Shown here piece after piece: positions 1-64,000 of a stretch of 64,000 bases of DNA (position 1 is its first letter; the number at the start of each line of letters is the position of its first letter). A program made the position numbers and the translations under genes. Location of the stretch: the NCBI RefSeq assembly GCF_001887355.1, contig NZ_MPIN01000002.1, forward strand, positions 1,030,510-1,094,509, written 5' to 3'. Source of the stretch: Cystobacter ferrugineus (GTDB lineage Bacteria; Myxococcota; Myxococcia; Myxococcales; Myxococcaceae). Under the pieces are notes generated by a model, which worked only from the letters and a program-made list of their open reading frames with translations, made no database searches and was not told where the DNA came from.

Positions 1-90
1 GGGGGAGTGGGCACATCCCACGGATGAGGCGAGCACGGCCGCGAGGCCACATGCCGCGAGTCTGAGGACAACCGCCGGCCTGGAATTCAT
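1..90 (-). CDS. Lipoprotein, N-terminal fragment (runs off left edge)
   Basis: Only the first 30 codons are inside the window; translation starts at the ATG at 90 and leaves at base 1. The peptide begins MNSRPAVVLRLAACGLAAVL and then reads ASSVGCAHSP: a short basic N-terminus, a hydrophobic core and a lipobox ending in Cys26 (SSVGC). This is a type II (lipoprotein) signal peptide, so the product is exported and lipid-anchored. Nothing can be said about the mature domain. It is divergent from the terpene synthase gene, with about 270 bp between the two starts. Confidence 0.7.
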   Translation of the reverse strand, partial: MNSRPAVVLRLAACGLAAVLASSVGCAHSP

Positions 91-174
91 GACGCCGGAC
101 TCTAGCGCTCACCCCGGGGGCGCAGCCCCTACCCGTGTGGCGAGGTTTCGTTGGTTTCCTGACGTTTTCCTTGA

Positions 175-226
175 TTCACGGTGAACACCGTTCATTCTAG
201 AGTACAGGTTGCTGACGTTCAGCAAC
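175..226. promoter_or_regulatory. Cluster of palindromes upstream of the terpene synthase gene
   Basis: Two strong dyads lie in the divergent spacer. CGGTGAACACCG (179-190) is a perfect palindrome nested in overlapping dyads (TTCACGGTGAA at 175-185, GAACACCGTTC at 183-193). GTTGCTGA-cgt-TCAGCAAC (208-226) is a perfect 8-bp inverted repeat with a 3-nt centre. A weak -35-like TTGATT (171-176) precedes the first dyad and AT-rich TTCTAG (195-200) follows it, so a bound regulator could sit between promoter boxes. The operator role is inferred; the symmetry is seen. Confidence 0.4.
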
Positions 227-359
227 AGTGAGGGACTCGAACGGCTGGCCCAAGGGGGGACGACCACTCCAGCCTACGTGTGGGTTGTTCGTACGGTGCC
301 GTTGAAGAATTCTCTCCGGAGTCTTCAAAGGGAAGCGTGGGCTCCACGTGGGGAGCGCC

Positions 360-1433
360 ATGCGAGGTGCCTCGATGCAACAACGCACCAGCAAGTCCGC
401 TCCTGGTGTAGCGCTCGTGCAGGAGTCCTGTGTGGAGGGGCCGAGTCTGTCGCTGCTGCGCCTGCCCGCGGCGTTGCCGTGCGAGCCGAGCCTGTACGCG
501 GCGGCGATGGAGCGCGGCACGCGCAGGCGGGTGTTGGCGCTCGAGCTGCTGCGGCACGAGCCGGCGCAGGTGCGGCGCTTCGACGCGAGCCAGTTCGGCC
601 TGCTCACGGCTCATGTCTATCCACGGGGCACCAGGGAGCGGCTGGAGCTGTGCAATGACTGGCACGTGTGGTTGTTCCTCTTCGACGACGAGGTCGACGA
701 GCTGGTGGAGGTGGGCCAGCGGCCGGCGTACCTGAAGGCGTACGTGGACGCGTGCCTCGCGGTGTGGCGCGGCGGCGCGCTGAGGGCCGAGGCCACGCCG
801 CTCGAGCGCTTCACGTGGGATTTGCGCCGGCGCATGGGCCGCCTGGCGAGCGAGCCGTGGATGGAGCGCTTCGTCCACGACGTGGAGGACTACCTCTACC
901 GGGGCACGCTCCTGGCGGCGCGCCACTGGACGGAGGGCACGGTGCCGGACCTCGAGTCCTATATCGAGCAGCGTGCCCTGGACTCGGGGGTGTTCACGGC
1001 GGAGAACCTGGTGGAGTTCGCCGAGCCGGGACAGGAGCTGCCCGAGGAGCTGTTCCGCCTGCCGCTGGTGCAGCGGCTGCGGCTGCTGTGCACCCGGGTG
1101 GTGGCGTTGACCAATGATCTCTTCTCCTTCGAGAAGGAGGTCCTCTGGCACCGCAACCCGAACAACTTCATCCATGTCCTGCGGGTGAACCAGGGGCTGG
1201 GCCTGCGCGAGGCCATCCTCACGGCGATCGACGTCATCAACGCGGACACGGACGCGTTCGTCGCCTGCGAGGAGCTGCTCCATGCGTCCCGGTTGGCGGA
1301 CCCTCGGCTTCTCGGGTACGTGGAGGGCCTGAAGGCGTGGATCTGCGGCAACGTGCACTGGTCGCTGAGGACAGGGCGCTACAGCTCGCCCACCTCGCCG
1401 TTTCCGGAGCTGCGCCGCCAGGCGTCCCCCTGA
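360..1433 (+). CDS. Class I terpene synthase (terpene cyclase)
   Basis: Cytosolic terpene cyclase that would ionise a prenyl diphosphate with Mg2+ and cyclise it; the product cannot be predicted from sequence. Counting from the ATG at 360 (357 aa), the Asp-rich motif is DDEVDE at 109-114, the Mg-binding NSE triad is NDLFSFEKE at 252-260 (N252, S256, E260), the effector-helix Arg lies in YIEQR near 205, and the Arg-Tyr pair occurs near the C-terminus (TGRY). All catalytic signatures of bacterial sesquiterpene/diterpene synthases are therefore present. An in-frame GTG at 348 and an ATG at 375 are alternative starts. No prenyltransferase, P450 or other tailoring gene adjoins it, so it looks like a stand-alone terpene locus. 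Confidence 0.9.
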   Translation: MRGASMQQRTSKSAPGVALVQESCVEGPSLSLLRLPAALPCEPSLYAAAMERGTRRRVLALELLRHEPAQVRRFDASQFGLLTAHVYPRGTRERLELCNDWHVWLFLFDDEVDELVEVGQRPAYLKAYVDACLAVWRGGALRAEATPLERFTWDLRRRMGRLASEPWMERFVHDVEDYLYRGTLLAARHWTEGTVPDLESYIEQRALDSGVFTAENLVEFAEPGQELPEELFRLPLVQRLRLLCTRVVALTNDLFSFEKEVLWHRNPNNFIHVLRVNQGLGLREAILTAIDVINADTDAFVACEELLHASRLADPRLLGYVEGLKAWICGNVHWSLRTGRYSSPTSPFPELRRQASP

Positions 1434-1439
1434 GCCGGG

Positions 1440-1784
1440 TCAGGCCGGGGGCAGGTGATCCCGGATGACACCGAGCCAGTACTCGCGCCCGTAGTACTGG
1501 CTCATCTTCCCGATGCGCTCGCCGTTGCGGAACAGGAGGAAGGTGGGGATGCCGTACAGGCCGAAGCGCCGCGCGAGCTCCTCGTGCTCGTAGGCGTTCA
1601 CCTTGACCACGCGCATGCGCGCGCCCTCCAGCTCGGCCAGGAGCGAGGGTTCGGCGGCGGCGTAGATGTCGCAGTTGGGGCAGCCGGGCCCCCAGAAGTC
1701 CACCACGACCAGCTCGTCCCGGGGCTCCAGCACCAGGGCATCGAAGGTCTGCGGCGTCGCGTCGTAGCTCACGGGATGTGCCAT
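1440..1784 (-). CDS. Thioredoxin-like protein with CPNC active site
   Basis: A 114-residue single-domain thioredoxin fold without a signal peptide, so cytoplasmic. The strand VVVDFWGPG leads into Cys35-Pro-Asn-Cys38, and the cis-proline loop GIPTF (Pro80) is present, so both redox cysteines and the substrate-facing proline are intact. The dipeptide between the cysteines is Pro-Asn rather than the Gly-Pro of classical thioredoxin, which should change redox potential and partner choice. It converges with the terpene synthase gene, whose stop is 6 bp away, and is divergent from the SMI1-like gene. The physiological substrate is unknown. Confidence 0.85.
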   Translation of the reverse strand: MAHPVSYDATPQTFDALVLEPRDELVVVDFWGPGCPNCDIYAAAEPSLLAELEGARMRVVKVNAYEHEELARRFGLYGIPTFLLFRNGERIGKMSQYYGREYWLGVIRDHLPPA

Positions 1785-1964
1785 GCCGGCTCGGTCTAAC
1801 GGCGGCGGGCCGGTGATTCAACCGCGCGCGAGGGGGAGCCAGGGGGGGCCCGCGCGGAAAGGATGTCCGTTGGGAAGCGGGGCCGTGCACAATACGGGGT
1901 GAGGCGTACTGCATTGCGAAGCTGGGCGCCATAAGTTGGGTCCATCGACGTACGTGGAGGGCAC

Positions 1965-3362
1965 ATGCACGAGTGGCTGGAGGGACTTCAGAAGTCGGCG
2001 GTACGGACGTCGGCGGGAGTGGGGCAGGAGGACGTCCAGCGGGCCGAGACCGAGTACGGGGTTCCCTTCCCCGAGGAACTCGCCACGCTGTTCCGCGCGT
2101 TCAACGGAGGGGAGTTCCAAGGGGACGTCACCCTCTTCGCGCTGCACGGCCCCGAGGGTTCTCCGAGCGTGCTGGAGAAGACGCGGCTGATGGTGGAGGG
2201 GCTGCCGGCCGCGGGGCTCTGGCGCATCGGCCTGAAGGGCGCTCACCGGCATCTGTTCACCGCGCGGAAATCGGCGCTGCAGGAGCAGGCCGAGAGCCCC
2301 CTGCCGGGCTGGGTGGAATCGTTGTCGGGAGACGACTGGGTCTATGGCACCTGGGACACCGAGGCGCGAGAGCTGCGGCTGTACCGCTCGCTCCAGTCCA
2401 TGCTCGAGGTGCTCGTTCCTCCCGCGGAGAAGGAGGTGGAGGAGTTCGGAGACCGGACCTATGCCCGTGCCCTCTCCGCGGTGCAGGGCGCCTTGAGTGA
2501 CCTCTCCGTGGAGTACGAGGCGGGCGAGTCGCCCAAGGCCGAGGCCGAGGCCGAGGAGGAAGAGGGCGAAGAGGCTGAGGAGGAAGCCGCGGCCGAAGAG
2601 GAAGAGGGCGAAGAAGAGGCGGCGGAAGAGGCCGGGGGCGAAGAGGAGGCGGCTGAAGAGGAAGAGGCTGAAGAGGCCGAGGGCGAAGAGGAGGCGGCTG
2701 AAGAGGCCGAGGGCGAAGAGGAGGCGGCTGAAGAGGCCGAGGCCGAAGCGACCGAGGAGGAGGGCGCCGAGGAGGAAGCCGAGCCCACCGGCGCGGACGA
2801 GTCCGACGAGGAGTTGCAGCAGCCCGTGGTGGCCGCCGCCAGGCGTCGCATGGGGAAGATCCAGAAGGAGACTGCTCGGGAACGCTCCGCGCCCGTGACG
2901 CCTCTTCGCGAGGTGGAGCCGAAGGCACCGTCCAAGCCGAGCGCCAGGCGCGAAGCGGCGCGTCCCGTGAAGAAAGCCGCTGAGACCAAGGCTCCGGCGA
3001 CCAAGGCTCCGGCGAAGAAGGGGGCCGCCCAGAAGGCCGCCGCGAAGAAGGCCCCGGCGAAGAAGGCCGCCGCGAAGAAGGGGGCCGCCCAGAAGGCCCC
3101 AGCGAAGAAGGCCCCGGCGAAGAAGGCCGCCGCGAAGAAGGCTCCGGCGAGCAAGGCTCCAGCAAAGAAGGCCGCCGTGAAGAAGGGGGCCGCTCAGAAG
3201 GCTCCAGCGAAGAAGGCCGCCGCGAAGAAGGGGGCCGCTCAGAAGGCTCCGGCGAAGAAGGCCGCCGCGAAGAAGGGGGCTGCCCAGAAGTCCGCTGCGA
3301 AGAAGGCCCCGGCGAAGAAGGCCGCCGCGAAGAAGTCCCCGAGTGGGCGTGGCCGGCGCTGA
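1965..3362 (+). CDS. SMI1/KNR4-like domain fused to acidic linker and histone-H1-like Lys/Ala tail
   Basis: 465 residues in three parts. Residues 1-180 resemble an SMI1/KNR4-like (SUKH-type) domain, with a pattern such as [13 protein letters not shown] followed by FRAFNGGEF; the family match is by eye. Residues about 186-280 are almost entirely Glu/Ala/Gly (a polyanionic stretch). Residues about 325-465 are repeats of AKKA, PAKK and GAAQK, a polycationic tail like eukaryotic histone H1 or bacterial AlgP-type proteins. The start ATG follows GTGGAGGGCAC, a good ribosome site. The basic tail suggests nucleic-acid or polyanion binding, possibly masked by the acidic block; this is inference. Length of such repeats usually varies between strains. 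Confidence 0.8.
2518..3345 (+). repeat. Low-complexity coding repeats (acidic block and Lys/Ala block)
   Basis: Two imperfect tandem arrays inside the preceding gene. From about 2518 to 2800, units of GAAGAGGAGGCGGCTGAAGAG type encode Glu/Ala. From about 2965 to 3345, 9- to 12-bp units built on GCGAAGAAGGCC encode AKK(A/G) repeats. Near-identical units such as the one encoding [21 protein letters not shown] recur several times and would allow slippage or recombination. Confidence 0.85.
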
Positions 3363-3378
3363 GCCATCGCCTCGTGCT

Positions 3379-3407
3379 CCGGCTCCCTAGTGGTTCATGG
3401 GAGCCGG
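3379..3407. terminator. Hairpin at convergent gene ends
   Basis: A perfect 9-bp inverted repeat, CCGGCTCCC (3379-3387) and GGGAGCCGG (3399-3407) with an 11-nt loop, lies between the SMI1-like gene and the convergent transporter gene and overlaps the transporter stop codon. There is no T-run on either side, so termination efficiency is uncertain. Confidence 0.45.
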
Positions 3408-4532
3408 CTCTGGACGGAGGTCGTCTTCACGAGGCCCTGGCGGAGAGGAGGGGAGGATGAGGCGGCTCTTGCCATCCTCCTCCCGCTGGTGGCGCCACTG
3501 CTCGTTGAGCCGCGTCAGCCGGTCCTGCAACCACACCTGGATCGCGCCCGCGATGGGCAGACTCAGCAGGGCTCCGATGAGGCCCGCCAGGCCCGTGCCC
3601 ACCAACATCACCAGGGCGATGATGAGGGGGTTCATCTTGAGCGTCCGGCGCTGGACGAGCGGCTGGAGCAGGTTGCCCTCCACCTGCTGGTAGACGAGGA
3701 AGAGGCCCAGGGCGATGAGTCCCTGACGCCCACCCACCGAGGCGGCCGTGGTCCCGGCCACCAGCAGTCCTCCGAGGAAGGAGCCCACGAACGGGACGAG
3801 TCCCAGCACCGCCATGGCCAGGCCCAGGGGCAGGAAGTAGGGCACGCCGAGCAGCAGGGTCATCACCGACGTGAAGATGCCTCCGATGAGGGCCACGAGG
3901 AACGAGCCGGCCACGTAGCCGCCCACCGCCTGGTTCATCCGCCGTCCCAGGCGCCAGTAGTGCTCGCGCCGCGAGGGCTCCACCCATTGGAGCGCGGTGT
4001 TGAACAGGTCGGAGCCGAACAGCAGGAAGAAGATGGTCAGGACGGAGATCGTCACCCCGGCCAGCACGTGGCGCAGCACGTCCGTCACCACGCCGAGCAG
4101 CGGCCCCGGGGCCATGGAGATATGGCCACGAAGCTCCTGGGCCGCCTGGGAGATGAGATCGTAGCGTTCGTCCATCCGCTCGACCCAGGGGTGGTGGCGC
4201 AGCCGGGCGATGAAGTCCGGAGCCGCTTGTGCCAGGCCCCGCCCCTGGTCGATGAGCATGGGCACCAGCGTCATCACCAGCGCCGACAGCAGACCGAGTC
4301 CGAGCAGGCTCACCCCCATCACCGCCAGGCCCCGGCGCATCCCCCTCTTCTCCAGCACGCTCACCAGGGGATTGGCCGCCAGCGCGAGGAAGATCGCCAC
4401 CAGGGCCCAGGACAGCACGGTCCAGCTCATGACCAGCAGCCACAGCACGGCGAGCATCGCCAGGGAGTGCAGGCCCACCGTCCACACCGTGCGAGGCGTC
4501 ACCTGCGAGTGGGAACGGGGGCGCTGGGTCAT
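3387..4532 (-). CDS. AI-2E family transporter (PerM-like membrane protein)
   Basis: 381 residues with about eight hydrophobic segments, arranged as in the AI-2E exporter/PerM family: an N-terminal membrane cluster (SLAMLAVLWLLVMSWTVLSW), a central soluble stretch, then GVPYFLPLGLAMAVLGLVPFVGSFLGG, a Pro/Gly-rich family hallmark, and C-terminal helices. Family members have been linked to autoinducer-2 export or Na+/H+ antiport; the substrate here is unknown. It is 15 bp downstream of a small acidic protein gene on the same strand and is probably co-transcribed with it. The C-terminal 35 residues are a charged cytoplasmic tail. Confidence 0.85.
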   Translation of the reverse strand: MTQRPRSHSQVTPRTVWTVGLHSLAMLAVLWLLVMSWTVLSWALVAIFLALAANPLVSVLEKRGMRRGLAVMGVSLLGLGLLSALVMTLVPMLIDQGRGLAQAAPDFIARLRHHPWVERMDERYDLISQAAQELRGHISMAPGPLLGVVTDVLRHVLAGVTISVLTIFFLLFGSDLFNTALQWVEPSRREHYWRLGRRMNQAVGGYVAGSFLVALIGGIFTSVMTLLLGVPYFLPLGLAMAVLGLVPFVGSFLGGLLVAGTTAASVGGRQGLIALGLFLVYQQVEGNLLQPLVQRRTLKMNPLIIALVMLVGTGLAGLIGALLSLPIAGAIQVWLQDRLTRLNEQWRHQREEDGKSRLILPSSPPGPREDDLRPEPAPMNH

Positions 4533-4547
4533 GAGCGGGCCTGTCGG

Positions 4548-4817
4548 CTAGCCTTCGGGAAGCTCATCCGGCGCGTACGGACGCACCGGCTGGCTCGGCC
4601 GCGCGGTGATCGCGTCCTCGGCGTCCTCGTCGACTTCCCCGAACGCTTGGATCTGGTCCGGGAGGATGTCCCGGAAGTCGGGCTCGTCTTCCAGGGGAGG
4701 ATTCGCGGAGAGCTCCGCGTCGGTGAAGTTGATTTCCTCGCGGCCGGTGATCGGGTCCAGGTGGCGCAGGGACTCGGACTCACCCACGTCTTCGGCTCCG
4801 AGCTTCTTGAATCGCAT
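4548..4817 (-). CDS. Small acidic hypothetical protein
   Basis: 89 residues from the ATG at 4817, which has GGAGAGAG just upstream; an in-frame start 24 bp further upstream lacks a comparable ribosome site. The protein begins MRFKKLGAEDVGESESLRHL and is rich in Asp, Glu and Pro, with no membrane segment or signal peptide. No family is recognised. It is probably the first gene of a two-gene unit with the AI-2E-type transporter. Confidence 0.65.
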   Translation of the reverse strand: MRFKKLGAEDVGESESLRHLDPITGREEINFTDAELSANPPLEDEPDFRDILPDQIQAFGEVDEDAEDAITARPSQPVRPYAPDELPEG

Positions 4818-4919
4818 GACGCTCTCTCCAGACAAGCACACCGGGATGGCTGCTCTGGCCCAACGGTGCGGACCCGGGAGATTCCTCGCAACGCGGCCGT
4901 GCCCGCCTGCCTGCCTTGC

Positions 4920-5579
4920 TCAGCGCGAGGGGGGCCGGGCCTGTCCGGAGGGGTAGCGGGGGGGCGCCTCCGCCCACACCATGCCGAGCGCCAGCACCCG
5001 GGAGAGCGTCTCGCGCAGGGCGTAGCGGCGCGTCCGGGGGCTGCCCTCGTCCGCCGCCACGCCCCAGGCGTCGATGCCCACCGAGTTGGCGATGTAGAGC
5101 GCCCGGGTCAGGTGGAAGCGCTGGGTGACGAGCAGTGCCCGCCGCACGCCGAAGATGCTCCGGGCGCGCACGGAGCTGTCGTAGGTGGACAGGCCCGCGG
5201 TGTCTTCCTGGACGGCGGAGTCCGGCACGCCCCTCTCGCGCACGTACTGGGCCATGGCATGCGTCTCGTCATGGAAGCGGTCCGAGTTGTCCCCGCTGAG
5301 CAGCAGCGCCTCCACCTTGCCCCCATGGTAGAGGGCCAGGGCGGCGTCCAGCCGCTGGGCGAGCACGGGCGAGGGGACACCGCCCGGCGCGAGCCCCGCC
5401 CCATAGACGAGCGCCACCGGGGCATGGGGGGCCTGGGCCTGGGGGACGATACGGTCCAGGTACCGGTGTTCCACGTACAGCGAGGCGGCGGCCACGCCCA
5501 GGGCGGCACCCAGCCCCAGGACGAGCAACGCCTTCAGCCACCGGCGTGCCCGGCGCATCGTTTGACGGCCCCTTCGCAT
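4920..5579 (-). CDS. SanA/YdcF-like (DUF218) membrane-anchored protein
   Basis: A basic N-terminus (RRGRQTMRRARRW) and one membrane helix (LKALLVLGLGAALGVAAASLYV) are followed by a DUF218 domain. Characteristic elements are VALVYGAGL, LYHGGKVEALLLSGDN, the central ETHAMAQYVRERGVP and VTQRFHLTRALYIA. SanA-type proteins act at the envelope and influence vancomycin permeability in enterobacteria. The length matches SanA better than the longer YdcF. The ATG at 5579 is preferred over a TTG 15 bp upstream; ATG 5558, preceded by AAGGGG, is also possible. The gene is divergent from atpG. Confidence 0.8.
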   Translation of the reverse strand: MRRGRQTMRRARRWLKALLVLGLGAALGVAAASLYVEHRYLDRIVPQAQAPHAPVALVYGAGLAPGGVPSPVLAQRLDAALALYHGGKVEALLLSGDNSDRFHDETHAMAQYVRERGVPDSAVQEDTAGLSTYDSSVRARSIFGVRRALLVTQRFHLTRALYIANSVGIDAWGVAADEGSPRTRRYALRETLSRVLALGMVWAEAPPRYPSGQARPPSR

Positions 5580-5684
5580 GCGATTCCGGCTCAACCGCCG
5601 GGAGCGTCATTCTCGTCCCTCGCGAGGGCGTGGGGAAGCGGCTTGCTCGCTTCGAAGTGATCCGCTGAGTGTGGAAGGCCAAGG

Positions 5685-5712
5685 TTGACCGGCCACCACG
5701 CCAGCCTATATA
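5685..5712 (+). promoter_or_regulatory. Sigma-70-type promoter of atpG
   Basis: TTGACC (5685-5690), a 16-bp spacer and TATATA (5707-5712) form one of the best vegetative promoter matches in this GC-rich window. It lies about 58 bp before the atpG start, which has its own AGAGGAG ribosome site at about 5753. This supports independent transcription of the atpG-atpC segment rather than read-through from an upstream atpA. Confidence 0.6.
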
Positions 5713-5769
5713 GGGGGCCGCGTCCGGGTTCCGCTGTCATACCCGAGTTAAAGAGGAGCTGCTGGCCCC

Positions 5770-8224
<2,455 letters not shown>

Positions 8225-8267
8225 GCCCTTCCGCCTCTCTTCCGCGTCCGGGTCAGGAGGTGTCCAC

Positions 8268-8813
8268 GTGCTGCGTTCCATCTGCTTGGGAATGGTGTTG
8301 CTGGCACTTCCTGCCCTGGCGGACGAGCGCGCCAGCCGGCCCCGGGTGAGCGCCAACGGAGACTTCTCCGTGCGCATGGTGGAGCGGGGCCCGGGCCAGT
8401 GTTCCCTGGAGGTCTCCCAGGAGAGCGGCCCGGTGTGGACGCTCGAGCAGTGCGTGGGCGGGGTGGACGATCTCTACTTCGTCTCCAATGACGGCGGGCG
8501 GGTCTGGGTGCTGTACCCGCTCGCGCCCAAGGGCAAGAAGAAGCTCGCGGGCAAGAAGTACAAGAAGGTGCCCGCGTGGGCCAACACCCAGGTGGCGGTG
8601 GAGGTGGACCGCAAGGGCACGCGGTTGCAGGAGCGGCGCCTGCTGGAGTTCGTGCCGGCGCGTGCCCTGCCCGAGGTGCGGCAGATGTCACAGCACCTCA
8701 AGTGGTTGGAAGGCATGGTCGGCGTGCCGGGCAAGAGCCCGCGCCTGACGGATGCCGGGAACATCGAGTTCGAGGCGGTGGGCGGCGGCAAGACCCACCG
8801 ACTGACCTTCTGA
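8268..8813 (+). CDS. Secreted hypothetical protein inserted between atpD and atpC
   Basis: 181 residues from a GTG start with a strong AGGAGG ribosome site. An N-terminal signal peptide (MLRSICLGMVLLALPALA) predicts export. The mature part has a strand-rich pattern (FSVRMVERGPGQCSLEVSQ, then WTLEQCVGGVDDLYFVSNDGG) with two cysteines that could form a disulfide, then a lysine cluster (KGKKKLAGKKYKK). No known family is recognised. It is co-directional and closely spaced with atpD (43 bp) and atpC (31 bp), so probably in the same transcript, although an exported protein has no obvious role in ATP synthase. Confidence 0.75.
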   Translation: MLRSICLGMVLLALPALADERASRPRVSANGDFSVRMVERGPGQCSLEVSQESGPVWTLEQCVGGVDDLYFVSNDGGRVWVLYPLAPKGKKKLAGKKYKKVPAWANTQVAVEVDRKGTRLQERRLLEFVPARALPEVRQMSQHLKWLEGMVGVPGKSPRLTDAGNIEFEAVGGGKTHRLTF

Positions 8814-8844
8814 CACAAGCAGTCCCCACGGAGTGGTGAGCCCC

Positions 8845-9249
8845 ATGGCCAAGCTGACGGTCGAGATCGTGACCCCCGAGAAGCGCATCCTGTCGGTGCA
8901 GGCGGACGAGGCGATCGTCCCGGGCGCCAAGGGTCTGTTCGGCGTGAGGCCGGGTCACACCCCCTTCCTGTCCCTGATGGACGCTGGCACGCTCACGCTC
9001 AAGGGCGAGGGCGGCCACACCGACACCTACTTCGTGGCCGGTGGCTTCGTCGAGGTGACCAACGACAAGGTGCTCGTGCTCGCGGACGTGGCCGAGCCCG
9101 TGTCCGGCATCGACGTGGAGGGCGCGCGCCGGCGCCTGGGCGAGTCGATGGATCGCCTGCGGGGCCTGTCCTCGGATGACGCGCGCTTCGCCATCGAGCA
9201 GGCCGCCGTGCGCCGCGAGACGGCTCGCATCGCGGCCTCCGCCCGCTGA
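8845..9249 (+). CDS. atpC: F1Fo ATP synthase epsilon subunit
   Basis: 134 residues from the ATG at 8845 (ribosome site GGAGTGG); a GTG 12 bp earlier is in frame. It starts MAKLTVEIVTPEKRIL and contains the beta-sandwich signature VPGAKGLFGVRPGHTPFL, followed by a C-terminal helical hairpin that can regulate F1. It completes the gamma-beta-epsilon set; delta, alpha and the F0 subunits are not in the window. Confidence 0.95.
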   Translation: MAKLTVEIVTPEKRILSVQADEAIVPGAKGLFGVRPGHTPFLSLMDAGTLTLKGEGGHTDTYFVAGGFVEVTNDKVLVLADVAEPVSGIDVEGARRRLGESMDRLRGLSSDDARFAIEQAAVRRETARIAASAR

Positions 9250-9258
9250 TCGCTCCTT

Positions 9259-9291
9259 CTCCGCTCCTCCCCGGAGCCGGAGTCTGTCTTT
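9259..9291 (+). terminator. Intrinsic terminator after atpC
   Basis: CTCCGCTCC (9259-9267) pairs with GGAGCCGGAG (9273-9282) with a one-base bulge, followed by TCTGTCTTT. It would end the atpG-atpC transcript. Confidence 0.55.
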
Positions 9292-9366
9292 GGGATTCAC
9301 GTCTGCCTCCGCCCTCGTTCCCCGTCTGGTTGATGGGGCCGGGGGCGGTGCTCGTTGGAGCCTCTG

Positions 9367-9624
9367 GTGACATCACCCGTGTTGGTGCTCTTCCACCGCA
9401 TCGCGGATCCTCCCTCGGCGGTGGCGCGCCGCTACGTGGTGGACTACGCGCTGGAGGATCGCGTGCTCTTTCGCAACGTCGCCTTCGCCGAGGCGGAGAC
9501 CGAGTGGCGGCAACTGGGTGGACAACTCACGCCCGCGCTCTGGGATGGTGTGCACCTGCACCAGGGCGCCGAAGCGGTCGTGGCTCGGCTGCAGGCCGTT
9601 GTCAACCTGGGGCGTGACGCTTGA
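9367..9624 (+). CDS. Small hypothetical protein, possible glutaredoxin-like fold
   Basis: 85 residues from GTG 9367, preceded by TTGGAG; a TTG 12 bp upstream is an alternative. The order of elements, a first strand (PVLVLFHR), a helix (AVARRYVVDYALE), a second strand (VLFRNVAF) and later PALWDGVHLHQGAEAVVARL, resembles the beta-alpha-beta plan of small glutaredoxin-like proteins, but there is no cysteine and therefore no redox motif. The assignment is only by pattern; function unknown. Confidence 0.5.
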   Translation: MTSPVLVLFHRIADPPSAVARRYVVDYALEDRVLFRNVAFAEAETEWRQLGGQLTPALWDGVHLHQGAEAVVARLQAVVNLGRDA

Positions 9625-9740
9625 TGACTTGTGGTGGGAGCGCCCCCTTCACCCAATCCCTACGGGAGTCGTGACGAAGTCGCGAGGGATGAAAGTCGGG
9701 GCTGGTCATGCCTCGCGTTTTGGTTATCTTGCCCCTCCCC

Positions 9741-10778
9741 ATGTCGATGACTCCCGCCGAGCGCCAGGACAGGTTTCAAGCGGCGTTCCTGGGACTCGCC
9801 ATCGGAGATGCCCTGGGTTTTCCCCTGCGTGGCGTCCCGCCCTCCAACCTCATGCGCCTGTCGGGACTCGCGGATGACTTCGCGCCCCGTCCTCGAGGGG
9901 GCAAGTACGCCAAGGGCCAGTTCTCCGACGACACGCAGCTCATGCTCGCCACCGCCGAGAGCGTCATCCGCGAGGGCAAGGTGGATGGGCGCAGCGCCGC
10001 GGCGCACCTGGCGTGGCTGTGGCAGGAGGGCATCATCCTCCAGCCCCCCAAGGCGCTCGCCGAGGCCCTGCAGAAGCTCGCGCAGGGCACGCCGTGGATG
10101 AGCGCGGGCGCGCCCCTGGGCGTCAAGTGCCACTCGGTGCTCAGCCGCGCGCTCGTGGTGGGCCTCTTCGAGAGCAAGAGCCGCGTGCGCATCCGCCACG
10201 ACGCGGGCGTGTTGTCCGTCCTCACGCACAAGGATCCCACGTGCGCCGCGGCCGCGGCCGCCTTCGCGCAGGCGGTGGCCCTGGGGCTCACCACCAAGGA
10301 GCCGCCCACGCCCGCCGCGTTCTGCGAGGAGCTGGCCCTGGCCGCCGCCGCGCATGATCAAGAGCTGGCCGAGGAGCTGCGCCACCTGCCCCGCCTGCTC
10401 ACGTGGGATCCCGCGCGCGCCATGGCCCAGCTGCGCAAGGTGAGCGTGCCGCCCAGCCAGCTCAAGGGCGTGGACGGTCTGCCTCCGCACGTGGTGCCCG
10501 TGCTGCTCATGTCGCTCTACGCCACGCTCAAGGCCCCCAACGACTTCCGCCAGGCCGTGGAACTCACCCTGCGCTGCGGTGGCGAGGCCGACGCGGCCGC
10601 CGCCTGCACCGGTGCCCTGCTCGGCTCGCACCTGGGCACCGCCGCCATCCCCGCCCGGCTGCGCAAGAGCGTGCTGTACGCGGAGACCCTCGTGGACGCC
10701 GCGGATCGCCTCTTCCAGGCCCGCCAGGTGCGCGAGACGCTCGCCACCGCCCTGGCTCAGCAGCGCCGCCGCCGCTGA
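9741..10778 (+). CDS. ADP-ribosylglycohydrolase family protein
   Basis: About 345 residues, all-helical ARH fold expected, cytoplasmic. The N-terminal metal-site motif FLGLAIGDALGFPLR and the following QFSDDTQLMLATAES (first pair of metal-binding Asp residues) are clear. The C-terminal metal motif, normally GGDTD, reads RCGGEADAAAACTGALLG, so the first Asp is Glu. Family members remove ADP-ribose from Arg, Ser or DNA targets, or hydrolyse related O-glycosides; the target here is unknown and the changed C-terminal motif may alter activity. Starts at 9708, 9741 and 9747 are all in frame; none has a strong ribosome site and the domain begins shortly after 9747. Confidence 0.85.
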   Translation: MSMTPAERQDRFQAAFLGLAIGDALGFPLRGVPPSNLMRLSGLADDFAPRPRGGKYAKGQFSDDTQLMLATAESVIREGKVDGRSAAAHLAWLWQEGIILQPPKALAEALQKLAQGTPWMSAGAPLGVKCHSVLSRALVVGLFESKSRVRIRHDAGVLSVLTHKDPTCAAAAAAFAQAVALGLTTKEPPTPAAFCEELALAAAAHDQELAEELRHLPRLLTWDPARAMAQLRKVSVPPSQLKGVDGLPPHVVPVLLMSLYATLKAPNDFRQAVELTLRCGGEADAAAACTGALLGSHLGTAAIPARLRKSVLYAETLVDAADRLFQARQVRETLATALAQQRRRR

Positions 10779-10919
10779 AGGCTCGGTGAGCATGCGGGCA
10801 AGCCCTCCTTCGCCCCGCCTGACTTCCCCTCACGCCCCCCCGCTTCCAGCTTCCCGGGAGAGAGCGGGACACACCTGGCACCACCCGGTGCGGTCCTGAA
10901 CGCTTCGGGAGGCAGTGGC

Positions 10920-11324
10920 GTGGAAATCGAATCGGAACAACTGGAGCGCAGGCAGCTCGAGTCGTTGTCCACGGCGGAGCTCATCCGCCATGCCATCGAC
11001 GAGGCACGGCTGCTCGCGCGGGCCGAGATCCTGCACGCGAAGAAGGAGCTCAAGGAGGAAGTGAAGGCGGCGCGCACGGCGGGCATCCTCCTGGGCGCGG
11101 GTGCCGTCCTGGGGCTCGTGGGTCTGGCGGCGGTGCTGGTGGCGGTGGGGCTCGTGCTTCCCCTGGCTCAATGGTTGGGCGTGCTGCTGGTGGGCGTCTT
11201 CCTGCTGCTCGTGGCCGGAGGGCTCGCGTTCGCCGGCAAGAAGCGCGTGCCGGACAAGCCCCTGCCGCACACCCAGGAGCGGTTGAAGACCGATGTCGTG
11301 CGCACCCGGGAGACACTGCAATGA
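10920..11324 (+). CDS. Phage-holin-3/YqjE-type two-helix membrane protein
   Basis: 134 residues from a GTG preceded by GGGAGG. An amphipathic Glu/Arg-rich N-terminus (LERRQLESLSTAELIRHAID) leads into two adjacent membrane helices (GILLGAGAVLGLVGLAAVLVAV and LPLAQWLGVLLVGVFLLLVAG) and a short cytoplasmic tail. This is the layout of the 'phage holin family'/DUF1469 inner-membrane proteins (YqjE), which are usually not phage genes. Its stop overlaps the next start as ATGA, so the two genes are translationally coupled. Confidence 0.75.
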   Translation: MEIESEQLERRQLESLSTAELIRHAIDEARLLARAEILHAKKELKEEVKAARTAGILLGAGAVLGLVGLAAVLVAVGLVLPLAQWLGVLLVGVFLLLVAGGLAFAGKKRVPDKPLPHTQERLKTDVVRTRETLQ

Positions 11325-11848
11325 GTGACCAGAACAAGGCTCAAGGGTCCATCACCACGAGCATGAGCGAGCGCGAGCAGGTGGAGCGCACCGCGGACCG
11401 TCTGCGCGACGAGCTGCTGCTCACCCTCGAGGAGCTGGACCGGCGCCGCGAGCGGGCTCTCGACATCAAGTACCAGGCGCGCCAGCTCCTCGAGCGCAAT
11501 CGCCAGACGCTCCTCGCGGTGGGCGGCGTCGCGTTGGCGGTGATCGCCGTGGGGGCGGGCTTCTCCTGGTGGAACGAGCGCCGTCAGGCGCGCATCGTGT
11601 GGGAACGGCGCGGCCGGGCCCTGCGGCGCGCCTGGGCGCATCCGGATCAGGTGGCCTCTTCCGCCAAGGAGCAGCCCCTCGCGCTCGAGCTGGGCCGCAA
11701 GCTCGTGTTCATCTTCGGCTCCGCGCTCGCCTCGGCGCTGGCGAAGAACGCCGTGTCGACACTGGTGCCCTCGTCCGAGACGCCGTCCACCAAGCAGGGC
11801 AACAAGCGCATGGGTCTGTCTCTCATGCAGCAAGAAGCCCGAGCCTGA
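11321..11848 (+). CDS. Single-helix membrane protein coupled to the YqjE-like protein
   Basis: 175 residues. The ATG at 11321 overlaps the upstream stop (ATGA). Residues 15-60 are a charged helix (REQVERTADRLRDELLLTLE), followed by one membrane helix (TLLAVGGVALAVIAVGAGFSWW) and a basic juxtamembrane segment. It resembles DUF3618/YqjD-type partners that occur next to holin-3 family genes in proteobacteria. The C-terminal half (VFIFGSALASALAKNAVSTLV) may be a second, weaker membrane segment. Function unknown, probably an envelope-stress-related inner-membrane pair. Confidence 0.7.
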   Translation: MSDQNKAQGSITTSMSEREQVERTADRLRDELLLTLEELDRRRERALDIKYQARQLLERNRQTLLAVGGVALAVIAVGAGFSWWNERRQARIVWERRGRALRRAWAHPDQVASSAKEQPLALELGRKLVFIFGSALASALAKNAVSTLVPSSETPSTKQGNKRMGLSLMQQEARA

Positions 11849-11867
11849 ACGGCTCTCACGTCGTGAG

Positions 11868-11905
11868 GCGGCGCTCTCCTCCAGGGGGCGCCGCTTTTCA
11901 TTTTT
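11868..11905 (+). terminator. Intrinsic terminator
   Basis: GCGGCGC (11868-11874) pairs with GCGCCGC (11888-11894), followed by TTTTCATTTTT. One of the clearest terminators in the window; it closes the YqjE-like operon before the acyl-CoA ligase gene. Confidence 0.75.
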
Positions 11906-12030
11906 GTTCTGACGCCGTGCGTCACCTTTCGAGACCCATCCAGTAGGGCTGGGTTTTGCGATAGTTTGTGGCCACTGAGATTCACGGGGGGGCGTCTCGT
12001 GACACCGCCCATTCCAGGAGCCCACACCTC

Positions 12031-13869
12031 ATGACGAGTCCTCGGTTCGAGACGCTGGTCGACATCTACCTCAAGAGCATCGCCAACTTTGGTCCGCGCC
12101 CGCTCTTCCTCGAGAAGAAGAACGGCCAGTGGGTGGAGATGACGTACATCCAGTTCGGTCAGAAGGTGGATGACCTGCGTGGTGGGCTGGTGCAACTCGG
12201 CGTGAGGCCCGGGGATCGCGTGGCGGTCATCTCCAACAACCGTCACGAGTGGGCGGTGGGCGCCTACGCGACCTACACGCTCGGGGCCGCCTACGTGCCC
12301 ATGTACGAGCAGCAGCAGGAGAAGGAGTGGCAGTACATCCTCAAGGACTGTGGCGCCACCCTGGTGTTCGCCGCCACGGATGCCATCGCCAAGAAGCTCG
12401 CGGCGCTCAAGGCGGAGTTGCCCGCGCTCCAGCACATCATCCGCTTCTCGGGCACCGAGCAGGAGCCCGACACCTTCGCGTCCCTGCTGCGCCGTGGCGC
12501 CGAGGCCCCCTCGGCCGCCGCTTCGCCCAAGGCCGAGGATCTCTCCGGCCTCATCTATACCTCGGGGACCACGGGCAACCCCAAGGGCGTGATGCTCAGC
12601 CACGGCAACATCGCGAACAACGTGAGCGCCATCCACCAGATCTTCCCCATGGCGTACGAGGATCGCTCGCTGTGCTTCCTGCCCTGGGCACACGTCTTCG
12701 GCCAGACGGTGGAACTGCACGCCCTGTTCTCCATGGGCGCCTCCATGGGCATCGCCGAGTCGACCGAGAAGATCATCGACAACCTGAGCGAGGTGCGGCC
12801 CACCCTCATCTTCTCCGTGCCGCGCATCTTCAACCGCATCTATGACTCGCTGCAGAAGCGCATGGCCACCGAGTCTCCCCTCAAGCGCGCGCTCTTCATG
12901 CGCGGCCTGGAGGTCGCGCGCCAGCGCAAGCTGCTCGCCGAGCAGAAGCGCTCCAGCGCGTTCCTGGACCTGCAGCACGCCTTCTTCGACAAGGTCGTCT
13001 TCTCCAAGGTGCGCGCGCGCTTCGGCGGCCGGATGAAGTATGCCTTCAGCGGCGGCGCGGCCATCTCGCGCGAGGTGGCGGAGTTCATCGACAACCTCGG
13101 CATCACCGTCTACGAGGGCTACGGCCTCACCGAGACGTCCCCCATCGCCACCGCCAACTTCCCCAACCGCCGGAAGATCGGCTCGGTGGGCACGGCCCTG
13201 CCCGGCATCCGCGTGGAGATCGATCGCACGGAGACCGGTGATCCCAAGCAGGGGGAGATCGTCGTCTTCGGCCACAACGTCATGCTCGGCTACTACAACC
13301 TGCCCGAGGAGAACGAGAAGGTCTTCACCGGGAAGGAGCCCCTGGTGCCCTCCACCGAGCGCGGCTTCCGCACCGGGGACATGGGCTACCTGGACGACGA
13401 CGGCTTCCTGTGGATCACCGGCCGCATCAAGGAGCAGTACAAGCTGGAGAACGGCAAGTACGTGTCGCCCGCGCCCATCGAGCAGGCGCTGCAGCTCTCG
13501 CCCTTCATCGTCAACGCCATGCTCCACGGGCAGAACAAGCCCTTCAACACCGCCATCCTCGTCCCGGACATGGCCGCGCTCACCCAGTGGGCCAAGGACA
13601 AGGGCCTGGACACGTCCATGCCCGCGCTGCTCAAGCTGCCCGAGGTGCAGCAGCTCTACCGCGAGCAGATCATCGAGTTCACCCCCGGCATCAAGAACTA
13701 CGAGAAGCCCCAGCACTTCCTGCTCGTCGCCGAGGACTTCACCACCGCCAACGACATGCTCACGCCCTCGCTCAAGCTCAAGCGGCGCAGCGTGCTCAAG
13801 AAGTACGGCGAGGACGTGGAGAAGCTCTACGTCGAGGCGGAGAAGAAGGGCGAGACGCGCGCCGCTTGA
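12031..13869 (+). CDS. Long-chain acyl-CoA synthetase (AMP-forming)
   Basis: 612 residues; activates a fatty acid with ATP and CoA via an acyl-adenylate. The phosphate-binding loop GLIYTSGTTGNPKGVMLSHGN lies near residues 173-193, the acyl-binding/A4 region includes PWAHVFGQTVELH, A5 is EGYGLTETSP and A7 is FRTGDMGYLDDDGFLWITGR; the catalytic Lys region near the C-terminus is KLKRRSVLKKYG. The match is to the eukaryotic-like FAA1 group of long-chain synthetases. The ATG at 12031, with CAGGAGCCC upstream, is preferred over an in-frame start at 11968. Its 3' end overlaps the convergent TfoX-like gene by 74 bp. Confidence 0.93.
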   Translation: MTSPRFETLVDIYLKSIANFGPRPLFLEKKNGQWVEMTYIQFGQKVDDLRGGLVQLGVRPGDRVAVISNNRHEWAVGAYATYTLGAAYVPMYEQQQEKEWQYILKDCGATLVFAATDAIAKKLAALKAELPALQHIIRFSGTEQEPDTFASLLRRGAEAPSAAASPKAEDLSGLIYTSGTTGNPKGVMLSHGNIANNVSAIHQIFPMAYEDRSLCFLPWAHVFGQTVELHALFSMGASMGIAESTEKIIDNLSEVRPTLIFSVPRIFNRIYDSLQKRMATESPLKRALFMRGLEVARQRKLLAEQKRSSAFLDLQHAFFDKVVFSKVRARFGGRMKYAFSGGAAISREVAEFIDNLGITVYEGYGLTETSPIATANFPNRRKIGSVGTALPGIRVEIDRTETGDPKQGEIVVFGHNVMLGYYNLPEENEKVFTGKEPLVPSTERGFRTGDMGYLDDDGFLWITGRIKEQYKLENGKYVSPAPIEQALQLSPFIVNAMLHGQNKPFNTAILVPDMAALTQWAKDKGLDTSMPALLKLPEVQQLYREQIIEFTPGIKNYEKPQHFLLVAEDFTTANDMLTPSLKLKRRSVLKKYGEDVEKLYVEAEKKGETRAA

Positions 13870-14206
13870 CGGGCGGGGCTCGCTGGGCGGCTTCCACGGC
13901 CCGGCGGGCCCAGGGCAGCAGCGCCAGGGCGTCGTCCGCCGCGTCCGGCGGCGGCGTCCAGTAGGACATGGTGACGGGCTTGCGTCCCTTGCCCGCGTCG
14001 TAGACGAAGGGCTCGCCCCCGGCCTTCTCGAAGTGGGGGCGCGTGAGTTCATCCGTCTTGAGGTACAGCCGCTCCTCGATGATGAGCCCGAACATCCTCC
14101 CACCCAGGTACACGCCCCAGCCGCCGAACATCGCCCGGGCTTGCACGGGCCCGAGCGGCTCGAGCAGCTCCAGCGTGTACTCCATGTAACTGTTCTGTCG
14201 TCCCAT
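13796..14206 (-). CDS. TfoX/Sxy N-terminal domain protein
   Basis: 136 residues. Residues 1-105 form a TfoX N-terminal domain: LLEPLGPVQARAMFGGWGVYLGGRMFGLI, then LYLKTDELTRPHFEKAGGEPFVY and MSYWTPPPDA. Sxy/TfoX proteins regulate competence with CRP in gamma-proteobacteria; stand-alone N-domains are common elsewhere with unknown roles. The last 28 residues are a Arg/Pro/Ser tail (VKRRASRPSSPPRRRASPRP) encoded opposite the end of the acyl-CoA ligase gene, with which it overlaps by 74 bp; that tail is probably structurally dispensable. Confidence 0.8.
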   Translation of the reverse strand: MGRQNSYMEYTLELLEPLGPVQARAMFGGWGVYLGGRMFGLIIEERLYLKTDELTRPHFEKAGGEPFVYDAGKGRKPVTMSYWTPPPDAADDALALLPWARRAVEAAQRAPPVKRRASRPSSPPRRRASPRPRRTS

Positions 14207-14345
14207 GGGGCTGCCTCCGTCCGCCCTTCATGCGTCATCCATGATGCCTGGCTGCCTGGTCCCTTGCCTGGCTCAGGGGGGGAGGGAGACGAGGGGGGTT
14301 GCGGAATAGTAAAAAGGGAGCAGGCCGTTCTCGCGCGGCTCCCCC

Positions 14346-15107
14346 ATGCTCATCCCCACGATCTTCCTGCTCGCTTCCGCTCCGGCAGTTACCCCCGCCC
14401 GCAACACGGTGGTTCCAGAGGTGGGTGTCCCCTTCGCTTGTGGTCGCGTGTTCCCGGTGAGCCAGGGGCACGACACGGGGAGCCACCTGCAGAACGACAC
14501 CTACGCCTGGGACTTCCGCATGCCCATCGGCACGCCCATCGTGGCCGCCCAGGATGGCAAGGTGCGCATGGCGCGCGGCGACAGCACCCAGGGCGCGTGT
14601 GATCCCAAGATGGCGTCGTACGCCAACTACGTCGTCATCGATCACTCCGGCGGCCTGGAGACCCAGTACCTGCACTTCAGCGCCGTGGTGGTGAAGCCCG
14701 GCGACACGGTGCGCAAGGGGCAGCTCATCGGCTACTCGGGCAACACCGGCTGGTCCTGCGGCCCCCACCTGCACTTCAAGGTGGCCAACACCATCAGCCC
14801 CGGGTGGAACAACCCCTCCGTGCCCGCGCGCATCGCCGGCTATGGAGATCCGGTGCGCGACACCCTCATCGCCGCTCCCGCGTGTGGCAAGCCGTCGGAT
14901 CTGTCGGTGATGGCCGCCAATGACGCGACGCGCGCCCAGCAGCCGCTGGCGCCCGAGACCCCCGCGCGTGACGGAGAGCAGGCCGCGGGCGGTATCCCCA
15001 CGGGAGCCAAGGCCATCGTGGACCGCGTGTCCAAGTCGGCCTTCGAGTCCTCGCGCCTTCCTTCCCAGGCCCAGGCGTCCGACGACGGCTCGGGCGGCTC
15101 GCGCTAG
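14346..15107 (+). CDS. M23 family metallopeptidase (LytM-like), exported
   Basis: 253 residues with a short signal peptide (MLIPTIFLLASAPAVTPA). The M23 fold is shown by YAWDFRMPIGTPIVAAQDGKV (first zinc Asp in the WDF segment, with SHLQND preceding it), VVIDHSGGLETQYLHFS, the turn GDTVRKGQLIGYSGNTGWS and the HxH zinc/catalytic motif GPHLHF. Such enzymes cut peptidoglycan cross-bridges or secreted peptides in the periplasm or outside. The C-terminal 75 residues are low-complexity and Ala/Ser-rich without a second domain. It converges with the pseudokinase gene, 15 bp apart. Confidence 0.88.
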   Translation: MLIPTIFLLASAPAVTPARNTVVPEVGVPFACGRVFPVSQGHDTGSHLQNDTYAWDFRMPIGTPIVAAQDGKVRMARGDSTQGACDPKMASYANYVVIDHSGGLETQYLHFSAVVVKPGDTVRKGQLIGYSGNTGWSCGPHLHFKVANTISPGWNNPSVPARIAGYGDPVRDTLIAAPACGKPSDLSVMAANDATRAQQPLAPETPARDGEQAAGGIPTGAKAIVDRVSKSAFESSRLPSQAQASDDGSGGSR

Positions 15108-15122
15108 CCCGCGTCCCTCGCT

Positions 15123-17903
15123 TCAGCGTCCCTTCCCCCGTTGCACGAGGGGCGCCGAGCGCGTCTGCTCCCGTTGGAGCAGGGCATCGAGCTTCCTCCC
15201 CGCGCGGATGGCCTCCCTGCGTGCCTCGCGCACCCGCGCCGAGCCGCGGGAACCCCGCAGCCGCTCGATGGTCGTGAGTGCCGCCCGCTCGCGCCGCACC
15301 GCGGCCACCCACTCCTCATGCGTGAGGCGCAGCGCCTCGTGGGCGAGCGCCAGCCTCCGGTGGGCTTCCTCCTGGGCCACCTGCTCCTTGCTCCGCTTCA
15401 GCTCCCGGGCCTGGAGCTCGGCGAGATCGCGCAGCGCTCGCTTCTCCGCCGCGTGGGCCTGGGCTTGCGCGTCCCGCGCCAGCGTCTCCGCGCCTTGTGC
15501 CATCTCCTCGGCCGCACGTGCCGCCGCGGCCTGGTACTCGGCCTCCGTCCTCGCCTCGCGCAGCAGCACCAGCGCCAGCGCCAGGAGCACCAGCCCCAGC
15601 AACGTCATGCCCCCCACGAGGAGCGCTCGCGCGCGGCGCAGGCGGCGCTGCTCGTGGGTGAAGACGGCCTCCAGGAAGTCGCGCTGGAGCGCCGACATCG
15701 CCCCGTGCGCGCGCCGTTGGAAGCGCCGGGCCTCCTCCACCCACTCGCCGCGCCACAACAGGCGCCGGGCACGGCCGCTCTCCTGCCACTGCCGGGCCGC
15801 CTGGCTCAGGTGCTTCAGGAACGTCGTGTCCTCCAGTCCCTCGTCCAGCCAATGCCGGAGCGTGGGCCAGTCATGGATGAGCGACTCGTGCACCAGCTCC
15901 ACCGCCGTGTCCGACTCGTCTCCTCCGCTGTGCAGCACGAGCAGCCGCGCGCGCACCAGGTGCTCGATGAGCCGCCGCGGCTCCGCCGGGTCGTCCGTCA
16001 GTTCGCACAGCTCCTGCATCATCACGAGCGCCCGGGTGCGCTCGGGCGTCACCAGGCGCATGCTCAGGGTCCGCGTCAGCGCCCGCTCCCGGGCGGACAG
16101 GCCCGCGAGTACCCGGTCCGCATGGCTCGCGAGCGCGTGGGTGATGCCGCCCATCGCCTCGAGCGCATCCCGTGTCAGCAGCTTGTCGCGCGTGTCCCGG
16201 GACTCCCACAGCCAGGTGGCGGCGAACTGCATCAGCGGGAGCGCGCCCTGGGTGGTCTCCAGGTGCGCCAGCATGTCGTCCACCAGCGAGGGCGTCTCGA
16301 ACCGGTAGCCCGCCAGCTCCGCCGGCCGCACCAGCGCGTCATGCAGGCCGTCCCGCGTCGGCGCGCCGAGGAAGAAGATGCCCTGGGCGAGCTCCGCCAT
16401 GAAGCGCTCGTCCTCGGGCACCCGGTCCAGGAAGTTCGAGCGCACGCAGAGCACCACGCGGATGGGCGAGGTGGCATCGTCCGCGAGGCCCGCCAGGCAC
16501 GCGGTGAAGGCCGCGCGCTCGCGTGCATCGGGCACCCGCGTGTACAGCTCCTCGAGCTGATCGACGACGAGCAGGATCTTCCGGGGCTGGCGCCGGGCGC
16601 TGTCGCGCAGCACCCTGCCCACGTAGCCGGGCTCGAGGCGCAGGCGCTCCACGCGCTGGAACTGCTCCTGGAGGTCCTGCTCGATGGACTGGGACGAGCC
16701 CACCAGGGGCTCCACCACCTGGGCCAGGGCGGCGAGGGGATCCGCGCCCGGGCGGAGGACGAACGTCTCCCACGGGGTGCCCGAGCGCTTGAGGGTGGGG
16801 AGGAGACCCGCGAGCACCAGGGAGGTCTTCCCCGAGCTGGCGGGGCCCGCCACGGTCACCATCGGCTGGTAGTGGAGCCGGTGGACGAGCGTGGCGATCT
16901 CCCGCGTGCGGCCGAAGAACCGGTCCGCGTCGGCCTCCTGGAAGGGCGCGAGGCCCACGTAGGGTGTCGTGTCCAGACGCGGCTCGGGGTTGAAGCGCTT
17001 GGGGAGGAAGGGCTCCAGGGCGCGCAGCAGCGTCGGCGCGTCGGGGCAGCGCTGATCCCTGGACTTGAGCAGGCAGCGATCGACGGCGGCGGCCAGCTCG
17101 CGTGGCAGACCCGGGGCGAGCGTGCGCAACGGCGGCAGGCGGAGGTCGAGCCGGGCCGTCACCGCCAGCTCCGGACCCCGGAGCGGGCCCAGGGGGTGCT
17201 GGCCGGCGAGCAGCTCGAAGAGGATGATGCCCACCGCCCAGATGTCCGTGAGGTGATCCACCGGGCCGTCCTGGCCCCACTGCTCCGGGGACAGGTACTC
17301 CAGGGTGGAGGGCAGCGTGCCGCGGCACGTGAGATCCTTCCCATCGTCATCGAGCAGCCCTCCGGCGAGCGCCTCCCCGGAGGCGCCCTCCCAGGGCTCT
17401 CCCGCCTGGAACATCCGGGTCATGCCGAAGTCGAGCACCTTGATGGTGCCCGAGTCCGTGACGACGATGTTCTCCGGCGTGAGCGCGTGGTGGACGAGGC
17501 CCTGCGCATGCGCACACGCCAGGGCCCTGATCACCGGCACCATCAACTCGACGGCGCGTACCGAGGACAGCCGCTGCTCATGGGTGTGCTCCCGCAGGGA
17601 CTGGCCCTGGAGGTGCTCCAGCACCAGGAAGGGGCCGTCCTCGTACTGGCCGACGTCGTGGACGGTGGCGATGTTCTCGTGGGCGCAGCGCGCGATGGCA
17701 CGGGCCTCGGCGAGGACGTGTTGGGTGAGGCCATCGTCCCGGGTGGGCAGCAGCTTGAGGGTCACACGGCGCCCCAGCCGGGTGTCCCGTGCGAGGTAGC
17801 TCTGGCCCATGCCGCGGCCGCTCAGCTCGCGGATGAGTTCGTAGTGCTGGAGGCGCAGCCCGGGTTGGATGGACGAGGGGTTCCTCGAGGGGGCCGGTGT
17901 CAT
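15123..17903 (-). CDS. Pseudokinase-STAND ATPase fusion, membrane-anchored
   Basis: 926 residues. Residues 20-300 form a Hanks-type kinase domain, but the catalytic HRD is H138-H139-A140 (LVHHALTPEN), so the catalytic Asp is absent, and the Gly-rich loop is degenerate (LSGRGMGQSY). Lys50 (VTLK) and DFG (158-160) remain. Residues 315-700 are a novel-STAND NTPase: FFGRTREIA entry motif, Walker A GPASSGKTS (353-361), Walker B KILLVVDQLEEL (442-453). A single membrane helix (about 757-780) leads to a long Ala/Glu/Arg coiled coil (785-925); the WD40 or TPR repeats common in this family are missing. Expected role: ligand-controlled signalling scaffold at the membrane. It lies 70 bp downstream of a GTPase gene on the same strand. 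Confidence 0.85.
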   Translation of the reverse strand: MTPAPSRNPSSIQPGLRLQHYELIRELSGRGMGQSYLARDTRLGRRVTLKLLPTRDDGLTQHVLAEARAIARCAHENIATVHDVGQYEDGPFLVLEHLQGQSLREHTHEQRLSSVRAVELMVPVIRALACAHAQGLVHHALTPENIVVTDSGTIKVLDFGMTRMFQAGEPWEGASGEALAGGLLDDDGKDLTCRGTLPSTLEYLSPEQWGQDGPVDHLTDIWAVGIILFELLAGQHPLGPLRGPELAVTARLDLRLPPLRTLAPGLPRELAAAVDRCLLKSRDQRCPDAPTLLRALEPFLPKRFNPEPRLDTTPYVGLAPFQEADADRFFGRTREIATLVHRLHYQPMVTVAGPASSGKTSLVLAGLLPTLKRSGTPWETFVLRPGADPLAALAQVVEPLVGSSQSIEQDLQEQFQRVERLRLEPGYVGRVLRDSARRQPRKILLVVDQLEELYTRVPDARERAAFTACLAGLADDATSPIRVVLCVRSNFLDRVPEDERFMAELAQGIFFLGAPTRDGLHDALVRPAELAGYRFETPSLVDDMLAHLETTQGALPLMQFAATWLWESRDTRDKLLTRDALEAMGGITHALASHADRVLAGLSARERALTRTLSMRLVTPERTRALVMMQELCELTDDPAEPRRLIEHLVRARLLVLHSGGDESDTAVELVHESLIHDWPTLRHWLDEGLEDTTFLKHLSQAARQWQESGRARRLLWRGEWVEEARRFQRRAHGAMSALQRDFLEAVFTHEQRRLRRARALLVGGMTLLGLVLLALALVLLREARTEAEYQAAAARAAEEMAQGAETLARDAQAQAHAAEKRALRDLAELQARELKRSKEQVAQEEAHRRLALAHEALRLTHEEWVAAVRRERAALTTIERLRGSRGSARVREARREAIRAGRKLDALLQREQTRSAPLVQRGKGR

Positions 17904-17973
17904 CGGCCACCAGGATGGTCACGAGGGAGCGTGACGCCCATTGGCACTCGAGTGCCGGGTGGGTGTCGAGCAG

Positions 17974-19668
17974 TCAGCGTCGCTGGAGCAGGGCCCGAGC
18001 GGCCTCGCGTCCGGGGCGCAGGCTGTCCTGGACGGCCTCTCCGAGCCGGACGCCCAGCGCCTCGAGCAGCGTGGTGAACCGCTCCAGACCCGCGCGGCGC
18101 ACGGCGCGGGTGGTGCCCGCCAGGCTCGCCGAGGACAGCAGAGCACCGGCTCCCGCCAGCAGCGCGAGCAGGGCCCCCGCGTTGAGGAAGTAGTCCACGC
18201 CCAGCAGGGGGCCCTCGATATAGGCGCGCACCACGCGGTAGCCCACGTGGGCCAGGAGCGCGAGCAGGGGCAGGTTGATGAGCGGCAACACCAACCAGCG
18301 CGCGGTGCGCCACCAGCCGGCCACCGCCTCGGCCACCGCGGTGGTGACGGTGTAGCGCCAGGCGCTCGCGCGCGCGGACTTCAACTCCGCGAGCAGCGTC
18401 TCCACATCGGGCAGGCCCAGTGTCTCCGGGGGCAGTCCGCCCGCGTGCGCGAGGGCACGGGCCTGCGTCAGCGCGGCGCGGGCGGCGGCCTCCACGGCGA
18501 AGTCATCCTCGAAGGGCTCCACCACCGCCGTCTCCGCCGCGCGCGCGCGCGTGCGCTCCCGGACCGCGTCCAGCACGGTGGAGGTGGCCGCCACCGCCAG
18601 GCCCACGGGCAGATTGCGCCTTGCCACCAGCGTCGCCGCGCCCAGCCCTCCCACGCCCACGGACGACAGCCGCATGCCCCAGGCCGCCGGGCCCCAGAAG
18701 CGTCCCGCCGCCTGTCCACGCACCTCCGTGGCGAGGTGCCCCTGGGCGAGCAGCAGCCGCGCGCCGAAGTCCTCCTTCAACCCCGTGGCGGTCCGGCCGA
18801 GCCCCTCCCGCAGCGCCGCGCTTGCCTTCGCGAGCGTGTCCTCCGTCTCCTTCAGCGCGCCCTCCACCCGCGCGGTGAGCTCCGCCAGGGCGCCCTCGGC
18901 GTTGGTGCGCCGCACCCGCTCGGCCACCGCCCGCGTGGCGAGCGACTGGAGATGGAAGAGCAGGGCGCCGAACTCGCCGGATGGGTCCTCCCCCCGCTGC
19001 GCGGCGCGGCCGCTGATGGCGAAGACGGGCACGGACTCCGCCTCCATGCCGTAGCGCTCCACGGCGAGCCGGCGTGCCTGGGACTTGAGGGCCTCGCGCG
19101 ACTCGGCCGACAGCTCATCCGCGAAGTTGACGAGGAACACGAGCGCACGGCGCCGGGCGAACTCCGCGAGGAACTCGGCCTGGGTGGCCTCGGCCACGCT
19201 GCCCCGGTGCATCACCACCAGCGCCACGTCCGCGCGCTCCAGGGCGGCGCGCGCCACCTCGCGGTGCACGGTGGCCACGCTGTTGAGGTCCGGTGTGTCG
19301 ATGAACACCTGGCCGCTCCACAACCCGCGCGGGCCCGGGGTGTAGCGCACCACCCGCGCGCCCACCCCGGCGAGATCCTCCAGGGCGAGTGACTCGGGGG
19401 CGAACACGGTGGCGGCGGTGCTCGTGGGCCGATCCTCCCCCTCGCGGGCGAGGGCCTGTCCGGCCAGGGCATTGAGCAGGGTGGACTTGCCCGCGCCGGT
19501 GGCACCCACCAGGGCCACGGTGAGGGGGGCGTCACGCCGCTCGAGGCCGCGCGCGTAGTCCTGGCGCAGCCGCTCCAGTCGGGCGGCATGGGGGGCGAGG
19601 GCGGGCAGGGTGCTCGCGGCGGAGAGCAGACGCTCGAGGTGCTCGGGGTCGGGCAGAGAGGTGTCCAC
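17974..19668 (-). CDS. Dynamin/Era-like membrane GTPase
   Basis: 564 residues. G1 is GATGAGKST (near residue 54), G2 is the Thr-rich RPTSTAAT, G3 is DTPDLNS, and the G4 position reads LVNFADEL in place of NKxD. After the GTPase domain there are long helices, a hydrophobic pair (LVLPLINLPLLALLAHVGYRVV and YFLNAGALLALLAGAGALL) and a final helix, a plan like dynamin-like or YjfP/YeeP-type membrane GTPases. Expected location is the inner membrane. It is the first gene of a likely two-gene unit with the pseudokinase-STAND gene 70 bp downstream. A related GTPase lies 15 kb away (34974-36716). Confidence 0.8.
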   Translation of the reverse strand: MDTSLPDPEHLERLLSAASTLPALAPHAARLERLRQDYARGLERRDAPLTVALVGATGAGKSTLLNALAGQALAREGEDRPTSTAATVFAPESLALEDLAGVGARVVRYTPGPRGLWSGQVFIDTPDLNSVATVHREVARAALERADVALVVMHRGSVAEATQAEFLAEFARRRALVFLVNFADELSAESREALKSQARRLAVERYGMEAESVPVFAISGRAAQRGEDPSGEFGALLFHLQSLATRAVAERVRRTNAEGALAELTARVEGALKETEDTLAKASAALREGLGRTATGLKEDFGARLLLAQGHLATEVRGQAAGRFWGPAAWGMRLSSVGVGGLGAATLVARRNLPVGLAVAATSTVLDAVRERTRARAAETAVVEPFEDDFAVEAAARAALTQARALAHAGGLPPETLGLPDVETLLAELKSARASAWRYTVTTAVAEAVAGWWRTARWLVLPLINLPLLALLAHVGYRVVRAYIEGPLLGVDYFLNAGALLALLAGAGALLSSASLAGTTRAVRRAGLERFTTLLEALGVRLGEAVQDSLRPGREAARALLQRR

Positions 19669-19854
19669 GCTCCCAGCCTCTCCAAGGCGGGCGTCCCTGC
19701 CCAGCCCGGAGTGGTGGAGGGGGCTCGCTGACGTTGCGCGTCATGCACTCCGCGCCTCCGGGGGCGCCGAAACCCGTCTGCCGGGTGGCGGGAGCGGGAC
19801 ACGGACCCTAGGCTGCGCGCCTCGTCTCGGTCCCCCCAAGGGGGTGCACGCACC

Positions 19855-21147
19855 ATGGATGTTCAGGACATCAAGAAGGACGCCGCTCCCCGGAAGCTTC
19901 ACCAGCACCTGTATGTCCAGGTCCTGGTGGCCATCACGCTCGGGGCGCTGCTCGGCCACTTCTACCCGGAGCTCGGCGCGTCCTTGAAGCCGCTGGGGGA
20001 TGGCTTCATCAACCTCGTGAAGATGGTCATCTCCCCCATCATCTTCCTCACGGTGACCACGGGCATCGCGGGCTCGCACGACCTGGGCAAGGTGGGCCGC
20101 ATCGCCCTCAAGGCGTTCGCGTACTTCCTCACCTTCTCCACGCTCGCGCTGGTGGTGGGCATGATCATCGCTCACGTGGTGCAGCCGGGCGCGGGGATGA
20201 ACATCGATCCGGCCACGCTCAACGTGGGCCAGGTGTCCACCTACACCGCCAAGGCCCATGAGCAGAGTGTCACGGCCTTCCTGCTCAACATCATCCCCAA
20301 GACGGTGGTGAGCGCCTTCGCCGAGGGGGAGATCCTCCAGGTGTTGTTCGTCGCCATCCTGTTCGGCACCTCGCTGGCGCTCGTGGGCGAGCGGGGCCGG
20401 ATGGTGTTGGAGCTGCTCCAGTCGTTGAGCACCGTGTTCTTCCGGCTGGTGAGCATCCTCATGAAGGCGGCGCCCGTGGGAGCCTTCGGCGCGTTCGCCT
20501 TCACCATCGGCAAGTATGGGATTGCCTCCATCTACAACCTGGCGAAGCTGGTGCTCACCTTCTACATCACCTCGCTCGCCTTCGTGCTCGGGGTGCTGGG
20601 GCTGGTGGCGTTCTTCAATGGCTTCTCCATCCTGAAGCTCATCCGCTACCTCAAGGCGGAGCTGTTGCTCGTGCTCGGCACCAGCTCGTCCGAGTCCGCC
20701 CTGCCCAACCTCATCGACAAGATGGAGCGCGCGGGGTGCGCCAAGCCCGTCGTGGGTCTGGTGGTGCCCACGGGCTACTCCTTCAACCTCGACGGGACGA
20801 ACATCTACATGACGCTGGCGGCGCTGTTCATCGCCCAGGCGACCAACACGCACCTGTCCCTGTCCCAGCAGGTGCTGCTCCTGCTGGTGGCGATGCTCAG
20901 CTCCAAGGGCGCGGCGGGCGTCACCGGCGCGGGCTTCATCACGCTCGCGGCGACGCTGTCCGTGGTTCCCGACGTGCCCGTGGCCGGTATGACGCTCATC
21001 CTCGGCGTGGACCGCTTCATGTCCGAGTGCCGCTCCCTGACGAACTTCATCGGCAACGCCGTGGCCACGGTGGTGGTGTCGCGCTGGGAAGGGGCGCTCG
21101 ACCGCGAGGCCTTCCAGGCGGCGATGAACACCCCGCCCAAGGACTGA
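19855..21147 (+). CDS. dctA: C4-dicarboxylate:cation symporter (DAACS family)
   Basis: 430 residues, inner membrane, with about eight helices and the two re-entrant loops of the glutamate/aspartate/C4-dicarboxylate family. Family motifs are present: [13 protein letters not shown] (HP1 Ser-rich tip), [19 protein letters not shown] (TM7 with the cation-site Asn and Asp), [14 protein letters not shown] (HP2) and [16 protein letters not shown] (TM8; the Arg favours dicarboxylate over neutral substrates). It imports succinate, fumarate or malate with H+/Na+. AAGGGGG precedes the ATG. The symbol is given by closest family resemblance; GltP-type glutamate transport is possible. Confidence 0.88.
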
Positions 21148-21168
21148 GCCCGCTTCAGACGGGCTTTT
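21147..21168. terminator. Bidirectional terminator between dctA and the antiporter gene
   Basis: AGCCCG (21147-21152), a 7-nt loop and CGGGCT (21160-21165) followed by TTT. It starts in the last base of dctA and overlaps the end of the convergent antiporter gene. Confidence 0.6.
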
Positions 21169-22939
21169 CCTGCTCGTCCTTGGCGAAGAGCTGCTCCAGC
21201 TCCTTGCGTGCCTGGTCCGCCATGGCCGCGAGCTTCTCGGCGTCCCCCTGGTGCTGGTACGCCGAGAGCAACAGCTCCTCGTCATGCGCGCGGAAGCGCT
21301 CCACGGAGTCCTTGCTCTGGGAGAAGGAGAGCCCGAGCGCCTGGAGCACGTCCGCCGTCAGCTCGAGGCTGCCCGCGTAGGTCTCGCGCATGATGTGGGT
21401 GACGCCCAGGCCGAGCAGCCGGTAGGCGTGCTGACGGTTGCGGGCGCGCGCGAAGAGGATGAGGTGGGGGAAGTGCTGGCGCACCGTCTCCGCCGTGCGC
21501 ACCGAGGCCTCCACGTCATCGATGGCCAGCACGAAGACGCGTGCCTTGTGTGCGCGCGCGGCCCGGAGCAGATCCAACCGCGAGGCATCACCGTAGTGGA
21601 CAGAGGTGTTGCCTAACTTCTTGAGGAAGTCGATGTGCTCGGCGTCGATGTCCAGGGCGGTGAAGCCGATGCGCCGGGCACGCAGCACACGCGCCACCAC
21701 CTGCCCCACGCGTCCGAGCCCCGCGATGATGACGGGCTGGTCCTGCTCGGGTGACACGTCGAAGGCGCGCGTGTTCACGCGGCGCAGGCGGGGGCGCAGG
21801 CCCTTGTCGTAGAGCGCGTAGAGCACGGGGGTGACGGCCATGGACAGACTCACCACCACCACGAGCAGGTCCGCCAGCTCGCGCTCCATCACCTGGAAGC
21901 CCACGGCGAGGCTGAACAGGACGAAGGCGAACTCGCCGCCCTGGGAGATGCAGATGGCCAGGCTCATGGCGGGCGAGGTGGCGTGGAAGACGCGCCGGCC
22001 CAGCACGAAGAGCACCAGGGCCTTGAGCAGCACCAGCCCGAGCACCAGCCCCACCACGAGCAAGGGCGAGCGCACCAGCAGCCCCAGGTTCACCGACATG
22101 CCCACGGCGATGAAGAAGAGCCCGAGCAGCAGGCCCTTGAAGGGCTCGATGTCCGCTTCCAACTCGTGGCGGAACTCCGAGTCGGCGAGCAGCACGCCCG
22201 CGAGGAAGGCGCCGAGCGCCATGGACAGCCCCACCTGGCTCACCAGGAGCGCGGTGCCCACCACCACGAGCAGCGCCGTGGCGGTGAAGAGCTCCTGGGT
22301 GTGCAGGGCGGCCACGCGGCGCAGCACGGGCCGCAGCACGTAGCGGCCTCCGAGGACGACCGCGGCCAGCACGCCCACCACCTGCACGGCGTGCAGCCAC
22401 CCGGAGGCGCCCTGGGGCCGGGGCTCCGGGGACTCACCGAGGAAGGGCAGCAGCGCCAGGAGCGGGATGACGGCCAGGTCCTGGAACAGCAGGATGCCGA
22501 AGGCGGCCTGACCATGGTCCGTGGTCAGCTCGTTCTTCTCCGCCAGCAATTGCAAGGCGAAGGCGGTGGAGGACAGGCTCAGCCCGAGCCCGGCGATGAG
22601 CGCGGTGGGCAGTGGCAGCCCGAGCCCAAACCCCACCGCCGCGAGCAGCACGCCCGTGCCCACCACCTGCGCTCCGCCCAGACCGAACACCGAGCGACGC
22701 AATTCCCACAGGCGCGCGGGCCGCAATTCCAATCCGATGAGAAAGAGCAACAGCACCACGCCCAGCTCCGAGAAATGGAGGATGTTCTCCACGTCGGAGA
22801 CGAGCTTGATGCCCCAGGGGCCGATGACCAGTCCCGCCGCCAGGTAACCCAGGACCGAGCCCAATCCGAGCCGCTTGAAGAGAGGGACGGACACCACCGC
22901 GGCGGTCAGGAAGATCAAGGCCTGATGCAGGAAGGACAT
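21155..22939 (-). CDS. Monovalent cation:proton antiporter, CPA2 (KefB/KefC-like)
   Basis: 594 residues. Residues 1-390 contain about twelve helices of the CPA2 exchanger, including LGYLAAGLVIGPWGI, ELGVVLLLFLIGLEL and SLAICISQGGEFAFVLFS. A TrkA-N (RCK) domain follows, with the NAD-binding fingerprint VIIAGLGRVGQVVARVL and the strand-end Asp in TALDID. The last 80 residues are a helical tail (ELTADVLQALGLSFS onwards). It exchanges K+ or Na+ for H+, gated by nucleotide or glutathione adducts in the Kef group; no KefF/KefG partner is adjacent. It is divergent from the TonB-dependent receptor gene. Confidence 0.88.
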   Translation of the reverse strand: MSFLHQALIFLTAAVVSVPLFKRLGLGSVLGYLAAGLVIGPWGIKLVSDVENILHFSELGVVLLLFLIGLELRPARLWELRRSVFGLGGAQVVGTGVLLAAVGFGLGLPLPTALIAGLGLSLSSTAFALQLLAEKNELTTDHGQAAFGILLFQDLAVIPLLALLPFLGESPEPRPQGASGWLHAVQVVGVLAAVVLGGRYVLRPVLRRVAALHTQELFTATALLVVVGTALLVSQVGLSMALGAFLAGVLLADSEFRHELEADIEPFKGLLLGLFFIAVGMSVNLGLLVRSPLLVVGLVLGLVLLKALVLFVLGRRVFHATSPAMSLAICISQGGEFAFVLFSLAVGFQVMERELADLLVVVVSLSMAVTPVLYALYDKGLRPRLRRVNTRAFDVSPEQDQPVIIAGLGRVGQVVARVLRARRIGFTALDIDAEHIDFLKKLGNTSVHYGDASRLDLLRAARAHKARVFVLAIDDVEASVRTAETVRQHFPHLILFARARNRQHAYRLLGLGVTHIMRETYAGSLELTADVLQALGLSFSQSKDSVERFRAHDEELLLSAYQHQGDAEKLAAMADQARKELEQLFAKDEQEKPV

Positions 22940-22959
22940 TGCCTCGCTTCATGTCACGT

Positions 22960-23007
22960 GGCCGGGAAACCGGGCAACGGGGGGTATTCCCGGCCCCACT
23001 CTTGTTT
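22960..23007 (+). promoter_or_regulatory. Hairpin plus T-run upstream of the TonB-dependent receptor gene
   Basis: GGCCGGGAA (22960-22968) and TTCCCGGCC (22987-22995) form a perfect 9-bp stem; about 6 nt later comes CTTGTTTTTG. This looks like an intrinsic terminator, but no plus-strand gene ends here: it lies 85 bp before the receptor start. It could be a leader attenuator or simply block antisense transcription into the divergent antiporter region. No riboswitch core was recognised. Confidence 0.4.
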
Positions 23008-23092
23008 TTGTCTGGATTTCCCGTTAGGTGACGACGCGCCGCGGCATGAGCGGGCATGGAGCGCGCTGGCGCCGCACGGAGAGGCTAGTTCT

Positions 23093-26000
23093 TTGAACCT
23101 TCATCTCGAGTCCAAACAGGCGCGTGTCCTCGTGGCGGCGCTGCTGCTGGGCGCGTGCCTGTGGATGCCGCGCGCCGAGGCACAGCAAAACACATCCGTG
23201 CTGACCGGCACGGTGGTGGATGCCAGCACCAAGCAACCCGTTGCGGACGTGGTGGTCACCGCGACCTCTCCCAGCCTCCAGGGAGAACAGGTCGTCGTCA
23301 CGGACCAGACGGGTCTCTACCTCATTCCGCAACTGCCCCCGGGCGTCTACACCCTGCGCTTCGACAAGGAGGGCTTCCAGCCCTACTCGCGCACGGACAT
23401 CACCCTGCGCCTCAACCGCACCATCCGCCTCAACTCGGAGCTGTTGCCGGATAGCTTCTCCACGGTGGTGGAGGTGTCGGGCACGCCGCCCTCGGTGGAC
23501 GTGGGCTCGGCGCGCACGGGCGTGAGCGTGGACTCGGAGCTCATCAACCGGCTGGCCACGGTGCGCCCCGGCGGCAAGGGCTCCGCGTCGCGCTCCTTCG
23601 AGAGCCTCGCCGAGTTCGCCCCGGGCTCCAGCACGGACGCCTATGGCGTGTCTCTCAATGGCACCAGCTCGCCGGAGAATGGCTTCCAGGTGGATGGCCT
23701 CTCCACGAACAACCCCGCGCTCGGCACGCTGGGCACGCCCCTGTCCGTCGAGTTCATCGAGGAGGTGAACGTCATCACCGGTGGGTTCATGCCGGAGTTC
23801 GGCCGCTCCACGGGTGGCGTGATGACGGCGGTCACCAAGTCCGGCTCCAATGAGTTCCATGGCTCGGTGTTCGGCAACCTCACCCCGGGCGTTTTCGAGG
23901 GGACGCCCACGCGCGTGGCGGCCGAGGGCAGCGTCATCACCACGACGCAGCGGCTGTGGAACCTGGGAGACTTTGGCGCCACCCTGGGCGGCCCCATCGT
24001 CAAGGACAAGCTGTGGTTCTTCGCGGGCGTGGCGCCGTCCTTCACCCGCCGCGCGCTCAATCGCAACCTCAACGTCTTCGTGCTCGGCGAGGATGGCAAG
24101 CCGGTGAAGAACGACGAGGGCTTCTCCGAGACGAAGCCCATTCCCGGTACCTTCCAGCGCTACTTCGCCGACCAGCGCTCGGTGCAGTACATCGGCAAGC
24201 TCACCTGGCAGGTGCATCCCGACCACGGGCTCACCCTGTCGGTGACGGGGACGCCGAGCGGCTCGGGTGGCAACGGCCGCTTCGGCTACAACCTCGACAG
24301 CGGGCTCGTCGAGACGGAGACCACCTCCGGCAACATCATCAACGGCAGCTACGACACGCTCGCCCACATCTACACGCAGGACACGCGCGACATCGCGCTC
24401 AAGCTGTCCTCGTCCTTCCTGGACAAGCGCGTGCTGCTCGATGCCAACGTGGGCTGGCACCATCAGCGCGACACCACGCTGCCGGTGGATGGCAGTGGCA
24501 TTGGCAATTCCACGGGCCTGTCGGGCATCCCCCAGTTCGACATGCGCCGCACCGGCACGAACACCGCGCCGAGCTACTACTCCATCAACGACTTCGAGAC
24601 GCTGCCGGACCCCTCCGTCTGCGACCCCAAGGGCACGGCCAACGCCGTGCTCTGCCCCGTGTCCCGCTACTTCCTGGGCGGCCCCGGCTTCCTGCTGGAC
24701 CGCACGGTGGAGCGCTATCAGGCCAACGCCGTGGGCACCCTGCTGCTCACCGCGCTCGGCCACCACGTCATCAAGGCGGGCGCCGACATCGAGGTGATGA
24801 CGAACCAGGACGAGCGCGCCTACTCGGGCGGCGTGCTCTACAACGAGTCGACCGACGGCAAGAGCTTCTCGGACTTCCGCTCCTTCGGCTACCTCCGGGG
24901 CCCGGACGATCCGGTCGTCCAGCCGAGCGTGCCCACCTTCACGCGCGCCGATGCCCTGGGCGTCTTCCTGCAGGATAGCTGGAGCATCCTGGACCGGGTT
25001 ACCCTCAACGCGGGCCTGCGCTACGACACCCAGGCCATCTATGGCAACGGGGGCAACCTGGCCTTCGCGCTGCCCAACCAGGTCTCCCCGCGCGTGGGGC
25101 TCATCTATGACTTCACCCACACGGGCCGCTCCAAGCTCTTCGCCAGCTACGCGCGCTACTACCAGAACGGGGTGCTGGCGATGATCAACTCCCAGTTCTC
25201 CAACGTCACACGGCTGACCGCCACGCGCAGCCGCGCCGCCACGGCGGGAGGCCCCGGGTGTGATCCGCTCACCCAGGCCGCGCCGTACACGCAGTGCCGC
25301 GACTCGGGCAACCTGTTGACGGTGTCGGGCGCCCCGCCCACCGCGGTGACGCGCAACAACGGGCAGACCTTCGCCATCAACAGCCCGGTGGACCCCGAGC
25401 TGCGGCCGCAGTCCTCGGACGAAATCACCCTGGGTGGCGAGTACGAGGTGCTCCCGCGCGCCACGCTGGGGGTCAACTACGTGCGGCGCACGATGAACGA
25501 TGTCATCGAGGACATGTCCATCAACGAGGCGACCAACTACTTCATCGGCAATCCGGGCCGGGGCATCGGCGCCGCGTTCCCCAAGGCCATTCGCGACTAC
25601 GACGCGGTGTCCGTCTACCTCACCAAGGCGTTCGCGGACCTGTGGCTCGCGCAGGCCAGCTACACCTGGTCCTATCTGCGCGGCAACTACCCGGGCCTCT
25701 ACCGCCCGGACAACGGCCAGCTCGCGCCCAACGTCACCTCGGAGTTCGACCTGGTCTCCATGACGGAGAACAAGGTGGGCCCGCTCGCCTCGGACCGCAC
25801 CCACAACATCAAGCTGTTCGGCTCGCGCGAGTTCCTCCTGTCGAACGTGACGAGCCTGGACGTGGGCCTGTCGTACCGCGCCCAGTCGGGCACGCCGCTC
25901 AACGTGACGGGCTCGCAATACATCTACGGCGCTGGCTTCACGTACATCCTGCCGCGCGGCAGCGGTGGCCGGCTGCCCTGGGTGCACAACGTGGATGCGC

Positions 26001-26269
26001 ACGTGGGCTTCAACTACAAGCTCGGCCGGGGTCTCACCGGCACCATCACCCTGGATGCCTTCAACCTGTTCAACTTCCAGGCGGTCACCGGCCAGGACCA
26101 GAACTACACCTTCGACAACGTCGAGGCGATCGTGGGCGGCACGGTGGCGGATCTGTCGAACCTGAAGAATCGCTCGGGCGAGCCGGCGACCCTCAACCCC
26201 AACTACGGCAAGCCCATTTCCTACCAGGCACCGCGCAGCATCCGCATCGGCGCGCGCGTGGCGTTCTGA
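23093..26269 (+). CDS. Oar-like TonB-dependent outer-membrane receptor
   Basis: 1058 residues from a TTG start preceded by GGAGAGG. Signal peptide MNLHLESKQARVLVAALLLG...AEA cleaves before QQN. Residues about 32-120 are a carboxypeptidase-regulatory-like beta-sandwich (LTGTVVDASTKQPVADVVVTA, then GVYTLRFDKEGF), followed by a plug domain (FQVDGLSTNNPALGTLG, GFMPEFGRSTGGVMTAVTKSG) and a 22-strand barrel ending IGARVAF with the C-terminal aromatic needed for assembly. The architecture is that of Oar-type receptors, of which Myxococcus Oar is required for development. Ligand unknown. A lipoprotein gene follows after 17 bp. Confidence 0.9.
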   Translation: MNLHLESKQARVLVAALLLGACLWMPRAEAQQNTSVLTGTVVDASTKQPVADVVVTATSPSLQGEQVVVTDQTGLYLIPQLPPGVYTLRFDKEGFQPYSRTDITLRLNRTIRLNSELLPDSFSTVVEVSGTPPSVDVGSARTGVSVDSELINRLATVRPGGKGSASRSFESLAEFAPGSSTDAYGVSLNGTSSPENGFQVDGLSTNNPALGTLGTPLSVEFIEEVNVITGGFMPEFGRSTGGVMTAVTKSGSNEFHGSVFGNLTPGVFEGTPTRVAAEGSVITTTQRLWNLGDFGATLGGPIVKDKLWFFAGVAPSFTRRALNRNLNVFVLGEDGKPVKNDEGFSETKPIPGTFQRYFADQRSVQYIGKLTWQVHPDHGLTLSVTGTPSGSGGNGRFGYNLDSGLVETETTSGNIINGSYDTLAHIYTQDTRDIALKLSSSFLDKRVLLDANVGWHHQRDTTLPVDGSGIGNSTGLSGIPQFDMRRTGTNTAPSYYSINDFETLPDPSVCDPKGTANAVLCPVSRYFLGGPGFLLDRTVERYQANAVGTLLLTALGHHVIKAGADIEVMTNQDERAYSGGVLYNESTDGKSFSDFRSFGYLRGPDDPVVQPSVPTFTRADALGVFLQDSWSILDRVTLNAGLRYDTQAIYGNGGNLAFALPNQVSPRVGLIYDFTHTGRSKLFASYARYYQNGVLAMINSQFSNVTRLTATRSRAATAGGPGCDPLTQAAPYTQCRDSGNLLTVSGAPPTAVTRNNGQTFAINSPVDPELRPQSSDEITLGGEYEVLPRATLGVNYVRRTMNDVIEDMSINEATNYFIGNPGRGIGAAFPKAIRDYDAVSVYLTKAFADLWLAQASYTWSYLRGNYPGLYRPDNGQLAPNVTSEFDLVSMTENKVGPLASDRTHNIKLFGSREFLLSNVTSLDVGLSYRAQSGTPLNVTGSQYIYGAGFTYILPRGSGGRLPWVHNVDAHVGFNYKLGRGLTGTITLDAFNLFNFQAVTGQDQNYTFDNVEAIVGGTVADLSNLKNRSGEPATLNPNYGKPISYQAPRSIRIGARVAF

Positions 26270-26286
26270 GTCCGGAGCCCTACACC

Positions 26287-26958
26287 ATGAAGACACAACG
26301 ACGCCTCGCCACCTGGACGTTCTCCGTTGGATGCATGGCCCTGCTGGGCGCTTGCGGCGCCGAGCAGCCCGCTCCCCAGTGCACCGTGGGCCGTGGCGAC
26401 CATGCCGTGCGCTATGTGCTGAAGACGGGCTCGGGCACCTGCGCCGAGAAGAAGGCGGAAATCGTGGGGGCGCAGGCCTTCCGCATCCCCAACTCCGGCA
26501 CCCCGCCCACCGTCTACTTCAACGCCGCCTCCCTGGTGACGGGCACCCCCAGTGCGCCGGTGGCGGTGTCGGCCTCGGGGCCGTTCACCTCCGAGTACCC
26601 GTCCGACGACAACGTCTGCACCGTGCAGGCGATGAGCGAGGCGCGGCAGGGGGTGGGCGACATGGAGCGCGTCTACCGGTGGAGCAACGTGCGCGTCCAG
26701 AGCCGGGCGGCCATCCCTGGCACCCAGTGGGTGGCGGACCTGATCTACTCGGAAGGCAACTGCACGGCCTCGTACGAGGCGGTGGGCGTGTTCCCCGCCA
26801 TCCGGTGCGTGCGGACCGTGGACAACCAGGAAGTGCGAGATGAGAGCCTCTGCGGGGCGGTGCGGCAGGGCTCGACGTTGGATCCAGCGTTCCCCATCTA
26901 CTGCGAGGAGACCACCAACCTGTGTGTGTTGAACGGTCTGCCGCCGGCGCTGAAGTAG
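26287..26958 (+). CDS. Lipoprotein downstream of the Oar-like receptor
   Basis: 223 residues; signal peptide with lipobox MALLGAC (Cys23). The mature protein has eleven or so cysteines spread along its length (CTVGRGDHAVRY, GTCAEKKAE, NVCTVQAMSE, EGNCTASYEAVG, IRCVRTVD, SLCGAVRQ, IYCEETTNLCV), implying several disulfides and an extracellular or periplasmic location. No family is recognised. The 17-bp spacing to the receptor gene suggests it is a surface or periplasmic partner of that receptor. Confidence 0.75.
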   Translation: MKTQRRLATWTFSVGCMALLGACGAEQPAPQCTVGRGDHAVRYVLKTGSGTCAEKKAEIVGAQAFRIPNSGTPPTVYFNAASLVTGTPSAPVAVSASGPFTSEYPSDDNVCTVQAMSEARQGVGDMERVYRWSNVRVQSRAAIPGTQWVADLIYSEGNCTASYEAVGVFPAIRCVRTVDNQEVRDESLCGAVRQGSTLDPAFPIYCEETTNLCVLNGLPPALK

Positions 26959-26981
26959 GCGCCCCGAGCTGAATGGAAGGG

Positions 26982-27017
26982 AAGGCCCGCGGGGATGCTC
27001 GCGGGCCTTCTGTGTTT
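26982..27017. terminator. Bidirectional intrinsic terminator
   Basis: AAGGCCCGC (26982-26990) and GCGGGCCTT (27001-27009), a perfect 9-bp stem with a 10-nt loop, followed by CTGTGTTTT. It ends the receptor/lipoprotein transcript and abuts the stop of the convergent MBL gene. Confidence 0.8.
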
Positions 27018-27668
27018 TCAGGCTCCGGCGGGAGCGGGGAACTCGGAGTCCTCGCTCAGGGCCTGGCGCAGCGCGGCCGCTCCGTCCTCGAGGATGGGGC
27101 GGCCGTGGGCGAAGCAGACGACCTCCACCGGCAGGTGCTCGAGGATGCGCCGCACGCTCACGCGCGTGCGCGCGGGGTCGTCCTGGTACTGGCTGTCGAC
27201 GAAGCGGGGCGTGCCCTCCTCGTCATGGGTGAGCAGGTCGGAGAGGAAGACGACGCTCCGGGGCCGCTCCTTCCAGAGGGTGAACATGACCTCGGCGGGG
27301 CCGGGCGTGTGGTAGGCCATGAGGCCGCCGGGAAGGTTGTCCCCGTTGGTGTAGGTGGCATCCGGCGAGTCCTCCAGGCCATGGGCGTCGAGCGGGGCCC
27401 AGACCGGAGCGCCGAAGGTCTTGCGCAGGGACCACGCCGCGCGCTGGTGGTTGCCCGCGGTGAGCACGATGGCCTCCACCCGGCCCAGGGCGCTCAGGGC
27501 GTCCGGGGCGATGGGGAGGGGATCGATGAGGGTGACGGCGCCGTCCTCGGACACCACGGCGTAGGCCTCGCTGTGCACGCCGCCGATCCGGTCATCCTCG
27601 ACACTCCAGCGGTGGATTCCGGGAACCACCTGCTCGGTCCGCCTGGCTCGTTTCTTGGGCTGGCTCAT
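27018..27668 (-). CDS. MBL-fold protein with degenerate metal site
   Basis: 216 residues, no signal peptide. The metallo-beta-lactamase fold is suggested by AYAVVSEDGAVTLIDPLP, VEAIVLTAGNHQRAA, MAYHTPGPAEVMF, SVVFLSDLLTHD and VVCFAHGRPIL. The canonical HxHxDH motif after the LT turn is replaced by AGNHQR, leaving only one His there, although later His positions (Y-H-TPGP, F-A-H-GRP) and the SDLL Asp are kept. It may bind one metal or none. Sequences of this kind are often annotated as MBL hydrolases without known substrate. Confidence 0.75.
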   Translation of the reverse strand: MSQPKKRARRTEQVVPGIHRWSVEDDRIGGVHSEAYAVVSEDGAVTLIDPLPIAPDALSALGRVEAIVLTAGNHQRAAWSLRKTFGAPVWAPLDAHGLEDSPDATYTNGDNLPGGLMAYHTPGPAEVMFTLWKERPRSVVFLSDLLTHDEEGTPRFVDSQYQDDPARTRVSVRRILEHLPVEVVCFAHGRPILEDGAAALRQALSEDSEFPAPAGA

Positions 27669-27794
27669 GGGGGAAAGCTAGGCACCCGCACGCGGAGGGG
27701 AGTCCGGCTCGGCCGCCTGGGCCCTTCGGGAGCGGGGGACTCGCCGGGGTGGCACGGTGGAGCGCCGCTCCCAGGTTTGGCGGAGGAGGCCCCC

Positions 27795-29402
27795 ATGCGT
27801 GCTGTCAGTCCCCGCGGTGCCCAGGTGTTCTTCCGGATGCTCGGTTCCCTGCCCCTCCTGGAGGGACGGTGGCGCCCGCCGGCACGGGGGGGAGGGCTGC
27901 TGGCCCGGTTCGTCGAGCGCTCCGTGGCCCCGCCCCATCACCGCCGCGTGCGGCAGGCCTTCCTGGTGGCCCTGGGGGGCATCTACTTCATCGCCTTCAC
28001 CTCCCTGGGCCGGCAGGTGTTGGGGCTCCATGGCTCGCGGGGCATCCTGCCCGTGAAGGATCTGCTCGACTCGCCCCGGCTGGCCGCGTTGGGCCGCGAG
28101 CGCTACCTGAAGGTGCCCACGGTGTTCTGGCGGGACGCGTCCGACACGGCCCTGGTGCGGGGCATCCGCGCCGGGCAGGTCCTGTCCCTGGCGGTGATGC
28201 TGGGTCTGGCGCCCCAGGCGTCGCTGGCGGCGCTGTGGGCGCTCTACCAGTCCTACGTGTCCGTGGGGCGGGAGTTCCTCTCCTTCCAATGGGACGCGCT
28301 GTTGCTGGAGATGGGGCTGCTCGCGGTGCTGACCGCCCCGGCGGGGCTGCGGCCGGGGGCGGGACTCCGGGAGCCCACCGCCCTGGAGGTGTTCGCGTGG
28401 CGGATGCTCGTCTTCCGCCTCTACCTGGGCTCGGGGCTGTCCAAGATCCAGTCGGGAGACCGGACGTGGCGGGAGCTCACCGCGTGTGACGTCTATTACG
28501 AGACGGCGCCGCTGCCCACGCGGGCCGGGTGGGCCGCGCACCAGTTGCCCCGCCGGGTCCAGCGCTATTCCACCCTGTCCGTGCTGGCGTTGGAGACGGT
28601 GTTTCCCTTCCTCGTCTTCGCCCCGAGGCCGCTGCGGCTGCTGGCCTTCTGGCTCCTCTCCGGGTTGCAGGGCGTCATCTTCGCCACCGGCAATTACGGC
28701 TTCTTCAACGTGCAGTCGTTGGCGCTCGGCCTGTGGCTGCTGGACGACGCGGCCCTGGGGCGGGTGCTGCCCGCGCCTCCACCCGCCCGGCCCCGGGCCC
28801 TCTGGCGGACGGCGGTGGCCATGCTGGCCGTGGCGCCGCCACTGGCCCTGGGCGCGCTCGACATCCTGGGCCGCTTCGACCGCCCGCGCCGGATGCCGCG
28901 CTGGCTCGAGTGGCTGGAGCGGCGGGCGCGTCCCCTGCGCGCGGTGAATGGGTATGGGCTCTTCGCGGTGATGACGGTGCGGCGGCCGGAGATCTCCCTG
29001 GAGGGCTCCGTGGATGGGCGGACGTGGCGCGAGTACCCCTTCCGCTACAAGGTGGGCGCGCTGGACGAGGCACCCCGGCAGGTGGCGCCGCATCAGCCCC
29101 GCCTGGACTGGCAGATGTGGTTCGCGGCGCTGGGTTCACCGCCTGCCTGGTTGCTCGCACTGATAGTGAGACTCTTGGAGGGCTCCCCCGAGGTGGAGCG
29201 GCTCTTCGCGGGCAATCCCTTCCCGGAGCAGCCGCCCCGCTTCATCCGGGCGGTGCTCTACGACTACCGGATGACGGACCGGGAGACCCGGCGGCGCACG
29301 GGCGCGTGGTGGGCGCGGGAGCGGACGGGGCGCTATCTGCCCTCGCTGAGCCTGGCCCCGCCCGGAGCCACCTACCGCCTGGAGTGGGCCGCCGAGGCGT
29401 GA
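27795..29402 (+). CDS. Lipase maturation factor family membrane protein
   Basis: 535 residues from the ATG at 27795, which has a perfect GGAGGAGG ribosome site 6 bp upstream; much longer upstream frames lack one. Multiple membrane helices are followed by a soluble C-terminal domain. Family signatures are visible: FQWDALLLEMGLLAVLTAP, MLVFRLYLGSGLSKIQSGD, YYETAPLPT, GNYGFFNVQSLALGLWLLDD and, near the C-terminus, EYPFRYKVGALDEAPRQVAPH followed by LDWQMWFAALG. In vertebrates LMF1 is an ER chaperone for lipases; bacterial homologues are widespread in myxobacteria and their clients are unknown. Confidence 0.9.
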   Translation: MRAVSPRGAQVFFRMLGSLPLLEGRWRPPARGGGLLARFVERSVAPPHHRRVRQAFLVALGGIYFIAFTSLGRQVLGLHGSRGILPVKDLLDSPRLAALGRERYLKVPTVFWRDASDTALVRGIRAGQVLSLAVMLGLAPQASLAALWALYQSYVSVGREFLSFQWDALLLEMGLLAVLTAPAGLRPGAGLREPTALEVFAWRMLVFRLYLGSGLSKIQSGDRTWRELTACDVYYETAPLPTRAGWAAHQLPRRVQRYSTLSVLALETVFPFLVFAPRPLRLLAFWLLSGLQGVIFATGNYGFFNVQSLALGLWLLDDAALGRVLPAPPPARPRALWRTAVAMLAVAPPLALGALDILGRFDRPRRMPRWLEWLERRARPLRAVNGYGLFAVMTVRRPEISLEGSVDGRTWREYPFRYKVGALDEAPRQVAPHQPRLDWQMWFAALGSPPAWLLALIVRLLEGSPEVERLFAGNPFPEQPPRFIRAVLYDYRMTDRETRRRTGAWWARERTGRYLPSLSLAPPGATYRLEWAAEA

Positions 29403-29572
29403 ACCGCGGAACTTTCCTCTGCGCATGAAGGGAGGCTCGAACAGGCGGGCAGTATTCGGGGGAGGGCTTGCAAAGAATGGCGTGATGGGCGTAACGAAAT
29501 ACAATCCCTTTCGCCGCCGTTCGACACGTCGTCTTGACGCCCGCCCGCCCCCCTGCCCCCGTGAATCGCTCG

Positions 29573-30409
29573 ATGTCCGCCCGTTCCCTGCTCCTGCTGT
29601 CTTCACTCGTGTTGGGGGGCTGCCGCTCCGCTCCGGCGACCCTGTCCCTCGCCATGCCGGAGAGCCGTCCACTCCACAAGCAGGGCGAGTCCGTCGTGCT
29701 CGAGGCGGTCGCGCTCGATGCGGAGGGCAATCCCGTGAAGGACGCGGACCTGCGCTGGGTGAGCTCGGCGCCGGAGGTGGCCTCGGTGGTGGACGGGGTG
29801 GTGGTGGCGCGCAAGTCCGGGCGGGCGACCATCGCCGCGGCGGCCGGAAAGGTCCGCGCCTCGGTGGAGGTGCAGGTGTCCATTCCCAGCCAGCTCGACA
29901 TCCGGGTGGCGGGGGCGGACTTCCTCCTGGCGGGCAACTCCATCGCCATCTCCGCGGTGGTGAGGAACGAGCTGGGCAAGCCCCTGGTGGACGTGCCGCC
30001 GCAGTGGGAGTCGAGTGACGAGACGGTGGCGCGGGTGGAGAACGGGCGGCTCATCGGCGTGTCTCCGGGCAAGGCCACCATCACCGTGACGGTGCCGCCG
30101 CTCAGCCGCCACCTGTCGGTCCAGGTGGTGCGCTCGGACTTCGCCCGCATGGAGGTGGAGCCCACACACGTCATCTTCGCCAAGCCCGGGCAGACGCAGC
30201 AGCTTCGCGCCCGGACGTTCAACAACCGGAGCATCGCGCTCAGCGACGTGCCCGTCACCTGGTACAGCTCGGACTGGTCGGTGGCGACGGTGTCCCCCAC
30301 GGGTCAGGTGACGGCGGTGGGCCCCGGTCGCACGGTGGTGACGGCCACCGCCGGCCGGCGCAAGGCCGCGGCCGAGGTCGTCTTCGAGGTCAAGACGGCC
30401 AGCCGTTAG
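29573..30409 (+). CDS. Lipoprotein with tandem bacterial Ig-like (BIG2) domains
   Basis: 278 residues from the ATG at 29573 (GTG 29561 also in frame). The signal peptide LLLLSSLVLGGC ends in a lipobox Cys. The mature part is two to three Ig-like folds of the BIG2 type, each with the pattern W(V/E)SS...VA.V..G.V.....G.ATI: DLRWVSSAPEVASVVDG, PPQWESSDETVARVENG and VTWYSSDWSVATVSPTG. Such domains act in adhesion or as spacers on cell-surface proteins. It is transcribed towards traB, separated by 176 bp with a hairpin. Confidence 0.85.
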   Translation: MSARSLLLLSSLVLGGCRSAPATLSLAMPESRPLHKQGESVVLEAVALDAEGNPVKDADLRWVSSAPEVASVVDGVVVARKSGRATIAAAAGKVRASVEVQVSIPSQLDIRVAGADFLLAGNSIAISAVVRNELGKPLVDVPPQWESSDETVARVENGRLIGVSPGKATITVTVPPLSRHLSVQVVRSDFARMEVEPTHVIFAKPGQTQQLRARTFNNRSIALSDVPVTWYSSDWSVATVSPTGQVTAVGPGRTVVTATAGRRKAAAEVVFEVKTASR

Positions 30410-30527
30410 TCGCCTCCTCGTGAGGTGCCCGCCCCGGGGCGCTGTCGTCCCGGGCGGAGTCCTCGGGGAGTTCATTTCCCCTGGAAACTTCCTCCCCTGC
30501 CTCCTCGAAGTAGCCCGCGCGTGGAGT

Positions 30528-30545
30528 CCCCTCGTCTCCGAGGGG
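30528..30545. terminator. Hairpin between convergent genes
   Basis: CCCCTCG (30528-30534), loop TCTC, CGAGGGG (30539-30545), in the 176-bp spacer between the Ig-like lipoprotein gene and traB. A second inverted repeat (GTCCC...GGGAC) follows. No T-run, so only a moderate terminator candidate. Confidence 0.4.
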
Positions 30546-30585
30546 GGGTCCCGGGCCCCGAGGGACTCCTCCATCCCCACTCAAC

Positions 30586-32205
30586 TCAACGTGAACCCGG
30601 GGGCGCGGAGCGCTTGGCGCCCTTCTTCGTCGGGGGCACCTGCCAGCCCGCGGCGGGGTCTGGCGGGCAGGGGGGGAGTGCGCCTCCCTCCACGGGCGGG
30701 ATGATGGTGAATTCCACCCGGCGGTTGAGGGCCATGTTGGCCTCGGAGTCATTGGCGGTGAGCGGGCGGCTGCGGCCGAAGCCCGCCGAGCACAGCCGCT
30801 CCACGGCGATGCCGCTGTCGAGCAGGAAGTTCTGCACGCTCACGGCGCGGCGGCGCGACAGGTCGAAGTTGTAGGCGTCGTTGGCGCGGGCGTCGGTGTG
30901 GGCCTCGACGAGCACGCGCTGGATTTCCTCGTGCGCGAGCAGTTCCTGGGCCACCTCCTCGAGGATGGGGAAGGACTCGGGGAGGATGACGTCCTGGTCG
31001 GTGGCGAAGTGGACCTGGTCGAGGATGACGATCTTGTTGCCCTCGATGCGCGCGAGCGGGCAGCCGTTGCGGCCGCGCGGGCCCGCGGCGAGCAGGGGGC
31101 AGGGGTCGAGCCGGTCCACGACGGCGTCGCCATCGCGGTCGGTGTCGGGGCAGCCGCCGTTCTCCACGGGGCCGGGGGCGTTGGGGCAGCGGTCGCCCTC
31201 GCCGATGACGGAGTCGCCGTCGGGATCCACGGGAGGAGGCGGGGGAAGGGGCGGCTCCGGGGGCTCCTTGAAGCGCTGGATGGCCTCCCACTCCCGAGTC
31301 TTCGCGGGCACCCAGATGATGGAGGTGAAGAGGCGGAGGGTGGGGGAGGTGGGCGAGCAGCCGCAGCCGCCGCCTCCGCCGACGGTGAAGGTGAGGCCGA
31401 GGCCCGTGTACCAGCGCAGGCCGAAGAGGAGCTCGGTGGGCAGTGCCTGCGGCTGGGTGAGCAGCTTCTCCAGGGCGGTGCTGCCGGTGAGCATGCCCAT
31501 GGCGGTGATGCCGTTGGCACGGAGGATGGGCACCTCGGCGCCGAGCCCGAAGGTGAGCGAGTTGCCCCAGAGGGTATCGGCGAACTGGCGCGCGGGCCGC
31601 AGCCAGAACCCGGTGTTGAGGGCCAGGAGGACGCCCGACTCGAAGCGGTAGTCCACCACCAGACCGGGAGACCAGGTGACGGAGCCATCACTGGCGAACG
31701 CGTCCTGGAGGCCGGTGGGCAGGCTCATTCCGAGCGTGAGGGCGCCTCCGAAGCCGTTGCCCTCGGCGGAGCGGCGCAGGCCGGGGATGGCGGCCTTGGC
31801 CGTGAGACGCAGGTCGGCGGGGGTGAAGGACTGGATGAAACCCTCGGTGCCGATGGCCTCCAGGTTGTCCGAGCCCTGGAAGAGGACGAGGGGCATGTCC
31901 ACGCCGATCTCCACCCAGTTGTACAGGCCCACCGAGGCCATGACATCCAGTTGGAGGCGGTTGCCCACGAGGCTGACGGACTTGGAGCTGGTGCCCGCGG
32001 CGACGAGCACCAGCGGATCCAACATGAAGTTGAGGTAGGCGCCGCCGGAGACGGAGAGGTGGGACAGGGGCCGGGACTGGCCGACGCCGACCAGGTCCTG
32101 GGGAGCGCCGGAGGGGCGGAAGGCCTGGACGTCGAAGCGCGCGTCCTGGGCCGAGGCGGCGCGGGTGAGCAGGAGGGCGAGCAGGAGGGGCGCGAGACGG
32201 CTCAT
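30586..32205 (-). CDS. traB: Outer membrane exchange accessory protein TraB (OmpA-domain protein)
   Basis: 539 residues. Signal peptide MSRLAPLLLALLLTRAASA, then an N-terminal beta-barrel region of about 290 residues (repeated amphipathic strands such as LYNWVEIGVDMPLVLF). A Pro-rich hinge (EPPLPPPPPVDPDGD) and calcium-binding thrombospondin-type-3-like DPDGDSV.GEGDRC / DTDRDGDAV repeats follow, and then a C-terminal OmpA peptidoglycan-binding domain (VLVEAHTDARANDAYNFDLSR...GFGRSRPLTAND, with the diagnostic NRRVEF). This matches TraB of Myxococcus, which works with TraA in outer-membrane exchange. Its ATG overlaps the traA stop (ATGA, 4 bp), so the two are co-translated. Confidence 0.85.
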   Translation of the reverse strand: MSRLAPLLLALLLTRAASAQDARFDVQAFRPSGAPQDLVGVGQSRPLSHLSVSGGAYLNFMLDPLVLVAAGTSSKSVSLVGNRLQLDVMASVGLYNWVEIGVDMPLVLFQGSDNLEAIGTEGFIQSFTPADLRLTAKAAIPGLRRSAEGNGFGGALTLGMSLPTGLQDAFASDGSVTWSPGLVVDYRFESGVLLALNTGFWLRPARQFADTLWGNSLTFGLGAEVPILRANGITAMGMLTGSTALEKLLTQPQALPTELLFGLRWYTGLGLTFTVGGGGGCGCSPTSPTLRLFTSIIWVPAKTREWEAIQRFKEPPEPPLPPPPPVDPDGDSVIGEGDRCPNAPGPVENGGCPDTDRDGDAVVDRLDPCPLLAAGPRGRNGCPLARIEGNKIVILDQVHFATDQDVILPESFPILEEVAQELLAHEEIQRVLVEAHTDARANDAYNFDLSRRRAVSVQNFLLDSGIAVERLCSAGFGRSRPLTANDSEANMALNRRVEFTIIPPVEGGALPPCPPDPAAGWQVPPTKKGAKRSAPPGSR

Positions 32206-34226
32206 GCGACTCCCCGGGAGCGTCGCAGGAGGAAGGCGGCCGCGATGAGCAGCAGGGCGAGGCCGCTGGGGGGCGTCTGGCCGGTGGCGCCGCAGCAGGG
32301 GGCGCCGCCCTGGGTCTCGGTGCCGGGCTTGCGCCGGCCGCGCTCACACTCGAGGGTGACGGCCGAGCAGTACTCGACCCCGAGGCAGTCGTTGCTGGTC
32401 TTGCAGGAGCTGGTGCACTGATTGGTGGCGGTGTCGCAGGTGCCGCCGCAGGGGCAGTTGGCGTCGACGAAGCACTCGACGCAGGCGTCGCCGTTGCAGA
32501 GGGTTCCCTCGGCGCAGCTCACCGAGCACATGGGCCTGGAGCAGGTGCGCGCGACGGGGTCGCAGGTGCCACCGGGGCCGCAGTGGGCGTCCTCGGTGCA
32601 GCCGACGCACGAGCTGCCGGCGGCGGTGCCGTCCGTGAGGCAGATGGGGGTCTCCGAGGGGCAGGCCTCGCAGCGCGAGCCACAGCGGTTGTTGGTGGTG
32701 CAGGAGGCGCACTCGCCGCTGAGGCAGAACTTGCCGTCACCGCACTCGAGGTCCGTGCGGCAGGAGACGCAGACCTGTCCATCCAGGCAGTAGGGGCGGT
32801 CCGTGGGGCACTTGGCGCACTGGGCGCCGCAGCGCTCCGAGGTGTTGCACTCGGGGAGCTGCGCGACGCAGCGGCCATTGGCGAGGTCGCAGCGCTTGCC
32901 GTCGGAGCACTGGGTGTCGTTGGTGCACTCGACGCAGGAGGGGATCGCGCCCGGGGTGGGCGATGCGCACTGGAGCCCCTCCGGGCAGCAGTTGCAGGAG
33001 GTGCCCGCGCAGCTATCGTTGGTGGAGCAGGACTGGCAGGTGTTGTTGGTGCAGGACTGGCCGCGGCCACAGTGCTCGTCGGTGATGCACTCGCGGCACT
33101 CGTGCTTCTCGGTGTCACAGTGCTGGCCACTGGGGCACTGCTCGTCGGTGTTGCAGCCTCCGCACTGGTTGGTGAGTGGGTCACATCGGCCACCGGGGCC
33201 GCAGTCGGAGTCCTCCGTGCACTCGACGCAGGTGAAGTTGCCATCACGCGGGAAGCAGAAGGGCGTGGAGCCGCCGCAGCGAGTGCAGCTCGGTCCACAG
33301 AAGATGTCCGAGTCACAGGGAGCGCAGAGCGCCGCTGCGTTGCAGTAGTAGCTGGGCTCGCAGCCGTTGTTGCTGGTGGTGTTCGCGAACCGGCGGTCGC
33401 ACTGCTGGCACTGATCGGGGTCCGGGAACGACGGGCGTCCGCTCTCCGTCTGGTAGAACGAGGTGGACGAGAGCAGGGTGAAGCCCGCGTCACTCAATTT
33501 GACGACCGGGGACTGATTCGCCCCCCGTTCGAAGTCGGTGAAGGTCCCCACGAACACCGACATCTCCAATGCGGCGTGTTCGATGAACTGCGCGTGGAGA
33601 ATCTCCACGGGGTAGAGGCCCGGTTCCAGGAAGGTGACGCTGTTGGTCGTGCGCCAGGTGGACGCTCCAATCACAGGAGGCCGGTTGAACACCTCGAAGG
33701 GGCGAGACTGATTGTCGTAGATCGTGAAGACGACCGCGTCATCGGCGTAGAAGCCGAAATGGACCGGCAGACCCACCATGTCCGAGGTGGCGTGGAAGTA
33801 GCCGCGGAACCGGGTCGCGAAGGATGTGTAGGTGTCGTTGACGATGAAGTCACAGCCGCCGCTGCGGCACCCGGGGGCGGCGTTCTCGAAGTCGCCGTAG
33901 CTCAGCTTCAACCCGGAGTCGTTGTTGTTCGACAGATCGAACAGCGTCCGGAGCACCGAGGTGACGCGCGCATTCGGATTGGCGCTGTCGGGTGGGCTAT
34001 CCAGGAAGGTATTGACGTTGAAGCCCGAGCCGCTCGGGAAGAACTCCGAGTTCGGGTTCTGCGACACCCGTGACGCGGTGCACAAGCCGGTCCCGGGCTG
34101 AGCGGGTGATGGGGCAATAGGGCCGCCGGAGATGACCACCGGTGGGAGCTGCGCGGCGTGGGCCTCGAAGCCCACTGCCACCAGCAGCATCACCATCAGG
34201 GCGGCTATTCTTCGTATGAGGTCCAC
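32202..34226 (-). CDS. traA: Outer membrane exchange receptor TraA
   Basis: About 674 residues from the GTG at 34226 (GTG 34232 is an alternative). Signal peptide LIRRIAALMVMLLVAVGFEAHA. The distal recognition region is a PA14-like domain (FRGYFHATSDMVG, HFGFYADDAVVFTIYD, NSVTFLEPGLYPVEILHAQF, then HAALEMSVFVGTFTDFERGAN). It is followed by some 330 residues of Cys-rich repeats of the CVECTEDSDCGPGGRCDP type. The C-terminus has CC-GATG, a hydrophobic helix (GLALLLIAAAFLL) and RRSRG, the MYXO-CTERM surface-sorting signal. In Myxococcus, homotypic TraA contact licenses lipid and lipoprotein exchange between kin, and polymorphism in the PA14-like region sets specificity. First gene of the traA-traB operon. 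Confidence 0.88.
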   Translation of the reverse strand: MDLIRRIAALMVMLLVAVGFEAHAAQLPPVVISGGPIAPSPAQPGTGLCTASRVSQNPNSEFFPSGSGFNVNTFLDSPPDSANPNARVTSVLRTLFDLSNNNDSGLKLSYGDFENAAPGCRSGGCDFIVNDTYTSFATRFRGYFHATSDMVGLPVHFGFYADDAVVFTIYDNQSRPFEVFNRPPVIGASTWRTTNSVTFLEPGLYPVEILHAQFIEHAALEMSVFVGTFTDFERGANQSPVVKLSDAGFTLLSSTSFYQTESGRPSFPDPDQCQQCDRRFANTTSNNGCEPSYYCNAAALCAPCDSDIFCGPSCTRCGGSTPFCFPRDGNFTCVECTEDSDCGPGGRCDPLTNQCGGCNTDEQCPSGQHCDTEKHECRECITDEHCGRGQSCTNNTCQSCSTNDSCAGTSCNCCPEGLQCASPTPGAIPSCVECTNDTQCSDGKRCDLANGRCVAQLPECNTSERCGAQCAKCPTDRPYCLDGQVCVSCRTDLECGDGKFCLSGECASCTTNNRCGSRCEACPSETPICLTDGTAAGSSCVGCTEDAHCGPGGTCDPVARTCSRPMCSVSCAEGTLCNGDACVECFVDANCPCGGTCDTATNQCTSSCKTSNDCLGVEYCSAVTLECERGRRKPGTETQGGAPCCGATGQTPPSGLALLLIAAAFLLRRSRGVA

Positions 34227-34239
34227 GGGCACGGGGCGC

Positions 34240-34268
34240 AGAATTCCCCGGCCAACCTCCCCGGTCAA
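34240..34268 (-). promoter_or_regulatory. Weak promoter candidate of traA
   Basis: On the minus strand TTGACC (34268-34263), a 17-bp spacer and AATTCT (34245-34240). A start point from it would lie almost at the traA start codon, so the transcript would be nearly leaderless; the true promoter may be elsewhere. The palindromic half-operator at 34281-34293 lies 12 bp upstream of this -35. Confidence 0.3.
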
Positions 34269-34280
34269 GCAATGCCCCGG

Positions 34281-34293
34281 GGTACACTGTAGG
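34281..34293 (-). promoter_or_regulatory. Operator-like palindrome upstream of traA
   Basis: Read on the minus strand: CCTACAGTGTACC. It is identical in 11 of 13 bases to the perfect palindrome upstream of the XRE regulator gene (34723-34735), with one arm intact and the other ending CC instead of GG. It lies 55 bp before the traA start. Confidence 0.5.
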
Positions 34294-34347
34294 AGGGGGG
34301 ACGGAAGCCTGCCCGGCATGCGATCCCACCAGTCATTCGTGGACGCC

Positions 34348-34710
34348 CTACTCCTTCTTGAGGGCCACCGCGAGTCGTCCCAGCAGCTTGATCTGCCCGG
34401 AGTCCAGTTGGCGCAACACCCGCAGCACCGCCCGCACCTCGGGCTTCTCGCCCTGCTCGTTGGGTGGCTCGCTCAGCTTGAGCGCTCCGTCGGGACCCGA
34501 CAGCCCCAGCAACTCGTCCGCGGAGATCCGCAGCGCCCGGCACAGCCTCAGCAGGGTCGGCACGCTCGGCACCATGCCGCCGCGCTCGATGCGTCCGTAC
34601 ACCTCCGTCACCAGATCCACCATCTCCGCTACATCCGCCTGGGTGAGTTGCGCACGCAGACGGGCCGAACGCGCGGCCTCTCCAATCGTCTTCGCCAGTT
34701 TCTTATCCAT
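34348..34710 (-). CDS. XRE-family transcriptional regulator next to traAB
   Basis: 120 residues from the ATG at 34710; an upstream in-frame start at 34779 would place the operator inside the coding sequence and is unlikely. A Cro/C1-type helix-turn-helix occupies residues 8-65: ARSARLRAQLTQADVAEMVD, EVYGRIERGGMVPSVPTLLRLCRAL, then ISADELLGL. The C-terminal half (EVRAVLRVLRQLDSGQIKLLGRLAVAL) is a helical, probably dimerising segment. A perfect 13-bp palindrome lies 13 bp upstream of its start and a near copy precedes traA, 121 bp beyond its stop, suggesting autoregulation and control of traAB. Confidence 0.85.
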   Translation of the reverse strand: MDKKLAKTIGEAARSARLRAQLTQADVAEMVDLVTEVYGRIERGGMVPSVPTLLRLCRALRISADELLGLSGPDGALKLSEPPNEQGEKPEVRAVLRVLRQLDSGQIKLLGRLAVALKKE

Positions 34711-34722
34711 ACCTGAACCCAC

Positions 34723-34735
34723 CCTACAGTGTAGG
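34723..34735. promoter_or_regulatory. Perfect palindromic operator candidate at the XRE gene
   Basis: CCTACA-G-TGTAGG: 6-bp arms with a single central base, 13-25 bp upstream of the XRE start codon, where it would overlap the promoter or transcription start. Cro/C1-like dimers typically bind such short dyads. A near copy lies upstream of traA. Confidence 0.55.
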
Positions 34736-34973
34736 CACGGCGGAATACGACGTATCAGGTTGTTGGAACAGGACTGCAAAGGTCACTTCCTCGACCCTAT
34801 CCCCGAGGTCACCTCGACCCCCCTCGCCCACCCCCACCTCGCTGTCCTCAACCCGCTTCCGCACTCCGCACCGAGCCAGATCTCAACCCATGTACGACGT
34901 ACTCCCACCCACCTCATGGTCCGCGTATCGCGGTGAAATACATCATGCGGGAGGGGTCTGACACGACGCCTCT
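34736..34973. other. Regulatory-looking spacer, lower GC, with paired palindromes
   Basis: No gene is seen. The stretch holds two short perfect palindromes sharing TACGACGTA: ATACGACGTAT (34745-34755) and GTACGACGTAC (34892-34902), centres exactly 147 bp apart (about 14 helical turns). A further dyad GAGGTCACCTC (about 34805-34815) and a C-rich tract lie between them. Base composition is less GC-rich than the surrounding genes. It separates the second GTPase gene from the XRE gene, both on the minus strand. Confidence 0.5.
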
Positions 34974-36716
34974 TTAGAACGAGATTCGCGAGGTTGTCTC
35001 GGACAGGGTTTTCGCCGTGCGCACCCAGTCGGCCACCTGGGTGTCCAGGGGGCCCAGGAGCTGCGCGAAGAAGCGCTGTTCCAGGGCCTGGGCGAGGGTG
35101 GCGCCGTGGGAGTCGGCCCAGCGTTGGGTGACGCGCTCGCGCAGGTCCGCGCCCAGCAGGTCCACGAAACGCTCCAGCAGCGGGGTGGACAGGAGCGTGC
35201 CGGCCCAGATGACCGCATCGTGGCCGAGTCCCCCCGTGGCCACCGTCACCGCGGCGGCGGCTCCCGAGGGCACCGAGTAGACGAGCGTGGCGAGCGTCTG
35301 CAGCAGCTCCTCGCGCGCGCCGCCGTGGAGTTCCTGGGCCACCAGTCCGCGGCAGAAGCCGTACAGGCCCTCGCGCTCCTCGGGCCGGGAGTGGAGCCCC
35401 TCGATGCCCAGCGGCTCCTCCAGGCGCGCGAGGGTGGCGGGGCCAAAGGTCTGGGCGAGCAGCTCGCGCGTGGCGGCCTCTCCCCGCCAGGCGGCCACCT
35501 CCGGGGCGAAGCCCTCCACCAGCCGGCGCACGCCATCGCGCAGGGTGTCCTCGGTCGCCTGGGCCACCGGGGCGGCGGTGGGCTCGGGGCCGGTGAACGA
35601 GCGGCGCACCTGGCGCGAGAGGAACGTGAGGGCCGTGGCCAGGCCCCGGAAGGGCAGACGCACGTAGCGGTGGAAGGCACTGCGCGCGTCGAGTTCGTCG
35701 CGGAAGGCCTCCACCAGCACATCCGCCGGCACCGCCTTGAGCGCCGCGGCCCGGCCCACTCCGAGCAGCTCGTGGCGCAGCCGTTGCCGCAACCGCTCGG
35801 GCTCCCGCGCGGCCCGGGTGGAGGCCTCGGCCAGCCGTTCCATGTCCGCGCGCGCGTCCCGGAGCGAGGCCTCCAGGGCCCGGGCCTTGAGGGCGCGGGT
35901 GTGCTCGGGTTCTCCCAGGAGCGAGGACAGCGAGGGGCCACCGTCGAGCGGGTGCGTCGCGAGCGGCTTCACGCCGGCCTCCACCTCGGGCTGGTGGGGC
36001 GCGAGGTAGCGCGCCAGGGCGGGATGGCCCACGTCCGCGGCGAGCTTCTCCAGGTGGCCCCGGGCCGTCTCCTCGCGGGTGGCCTCGTTGTAGACGAGGA
36101 GATAGGGGTGCCCGTGTCCCACCGCCGTGCGCAGGAAGTCCACCAGGGCGGCGTTCTGGTACGTCTGCCGGCTGACGACGAAGACGAGCACGTCCACGGT
36201 GACCAGCAGCGCCTCGGCGCGCTCCCGGTTGTCGCGGTAGACGCTGTCGAAGTCCGGCGTGTCCATCACCACGAGGCCCCGGGGCACGGCGTCGGCCAGG
36301 ACGAGGTAGAGCCGCCCCGCTGGCCCCGGTTGATCCACCGGAGCCACCTCGCCCGGCGCCACGAGGACGATGTCATAGCGGCGCGTGAGGAAGTCCCGGA
36401 GCGCGCCCGTCCAGGTGTCCGGGTGCGCGGCGGCGAGGCACTGCTTGGTGAGGCCGCCCTCGGGCCGGGCCGGGGACAGGGGGGTGCCCACGAGCGCGTT
36501 GAAGAGCGTGGACTTGCCCACGTTGTTCGGTCCGGCGATGGCCACGAGCAACAGCGGCGCGTCCGTGCCTCCCAGCCGGGGCAGCAGATCTCTCCTCAGC
36601 CGCTCATGGAGGCGGCGGGCCGTGTCGGCGTCGCCTTCCTCGACGAAGCGCTCGGGGGAGGGGAGGAGGGCGAGGGCGGACTCGAGCGCGGTGCGCAGGG
36701 GGGCGAGGTCGTTCAT
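34974..36716 (-). CDS. Dynamin-like/Era-like GTPase (second copy type)
   Basis: 580 residues from the ATG at 36716 (GTG 36737 is in frame). G1 is GPNNVGKST (residues about 58-66), followed by GGLTKQ (G2 Thr), DTPDFDS (G3) and YNEATREE in the G4 area, where the Asp of NKxD is missing. Long helical regions follow, then a hydrophobic segment (TLVYSVPSGAAAAVTVATGGLG) near the C-terminus. It resembles the 17974-19668 GTPase in size, in DTPD G3 wording and in plan, so the two are probably distant paralogues. It follows the NtrC-type regulator gene by 60 bp and may be in its operon. Confidence 0.78.
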   Translation of the reverse strand: MNDLAPLRTALESALALLPSPERFVEEGDADTARRLHERLRRDLLPRLGGTDAPLLLVAIAGPNNVGKSTLFNALVGTPLSPARPEGGLTKQCLAAAHPDTWTGALRDFLTRRYDIVLVAPGEVAPVDQPGPAGRLYLVLADAVPRGLVVMDTPDFDSVYRDNRERAEALLVTVDVLVFVVSRQTYQNAALVDFLRTAVGHGHPYLLVYNEATREETARGHLEKLAADVGHPALARYLAPHQPEVEAGVKPLATHPLDGGPSLSSLLGEPEHTRALKARALEASLRDARADMERLAEASTRAAREPERLRQRLRHELLGVGRAAALKAVPADVLVEAFRDELDARSAFHRYVRLPFRGLATALTFLSRQVRRSFTGPEPTAAPVAQATEDTLRDGVRRLVEGFAPEVAAWRGEAATRELLAQTFGPATLARLEEPLGIEGLHSRPEEREGLYGFCRGLVAQELHGGAREELLQTLATLVYSVPSGAAAAVTVATGGLGHDAVIWAGTLLSTPLLERFVDLLGADLRERVTQRWADSHGATLAQALEQRFFAQLLGPLDTQVADWVRTAKTLSETTSRISF

Positions 36717-36776
36717 CCAATTCCCGGAGGACAGCACGCGCCGGGCGGGATGCCCATGGAAAGCGGCGCGGGGAGA

Positions 36777-38144
36777 CTACTCTCCCGTGCCCTCCTTGAA
36801 TCGGTCGAGCTTGCGATAGAGCGTCTTGCGGTCCAGGCCGAGGATCTGTGCCGCAAGTGACTTGTTGCCCTTCACCTCCTCCATGACGCGCAGGATGTAG
36901 CGCCGCTCGACTTCCTCCAGCGTGGTCAGCTCGGAGGGATCCAGGCTCGCCACCACCACCTGCGAGGCGCGGTAGGCGCGGATCTTCTCCGGCAGGTCGT
37001 CCACGGCCATGCGCTCGGTGAGGGTGACGGCCACCGCGCGCTCGATGCAGTTGCGCAACTCGCGCACGTTGCCGGGCCAGCTATAGCTCATCAACCGTTC
37101 GGCCACGGCCTCGTTGAGTCCCGTCACCCGCTTGTTCGCTCGTGCGGCGAAGTGCTCGATGAAGTGCTGGGCCAGCAGCAGGCAGTCACCGCCGCGTGCG
37201 CGCAGCGGGGGCAGCTCGAGCTGCACGACGTTGAGGCGGTAGTAGAGATCCTCGCGGAAGCGCTGCTCCTCCACCATGCCCTCCAGGTCCCGGTGGGTGG
37301 CGGCCACCACGCGCACGTCGAAGGGCACCTCGTGGTTGCCGCCCACCGGACGCACCCGGCGCTCCTGGAGGGCGCGCAGCAGCTTGGGCTGGAGCCCCAG
37401 GGGCATCTCCCCCACCTCGTCGAGCAGGAGCGTGCCCCCGTGCGCCTGGGCGAAGAGGCCCGCGCGCGCCGTCTTGGCGTCGGTGAAGGCGCCCTTGGCG
37501 TGGCCGAACAGCTCGCTCTCCAGCAGGGCCTCGGGCATGGCCGCGCAGTTGACGGCCACGAACGGACCCGAGGCGCGCCGGCTCTTGTCGTGCAGCGCCC
37601 GGGCGACCAGCTCCTTGCCCGTGCCGCTCTCCCCGTGAATGATGATGGTGGCGTCCGAGTCCGCGACGCGGTGGATGAGATCGTACACCTTGAGCATCGG
37701 CGGGCTGGAGCCGAGCAGGTCGCCCAGGCGTTGCGACTCGGTGACCACCTTCTTGAGCCGGACCACCTCGCCCTTGAGCTGGTAGTGCTGCACGGCGCGC
37801 GTGAGGGTATGCACCAGCGCGTCCATCTCCACCGGCTTGGTGATGAAGTCGTAGGCGCCGGCGCGGATGGCGGCCACGGCCGTCTCCATGCTGCCAAAAG
37901 CCGTCACCACCACCACGGGGAGGTCCGGCAGGTTGGCCACCACGCGCTCGCACAACTGCGTGCCACTCATGCCCTGCATGTTCAGGTCCGTGAGCACCAC
38001 GTCGAAGGGCTGCTCCAGCACCAGGGGCACGGCCGCTTCCGGCTGGGACACGGAGGTGACGGTGAAACCTCGGCGGGTGAGGCGCGCCTGCAGCAGCTCC
38101 AGCATGCTCGGGTCGTCATCGACAAGGAGGACTCGGCCGCTCAT
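36777..38144 (-). CDS. NtrC-family sigma-54-dependent response regulator
   Basis: 455 residues. Receiver domain 1-120 with phospho-acceptor Asp53 (VVLTDLNMQG) and the acidic pair DDD at 9-11. The AAA+ domain has Walker A GESGTGKE (about 165-172), the sigma-54 contact loop reading GAFTDA instead of GAFTGA, Walker B LLLDEVGEM, the RFREDLYYRLNVV segment and YSWPGNVRELRN. A C-terminal Fis-type HTH follows (NKSLAAQILGLDRKTLYRKL). It activates sigma-54 promoters with ATP hydrolysis. The ATG at 38144 has AGGGA 6 bp upstream; a second ATG is at 38156. Its cognate kinase gene upstream is reduced to a fragment. Confidence 0.92.
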   Translation of the reverse strand: MSGRVLLVDDDPSMLELLQARLTRRGFTVTSVSQPEAAVPLVLEQPFDVVLTDLNMQGMSGTQLCERVVANLPDLPVVVVTAFGSMETAVAAIRAGAYDFITKPVEMDALVHTLTRAVQHYQLKGEVVRLKKVVTESQRLGDLLGSSPPMLKVYDLIHRVADSDATIIIHGESGTGKELVARALHDKSRRASGPFVAVNCAAMPEALLESELFGHAKGAFTDAKTARAGLFAQAHGGTLLLDEVGEMPLGLQPKLLRALQERRVRPVGGNHEVPFDVRVVAATHRDLEGMVEEQRFREDLYYRLNVVQLELPPLRARGGDCLLLAQHFIEHFAARANKRVTGLNEAVAERLMSYSWPGNVRELRNCIERAVAVTLTERMAVDDLPEKIRAYRASQVVVASLDPSELTTLEEVERRYILRVMEEVKGNKSLAAQILGLDRKTLYRKLDRFKEGTGE

Positions 38145-38397
38145 TGGGTCCCTCATGGGGCGGGAAGAGAATGAAGAGGGTCCCCTCGCCGGGTGGGTTG
38201 CGCACGTCCAGCCTACCACCGGGCTCGCGAGGGATTTCCACGTCCACTGTCGAGGTGCGGAAGAGAGCCAACGTTTTCCTCGGGCTGACGGCCGGGCTGG
38301 CGCCCGTGCCTTGGTCGATGAGCTCAAGGTGGGCACGGAGCGCGCGGCGGGTGAGCGGGACACGGCCCCTCTGCTTTCTCCCTCGCTCGTCTCCAGG
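38116..38397 (-). pseudogene. Remnant of a sensor histidine kinase (ATPase-domain tail)
   Basis: A 93-codon frame without a start codon, opened by a TAG at 38400-38398 and ending at TGA 38118-38116, overlapping the regulator start by 29 bp, as kinase genes often do. It reads RRALRAHLELIDQGTGASP (G1 box D-x-G-x-G), then RKTLALFRTSTV where IFEPFFTT would be, and EPGGRLDVRNPPGEGTLFILFP, the last strand of a HATPase_c domain. The G2 box (GLGL) and everything N-terminal are missing; the thioredoxin/TPR gene now occupies that place on the other strand. Interpretation as a decayed kinase is mine. Confidence 0.6.
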
Positions 38398-38413
38398 CTA
38401 GGGTGCCGGGCCC

Positions 38414-39772
38414 ATGCGACTGCCCATCTTCTGTCTGCTCGCCGTGGGGGTGTGGGGGTGCGCCACGGAGCGAAGTGCGTCCGTGTCCGAGCCGCCAGCC
38501 GTGCACGCCTCAGGTGCCCTGCCTTTCATCGAGAATGATTATCCACGCGCCCTCGCGGAGGCCAGGGCGCGGGGCTTGCCTCTGTTCGTCGATACCTGGG
38601 CTCCGTGGTGTCACACCTGCCGTTCGATGCGCGCCTACGTCTTCACGGACCCGGCGCTCGCGCGGCACGCGAGCCGCTTCGTCTGGCTCGAGGTGGACAC
38701 GGATCTTCCCTCCAGCGCGGCCTTCCTGGAGAAGTACCCCGTGGAGTTCTGGCCCACCTTCTTCATCCTCGAGCCCAAGGAGGAGAAGGCGCTCGTGCGT
38801 TTCGCGGGCAGCGCCACCGTGGCGCAGTTGGAGAAGCTCTTCGAGGACGGAGAGCGCGCGTACCGGGGCGCGGCCCAGGGGCCCGAGGCACTGCTCGCCC
38901 GAGGGGATGCGCTCTATGGCGAGGGCAAGTCGGCCGAGGCGGCGGACGTGCTCGCCCAGGCGCTCGCCGAGGCCCCCGCGGACTGGTCCCGTCGTGGGCG
39001 CGCGTTGGAGTCGCTCCTCGTCGCGCAGCACGGTGCGAAGCGTCACGAGGCGTGCGCGCGCGCGGCGCTGGCGGAACTGCCCCGGGTGCCCCCGTCGGCC
39101 TCGTGGGCGAACGCCGCGGGTCTGGGCCTGTCGTGCGCCCTCCAGGTGCCGCCGGAGACTCCGGGTGTCAAGGAACTGATCTCCGCGCTGGAGGAGAAGG
39201 GACGTCAGGCGCTGTCGCTGGACCTCGCGATGCCGGCGGATGACCGCTCGGGGGTGTACGAGCTGCTCGTCGAGGCGCGCACGCACGCGGGGGATGAGGC
39301 CGGGGCGAAGGCGCTCGCGGGACAGTGGCTGTCGTTCCTCGAGGGCGAGGCCGCCCGTGCGCCCACGCCCGATGCTCGCTCCGTGTTCGACTCGCACCGC
39401 ATGTCGGCGGCGTTGGTGCTGGGTGACCCGATGCGCGCGGTGCCGGCCATCGAGCAGAGCGAGCGGGATCTCCCCAACGACTACAACCCGCCCGCGCGCC
39501 TGGCCAATCTCTACCGGCGGCTGAACCGGCTGGACGATGCGCTGGCCGCGAGCACCCGGGCCCTGACGAAGGTGCAGGGAGGCCGGCGGCTCCGGGTGCT
39601 CTCGGAGCGGGCGGAGATCCACCTCGCTCGGGGAGAGCGGGACCAGGCGGCCCGGACGCTGGAGGAGGCGCTCGCCTATGCGAAGTCGCTCTCCTCCGTG
39701 CAGGCCTCGCCGCGCATGGTGGCCTCGCTGGAGAAGAAGCTGGCGGAGGTGAAGGGGCAGCGCGCGCCGTAG
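38414..39772 (+). CDS. Thioredoxin-domain lipoprotein with C-terminal TPR-like repeats
   Basis: 452 residues. Lipobox LLAVGVWGC (Cys16) predicts membrane anchoring. Residues 40-150 are a thioredoxin fold of the DsbD-gamma/YyaL kind: FVDTWAPWCHTCRSM with the redox pair CHTC, then EFWPTFFILEP (cis-Pro) and VRFAGSATVAQLEKLF. Residues 160-450 are helical repeats of TPR type (ALLARGDALYGEGKSAEAADVLAQAL; NLYRRLNRLDDALAASTRAL). Probable periplasmic thiol-disulfide protein with a protein-interaction tail. It is divergent from the response-regulator gene. Confidence 0.82.
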   Translation: MRLPIFCLLAVGVWGCATERSASVSEPPAVHASGALPFIENDYPRALAEARARGLPLFVDTWAPWCHTCRSMRAYVFTDPALARHASRFVWLEVDTDLPSSAAFLEKYPVEFWPTFFILEPKEEKALVRFAGSATVAQLEKLFEDGERAYRGAAQGPEALLARGDALYGEGKSAEAADVLAQALAEAPADWSRRGRALESLLVAQHGAKRHEACARAALAELPRVPPSASWANAAGLGLSCALQVPPETPGVKELISALEEKGRQALSLDLAMPADDRSGVYELLVEARTHAGDEAGAKALAGQWLSFLEGEAARAPTPDARSVFDSHRMSAALVLGDPMRAVPAIEQSERDLPNDYNPPARLANLYRRLNRLDDALAASTRALTKVQGGRRLRVLSERAEIHLARGERDQAARTLEEALAYAKSLSSVQASPRMVASLEKKLAEVKGQRAP

Positions 39773-39789
39773 ACGCCGCCCTCGCGCCG

Positions 39790-41175
39790 TCAGCGCTCGT
39801 TCTCGTCGAAGAGGTCGCCCGGGTCGTTACGCCACCGGGCGAGCTGCTCGTCGGAGGGGAAGTCGCGGACGCGGTAGCGCTCCGGGTAGAGCCCGTCGAC
39901 CGGGGCGCGCAGTGCGTCGATCGCCCTCGCCACGTCCTCCCACCGCGCGACCCCCACGGGTGCGGCCTGCTCACCCTGAGCGGGGTCCACGAAGAAGATC
40001 AGCTCGGCGCGGGGCAGCAGGGTGGTGATGCCCTTCTGCCAGACGGCGTAGCTGAGGCTCCGCCCGTGCTCGTCCTGGTAGGGCGTGAAGGCGGCCACGA
40101 AGACGTCCTCGCCGGTGTCCTGGTAGTGCTTGTCGAGCTGCTGGGTCTGCTCGTCGTAGTCCCGGGCCCGGGTGAAGAGCTCCAACTGGCGGAAGTCCTT
40201 CCAGGCATTGCTGAGCCGCTCGGGCATGAAGGGCACCCACGTGCCGGACGTCAGGCGCAGGGCGCGTCCATCCAGGGCGCGGGGGGCCAGCAGGGCTTCC
40301 AGGGACGTGCGCGCCACCCGGCTCAGTCCATCCTCGTCATCGGAGCCCGTGATGAGCAGCAGGTCTCGATGTGGCACGAGCACCACCGGCTCTCCGCGTA
40401 CCGGGCAGCGGCGTACCACCTCCTCGAGCAACAGGCGCGAGGCCGCGTACGTGTCCTGCCAGGGCGCCTGGCAGGTGCCGGGGGCGAGTTGTTCGAGGGA
40501 CTCGGAGCTGCGCTGGCGCAGATTCTCCAGCGCGAGCGCGAGCGCCTCCTCGAAGGAGATACCCCAGCGCCGCAGCTCGTCCGGGCCGAGGTAGCGCAAG
40601 GTGTCCGGCGCATCGAAGGCGAGGCCCACGCCGAGAAATCCACCCAGGGGCTTCCAGGACAGGAGGGTGGCGAGATCCCTCCGGCCCTTCACCTCCAGCC
40701 GGAGCCGCTCGAAGAAGGTGCGCCCACGCACCACGGGCATCAGGTGGGGTCTGATGTCGGCGAACGCTTCCGGCATCGTGGGCGCCACACGCACGTGGGT
40801 GAGGCGGGTGAGCACCTCGTGGCGCTGCTCGGGTGGTGTGGCGCGATACTCCTCGAAGAAGTTGGACAGGAACACCGTGATCGGGTCCTTGTCCCCGAGC
40901 TCCAGCAGGAAGCCCTCGGCGTCGTAGCGGATGGGGCGCGTCTCGCCCTCGGCGCGCAGGGCCGCTATCGCCCTCTGGGCGAAGGCCTCGCGCTCCGTCC
41001 GCTCCTCACCGTCGGCGGAGGACTCCTGGACCTCCACATGCTCCGCGAGACGTTCCTCGGCGCGCCGTGCGTCCTGGAGGGAAGAGGACTTCTGTGTCCG
41101 GGAGGGCCCCGCGCATCCGCCGAGACCCAGCAGACCCAGGAGCACCAGCATCGCTCGCCGCCAGGCCCTCGTCAT
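39790..41175 (-). CDS. Lipoprotein of unknown function, weak DUF1444 resemblance
   Basis: 461 residues; signal peptide with lipobox LGLLGLGGC. A charged N-terminal helix (ARRAEERLAEHVEVQESS) is followed by a folded region whose order of elements (LELGDKDPITVFLSNFFEEYR, FFERLRLEV, PGTCQAPWQDTYAASRLLLEE, VVLVPHRDLLLITGS) weakly recalls DUF1444/YtpQ proteins. The family call is tentative. Its ATG overlaps the stop of the metallophosphoesterase gene (ATGA), so the two are translationally coupled. Confidence 0.7.
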   Translation of the reverse strand: MTRAWRRAMLVLLGLLGLGGCAGPSRTQKSSSLQDARRAEERLAEHVEVQESSADGEERTEREAFAQRAIAALRAEGETRPIRYDAEGFLLELGDKDPITVFLSNFFEEYRATPPEQRHEVLTRLTHVRVAPTMPEAFADIRPHLMPVVRGRTFFERLRLEVKGRRDLATLLSWKPLGGFLGVGLAFDAPDTLRYLGPDELRRWGISFEEALALALENLRQRSSESLEQLAPGTCQAPWQDTYAASRLLLEEVVRRCPVRGEPVVLVPHRDLLLITGSDDEDGLSRVARTSLEALLAPRALDGRALRLTSGTWVPFMPERLSNAWKDFRQLELFTRARDYDEQTQQLDKHYQDTGEDVFVAAFTPYQDEHGRSLSYAVWQKGITTLLPRAELIFFVDPAQGEQAAPVGVARWEDVARAIDALRAPVDGLYPERYRVRDFPSDEQLARWRNDPGDLFDENER

Positions 41176-42350
41176 GGAACTTCTCCCGGTGCGGAGCCCT
41201 GAATCGGCCTGGCTGGACCGCGGGTATCGAGGTCGAGCATCTGGAACGCCTCCAATGGGGACTCACGCATCCCACCATCGGTGAAGAGGAGCACGGCCTC
41301 GCCTGGGTGAGCGGCGCGCGGCGTGCCGGGTCGATAGTCGATGGTGGTGCCATTGGTGACGAGGTAGCGCAGCACGCCATCCTGAGGTGTGTCGTGAGGC
41401 AGCACGAGCAACTCCCGGCAGCGCTTGTCCCGGGTATGGCCCACGACCTGGGTGAGACCGAGGGGCAGCCGGCGGGGATCGAAGCGGCGGCGCGGGGTGG
41501 CGTCGCGGTGGAGGGTGTCCTCGGGGCTCAGGCTCGGACGGTGGTAGAAGATGCCCCGGCCCTCGCCATAGGTGGCGTCACCGGGCCGGTACAGCCCGGG
41601 GATGTGCAAGGGGCCCTGGGTCCAGGCGGCCACGGCGGAGTCGAGCGCCTGGTTGAGGGTCTCCACCACGGAGGGGCCGTGGGAGTGGAGCGATTCGGAC
41701 AGCCCCACCGCGTGGAGATCCTCTCGGGTCACGCCCGCGTGCAGCACGATCATCCGCTCCGCCGCGGCATGGGCCACCCGGAAGCGCCGGGCGCGCAGCA
41801 GGTGGTCGACCCAGCGGCGTTGCTCCTCGCGGAAGGTGCCGAAGTCGCGTGCCACCAGCTCGACGTTGGGGAGTTCGGGGTGGCGGGCGAGGAAGTCGCG
41901 CTCCCGCGCCTCGTCGACGTCACCTCCCCGGTAGATGCCGTCCGCTTCCACCTGGGCGAGGGCGAAGCGCGCGTCGGTGAAGCCGGCCAGCTCGCCCACG
42001 CGGCCCAGGTCGTGGTTGCCCAGCAGCAGCACCGCCTGATCCGCCGGGTGCGCGGCCATCCACGCGATCAGCCGGACGGCGCTCGTGGCGACGGCGTCGC
42101 GCTCGAGGGACTTGCCCCAGTCGAAGTGATCTCCCACCGAGATGAGCTGGACATCGGGGATCAGCCGGCCGTTCGCGCCGAGCAGTCCATGGCGATCCAG
42201 CACGGCGAAGAAGCGGGTGATGTCCGCCTGGGGATCGCCGATGGCGAAATGGTGGAGGCGGGGTCGCCCGTCGGGCGGTGTCGAATGGGGGCCCTGCTGG
42301 GCGGCGGAAGTGGCGAGGGCGAGGGCGGCCTCGATTCGGGGTGTGCTCAC
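41172..42350 (-). CDS. Metallophosphoesterase (calcineurin-like)
   Basis: 392 residues, no signal peptide. The calcineurin-like dimetal motifs are in order: GDPQAD (for GDxHG), LISVGDHFDWG (GDxxDRG), LLLGNHDLGRV (GNHD/E), VLHAGVT and VVGHT. The first motif has Gln-Ala-Asp in place of His-Gly, a variant seen in PPP-like hydrolases of unknown substrate. The insertion before the metal His residues contains helices typical of Ser/Thr or diadenosine-tetraphosphate phosphatase relatives. First gene of a two-gene operon with the lipoprotein gene, overlapping by 4 bp. Confidence 0.85.
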   Translation of the reverse strand: MSTPRIEAALALATSAAQQGPHSTPPDGRPRLHHFAIGDPQADITRFFAVLDRHGLLGANGRLIPDVQLISVGDHFDWGKSLERDAVATSAVRLIAWMAAHPADQAVLLLGNHDLGRVGELAGFTDARFALAQVEADGIYRGGDVDEARERDFLARHPELPNVELVARDFGTFREEQRRWVDHLLRARRFRVAHAAAERMIVLHAGVTREDLHAVGLSESLHSHGPSVVETLNQALDSAVAAWTQGPLHIPGLYRPGDATYGEGRGIFYHRPSLSPEDTLHRDATPRRRFDPRRLPLGLTQVVGHTRDKRCRELLVLPHDTPQDGVLRYLVTNGTTIDYRPGTPRAAHPGEAVLLFTDGGMRESPLEAFQMLDLDTRGPARPIQGSAPGEVP

Positions 42351-42462
42351 GGGCGCATCCTAGAACCCGCGCGAGGGCGGGTGCTGCGGCGATTCCGAGC
42401 CAGGTGTCATTCGCCGCCCGCGCAGCGGCACCCACGGCCGGGCGCGGGTGCCGCGTGGGGGG

Positions 42463-42984
42463 CTATTCGGGGAGCTCCTGCCGCAGACCGCCGCTGCGCT
42501 CCACCAGGGGGCACGAGTACACGCCGATGGCCGTGCCGATGAACAGGCTGACGATGTGCACGATCGTCCAGTTCACCATTCCAATGCCATACAGGTCATG
42601 GAGCCCCTGCTCGGGCCTCATGATGTCGAGGAAGCGGAGTATCAGGGGGACCGCCACCGAGGCGAGGGCGGCCGCGATGAAGGAGCGCTTCCAGCGCTTG
42701 GCGAAGAAGCCTCCGAAGACGCCGGCCATGAGGGAGCCGAGTCCGGGCATCCAGAAGGTGATGAGGCTGACGGTCACCATGGTGAGCGTGCCGATGGTGA
42801 GACCCCGGTGCTTCATTGGGGGGTTGGTGGAGCGCACCAGCACGGGCCCATCGTCGAGACAGCCGTAGGCGGCGGCGCGCACCTCGCTTCCCTCCACCTG
42901 CTCCTGCCCGCGTGTCTGGTCAACGAAGACGTTGGAGCGAGGGTTCACGGGGGCGGAGCCCTTGGGATCGATGATGTCGGACAT
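42463..42984 (-). CDS. Hypothetical membrane protein
   Basis: 173 residues. A hydrophilic N-terminus of about 60 residues is followed by three to four membrane helices: LTIGTLTMVTVSLITFWMPG with GSLMAGVFGGFFAKRW, SFIAAALASVAVPLILRF and IVHIVSLFIGTAIGVYSCPL. The Gly-rich GSLMAGVFGGFFA pair resembles small DUF5518-like membrane proteins, but no family is certain. It is on the same strand as, and 112 bp upstream of, the metallophosphoesterase gene. Confidence 0.65.
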   Translation of the reverse strand: MSDIIDPKGSAPVNPRSNVFVDQTRGQEQVEGSEVRAAAYGCLDDGPVLVRSTNPPMKHRGLTIGTLTMVTVSLITFWMPGLGSLMAGVFGGFFAKRWKRSFIAAALASVAVPLILRFLDIMRPEQGLHDLYGIGMVNWTIVHIVSLFIGTAIGVYSCPLVERSGGLRQELPE

Positions 42985-43153
42985 GCGTTTCCTCCCGAGG
43001 CCGTTGGGGGCGGAATCCCCCGACGTGCGACCTGCCCTGTTGAAGATGGGACCGCATCCCGGGAGGGGCAGCGGCTGGAGCCTGACTGGAGGCCCTGCTC
43101 GCGCTCCAGCCTGCCCATGTTCGCCTGGCTGGGGCCCGTGCTCCGCGAGCGGC

Positions 43154-43828
43154 TCAGCCCAGGTGGGCGCGGAGGAATTCCACGGACCGCTTCCAGGCCA
43201 GCTCGGCGTTCTGGGGCGAGTACACCTCGGGCCGCTGCTCGTTGCAGAAGGCGTGGCTCGCGTCGTAGCGGTGGAACTCGGCGGGAATGCCCGCGCCCTT
43301 CAACGTCTTCTCCAGCGCGTTCACCCGGTCCGGCGAGCACCAGTCATCGTTGTTGGCGAAGTGCCCCTGTACCGGGCAGCGGATCTTCTTCACGTCGGCG
43401 ACCGACTCGGGGGGAATCCCATAGAAGGGGATGGCGGCGGAGAGATGCCCATCCGCCGCCGCGGCCGCGAGCGTCAGGGCGCCGCCCATGCAGAAGCCGA
43501 GCACCGCCACCTTGGTGCCGGGAGCACGATGGCGCAGGGCCTCGGCCGCGTGGGAGATCTCCTGGGCGGCCCGCCGCATGTCCAGGGCGTTCATCAGCTT
43601 CGTGGCCTCGGCGGGGTTCTTCGTCACCTTGCCGCCGTAGAGGTCCTGGGCGAACACGGTGAAGCCCTCGCGCGCCAGACGATCCGCCACGCCGCGCACC
43701 TGGTCCGTGAGGCCCCAGAATTCGTGGATGAGGATGACCGCTCCCCGGCTGGAACCTCCCTCGGCCGCCTTCAAGTAGCCCGCGACTTCCTTTCCATCCG
43801 CCGTGGTCAGCTTCGCTTGTTGCGCCAT
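43154..43828 (-). CDS. Dienelactone hydrolase family protein
   Basis: 224 residues from the ATG at 43828, with GGAGCGG upstream. Alpha/beta-hydrolase of the DLH family: oxyanion-turn Glu in ILIHEFWGL, nucleophile Cys in VLGFCMGG, Asp in NNDDWCSPD and His in YDASHAFCN, so the Cys-Asp-His triad is complete. DLH enzymes open dienelactone in chlorocatechol degradation, but many homologues act on other lactones or esters; no aromatic pathway gene is nearby, so the substrate is open. Cytoplasmic. Confidence 0.9.
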   Translation of the reverse strand: MAQQAKLTTADGKEVAGYLKAAEGGSSRGAVILIHEFWGLTDQVRGVADRLAREGFTVFAQDLYGGKVTKNPAEATKLMNALDMRRAAQEISHAAEALRHRAPGTKVAVLGFCMGGALTLAAAAADGHLSAAIPFYGIPPESVADVKKIRCPVQGHFANNDDWCSPDRVNALEKTLKGAGIPAEFHRYDASHAFCNEQRPEVYSPQNAELAWKRSVEFLRAHLG

Positions 43829-44035
43829 GTGTCCGCTCCTGTGGTCCGTGGAGGAGGCGGAGAATAAAGCCGGCGCGCACGCCCGCCGGGCGCGTGAGCG
43901 GGCACCGCTGGGGACTGTCAACGGGCAAACCGGTGGACGGGCGACAAGAGGGCCCGCGGGGAAAAAGCACTGACTTTGAATCAACGCACGGGGTCCCCGT
44001 CAGAAGGAGCAAGAACGATTTGGGAGGACACGACG

Positions 44036-44419
44036 ATGGCGCTTCAGCACGGACTCTTCACCCTGGCTCTCTCCGCACTCCTGTTCACCCCCGTGGCCGC
44101 CTCGGCCGCTGACAACACCCGGCACGCGGCGTCCCCCGTGGCCAGCAACTGGGCTCCCAGCCGGGATTCGCACCGGGCGCCGCCGCCCCCTCCTCCCTCG
44201 CGCAGCCGTGATGGCCGCTACGAACTGCAGACGGTGCGCACGGAGGTGCCGGGTCACTACGAGCGCGTCTGGGTCGAGGAGCAGTGCGTGAGGACCCGCC
44301 GCCACGTGCGTTCGTGCGAGCCGGCCCACTACGAGCGGCGTTGGGTGCCGGGTTACACCCAGACCTCGCAGCAGTGGGTCTGGGTCCCCCGGAGCCGGGG
44401 CCCCTACGGCCGCGGGTAG
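44036..44419 (+). CDS. Secreted basic protein with HYERxWV repeats
   Basis: 127 residues from the ATG at 44036, behind GGGAGGAC. Signal peptide MALQHGLFTLALSALLFTPVAASA. A Pro-rich linker (RAPPPPPPSRSR) leads to an aromatic, Arg-rich C-terminal part with two repeats: GHYERVWVEEQCVRT and AHYERRWVPGY, each flanked by a Cys, ending in QQWVWVPRSRG. The two cysteines are probably disulfide-bonded. The motif V.VPG.YE..WV resembles short periplasmic YXWxxxG/DUF-type proteins; no named family is certain. A strong terminator follows. Confidence 0.75.
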   Translation: MALQHGLFTLALSALLFTPVAASAADNTRHAASPVASNWAPSRDSHRAPPPPPPSRSRDGRYELQTVRTEVPGHYERVWVEEQCVRTRRHVRSCEPAHYERRWVPGYTQTSQQWVWVPRSRGPYGRG

Positions 44420-44446
44420 CCTCGCCGCATCGCCACGCTTCACCGG

Positions 44447-44482
44447 GAACGCCTCGGCCTTCGGGCCGGGGCGTTCGTGTTT
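44447..44482 (+). terminator. Strong intrinsic terminator with TTCG loop
   Basis: GAACGCCTCGGCC (44447-44459), loop TTCG, GGCCGGGGCGTTC (44464-44476): a 13-bp stem with one G-T pair, then GTGTTT. It isolates the GMC oxidoreductase gene from upstream transcription. Confidence 0.85.
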
Positions 44483-44554
44483 CCGGAGACTTCTTCGTCG
44501 CGAAGCGGCACGGTGCGGACCCGGTACTGGAGCTCGAATCAGAGGAGGAAAGTC

Positions 44555-46144
44555 ATGTCGGTCTCGCCCACGTCCGGGGGGGAGCCTCGCCGCGAGGCGG
44601 AGCACCGCGAGGTGCTCGCCAGGAGTTTCGACTATGTGATCGTCGGTGGGGGAACGGCGGGCTGCGTCCTCGCGCGCCGCCTGGTGGAGGGCACTGATGC
44701 GACCGTGCTCCTGCTCGAGGCGGGCGGGTCGGACGAAGGTGTCGCGAGCCTCTCGGATCCCCTGAGGTGGATCGAGAACATCGGCTCGCCCTACGCCCAG
44801 AACTACTTCTACGAGCCGAGCCCGCACGTCGCTCATCGCTCCATCCTCTTGTCGCGCGGCAGGGTGCTGGGCGGTTCGGGCAGCACCAACGCGTTGATCT
44901 GGGCCCGCGGCAACAGGGCCGACTACGACGGCTGGGCGGAGGCCGGGAACGCCGGCTGGGACTACGACTCCGTGCTGCCCCTGTTCAAGAAGTCGGAGGA
45001 CTGGGAGGACGGGGCCAGCGAGCTGCGCGGCGCGGGCGGTCCGATTCGGGTCGAGCGCGCCAGGAACCTCCACCCGGTGGCCGCCGCGCTCATCGACGCC
45101 GGTGGCTCCTACGGGATGCCGTACCTCGATGACGTGAACGTGCCCCACCCCGAGGGCGTGGGCCCCATCAACATGAACGTTCGCGCGGGAGCGCGCTGCG
45201 GCACGTCGCGCGCTTATCTGCGACCGGTGATGCACGACGAGAGGCTGACGGTGCTGACTGGCGCGCAGGTGCTTTCGTTGACCTTCTCCGGCACGCGCTG
45301 CACCGGGCTCGAGTTCCTGCGAGAGGGCGAGCGGCGGTCCGTCGGCGCCTCCCGGGAAGTGATTCTCTGCGCCGGAGCGATCGACACCCCACGTCTCCTC
45401 ATGCTGTCGGGGATTGGCCCCGCCGAGGAACTCGAGCGGCTCGGCATCCCAGTCGTGGCCGCGCTGCCGGGGGTGGGGCAGAACCTCCAGGAACACATCA
45501 TCGTGGCCGGGCTCTGCTTCGAGGCAAAGCAGTCGCTGATGCCGCTGAACAACAACCTCGTGGGCAGCACCTTTCATTGGAAGAGCCGCTCCGAGTTGCG
45601 CGTGCCGGACCTGATGTTCGTGTCCGTTCAAATCCCCTATGTCTCGGCCGAGCTCGGCGCCCGGTATCCGATTCCGGCGAACACCTTCTGCATCGCGCCG
45701 GGCCTGGTCCGGGTCCAGAGCCGGGGCTACGTGCGCATGAAGACCGCCCGGCATGATGGCCCGCTCGAGATCCAACCCAACCTCCTGTCGGAACAGGCCG
45801 ACGTCGATGCCCTGCTGATGGGACTCGAGCTCGGGCTCGACATCGCGTCACAGCCGGCGTTTCGTGAGTTGACCAGGAGCTGGGTCGCCCCGACGAAGCG
45901 GATGAGCCGGGAGGAGTCGGTGGCCTTCCTTCGCCAGGCGTGCTCGCCCTATTTCCATCCCGTGGGCACCTGCGCCATGGGCTCGGGCGAGGACGCCGTG
46001 GTGGATGCCCGGCTGCGCGTCCATGGCCTCGAGGGTCTGCGGATCTCCGACGCGTCGATCATGCCGACGATTCCCTCGGCGGGGACTCACGCGCCATCCG
46101 TGATGATCGGGGAGTTCGCGTCGCGACTGCTGGTGGGCGGCTGA
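44555..46144 (+). CDS. GMC family FAD-dependent oxidoreductase
   Basis: 529 residues from the ATG at 44555, preceded by AGAGGAGGAA. The ADP-binding fingerprint VIVGGGTAGCVLARRL is near residue 30, the GMC signature 1 region is SRGRVLGGSGSTNALIW, and signature 2 is AGAIDTPRLLMLSGIG. The catalytic His is in YFHPVGTCAMG (His468), and the second His of the pair in SAGTHAPSVMIGE. Members oxidise alcohols such as choline or aryl alcohols; the choline dehydrogenase BetA group is closest in length. No betaine or choline gene adjoins, so the substrate is unknown. No signal peptide. Confidence 0.9.
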   Translation: MSVSPTSGGEPRREAEHREVLARSFDYVIVGGGTAGCVLARRLVEGTDATVLLLEAGGSDEGVASLSDPLRWIENIGSPYAQNYFYEPSPHVAHRSILLSRGRVLGGSGSTNALIWARGNRADYDGWAEAGNAGWDYDSVLPLFKKSEDWEDGASELRGAGGPIRVERARNLHPVAAALIDAGGSYGMPYLDDVNVPHPEGVGPINMNVRAGARCGTSRAYLRPVMHDERLTVLTGAQVLSLTFSGTRCTGLEFLREGERRSVGASREVILCAGAIDTPRLLMLSGIGPAEELERLGIPVVAALPGVGQNLQEHIIVAGLCFEAKQSLMPLNNNLVGSTFHWKSRSELRVPDLMFVSVQIPYVSAELGARYPIPANTFCIAPGLVRVQSRGYVRMKTARHDGPLEIQPNLLSEQADVDALLMGLELGLDIASQPAFRELTRSWVAPTKRMSREESVAFLRQACSPYFHPVGTCAMGSGEDAVVDARLRVHGLEGLRISDASIMPTIPSAGTHAPSVMIGEFASRLLVGG

Positions 46145-46416
46145 ACCCTCGCTGCCCCCCACATCGGAGCGTTCCACCGGGAGTGGGGGCTCGTCCCCTG
46201 CTCGTGTGAGCCAGCCTGCGACCTGGAGACCTGGGGTAGGGAGAGCGCGCCTTTCCTGGCAGGTCATCAACCCCTTGAAATCACTTTTCTTGCCTCGTTG
46301 CTTCGCGAACGGACGAGCAGCGCGAGGAGCGGTGAGGGAATGCCGGGAAGGGGGGACCTGTCCGGCGCGGGTCTTCCGGGTCCCCGTTGGGACCGCGGCT
46401 CACACAAGGAGTGTGG

Positions 46417-48048
46417 ATGCGCATCCGCTGGCTGCTGTCCGTCGTCTCTTCCGTGGTGCTGGTGGGGTTTGTCGCTTGTGGCTCACGAGAACCCGCTCAG
46501 GTCACGGAACCTTCCGCTCCGGAGCTGTCCTCCTCGACGACGACCCCTCCAGCGCCCTCCGTGGACGTCTCCGCGCCATCCCCCACCGCTCCGGCAACGC
46601 CTGACGTGCCGGCATCTCCCTCCGCACCCGCTCCGGCGCCAGCCCCTGCTCCTGCGCCGCCTCCTCCCCCTGAGTTCTCCCGCATCCTGTGGGTGTCCCC
46701 CAGTGGCAAGGATTCCGCCGCGGGCACGGAGTCGGCGCCCTTGCGTACGGTGGAGAAGGCTCAGTCACTGCTCCAGCCGGGCGAGGCCATCTTCCTCAAA
46801 TCCGGCACGTACACGGAGCGGCTGCGGCTCGATGCCCGGGATGGTTCCTCCGGGCGCTATCTCACGCTCATGGCCGCGCCCGGCGCGAAGCCCGTCTTCA
46901 AGGGGGGCTCGGGGAACCGGGCGCCGATGTTGGAGGTGCGCCGGGCCTACTGGCGTGTCGAGGGCATCACCTTCGACGCGGCGGGGGACAAGGCCTTCGC
47001 GGCGTACTGGCACGGCGAGGGCGCGCACCACGGCATTCTTCGTGGCTGCACGCTCAAGAATGGCACCGATGGGGCGGGCGTCTTCGTCGCCGACAAGGCC
47101 CGGGACGTGCTCATCGAGGGCAACGCCATCTCGAACTTCCAGCGCTCGGGAGCGGACAGCCACGGCGTGTGTGTGCAGACCAACTCCAAGAACGTGACCA
47201 TCCGCGCCAACGACATCCATCACAACTCCGGCGACGGTGTGCAGTGCCTGAGCTCCGAGGGCGGCTCCACCGAGGAGGGCACCCCGTTCGACAACCTGCT
47301 CGTCGAGGACAATGACTTGCACGAGAACCGGGAGAATGGCGCGGACATCAAGACGTGCACCCGCGTGACGCTCCGGGGCAACCGCATCTGGGGCCATCGC
47401 CGCTCCTCCACCTCGGGCGGGGAGGGCGTGGTGGTGCACATGTCCGCGCGCGACGTCACGCTCGAGGGCAATGAGGTGCGCGACAACGGCCGGGGCATCC
47501 AGATTGGCGGAGTCCGGCAGGGCGAGCCCCCCACCCACATCGTCCTGCGGCGCAACCGCGTGTTCGACGGGTACGACTCGGATGGCAGCGAGGGCTCGGG
47601 CATCCGCATCGACACCGCCATCGACGTGAAGGTCCTGCACAACACCGTGTGGAACATGCCCACCTATGGACTGGTCGTGGGCAAGGGCGAGTCGGGCGCG
47701 AGCGAGGACGTGGAGGTGCGCAACAACATCCTCGGGGCCTGCGCGGCCCTGGCGGTGCGGGTCGGCACGGACTGGGAGGGGTTGTCCTTCGATGGCAACC
47801 TCTATTCTCCGCTCGGGGATGCGCCCACCTTCCGCAAGGACTCCCGCGACCAGGATCTCTCCGCCTGGCAGGAGAGCACGGGCTGGGATGCACATTCGGT
47901 GGAGAAGGCCCCGGGATTCGTGGACGCCGAGGATGGGGACTTCTGGTTGGCTTCCTCCTCGTCCGCCCGTGACGCGGGCCTGTCGGTGGGCGAGGACTGG
48001 TGTGGCCGGGCTCCGGACATGGGCGCGAGGGAGTCTGACTGCCCCTGA
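46417..48048 (+). CDS. Lipoprotein with right-handed parallel beta-helix
   Basis: 543 residues from the ATG at 46417 (AAGGAG upstream). Lipobox VLVGFVAC. Residues 30-90 are a Pro/Ala/Ser-rich flexible stalk (PSAPAPAPAPAPAPPPPPE). From about 95 onward there is a DUF1565-like entry (WVSPSGKDSAAGTESAPLRTVEKA) and a long series of beta-helix rungs with the pattern LRGNRIWGH / LEGNEVRDN / LRRNRVFDG, i.e. N-x-h repeats typical of pectate-lyase-like folds. It probably binds or cuts a polysaccharide at the cell surface; no catalytic residues can be assigned by eye. Confidence 0.85.
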   Translation: MRIRWLLSVVSSVVLVGFVACGSREPAQVTEPSAPELSSSTTTPPAPSVDVSAPSPTAPATPDVPASPSAPAPAPAPAPAPPPPPEFSRILWVSPSGKDSAAGTESAPLRTVEKAQSLLQPGEAIFLKSGTYTERLRLDARDGSSGRYLTLMAAPGAKPVFKGGSGNRAPMLEVRRAYWRVEGITFDAAGDKAFAAYWHGEGAHHGILRGCTLKNGTDGAGVFVADKARDVLIEGNAISNFQRSGADSHGVCVQTNSKNVTIRANDIHHNSGDGVQCLSSEGGSTEEGTPFDNLLVEDNDLHENRENGADIKTCTRVTLRGNRIWGHRRSSTSGGEGVVVHMSARDVTLEGNEVRDNGRGIQIGGVRQGEPPTHIVLRRNRVFDGYDSDGSEGSGIRIDTAIDVKVLHNTVWNMPTYGLVVGKGESGASEDVEVRNNILGACAALAVRVGTDWEGLSFDGNLYSPLGDAPTFRKDSRDQDLSAWQESTGWDAHSVEKAPGFVDAEDGDFWLASSSSARDAGLSVGEDWCGRAPDMGARESDCP

Positions 48049-48075
48049 GCCGGGAGCCGGGGTAGAGTCCGGGGC

Positions 48076-50041
48076 GTGTCCGTCTCCGAGTCCTCTCCTG
48101 GCGTCATCCTGGTGCCCGCGACCCTGGCCACGCGCGAGCCGCTGAGGCATGCGGTGGCCCGGGCGGGCTTCCAGTGCGTGGAGGCACCCGAGCAGGCCTC
48201 GCTCGTCCTGGCGGATCTCACCCTGCCCGGGGCGCACGCCGCCCTCACCGCGCTGATGGCCACGCCCGCGGGGGCCTCGCTCTCCGTCGTGGTGTGGGTG
48301 GCGCCGGGCGAGGAGGCCTTCTCCACCGTGGATTCGTTCCACCCCGAGGAGGTGATGACCTCCGGGGCGGATTGTCATGAGGTCGCCTGGCGGCTGCGGC
48401 GCGCGATGAAGCACCAGTACAAGCGCGAGGAGGTGCGGCGAAGGCAGCAGGACCTGGCGCTCCTGGTGGAGCTCACCGCGGACTACGCCGAGAGCCTCGA
48501 TGTGGAGGCCCTGCTGCACGACGTCACCCGCCGGATCGCGGAGCGGCTCGGCGTGGGGCGGGCCACGCTGGTGATGTTGGACCGGGAGGGCGAGGGCGCG
48601 CGCGTGGTGGCCGCCAGCGACGCCTCGGGCCCGCAGGACGTTCCCATCGATCTGGAGCGCTACCCCGAGGTGCGCGAGGCGGCGCGCACGGGCAAGCCCG
48701 TCGTCGTGGAGGACGCACCGCACCACCCGTTGTTCGAGGGCGTGCAGGAGGAACTGGCCACGCGGCACATCCACACGCTGGTGGCGCTGCCGCTGATCAT
48801 CACGGGCGTGGTGCGCGGGGTGTTGCTCCTGCGTGCCAGGGGGAGCGACCGGCGCACCTTCGCTCCCCACGACATGGACTTCCTCAACACGGTGGCCCAC
48901 TCCACGGCGGTTGCCCTGCGCAACGCCTCGCTGCTCCTGTCGGTGCGCGGGAAGACCGAGCGCGAGATGTCCGCGCGCATCGCCGCCGAGGCCAAGGCCG
49001 CCTCGCTGGAGACCTATCACCTCTTCTTCGCCAACGTGCGCGAGGGCGTGGCCATCCTCGACGACCGGGCGTGCGTGCTCAGCCTCAACCCCGCGGGCGA
49101 GGCCATCCTGGAGACGTCCTCGGAGGCCGCCATGGGCCGTCACCTGGTGGACATCACCCAGCCGCTGGACGAGACGGTGCTGATGGAACTGGTGACGGCG
49201 GCCCGGCGCGGCGAGTCGCGCTCGGACGTGGACATGATGGTGCGCCTGCCTGGAGGAAGGCGCCTCACCCTGTGCTTCTCCGCGGGTCCGCTGGAGGATG
49301 GGCGCCGGGCCATCATCCTCTCCTTCCGGGATGTCACCCAGGCGCGCCTGCTGGCCGACGAGCTGCACCACACCAAGGACTTCCTGGAGCGGCTCATCGA
49401 CTCCTCGGTGGACGCCATCGTCGCCGCGGACATGCAGGGCCGCATCATCCTCTTCAACAAGGGCGCCGAGGCCATCTTCGGCTACACCGCCGCGCAGGCG
49501 CTGGGAGGATTGCACGTGGACCAGCTCTACCCGCAGGGGGTGTCGCGGCGCATCATGCGGCAGTTGCGCAGCCCGGACTTCGGTGGACGGGGCCGGCTGG
49601 AGGTGTGCCGCCAGGAGGTCGTCAGCCGCACCGGGCAGTTCGTGCCGGTGAACATGACGGCCTCCATCGTCCACGAGGGCGGCCGCGAGGTGGCCAGCGT
49701 CGGCATCTTCACGGACCTGCGCGACCGCATGGCGCTCGAGCGCAAGCTGTCGGACGTGGAGACGCGCCTGGAGGAGAGCGAGAAGAACGCCGTCATCGTC
49801 GCGCTGGCGGGCACCACGGCGCACGAGCTCAACCAACCCCTCACCTCGGTGATGGGCTACGCGGAACTGCTCAAGCGCAAACTCAAGGAGGAGGACGCCG
49901 CGTACAAGCCGGTGGACATCATCTATCGCGAGGCGGAACGCATGGCGGAGATCGTCCGCAAGATAGGCCGCATCACCCGCTTCGAGACGAAAGCCTACAT
50001 GGGTTCGCAGCAGATCCTGGACCTCGACAAGGCCAGCTCCA

Positions 50042-50052
<11 letters not shown>
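48076..50052 (+). CDS. GAF/PAS sensor protein with HisKA but no ATPase domain
   Basis: 658 residues from a GTG. Residues 1-110 form a receiver-like fold without clear phospho-Asp motif, then a GAF domain (LLHDVTRRIAERLGVGRATLV, LVALPLIITGVVRGVLLLRA), two PAS domains (LFFANVREGVAILDD; RLIDSSVDAIVAADMQGRIILFNKGAEAIFGY) and a HisKA dimerisation helix with the phosphoryl-acceptor His583 in TTAHELNQPLTSVMGYAEL. It stops about 75 residues later (LDLDKASSNDD) with no HATPase_c domain, so it cannot phosphorylate itself. It overlaps the following full histidine kinase gene by 11 bp, which could supply the kinase. Confidence 0.85.
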
Positions 50053-51955
<1,903 letters not shown>

Positions 51956-51965
51956 ACGCCCGTGC

Positions 51966-52808
51966 TCAGCCCTCGGGCTCGTCGTCCAGCTCGCGGGTGA
52001 ACTCCTCTTTGGTGAGCAGCCCCTTGCGCGCCATGATGCGCATGAGGGCCCAGAACTTGCGTTCCAGCTCCTCCACCGGGTCCACCGCCGGGCCCGGGGA
52101 CTGCGGCTCACCGAAGAGCGAGTCCAGCGCGGCGCTGACGTCCCCGGAAGGCGCTCGCCGGGCCGCGCCGCGCCGGGTGCCGCGCCGCTTCTGCTCGCGC
52201 TCCTGGATGAGCCGCTCGAGCGAGACGCGACGTGTCATCTCCTCGGAGGGCAGCTCCTCGCCGAGGATGACCTCCTCGCCCTCCTCCGCCTCGCCGATGA
52301 CGATCTCCTCCACGTCGTCCTCGTCCACCATGGGCAGGCCGGTGGAGGACGTGGTGCGAGCGGGGGCGTCCGGGTGGTAGTAGCGCTGGATGGAGGCGCG
52401 CACGGCCGACAGCGGCGCCACGCGCGGGCTCACCTTCATCCCCGTGGTGAACTCCATTTCTTGCAGGGCCGCGGAGTCGAGCGGATCCGCCATGGCCACC
52501 ACCAGCACGCGCCGCCCGCCCACGTTTTCCAGGGAGATGGGAAACAGGTCGTGCTGCTCGCAGAAGCGCGCCCGCAGCAGGTGGAGGGCGCTCCAGTCCG
52601 GGGCGCGGCCCGTCAGATCCATCACCGGCACGCCCAGGGCCTCGCTCAGCGCATGCGCCAGGGTCTTCTCGGTGATCGCGCCCTGGGCCACCAACGTGGC
52701 GCCCAGCCGCTGCCGGGTGCGCTGTTGGGCCAGGAGCGCCGCGTCCAGTTGGGCCGTGCTGATCGCCCCCCTCTCCAGGAGCAACTCACCGATCCGCTTT
52801 CGGGCCAT
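51966..52808 (-). CDS. Stand-alone MshEN (GspE N-terminal) domain protein
   Basis: 280 residues, ending 11 bp from the convergent kinase gene. Residues 1-150 are an MshEN/T2SSE_N domain: RIGELLLERGAISTAQLDAALLAQQ and RLGATLVAQGAITEKTLAHALSE, two tandem repeats of the L-x-x-x-G-x-I-T kind. In pilus and secretion ATPases this domain binds c-di-GMP or docks to partners. The ATPase domain that normally follows is absent; instead there is an acidic linker (DEDDVEEIVIGEAEEGEEVILGEEL) and a C-terminal helix (ELERKFWALMRIMARKGLLTKEEF). Candidate c-di-GMP-responsive adaptor; inference. Confidence 0.8.
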   Translation of the reverse strand: MARKRIGELLLERGAISTAQLDAALLAQQRTRQRLGATLVAQGAITEKTLAHALSEALGVPVMDLTGRAPDWSALHLLRARFCEQHDLFPISLENVGGRRVLVVAMADPLDSAALQEMEFTTGMKVSPRVAPLSAVRASIQRYYHPDAPARTTSSTGLPMVDEDDVEEIVIGEAEEGEEVILGEELPSEEMTRRVSLERLIQEREQKRRGTRRGAARRAPSGDVSAALDSLFGEPQSPGPAVDPVEELERKFWALMRIMARKGLLTKEEFTRELDDEPEG

Positions 52809-53113
52809 GCGCGGCGCCTTAGTCGCACCCCACCTGCTCCGTCAAGGGGTCAACGCGGTGCGTCAATGCGTGTCCGTCCGCCATGTGACCGGGCGTCCGG
52901 GCGAAGATCCCTCCCAAAATTCCCGTGAGATTTCAGCAACTAAGGGAGCAGGCCGTGTCTTGACACACCTGAAGAGGCGTTCTTAAAGTCGGCCCCCAAT
53001 TGATGCCAATGGCGGGCCAATGATCCTCGCGGAAGTGAGGTGGGGATCAAGGGCTCGGGATGGCAAGGCCCGTCACGCCGGGTCCGCATGTTTTTTGGAG
53101 GCAACAAGCAACT
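52809..53113. other. 305-bp regulatory spacer upstream of aglR
   Basis: No gene is seen between the divergent MshEN gene and aglR. It carries the sigma-70-like promoter at 52960-52988 and a 125-bp leader, with GGAGG at 53096-53100, 13 bp before the aglR start. The stretch 52905-53000 is less GC-rich than its surroundings. Confidence 0.6.
52960..52988 (+). promoter_or_regulatory. Sigma-70-type promoter of aglRQS
   Basis: Consensus -35 TTGACA (52960-52965), a 17-bp spacer and TTAAAG (52983-52988) as a weak -10. This is the only full TTGACA noted upstream of a gene here and lies 125 bp before aglR. Confidence 0.5.
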
Positions 53114-53860
53114 ATGAACCTGGGCTTTGTGACGAATCTGACCATTCTTGCCAACGCCGGCGGCCATGGCGCTGAGCGCTCCTTCTTCGAGGAGGTCGCC
53201 AAGCGCTGGGAGGCCGGTCAGTGGGGTATGTACCCCATCGCCGTCTGCCTGGTGTTCGCCCTGGCCATCATGGTCGAGCGCAGCATTGTGCTGTTCGGCA
53301 AGGCGTCCATCAACAAGGAGGCCTTCCTGCGCGGCCTCAAGAAGCACATCTACGCGGGTGACCTGGACAAGGCCATCAACTACGTGTCCGGCCAGAAGCA
53401 GACGCCGCTCACGCAGGTCATCAAGGCCGGCCTGATGAACGTGCCCAAGGGCGAGGAGGAGGTCCAGGCGGCGCTCGACGAGGCCAGCCTGCGCGAGACG
53501 CCCCGCATCGAGGCGCGCACCGGCTACCTGGCCATGCTCGGCAACGCGGCGATGCTCGCCGGTCTGCTCGGAACGGTGTCCGGTCTGATCGCCTGCTTCG
53601 AGGCGGTGGCCAACGTGAACCCGGCCGACAAGGCGACCATTCTCGCCAACGGCATCTCGGAAGCCATGAACTGCACGGGCTTCGGGCTGCTCACGGCCAT
53701 CCCCGCCGTCGTCGCCTTCTCCATCCTCTCGGGCCGCGCCACGTCGATCGTCAACGACATCAACGAGACGAGCGTCGCGGTGCTCAACCTGATCGTCAAC
53801 AACCGCGACAAGTTCAAGAACGCCACCGTCTCGGCGTCCGCGGGCCACGACGAGGAGTAG
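53114..53860 (+). CDS. aglR: Gliding motor TolQ/ExbB/MotA-type protein AglR
   Basis: 248 residues from the ATG at 53114; an in-frame upstream start at 53060 lacks a ribosome site. Three membrane helices: MYPIAVCLVFALAIMVERSIVLF, then AGLLGTVSGLIACFEAVANVN and GFGLLTAIPAVVAFSILSG, with the family-signature GTVxGLIxxF and the Ala/Thr-rich pore. TolQ-family proteins form a proton channel with TolR-type partners. With two ExbD/TolR genes downstream the set matches Myxococcus AglR-AglQ-AglS, the proton-driven stator of focal-adhesion gliding. Generic Tol/Exb function cannot be fully excluded. Confidence 0.82.
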   Translation: MNLGFVTNLTILANAGGHGAERSFFEEVAKRWEAGQWGMYPIAVCLVFALAIMVERSIVLFGKASINKEAFLRGLKKHIYAGDLDKAINYVSGQKQTPLTQVIKAGLMNVPKGEEEVQAALDEASLRETPRIEARTGYLAMLGNAAMLAGLLGTVSGLIACFEAVANVNPADKATILANGISEAMNCTGFGLLTAIPAVVAFSILSGRATSIVNDINETSVAVLNLIVNNRDKFKNATVSASAGHDEE

Positions 53861-53943
53861 TTCCTCGTCTTCTGACGAAACCTGAACCCTGGGCGCGTTG
53901 TCGGTAGGCTCGAGACGCGCTCCGGAAAGGAAAGGAGAGCCCC

Positions 53944-54429
53944 ATGGCCGGCGGAATGGACCTGGGGGGAGGCAAAGGCAAGAAGTCGCTCGACGTTGCC
54001 ATCAACCTCACCCCCTTTATCGATCTGATGGCGGTGACCATCAGCTTCCTCATCATGACGGCGGTCTGGACGCAGATCGGCCGTCTCCAGGTGGCGCAGG
54101 CCGGAGGCCCCTCCACCGATGAGGAACAGAAACAAGAAGAGCAGACCAAGACGGTCCAGCTCACGCTGTTCGTCACGCCCACCGAGCTGAAGCTGGTGGC
54201 GGACCAGAGTGAGTTCCCGTCCATCGAGGCCAAGCGCGGGGCCAACGGCAAGTTGGACCTGGCGCCGCTGCTCGCGCGCTTCAAGGAACTCAAGTCGCAG
54301 TTCCCCGACCAGTCCTCCATCACGCTGCAGACCGAGGACAAGGTCCACTACGAAGATCTGGTGCGCATCATCGACCAGTGCATCGGCGCCGGCCTGCCCC
54401 AGGTCTCGGTGTCCGCCATCATGGGTTAG
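53944..54429 (+). CDS. aglQ: Gliding motor ExbD/TolR-type protein AglQ
   Basis: 161 residues; ribosome site AAAGGAGAG. A Gly-rich N-terminus (MAGGMDLGGGKGKKSLDVA) leads to one membrane helix with the proton-carrying Asp27 in INLTPFIDLMAVTISFLIMTAVW, then a periplasmic TolR-like domain (LVRIIDQCIGAGLPQVSVSAI). The essential Asp near residue 28 corresponds to that reported for M. xanthus AglQ. It is 83 bp after aglR and 15 bp before aglS. Confidence 0.82.
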   Translation: MAGGMDLGGGKGKKSLDVAINLTPFIDLMAVTISFLIMTAVWTQIGRLQVAQAGGPSTDEEQKQEEQTKTVQLTLFVTPTELKLVADQSEFPSIEAKRGANGKLDLAPLLARFKELKSQFPDQSSITLQTEDKVHYEDLVRIIDQCIGAGLPQVSVSAIMG

Positions 54430-54444
54430 GAAGGCATCCACACC

Positions 54445-55029
54445 ATGCCCATCAAGGCTCCCGGTAAGCGCTACTGCAAACGGCTGCAACACTCCAAGGT
54501 GTTCGGCCACGGCACACACGGCCACAAGAGTGGCAACGCGGACGTGCTCATCACGCCCCTGGTCGACATGTTCGTCATCATCGTGCTCTTCCTCATCGCC
54601 AACTTCTCGGCGACGGGCGAGGTGCTGATGATGACCAAGGACATCCAGTTGCCCGAGGCGGTCAACGTCAAGGAAGTGGAGATGAACCCGGTGGTGATGG
54701 TGTCCGGGGAAGAGGTCTCCATCTCCGGCAACGTCGTCGGCCGCGTTCAGGACCTGGTCAAGGAGGAGTACCTCAACATTCCCGCCCTGGAGGAGAAGCT
54801 GCGGGACATGAAGAAGCAGTTCGAGGATCTCCACGCCATGGCCGAGGGCAACACCAACGCCTTCAAGGGTGACGTGAACATCCAGGCCCACAAGGAAGTG
54901 GAGTTCGCCATCATCAAGCGGGTGATGTTCAGCTGCGCCAGCGCGGGCTACAACAACATCAACTTCGCCACCCTCCAGAAGGGCGAGGCGGGCGCCCCCG
55001 GCGAGAGCACCGCCGCCGCCACGCCGTAG
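54445..55029 (+). CDS. aglS: Gliding motor ExbD/TolR-type protein AglS
   Basis: 194 residues. A longer basic cytosolic N-terminus (GKRYCKRLQHSKVFGHGTHGH) precedes the membrane helix VLITPLVDMFVIIVLFLIANF with Asp41 as proton carrier. The periplasmic part (AVNVKEVEMNPVVMVSGEEVSI, ALEEKLRDMKKQFEDLHAMAEG) includes a helical insertion absent from AglQ and ends in an Ala/Gly-rich tail. The two TolR-type subunits probably pair asymmetrically with AglR. Confidence 0.8.
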   Translation: MPIKAPGKRYCKRLQHSKVFGHGTHGHKSGNADVLITPLVDMFVIIVLFLIANFSATGEVLMMTKDIQLPEAVNVKEVEMNPVVMVSGEEVSISGNVVGRVQDLVKEEYLNIPALEEKLRDMKKQFEDLHAMAEGNTNAFKGDVNIQAHKEVEFAIIKRVMFSCASAGYNNINFATLQKGEAGAPGESTAAATP

Positions 55030-55069
55030 TCGCCGTCACCTCCGGGCTCCCCTGCCTGGAAACCATCCG

Positions 55070-55112
55070 CGCCCCGCGTCTCGGACTTGTCCGGACCGGG
55101 GCGTTGGTGTTT
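55070..55112 (+). terminator. Intrinsic terminator after aglS
   Basis: CGCCCCG (55070-55076) and CGGGGCG (55097-55103) with a loop of about 20 nt containing a smaller hairpin (GTCTCGGAC/GTCCGGAC-like), followed by TTGGTGTTT. Confidence 0.5.
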
Positions 55113-55122
55113 GCGGGGTGTC

Positions 55123-55800
55123 ATGTCCCACTCCCTTCGCGCCGCGCTCTTCGATCTCGACGGAACCCTGGTGGACTCGCTGCACGACATTGGCGCGGCG
55201 ATGAACCATGCCCTGGGCACCCACGGCCTGCCTCCCCATCCACTGGCGGCCTACCGGCACTTCGTGGGCGAGGGCGCCCAGGTGCTGGTGGCCCGGGCCG
55301 TCCCCGAGCCCCACGCGCACGCGCGCGAGGCCGTGCTCGCCACCTACCGCGCCTTCTACGCCGAGCACATGCTGGACCATACCCGGCCGTTCCCGGGCAT
55401 CCTCCCCATGCTCGAGCGGCTCGTGGGCGAGGGCGTGAAGCTGGCGGTGCTCAGCAACAAGCCCGACGCGGCCACCCGCCGGCTGGTGACGGCGCTCCTG
55501 CCCGGCGTGCGCTTCGAGGCCGTCTATGGCGAGCGCGCCGGGGTGCCCCGCAAGCCGGACCCGACGGCCGCGCTCGGCGTGGCGGCGGAGCTGGGGGTGG
55601 ACCCGGGCACGTGCGCCTTCATTGGCGACACGTCCGTGGACATGGACACCGCCCGGGCCGCGGGCATGTACGGCGTGGGCGTGACGTGGGGCTTCCGCGA
55701 CGAGCAGGAGCTTCGGACCCATCAGGCCCGGGTCATCGTCCGCTCGGTGGAGGAGCTGCTCCAACACCTGCTGGCCCTGCCTCGCGCCCTCGCCTCCTGA
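55123..55800 (+). CDS. HAD phosphatase, phosphoglycolate phosphatase-like
   Basis: 225 residues from the ATG at 55123. HAD motif I is LFDLDGTLVDS, motif II the Ser in LAVLSNKPDA, motif III the Lys in PRKPDPTAALG and motif IV FIGDTSVDMDTARAAG. The alpha-helical C1 cap between motifs I and II fits the Gph group, which hydrolyses 2-phosphoglycolate formed in DNA repair or by Rubisco; other small sugar phosphates are possible. It follows the gliding-motor operon after a terminator. Confidence 0.88.
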   Translation: MSHSLRAALFDLDGTLVDSLHDIGAAMNHALGTHGLPPHPLAAYRHFVGEGAQVLVARAVPEPHAHAREAVLATYRAFYAEHMLDHTRPFPGILPMLERLVGEGVKLAVLSNKPDAATRRLVTALLPGVRFEAVYGERAGVPRKPDPTAALGVAAELGVDPGTCAFIGDTSVDMDTARAAGMYGVGVTWGFRDEQELRTHQARVIVRSVEELLQHLLALPRALAS

Positions 55801-55915
55801 GGGGGACATCCAAAAATGTCTGTTCGGTAGGAGAACAGCCAGGACGGCGGGCGTTTCCGCTCCACGGCGGGCCGGTTAACATGGCTCATCCACGCCGCTG
55901 AGAGCCGGGACGTGT

Positions 55916-58348
55916 GTGGGGGGCACCGCCATTCCGACGCAATCACAGCGCCTCGAACATTTCCGTGTGGAGGGTTCGAGAGGATTCGCCGAAGCGCTCG
56001 CGCTGGCGGTCGTGCATCTCGCGTCTTCCTGGCTCGGGATGACCCAGGCCCCCTTCGTGGGCGTCACCCTCCCGGTGTGGCCTTCCCTGGGCGTGGCCCT
56101 CGCGGGCTTGTATCTGCTGGGACTCTCGCGCTGGCCCGCCGTCTTCCTGGCCTCGCTGGGCTCCCACCTGCTCACGGGCTCCGCCTCCCCCGGCATGGCG
56201 CTGACCCTCGCGGCGGGTCACACCCTGGAGGCGGTGCTGGGGGTGTGGCTGTTGCGGCGTCTTGGTTTCTCCGCCGGACAGGCGCGCCTGCGGGACGTGC
56301 TGGTGCTCGCCTGCACCGCGACCGCGAGCAGCCTGGTGGCCCTCCCGTCGGGCGTGGGGTTGCTCGCATCACGGGTCGTGCTCTCCTGGGAGGCCGTGGG
56401 GGCGTTGCTCTGGTGGGGTTGGGTGGGCAGCACGCTGGGGGTGTTGGGGGCCGGGGTGGCGTTGATGCTGCTCGCGCGGCGCAAGCCGGAGACGCTCTGG
56501 CGCGAGGGGCTGGCGCTCATGGGGTTGCTGCTGGGCGTGTGTCTGTGGTCCTTCAGCGTGGGCCTGCGGGGCTCCTCGCTCGTCTACGCGCAGGTGCTCG
56601 TCCTCTTTCCACTCGGGGTGTGGGCGGCCCTGCGCTTTGGCTCCCCGGGGGCGGCGCTCAGTCTGGTGCTGCTCGTGGCGGTGTTCATGGGCAGCGCGCT
56701 CGTGGCCTCGGGGGCCATCGGGCCGGGGGAGGGCGCGCGCTCGGCGGGACCGCTCGGGTTCAAGCTCTTCCTGGCGCTCGCCACCGGTGTCGGGCTGCTG
56801 TGGCGCGCGATGCGCCGCGAGCAGGATGCGACCCGGACGCAACTGGAGGCGTTGACCACCGCCGTGCGCAACGTGCGCGAGGGGGTGGTCATCTGCGAGA
56901 AGCGCCCGGGCGGTGAGCCTCGGATCGTGTTCCTCAACCCCTTCTTCCAGGAGATGTGCGGTTGGTCGCAGGAGGAACTGGCGGGCCGCTCCCCGTGGGA
57001 GTTCTGCGCGGCGGCGCAGGACGTCCAGCAGCGGGTGGAAGACACCCTGCGTGAGCAGGGCGATTTCCGTGGTGAAGTGGTGCTGATGCACAAGGATGGC
57101 TCACGGCTGTTCAGCCAGATGCACCTGACGCGCATCCCTGGCGGGGGCGGACAGGTCTCGTACGTCGTGGGCACCCACCATGATCTCACCACGCAACGGC
57201 AGTTGCAGGAGAAGCTCGTCTCCGCGGGGCGGATCGCCGCGGTCGGTACACTGGCGGCGGGGGTGGGCCATGAAATCAACAACCCACTGGCTTACCTTCT
57301 GTTGAACCTGGAAGGCGTGGCGCGCAGCCTGCGGCAGGGGCCCGAGCACCTCGCCGAGGCACGCACCCGGCTGGACTCCGTGCGCGAGGGCGCCGAGCGC
57401 ATTCGCGTCATCGTGAGGGACCTGAAGGTCTTCAGTCGGCAGGAAGGAGAGGAGCGGGAGATGTTGGACGTCAACGCGGTAGTGGTTCCCGCGATGCGCA
57501 TGGCGGCTCACGCGGTGCGTGCCCGGGCCCGGCTGGTGGAAGACTTCGGCTCACCTCCCCCGGTGATGGGCTGCGAGGCCCGGCTCGGACAGGTGCTGCT
57601 CAACCTGCTCGTCAACGCGCTGCAGGCCATCCCCGAGGGCAATCCCGAGCGGCACGAGGTGCGCGTGCGCACGGGCGGTGACGGCCTCGGCCGCGCCCTG
57701 GTGGAGGTGTCCGACACGGGCTGTGGGATGTCTCCCGCCGTGCTGGCGCGCATCTTCGAGCCGTTCTTCACCACCAAGCCCTCGGGCGAGGGCACTGGCC
57801 TGGGGCTCGCCATCTGTCAGCAGATCGTCCAGTCCCATGGCGGCGAGCTGCGGGTGCGCAGCGAGCCGGGCAAGGGCAGTGTCTTCACGCTCGTGCTGCC
57901 CGCCGCGACGCAGACATCCCCCACGCCCGCCGAGCCCGAGCCGGCGGGTGCCGTGGCCGGGTCCGCTCCGCGCCGGCGCATCCTCATCATCGACGACGAG
58001 CCCCGCCTGGCCCAGTCCATGCGCATGCTCATCGAGCCCTCGCACGACGTGGTCATCACCACGCGCGGCGCCGAGGCCCTGGCGTGGGTGAGCGCGGGGC
58101 AGCGCTTCGATCTGGTGTTGTGTGATTTGCAGATGCCGGGGACGACCGGGATGGACGTCTACTCGCACCTGCGCGCGCACGCGCCGGAGCTGCTCGAGCG
58201 GCTCGTCTTCATCTCCGGCGGGGCCTACACCCAGGCCATGCGCGACTTCGTGCGCACGGTGCGCAACCGCGTCCTGGAGAAGCCCGTGCGGCCCAATGAG
58301 CTGCTGGCCACCATCGACGAGGCGCTCGCCACCTCGTCCGCGGCCTAG
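55916..58348 (+). CDS. MASE1 hybrid sensor histidine kinase
   Basis: 810 residues from a GTG. About eight membrane helices at the N-terminus (residues 25-300) form a MASE1 sensor domain (FVGVTLPVWPSLGVALAGLYL; GHTLEAVLGVWLL). A PAS domain follows (AVRNVREGVVICEKR, VFLNPFFQEMCGWSQEELAG), then HisKA with His452 in GVGHEINNPLAYLLLN, HATPase_c with VSDTGCGM, IFEPFFTTKPSGEGTGLGLAI, and a C-terminal receiver with phospho-Asp737 (LVLCDLQMPG). The receiver makes it a hybrid kinase in a phosphorelay. Ligand unknown. Confidence 0.93.
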   Translation: MGGTAIPTQSQRLEHFRVEGSRGFAEALALAVVHLASSWLGMTQAPFVGVTLPVWPSLGVALAGLYLLGLSRWPAVFLASLGSHLLTGSASPGMALTLAAGHTLEAVLGVWLLRRLGFSAGQARLRDVLVLACTATASSLVALPSGVGLLASRVVLSWEAVGALLWWGWVGSTLGVLGAGVALMLLARRKPETLWREGLALMGLLLGVCLWSFSVGLRGSSLVYAQVLVLFPLGVWAALRFGSPGAALSLVLLVAVFMGSALVASGAIGPGEGARSAGPLGFKLFLALATGVGLLWRAMRREQDATRTQLEALTTAVRNVREGVVICEKRPGGEPRIVFLNPFFQEMCGWSQEELAGRSPWEFCAAAQDVQQRVEDTLREQGDFRGEVVLMHKDGSRLFSQMHLTRIPGGGGQVSYVVGTHHDLTTQRQLQEKLVSAGRIAAVGTLAAGVGHEINNPLAYLLLNLEGVARSLRQGPEHLAEARTRLDSVREGAERIRVIVRDLKVFSRQEGEEREMLDVNAVVVPAMRMAAHAVRARARLVEDFGSPPPVMGCEARLGQVLLNLLVNALQAIPEGNPERHEVRVRTGGDGLGRALVEVSDTGCGMSPAVLARIFEPFFTTKPSGEGTGLGLAICQQIVQSHGGELRVRSEPGKGSVFTLVLPAATQTSPTPAEPEPAGAVAGSAPRRRILIIDDEPRLAQSMRMLIEPSHDVVITTRGAEALAWVSAGQRFDLVLCDLQMPGTTGMDVYSHLRAHAPELLERLVFISGGAYTQAMRDFVRTVRNRVLEKPVRPNELLATIDEALATSSAA

Positions 58349-58358
58349 AGCGGCGCGC

Positions 58359-58925
58359 TCACACGCGCAGCCACTTGCGCGCCGTGGGGCCGAAGAAGCG
58401 CATCACCCCGGCCACCGCGAAGAAGCGCGCCGAGCGGCCGATGAGCGCCGCGAGGAAGAAGCGATCCAACGGCACGTTCACCATGCCACTGCCGATGGCG
58501 ACGATCTTGAAGGGCGTGGGCAGCACCGAGCACAACAGCGCCAACACCCAGAAGTTCTGGCCGAGCAGCTCGCCCACGGTGGCGTCGATGCCGAAGCGCT
58601 GGATGCGCGCGTCCAGGTTGATGTTCAGGGCGCTCAGGGCTCCCTGGTGCACGAGCACCCCCAGGTAGTAGCCGATGAAGCCCCCGATGATGCTCGCCAC
58701 GGTGCCGAGCAGCGCGTAGCGCACCCACTTGCTCGGCTGGGCGAGCACCATGGGCACGAGCAGCGCGAAGGGAGGAATGGGAAACACCGAGGCGTCCACG
58801 ACGGACACCACCATCATGGCGGCCAGGGCGTGGGGGGTGGACGAGAGGGACTCCACGCGCAGGTAGAGTCGGCGGTACCAGGAGGGTTTGTCGGAAGGGG
58901 CGGCCACGGGAGCGGGTTCGGTCAT
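58359..58925 (-). CDS. YqaA/DedA-like VTT-domain membrane protein
   Basis: 188 residues with four to five helices. Family features are VSVVDASVFPIPPFALLVPMVLA (the E/D-x-x-x-P segment), GFIGYYLGVLVHQGA and PTPFKIVAIGSGMVNVPLDRFFLAALIGRSARFF, the F/Y-x-x-x-R-G-like end of DedA/YqaA proteins. DedA-type proteins act as lipid scramblases or in membrane homeostasis. It converges with the hybrid kinase gene and is divergent from the Lon-N gene. Confidence 0.85.
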   Translation of the reverse strand: MTEPAPVAAPSDKPSWYRRLYLRVESLSSTPHALAAMMVVSVVDASVFPIPPFALLVPMVLAQPSKWVRYALLGTVASIIGGFIGYYLGVLVHQGALSALNINLDARIQRFGIDATVGELLGQNFWVLALLCSVLPTPFKIVAIGSGMVNVPLDRFFLAALIGRSARFFAVAGVMRFFGPTARKWLRV

Positions 58926-59052
58926 CGAGGGCGCGCACGCTAGCGGAAAGTGGACGCGTTATCAGCCTTCCGTCCCCCGGAAGACGCCCGCCTGCCGGCT
59001 GGCAACACCCCACATTCACCCGGGCCGGGGGACCGGGCTACGGTGCGCCCCC

Positions 59053-59712
59053 ATGACGACGGCCCTCGAACGCATCGAGCGAACCACCCAGGCACTCAAG
59101 GTCTTTCCGCTGCCTTCCGCGGTCCTCTTCCCGCACGCCGTTCTGCCCCTGCACATCTTCGAGCCGCGCTACCGGGCCCTGGTTCGCGACGCGCTCGCCG
59201 GGGACAAGGTGATGGCGCTCGCGCAGTTGGAGCCGGGCTGGGAAGGGCAGTACGGAGAGCGGCCGCCCATGCAGCCCATGATGTGCGCCGGGCTCATCAT
59301 CTGGCACGAGGAGCTGCCCGACGGGCGCTACAACATCCTCCTGCAGGGCGTCTGCCGTGCCCGGCTGCTCGCGGAGCTTCCTCCCGACAAGCCCTACCGG
59401 GAGGTGCGGGTACACCCGCTGCCGGACCCGGCCTGGCAGGGCCCCGAGGAGGAGCGGCTGCGGCAGGCGGTGCTCGACCTGGCCGGGCGCGTGCCGGCGT
59501 CCTTCGCGGAGAACCTCCTGCCGCTCGCGGCGCGCTCCCAGGGGGGCATGCTGGCGGACGTGGTGGCCGCCGCCATCGTTCCCGAGCCCGAGCGGCGCCA
59601 GGAGCTCTTGTGCGAGCTGGACGTGCGCACGCGGCTGGTGGAGGTCATGGATGACGTGGCGGAGCTCGTCGCCCGTTTGAGTCCGGTCAAGCCGACGGGT
59701 CCCCTGAATTAG
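59053..59712 (+). CDS. LON-protease substrate-binding domain protein
   Basis: 219 residues from the ATG at 59053. A stand-alone Lon N-terminal (PUA-like) domain: VFPLPSAVLFPHAVLPLHIFEPRYRALV, MCAGLIIWHEELPDGRYNILLQGVCRARL, followed by a helical bundle (LRQAVLDLAGRVPASF; LLCELDVRTRLVEVMDDVAEL). No ATPase or protease domain is present. Such proteins may recruit substrates or adaptors; exact role unknown. It precedes the NAD synthase gene by 76 bp. Confidence 0.88.
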   Translation: MTTALERIERTTQALKVFPLPSAVLFPHAVLPLHIFEPRYRALVRDALAGDKVMALAQLEPGWEGQYGERPPMQPMMCAGLIIWHEELPDGRYNILLQGVCRARLLAELPPDKPYREVRVHPLPDPAWQGPEEERLRQAVLDLAGRVPASFAENLLPLAARSQGGMLADVVAAAIVPEPERRQELLCELDVRTRLVEVMDDVAELVARLSPVKPTGPLN

Positions 59713-59788
59713 GCGCTTGCATGGCGTGCCGTCCGGGCGTCTGCTCGCGCGCCTCATCCCGTTCTGAGTTCGAGGAGGCACTCTTTCC

Positions 59789-61678
59789 ATGCGGCTCGTG
59801 AAGATTGGGCTCGCCAGCGTCAACGTCACCGTGGGTGCCTTTGCCCGCAACGTGGACGGGGCGCTGGAGCTGGCACGCCAGATGGCGGCCGATGACGTCA
59901 CCGTGGGCGTCTTCCAGGAATCGCTCGTCGGCGGCTATCCCCCCGAGGACCTCGTGCAGTGGCAGGGGTTCGTCGACAACCAGTGGCCCCAGCTCGAGCG
60001 CTTCGCCCGGGAGACGGCCTCGCTGCCGTGTGTGTTCCTCATCGGCGTGGCGGTGGCGCACCAGGGCCTGCGCTACAACTGCGCCGCCATCGTGGCGGGT
60101 GGCAAGGTGGTGGGCCTCGTCCCCAAGGAGAAGCTGCCCACCTACAGCATCTTCTACGAGGGGCGCACCTTCGCCCGCGGCGTGCCCGGCATGCACGAGC
60201 AGTTCCGGGGCATCCCGCTCGGCGATTACCTCTTCCGCTTCGACTTCGGCATCATCTCCCCCGAGGTGTGCGAGGACATCTGGAGCCCCGAGGGGCCCAT
60301 CCGCCGGCGCACCTACTCGGGCGGAGAGCTGGTGGTGAACCTGTCCGCCTCGCCCTTCCGGCTGGGCCACGTGGACACCCGGCGCGAGCAGCTCGCCACG
60401 CGTGCCGCGGACTTCCAGTGCACCATCGCCTACTCCAACGCGCTGGGCAGCAACGACGGCCTCATCTTCGATGGGGGCGGCTTCATCAACCAGAACGGCA
60501 AGCCCGTGGCCGAGGAGCCCCGCTTCCGCCAGGGCTTCGCCGCGGCGGTGGTGGACCTGGACCGCACGCTGCGCCTGCGCACGGAGAACACCACCTGGCG
60601 CAGTGATCGGGAGACGTGGCTGCGCGAGGGCGGCAAGCTGGTGCCCACCATCGACTGCACGCAGGTCGTCACCACCCGGCGCGACACGCTGCGCTATCCC
60701 GTGCCCGCCCACCGCAGCTTCTTCCTGCCCGGGCCCGACACCCGCCGCTCCGGCCGCGAGGCGCTGTGCGAGGACATCCTCGATGCGCTGTCGCTCGGCG
60801 TGGGCGACTACTTCGAGAAGACGCGGGCCTTCAAGGTGCTCGGCATCGCCCTGTCCGGCGGGCGCGACTCGCTGCTCACCCTGCTCGTCGCCCACCGCTA
60901 CGCCAGGCGCGTGCGGCCCGACAACCCGGGCAGCCTCATCCGCGCCTTCTACATGCCCAGCCGCTACTCGAGCGACGCCACGCGCGACGCGGCGGAGACG
61001 ATCGCCCGGGAGCTGGGCGTGCCCTTCGAGGTCATCCCCATCGAGGAGGCGTTCGAGCGGGAGCTGGAAGTCACCCGCAAGATGCTCGGCGGCGGCCAGC
61101 CCACGGCGCTCACCGAGCAGAACATCCAGGCGCGTCTGCGCGCCCAGCGCATGTGGAACTGGTCCAACTCCAGCGGGGGCCTGTTCCTGCAGACGGGCAA
61201 CATGAGCGAGCGCGCGGTGGGCTACACCACCGTGGGCGGCGATCTCATGGGGGCGCTCGCCGTCATCGCCAACGTGCCCAAGACGGTCGTCATGTACCTC
61301 CTGGACTACCTCCTGGAGCAGACGAATTACGAGGGCATCCGCAAGGTGTTGGCCAAGCCGGCCGGGCCGGAGCTGGCGCACAACCAGGTGGGCGAGGAGG
61401 AACTGATGCCCTTTCCCATCCTCGACGCGTGCTTCTACCTGTTCGCCGGCGAGAAGCTGGTGCCCGCCGAGATGCTCCATGCGCTCGAGGCGATGTTCCC
61501 CGAGATCGAGGCGGAGCGGCTGCGCGGCTACGTGGACAAGTTCATCCGGCTCTTCCTCCAGTCCATCTACAAGTGGGTGCAGGCGCCGCTGTCGCTGCAC
61601 ATCGGCAACCTGGACCTGGATCGTGAGCGCGCCCTGCAACTGCCCGTCGTGACGAGCAGTGATTGGACGCGCGGCTGA
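59789..61678 (+). CDS. nadE: Glutamine-dependent NAD+ synthase
   Basis: 629 residues, cytosol. The N-terminal carbon-nitrogen hydrolase (glutaminase) has its triad Glu44 (VFQES), Lys113 (VPKEKLPTY) and Cys161 (SPEVCEDIW). The C-terminal ammonia-dependent synthetase has the PP-loop ALSGGRDSLLTL (about 353-364), RYSSDATRDAAETIA and LLQTGNMSERAVGYTTVGGD. It amidates nicotinic acid adenine dinucleotide to NAD+ using glutamine, the last step of NAD biosynthesis. Strong GAGGAGG ribosome site before the ATG. The start is the conserved MRLVKIGLASVNV. Confidence 0.95.
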   Translation: MRLVKIGLASVNVTVGAFARNVDGALELARQMAADDVTVGVFQESLVGGYPPEDLVQWQGFVDNQWPQLERFARETASLPCVFLIGVAVAHQGLRYNCAAIVAGGKVVGLVPKEKLPTYSIFYEGRTFARGVPGMHEQFRGIPLGDYLFRFDFGIISPEVCEDIWSPEGPIRRRTYSGGELVVNLSASPFRLGHVDTRREQLATRAADFQCTIAYSNALGSNDGLIFDGGGFINQNGKPVAEEPRFRQGFAAAVVDLDRTLRLRTENTTWRSDRETWLREGGKLVPTIDCTQVVTTRRDTLRYPVPAHRSFFLPGPDTRRSGREALCEDILDALSLGVGDYFEKTRAFKVLGIALSGGRDSLLTLLVAHRYARRVRPDNPGSLIRAFYMPSRYSSDATRDAAETIARELGVPFEVIPIEEAFERELEVTRKMLGGGQPTALTEQNIQARLRAQRMWNWSNSSGGLFLQTGNMSERAVGYTTVGGDLMGALAVIANVPKTVVMYLLDYLLEQTNYEGIRKVLAKPAGPELAHNQVGEEELMPFPILDACFYLFAGEKLVPAEMLHALEAMFPEIEAERLRGYVDKFIRLFLQSIYKWVQAPLSLHIGNLDLDRERALQLPVVTSSDWTRG

Positions 61679-61721
61679 CGCGTCACCCGGGGTTGTCTGG
61701 CCGAGTGCCCCCGAGGCGGGA

Positions 61722-61750
61722 GAGCGGCCCCGACCTGGGGGCCGCTCCTT
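61722..61750 (+). terminator. Intrinsic terminator after nadE
   Basis: GAGCGGCCCC (61722-61731) pairs with GGGGCCGCTC (61738-61747), a 10-bp stem with a 6-nt loop, followed by CTT; the T-run is short. Confidence 0.6.
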
Positions 61751-61808
61751 GCCGAACGTCATGCCGGTAACGAACTTCCTGTCACCCACACGACGGTTGG
61801 AGGTTCGG

Positions 61809-62771
61809 ATGAACATGAAGATTTTGGCGGGTCTTGTGACGGCGGTGCTCACGAGCGGCGCCGCGATGGCCCAGGAGGAAGAGACGGATGTGAACCAGGG
61901 GCATGAGCAGGGAGCCCCGGCCAACATGGGCATCGGCGGCGCCGGAGATGCGGACCTCCAACAGCAGGGGTTCGGGGGATCGGGCCAGGTGGCGGCGCCT
62001 CCCGTGGTGCAACCCTCGGCTCCGAACTCGCAAATCATCCAGGGCCAGGGTGGGGTGACGCTCTACTGTACGCCGCTGCAGCCGGGCACGGGCGGCGCGG
62101 GAGTGCCGCTGCATGATCCGCACGCGGGCCTGCTCCCCGGAGAGCAGCCCTCGTCGCTGCAGCGCGACTATGACGTGCAGGATGACTCCGAGGCCATTGG
62201 CGGCTCCGGCTATGACGTGAAGGAAGCCGAGGCGCTGAGGGATCTGGACGAGAAGCCCAAGAAGGAAGCGGACATGCGCGGCCTGACGGTGATGGTCGGC
62301 GGCGGTGTGGAAGGCTACACCGGCTCGCTGGCTCCCGAGGTGCGGCCCGGTGCGGCCGTGGGCGTGACCGCGGCCATCAAGCCCAGCAAGGTGTTCGGCA
62401 TCGAGCTCGGCTACACCGGTGCGGCGAACGAGCTGCGAGGCAACGCGGGCGGTGGTCCGGACATCATCCGCAACGGTGGTCAGGCGGCCCTGACCTTTGG
62501 CCTGGCGGCGACGCCCGTGCAGCCCTACGTGCTCGGCGGCCTCGGTCTCAATCGCTACAACGTCCGCAATGGCGATGGTGAGCGCTTCCGCGACGACACC
62601 AACGCCAACGTCCCGGTGGGCGCGGGTCTGCGCACGCACATCGGTGATTTCACCGCCGACGCGCGCATCAACTACAACTTCCTGCTCAGCAACGACTTCT
62701 CCCCGGGCGTGGAGTCCGACACCTGGACGGGCCGCTACACCGGCACCATCAACCTGGGTGGCACGTTCTAA
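61809..62771 (+). CDS. Outer-membrane beta-barrel protein
   Basis: 320 residues from the ATG at 61809 (GGAGG upstream). Signal peptide [20 protein letters not shown] Gly/Gln/Pro-rich exposed region (residues 25-145) precedes an OmpA/Omp_b-brl-type eight-stranded barrel of alternating hydrophobic residues ([62 protein letters not shown]) that ends INLGGTF with the C-terminal Phe required for BAM-mediated insertion. No OmpA peptidoglycan domain. Function unknown. Confidence 0.83.
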
Positions 62772-62805
62772 TCCCCTCCTGGGAGTGATGAAGGCAGGAC
62801 AGTCA

Positions 62806-62848
62806 CGGCGCGGTGCCCTGCGACTCCGGGTGCCGCGCCGCTCTTTTT
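62806..62848 (+). terminator. Intrinsic terminator
   Basis: CGGCGCGGTGCCC (62806-62818) and GGGTGCCGCGCCG (62828-62840) pair with two internal mismatches, followed by CTCTTTTT. Confidence 0.7.
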
Positions 62849-62916
62849 CCGCCCTTCCGGGTGCAGGGCGCGGAAGGGGGACGTTAAGGTGGGATTCTTT
62901 CAATGGGAGGCGGCAC

Positions 62917-63240
62917 ATGACTTTGAAGGTGGAGGACACGAAGGTCGGCACGGGCACCGAGGCCGTGGCGGGCAAGACGGTGACGGTGCATTACGTGGGG
63001 ACGCTCACCAACGGCTCGAAGTTCGACAGCAGCCGGGACCGCAAGGAGGGCTTCACCTTCCGTCTGGGCGCGGGCCAGGTCATCCAGGGCTGGGACAAGG
63101 GCGTGGCGGGGATGAAGGTCGGGGGCGTTCGCAAGCTCACCATCCCGCCGGAGATGGGCTACGGCGCCCGGGGCTTTCCGCCCGTCATCCCCCCCAACTC
63201 CACGTTGCTTTTCGAGGTGGAACTGTTGGAGGTCCGTTAG
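62917..63240 (+). CDS. FKBP-type peptidyl-prolyl isomerase
   Basis: 107 residues, a single FKBP domain without signal peptide, so cytosolic. Active-site elements are [35 protein letters not shown] (the Trp that floors the pocket), and [28 protein letters not shown]. It catalyses cis-trans isomerisation of prolyl bonds. Ribosome site GGGAGG. It is followed after 10 bp by a thioredoxin gene, so the two folding helpers are probably one operon. Confidence 0.93.
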
Positions 63241-63250
63241 GAGCATTCCC

Positions 63251-63631
63251 ATGGCCACGCTCGAAATCACCAAGGACAATTTCAAGGAAACGGTCTCCAA
63301 GCCGGGCATCGTCATGCTCGACTGGTGGGCCTCGTGGTGCGGTCCCTGCCGCGCCTTCGCCCCCATCTACGACAAGACCGCCGAGAAGCATCAGGACATC
63401 GTCTTCGGGAAGATCGACACGGACGCGCAGCCGGAGCTCTCCGGCAGCTTCCAGATCCGCTCCATCCCCACACTGATGGTGTTCCGGGATGGGGTGTTGC
63501 TCTTCGAGCAGCCGGGTGCCCTGCCCGCGGCGGCCCTGGAGGATCTCATCCGGCAGGTGCGCGCGCTGGACATGGCCGAGGTGCACCGGCAGATCGAGGA
63601 GAGCAGGAGGGCGAAGGAGCCGCAGGCCTGA
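63251..63631 (+). CDS. trxA: Thioredoxin
   Basis: 126 residues; classic active site WASWCGPCRAF with Cys32/35-type pair, the buried Asp in VMLDWWAS and cis-Pro in IRSIPTLMVF. The C-terminal 20 residues (EVHRQIEESRRAKEPQA) are an extra charged helix beyond the usual end. Cytosolic thiol-disulfide reductant. Operon with the FKBP gene, 10 bp apart. The symbol is given for family; several thioredoxins usually coexist. Confidence 0.92.
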   Translation: MATLEITKDNFKETVSKPGIVMLDWWASWCGPCRAFAPIYDKTAEKHQDIVFGKIDTDAQPELSGSFQIRSIPTLMVFRDGVLLFEQPGALPAAALEDLIRQVRALDMAEVHRQIEESRRAKEPQA

Positions 63632-63721
63632 GCGCTCGGGCGCGGGGGACACTCCGCGGCCCGTCAGCCCGTACGCGGTGGGGGTTCCCGGGGGCGGTGT
63701 TCTGGGGCAGGCTCGGGGACC

Positions 63722-64000
63722 ATGTCGTGGGCGCGGGTGCGCAACTGGTGGCGGGGCAGGACGGAGCAACCGCTGCGTCCCCTCCTGGAATGGTGGAGCC
63801 GCAGCCCCGTGCTGCTCGTGCTCCAGGCGCTCGTCGTGTCCATGGTGTGGGGAGCCTTCGACGCGCTGGGGCTGTCGAATCTCTTCTTCCATGACGTGCC
63901 CCGGGTGACGTTCATCGCGGGCTTCATCGCGGGGGTGTTGCTCGGGCAGTTGTGTTTCATCGGCTACCTGTTGGACGCGGACGAGCGGTGGGCCCTGGCG
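63722..64000 (+). CDS. Membrane protein, N-terminal fragment (runs off right edge)
   Basis: 93 codons from the ATG at 63722 are open to the last base. It begins MSWARVRNWWRGRTEQ, then has two hydrophobic helices (VLLVLQALVVSMVWGAF and VTFIAGFIAGVLLGQLCFIGYLL) separated by DALGLSNLFFHDVPR. No family is recognised from this part; probably a multi-pass inner-membrane protein. Confidence 0.65.
   Translation, partial: MSWARVRNWWRGRTEQPLRPLLEWWSRSPVLLVLQALVVSMVWGAFDALGLSNLFFHDVPRVTFIAGFIAGVLLGQLCFIGYLLDADERWALA

Follow-up and report, generated by a model that had tools for sequence, protein, structure and literature searches.

Does the output of a STAND ATPase fused to a kinase need phosphorylation? 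Kinase-STAND fusions occur in multicellular bacteria, and one locus of Cystobacter ferrugineus, whose genome is assembled as 12.05 Mb in 42 contigs, puts the question in a concrete form. Within the window (the whole 64-kb stretch of DNA analyzed here), an open reading frame at positions 15123 to 17903 on the minus strand, with an ATG start codon, encodes a 926-amino-acid (aa) protein with a kinase half, an nSTAND1 ATPase, a membrane helix, and a helical tail in that order. Its sequence supports reading it as a pseudokinase joined to a STAND ATPase that looks competent.

Architecture and motifs of the 926-aa protein

The degenerate kinase-fold domain (residues 17 to 302; 16998 to 17855, minus strand like every other element of the protein) matches PF00069 over residues 31 to 239 (E 1.2e-28). 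Modeled alone by AF2, the kinase half had a mean pLDDT of 75.7, with values below 50 in the activation loop (residues 162 to 195), and its best PDB chain was 4ow8, PknA (Z 29.2, rmsd 2.4 over 262 residues). By Pfam and in the model, a Hanks-type kinase fold is retained. The models are of single chains; the full-length one was poor (mean pLDDT 62) and was used for its helices alone, and all 50 Foldseek matches listed for it were kinases.

Read back from the DNA, the catalytic loop LVHHALTPENI (residues 136 to 146; 17466 to 17498) has H138-H139-A140 in place of HRD, with Ala at the position of the catalytic Asp and with N145 kept. The Gly-rich loop (residues 28 to 35; 17799 to 17822) is SGRGMGQS, in which SGRGMG departs from the GxGxxG of active Hanks-type Ser/Thr kinases. 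Strand beta3, VTLKL (17751 to 17765), keeps K50 and has Thr for the spine Ala; E66 and the DFG motif (residues 158 to 160; 17424 to 17432) are also still there. An earlier note on this DNA had reported HHA, a degenerate Gly-rich loop, and the survival of Lys50 and DFG, and in this it was right; to its list the family alignment adds G28S, G30R, and V35S in the Gly-rich loop and A48T, R139H, and K142T beyond it. Kinases of Myxococcus xanthus have been classed as pseudokinases by three residues. Applied to the 926-aa protein, that definition, as given in the accessible text of PMC6791715, makes it a pseudokinase through D140A.

The nSTAND1 module (residues 314 to 713; 15765 to 16964) matches PF20703 in full length, over profile positions 1 to 378 of 379 (E 6e-104). 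With the STAND patterns GxxxxGK[ST] for Walker A and hhhhDxxEE for Walker B, both motifs are intact, as had been claimed: GPASSGKT (residues 353 to 360; 16824 to 16847) and KILLVVDQLEE (residues 442 to 452; 16548 to 16580) were read back from the DNA, and the motifs are kept in all four pseudokinase copies described below. A membrane helix (residues 763 to 781; 15561 to 15617; hydropathy 2.65) leads into a charged helical tail of 145 aa (15126 to 15560), with AF2 helices at residues 784 to 884 and 889 to 923. The earlier note had taken membrane helix and coiled coil to replace the WD40/TPR sensor usual for such proteins. The helix stands, but a simple heptad contrast for a coiled coil in the tail did not rise above shuffles (331 of 2,000 reached its value), and the idea of a swapped sensor was rejected as worded: every complete row of the family has its membrane helix and long tail, so nothing has been replaced.

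That family is the canonical Myxococcaceae kinase-nSTAND1-TM-tail group, which includes L002 and L053 of the same genome as well as L012 and L042. The 926-aa protein belongs to it by domain order, by the TM helix, and by a tail within the range of 132 to 157 aa, and members outside the pseudokinase clade are 49 to 60% identical to it over nearly the full length. They keep GxGxxG, VAIK, HRDLKP, DFG, and, where testable, a TPR/PEGA-like gene, whereas the 926-aa protein has lost GxGxxG, the Ala of AxK, HRD, and the TPR/PEGA-like gene. Two further proteins of the same genome, L003 and L004, likewise join a kinase to nSTAND1 and have a hydrophobic segment in the corresponding position, but they differ in their intact active-site motifs and a C-terminal FGE-sulfatase domain, at 36% identity; no WD40 was found when these two were scanned.

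Rarity and history of the loss

HRD is seldom lost in this family. An alignment of 85 distinct kinase-nSTAND1 rows (83 from the family and two outgroup paralogues, with identical sequences removed and near-identical ones retained) has HRD in 81 and the catalytic Asp in 82. The four exceptions are the 926-aa protein and two congeneric copies at 88 to 89% identity, all three with HHA, plus one copy with HHD that is syntenic and comes from a fourth genome, G034. The HRD Asp is kept in all 20 of the more distant alignment matches examined, of which 18 belong to other families of the phylum and two to the same family. Within the C. ferrugineus genome, 86 kinase domains were read, drawn mostly from the upper part of a list of 150 scored kinase-like hits and biased to the more similar ones; 85 keep the HRD Asp, the 926-aa protein being the sole exception, and all 86 have K50 and the DFG Asp. 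Neither V35S nor A48T has another case among them. K142T is a weak sign, with Thr or Ser at that position in 21 of the 86, and at the position of the first loop Gly 25 domains have a different residue and one has a gap (the 926-aa protein is included in the 21 and in the 25). Some of the hits are fragments of a single gene, and hits starting near query residue 76 to 90 were left out of the 86; given this selective sampling, divergent pseudokinases may be among the hits not read. One group of the 150 hits, matching from query residue 76 to 90, lies in frames of about 1,700 to 1,950 aa. Pseudokinases as such are ordinary in M. xanthus, since 11 of its 99 kinases are reported to be pseudokinases in the accessible text of PMC6791715.

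The earlier note had suggested aligning the catalytic loop with orthologues and had allowed that an intact HRD there could mean a sequence error. The outcome is mixed: same-locus copies in the nearest genus do have HRDLKP, as does the paralogue within the genus itself, but HHA recurs in two congeneric genomes. The loss is thus real, and a sequencing error was rejected.

All four pseudokinase copies lack the HRD Arg (R139) and the loop glycines G28 and G30, and in all four the N-lobe spine residues are changed, V35 to Ser or Ala and A48 to Thr or Leu. By the loop and AxK motifs, these two positions were equated with V57 and A70 of PKA, whose role in the spine is described in the accessible text of PMC12721161. 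Beyond this common base the copies differ. The HRD Asp is gone in three (D140A), and in the fourth it is the beta3 Lys that is gone: G034 has K50 to Leu together with a 7-residue deletion in alphaC that removes the alphaC Glu. In G033, Glu66 has become Gln, and in G032, DFG has become DLG. We infer that the shared losses came first and the copy-specific ones afterward, and it is plausible, from these residues, that the pseudokinase copies have lost ATP binding. The G034 copy (L102, 3959 to 7072), which lacks the beta3 Lys and seven alphaC residues, keeps HHDLKPEN.

The same four copies stand apart in their surroundings. A TPR/PEGA-like gene, a label that goes back to weak Pfam matches below the curated cutoffs, lies downstream in 74 of 78 testable rows, many of them close relatives; it is missing from four, and these are the pseudokinase copies. 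The 926-aa protein thus lacks the gene that directly follows in all 74 of the other testable rows. A row counted as testable when 700 bases or more were available downstream of it; 7 of the 85 rows had less. The pseudokinase side probably represents one evolutionary event rather than four. Elsewhere in the C. ferrugineus genome, on L053, the active kinase-STAND gene has downstream of it (406 to 3930, minus strand) a TPR/PEGA-like gene and then a gene for a protein with six DUF4215 stretches; the three could form a module.

Synteny allows the locus itself to be followed. It is marked by a convergent M23 peptidase gene on the plus strand (14346 to 15107; PF01551, E 6.7e-26) and, upstream of the 926-aa frame and on its strand, by a gene for a GTPase (17974 to 19668, minus strand) with Dynamin_N and MMR_HSR1 matches. 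At the thresholds used, the peptidase was found in 70 and the GTPase in 69 of the 96 genomes of the family; by a hand count, the two overlap or lie at most 100 bases apart on one contig in 56 of the 68 genomes with both, so that in those 56 no STAND gene stands between them. In all four genomes examined of the genus, the pseudokinase copy sits between peptidase and GTPase, and an intact paralogue with all motifs (HRDLKP) is present in the same four. The nearest genus, termed g3, whose GTPase is the most similar one (83 to 85%), has one or two intact same-locus copies in three of its six genomes (G004, G005, and G007; copies L016, L019, L011, and L054), and tblastn found no copy in the peptidase-GTPase interval of the other three. 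In G007, one such interval (L113, C1:1116500-1136000) holds two intact kinase-STAND copies and also a kinase-like match at 8134 to 8925; the interval is perhaps a local hot spot for kinase-STAND genes.

An element of the activation loop, GGLLDDDGKDLT (17328 to 17363), is common to the four pseudokinase copies, with two substitutions in G034. It resembles LLDGEAGDLT or LLEDDGEELT of three of the four g3 same-locus copies and is unlike the other-locus copies displayed. Together with synteny, this element suggests a single ancestral copy at the locus, which remained active in g3 but became catalytically dead in the genus of C. ferrugineus. In AU tests on the STAND tree, joining the pseudokinase clade with the g3 same-locus copies gave a p of 0.277 and joining it with the genus's own active copies a p of 0.15. 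Neither union is rejected, and orthology with the g3 copies therefore rests on synteny and the activation-loop element.

Selection and competing explanations

We lean, with somewhat more confidence than doubt, toward a genus-specific duplicate that has lost phosphotransfer and kept its STAND switch, the dead kinase serving as a scaffold or regulator. Its most serious competitor is decay, in which the duplicate, made redundant by the active copy, would be losing first its kinase and later its STAND module; we consider this unlikely, though it has real observations behind it. HHA and the missing partner gene would both be expected, as would the absence of a copy from the interval in three of six genomes of the nearest genus. 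So would the long branches of the STAND tree, which measure 0.34 to the four copies, 0.59 to three of them, and 2.05 to G034, against a median tip of 0.094. The G034 copy has been damaged further, through the loss of K50 and of part of alphaC and in a C-terminal part that is just 40 to 43% identical to the other three. Yet the reading frame is open in all four genomes, the Walker motifs are retained throughout, and the codon model finds constraint. For the kinase half of the pseudokinase copy, omega was 0.133 among the three near species and 0.116 with all four, and omega of 1 was rejected (2dlnL of 74 and 170, respectively); the active copy gave 0.109 (three species; 2dlnL of 66, neutrality again rejected) and 0.094 (four). 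By this model, constraint on the kinase half is nearly as strong as it is in the active copy, and such purifying selection argues that it is not simply decaying. For the STAND module, omega was 0.139 in the pseudokinase copy, with neutrality rejected, and about 0.11 in the active copy, the latter from a coarse grid. Maximum-likelihood omega had stuck at its start values in four runs (active-copy STAND and C-terminal part); those values were dropped, and three of the four runs were replaced by a coarse grid, giving 0.11, 0.15, and 0.08. NG86 estimates of dN/dS were higher than those of the codon model, at 0.29 to 0.59 when the pseudokinase copies of the three near species were compared with one another; in comparisons with G034 they were 0.52 to 0.60 (kinase), 0.77 to 0.80 (STAND), and 0.98 to 1.05 (C-terminal part). 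The fast evolution of the STAND module and the drift of all three parts in G034 count against the scaffold or regulator reading; the drift also fits a slow loss of function, and the G034 copy may be on that path.

Conservation of the kinase half (omega 0.133, 2dlnL 74), together with its degenerate motifs, supports what the earlier note had proposed, a pseudokinase in noncatalytic use. That note's idea of an ATP sensor has fared less well. We consider it rather improbable that the pseudokinase still binds ATP and acts as an ATP sensor for the STAND module. In favor of this, the 926-aa protein retains K50, E66, N145, and DFG, and A48T need not block ATP, since substitution of the spine Ala by Phe, but not by Val, effectively does so (accessible text of PMC12721161). 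However, the ATP-site residues are not conserved across the four copies: one has lost K50, two have lost the alphaC Glu (Gln in G033, deleted in G034), and one has lost the Phe of DFG. Two loop glycines and V35/A48 are altered in all four, with V35S and A48T unique among the 86 kinases read from the genome. The same disagreement among leftover active-site residues makes it extremely unlikely that the protein is still an enzyme, with another catalytic base or through AMPylation or glutamylation as in SelO and SidJ; K50 and DFG do remain, and some pseudokinases have new activities, according to the accessible text of PMC12599244, but no new acidic residue appears in LVHHALTPENI before the usual E144 position. 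Very unlikely, too, is an integrated decoy in which the dead kinase poses as a cellular kinase target, and the binding of a phage or competitor factor to it sets off the STAND module. A dead kinase on a STAND ATPase, evolving fast, seen in one genus only, and with an active paralogue present, has the look of such a device, and plant ZED1/ZAR1 offers a precedent (accessible text of PMC6634424). Of six proteins of the window scanned with PADLOC, two had matches: the kinase half matched kinase models, PD-T4-6 best of all (E 7e-57), and the GTPase matched LeoBC (E 1.1e-13, residues 35 to 226) and LeoA (E 4e-11) over its GTPase part. The other four, all neighbors, had none. Both sets of matches look like generic hits to a kinase and a GTPase domain, and the Leo matches probably reflect a shared domain rather than a defense system. 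Moreover, no attacker is known, and omega at the domain level indicates constraint, not diversifying selection.

A dead kinase beside an active sister

How might the preferred arrangement, a duplicate with a dead kinase and a working STAND switch, act? We imagine that in the active copies an ATP-driven STAND assembly brings kinase domains together, which would then phosphorylate each other or the TPR/PEGA-like partner. The 926-aa protein would form the same membrane-anchored assembly but present a dead kinase fold, acting by binding; most likely it would tune the active sister of shared architecture that accompanies it in all four genomes of the genus. That it does so through mixed oligomers is a tentative and somewhat doubtful proposal. 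Alternatively, still within the scaffold or regulator explanation, it could hold some other partner, the TPR/PEGA-like gene being gone.

Bacterial precedents exist in part. EssB/YukC is a pseudokinase with a scaffold role (accessible text of PMC12599244), and EcpK is a tyrosine pseudokinase proposed as a scaffold in M. xanthus (accessible text of PMC12004946); in these, a dead kinase-like domain has a binding role, shown or proposed. However, neither has a STAND ATPase (STAND and NTPase are absent as terms from the accessible text of PMC12599244), and EcpK resembles bacterial tyrosine kinases, another fold than that of the 926-aa protein. In plant ZED1/ZAR1, a pseudokinase is coupled to a STAND ATPase, NLRs being STAND ATPases (accessible texts of PMC6634424 and PMC7583971), but these are separate proteins with an immune role. 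Pseudokinases, kinase-nSTAND1 proteins, and plant pseudokinase-NLR pairs are already known. A search of the open-licence literature on pseudokinases with STAND and on kinases with nSTAND1 found no description of the combination seen here, in which a bacterial kinase-STAND receptor has a copy with a dead kinase beside its active sister.

A more far-reaching interpretation, which we consider distinctly unlikely, is that receptor output has been freed from phosphorylation altogether, the kinase fold having become a built-in bait and the STAND module firing when a cellular or foreign partner binds; catalysis, partner gene, and pocket residues would then have been shed at one locus in one genus. 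In the scaffold or regulator reading, which we prefer, the dead but conserved kinase half probably serves in binding or regulation and not as an enzyme. Either way, the genus offers a natural experiment on whether STAND output depends on phosphorylation: one cell has both a motif-complete copy with its partner gene and a dead copy without one, and the intact form of the dead-copy locus is still present in the nearest genus.
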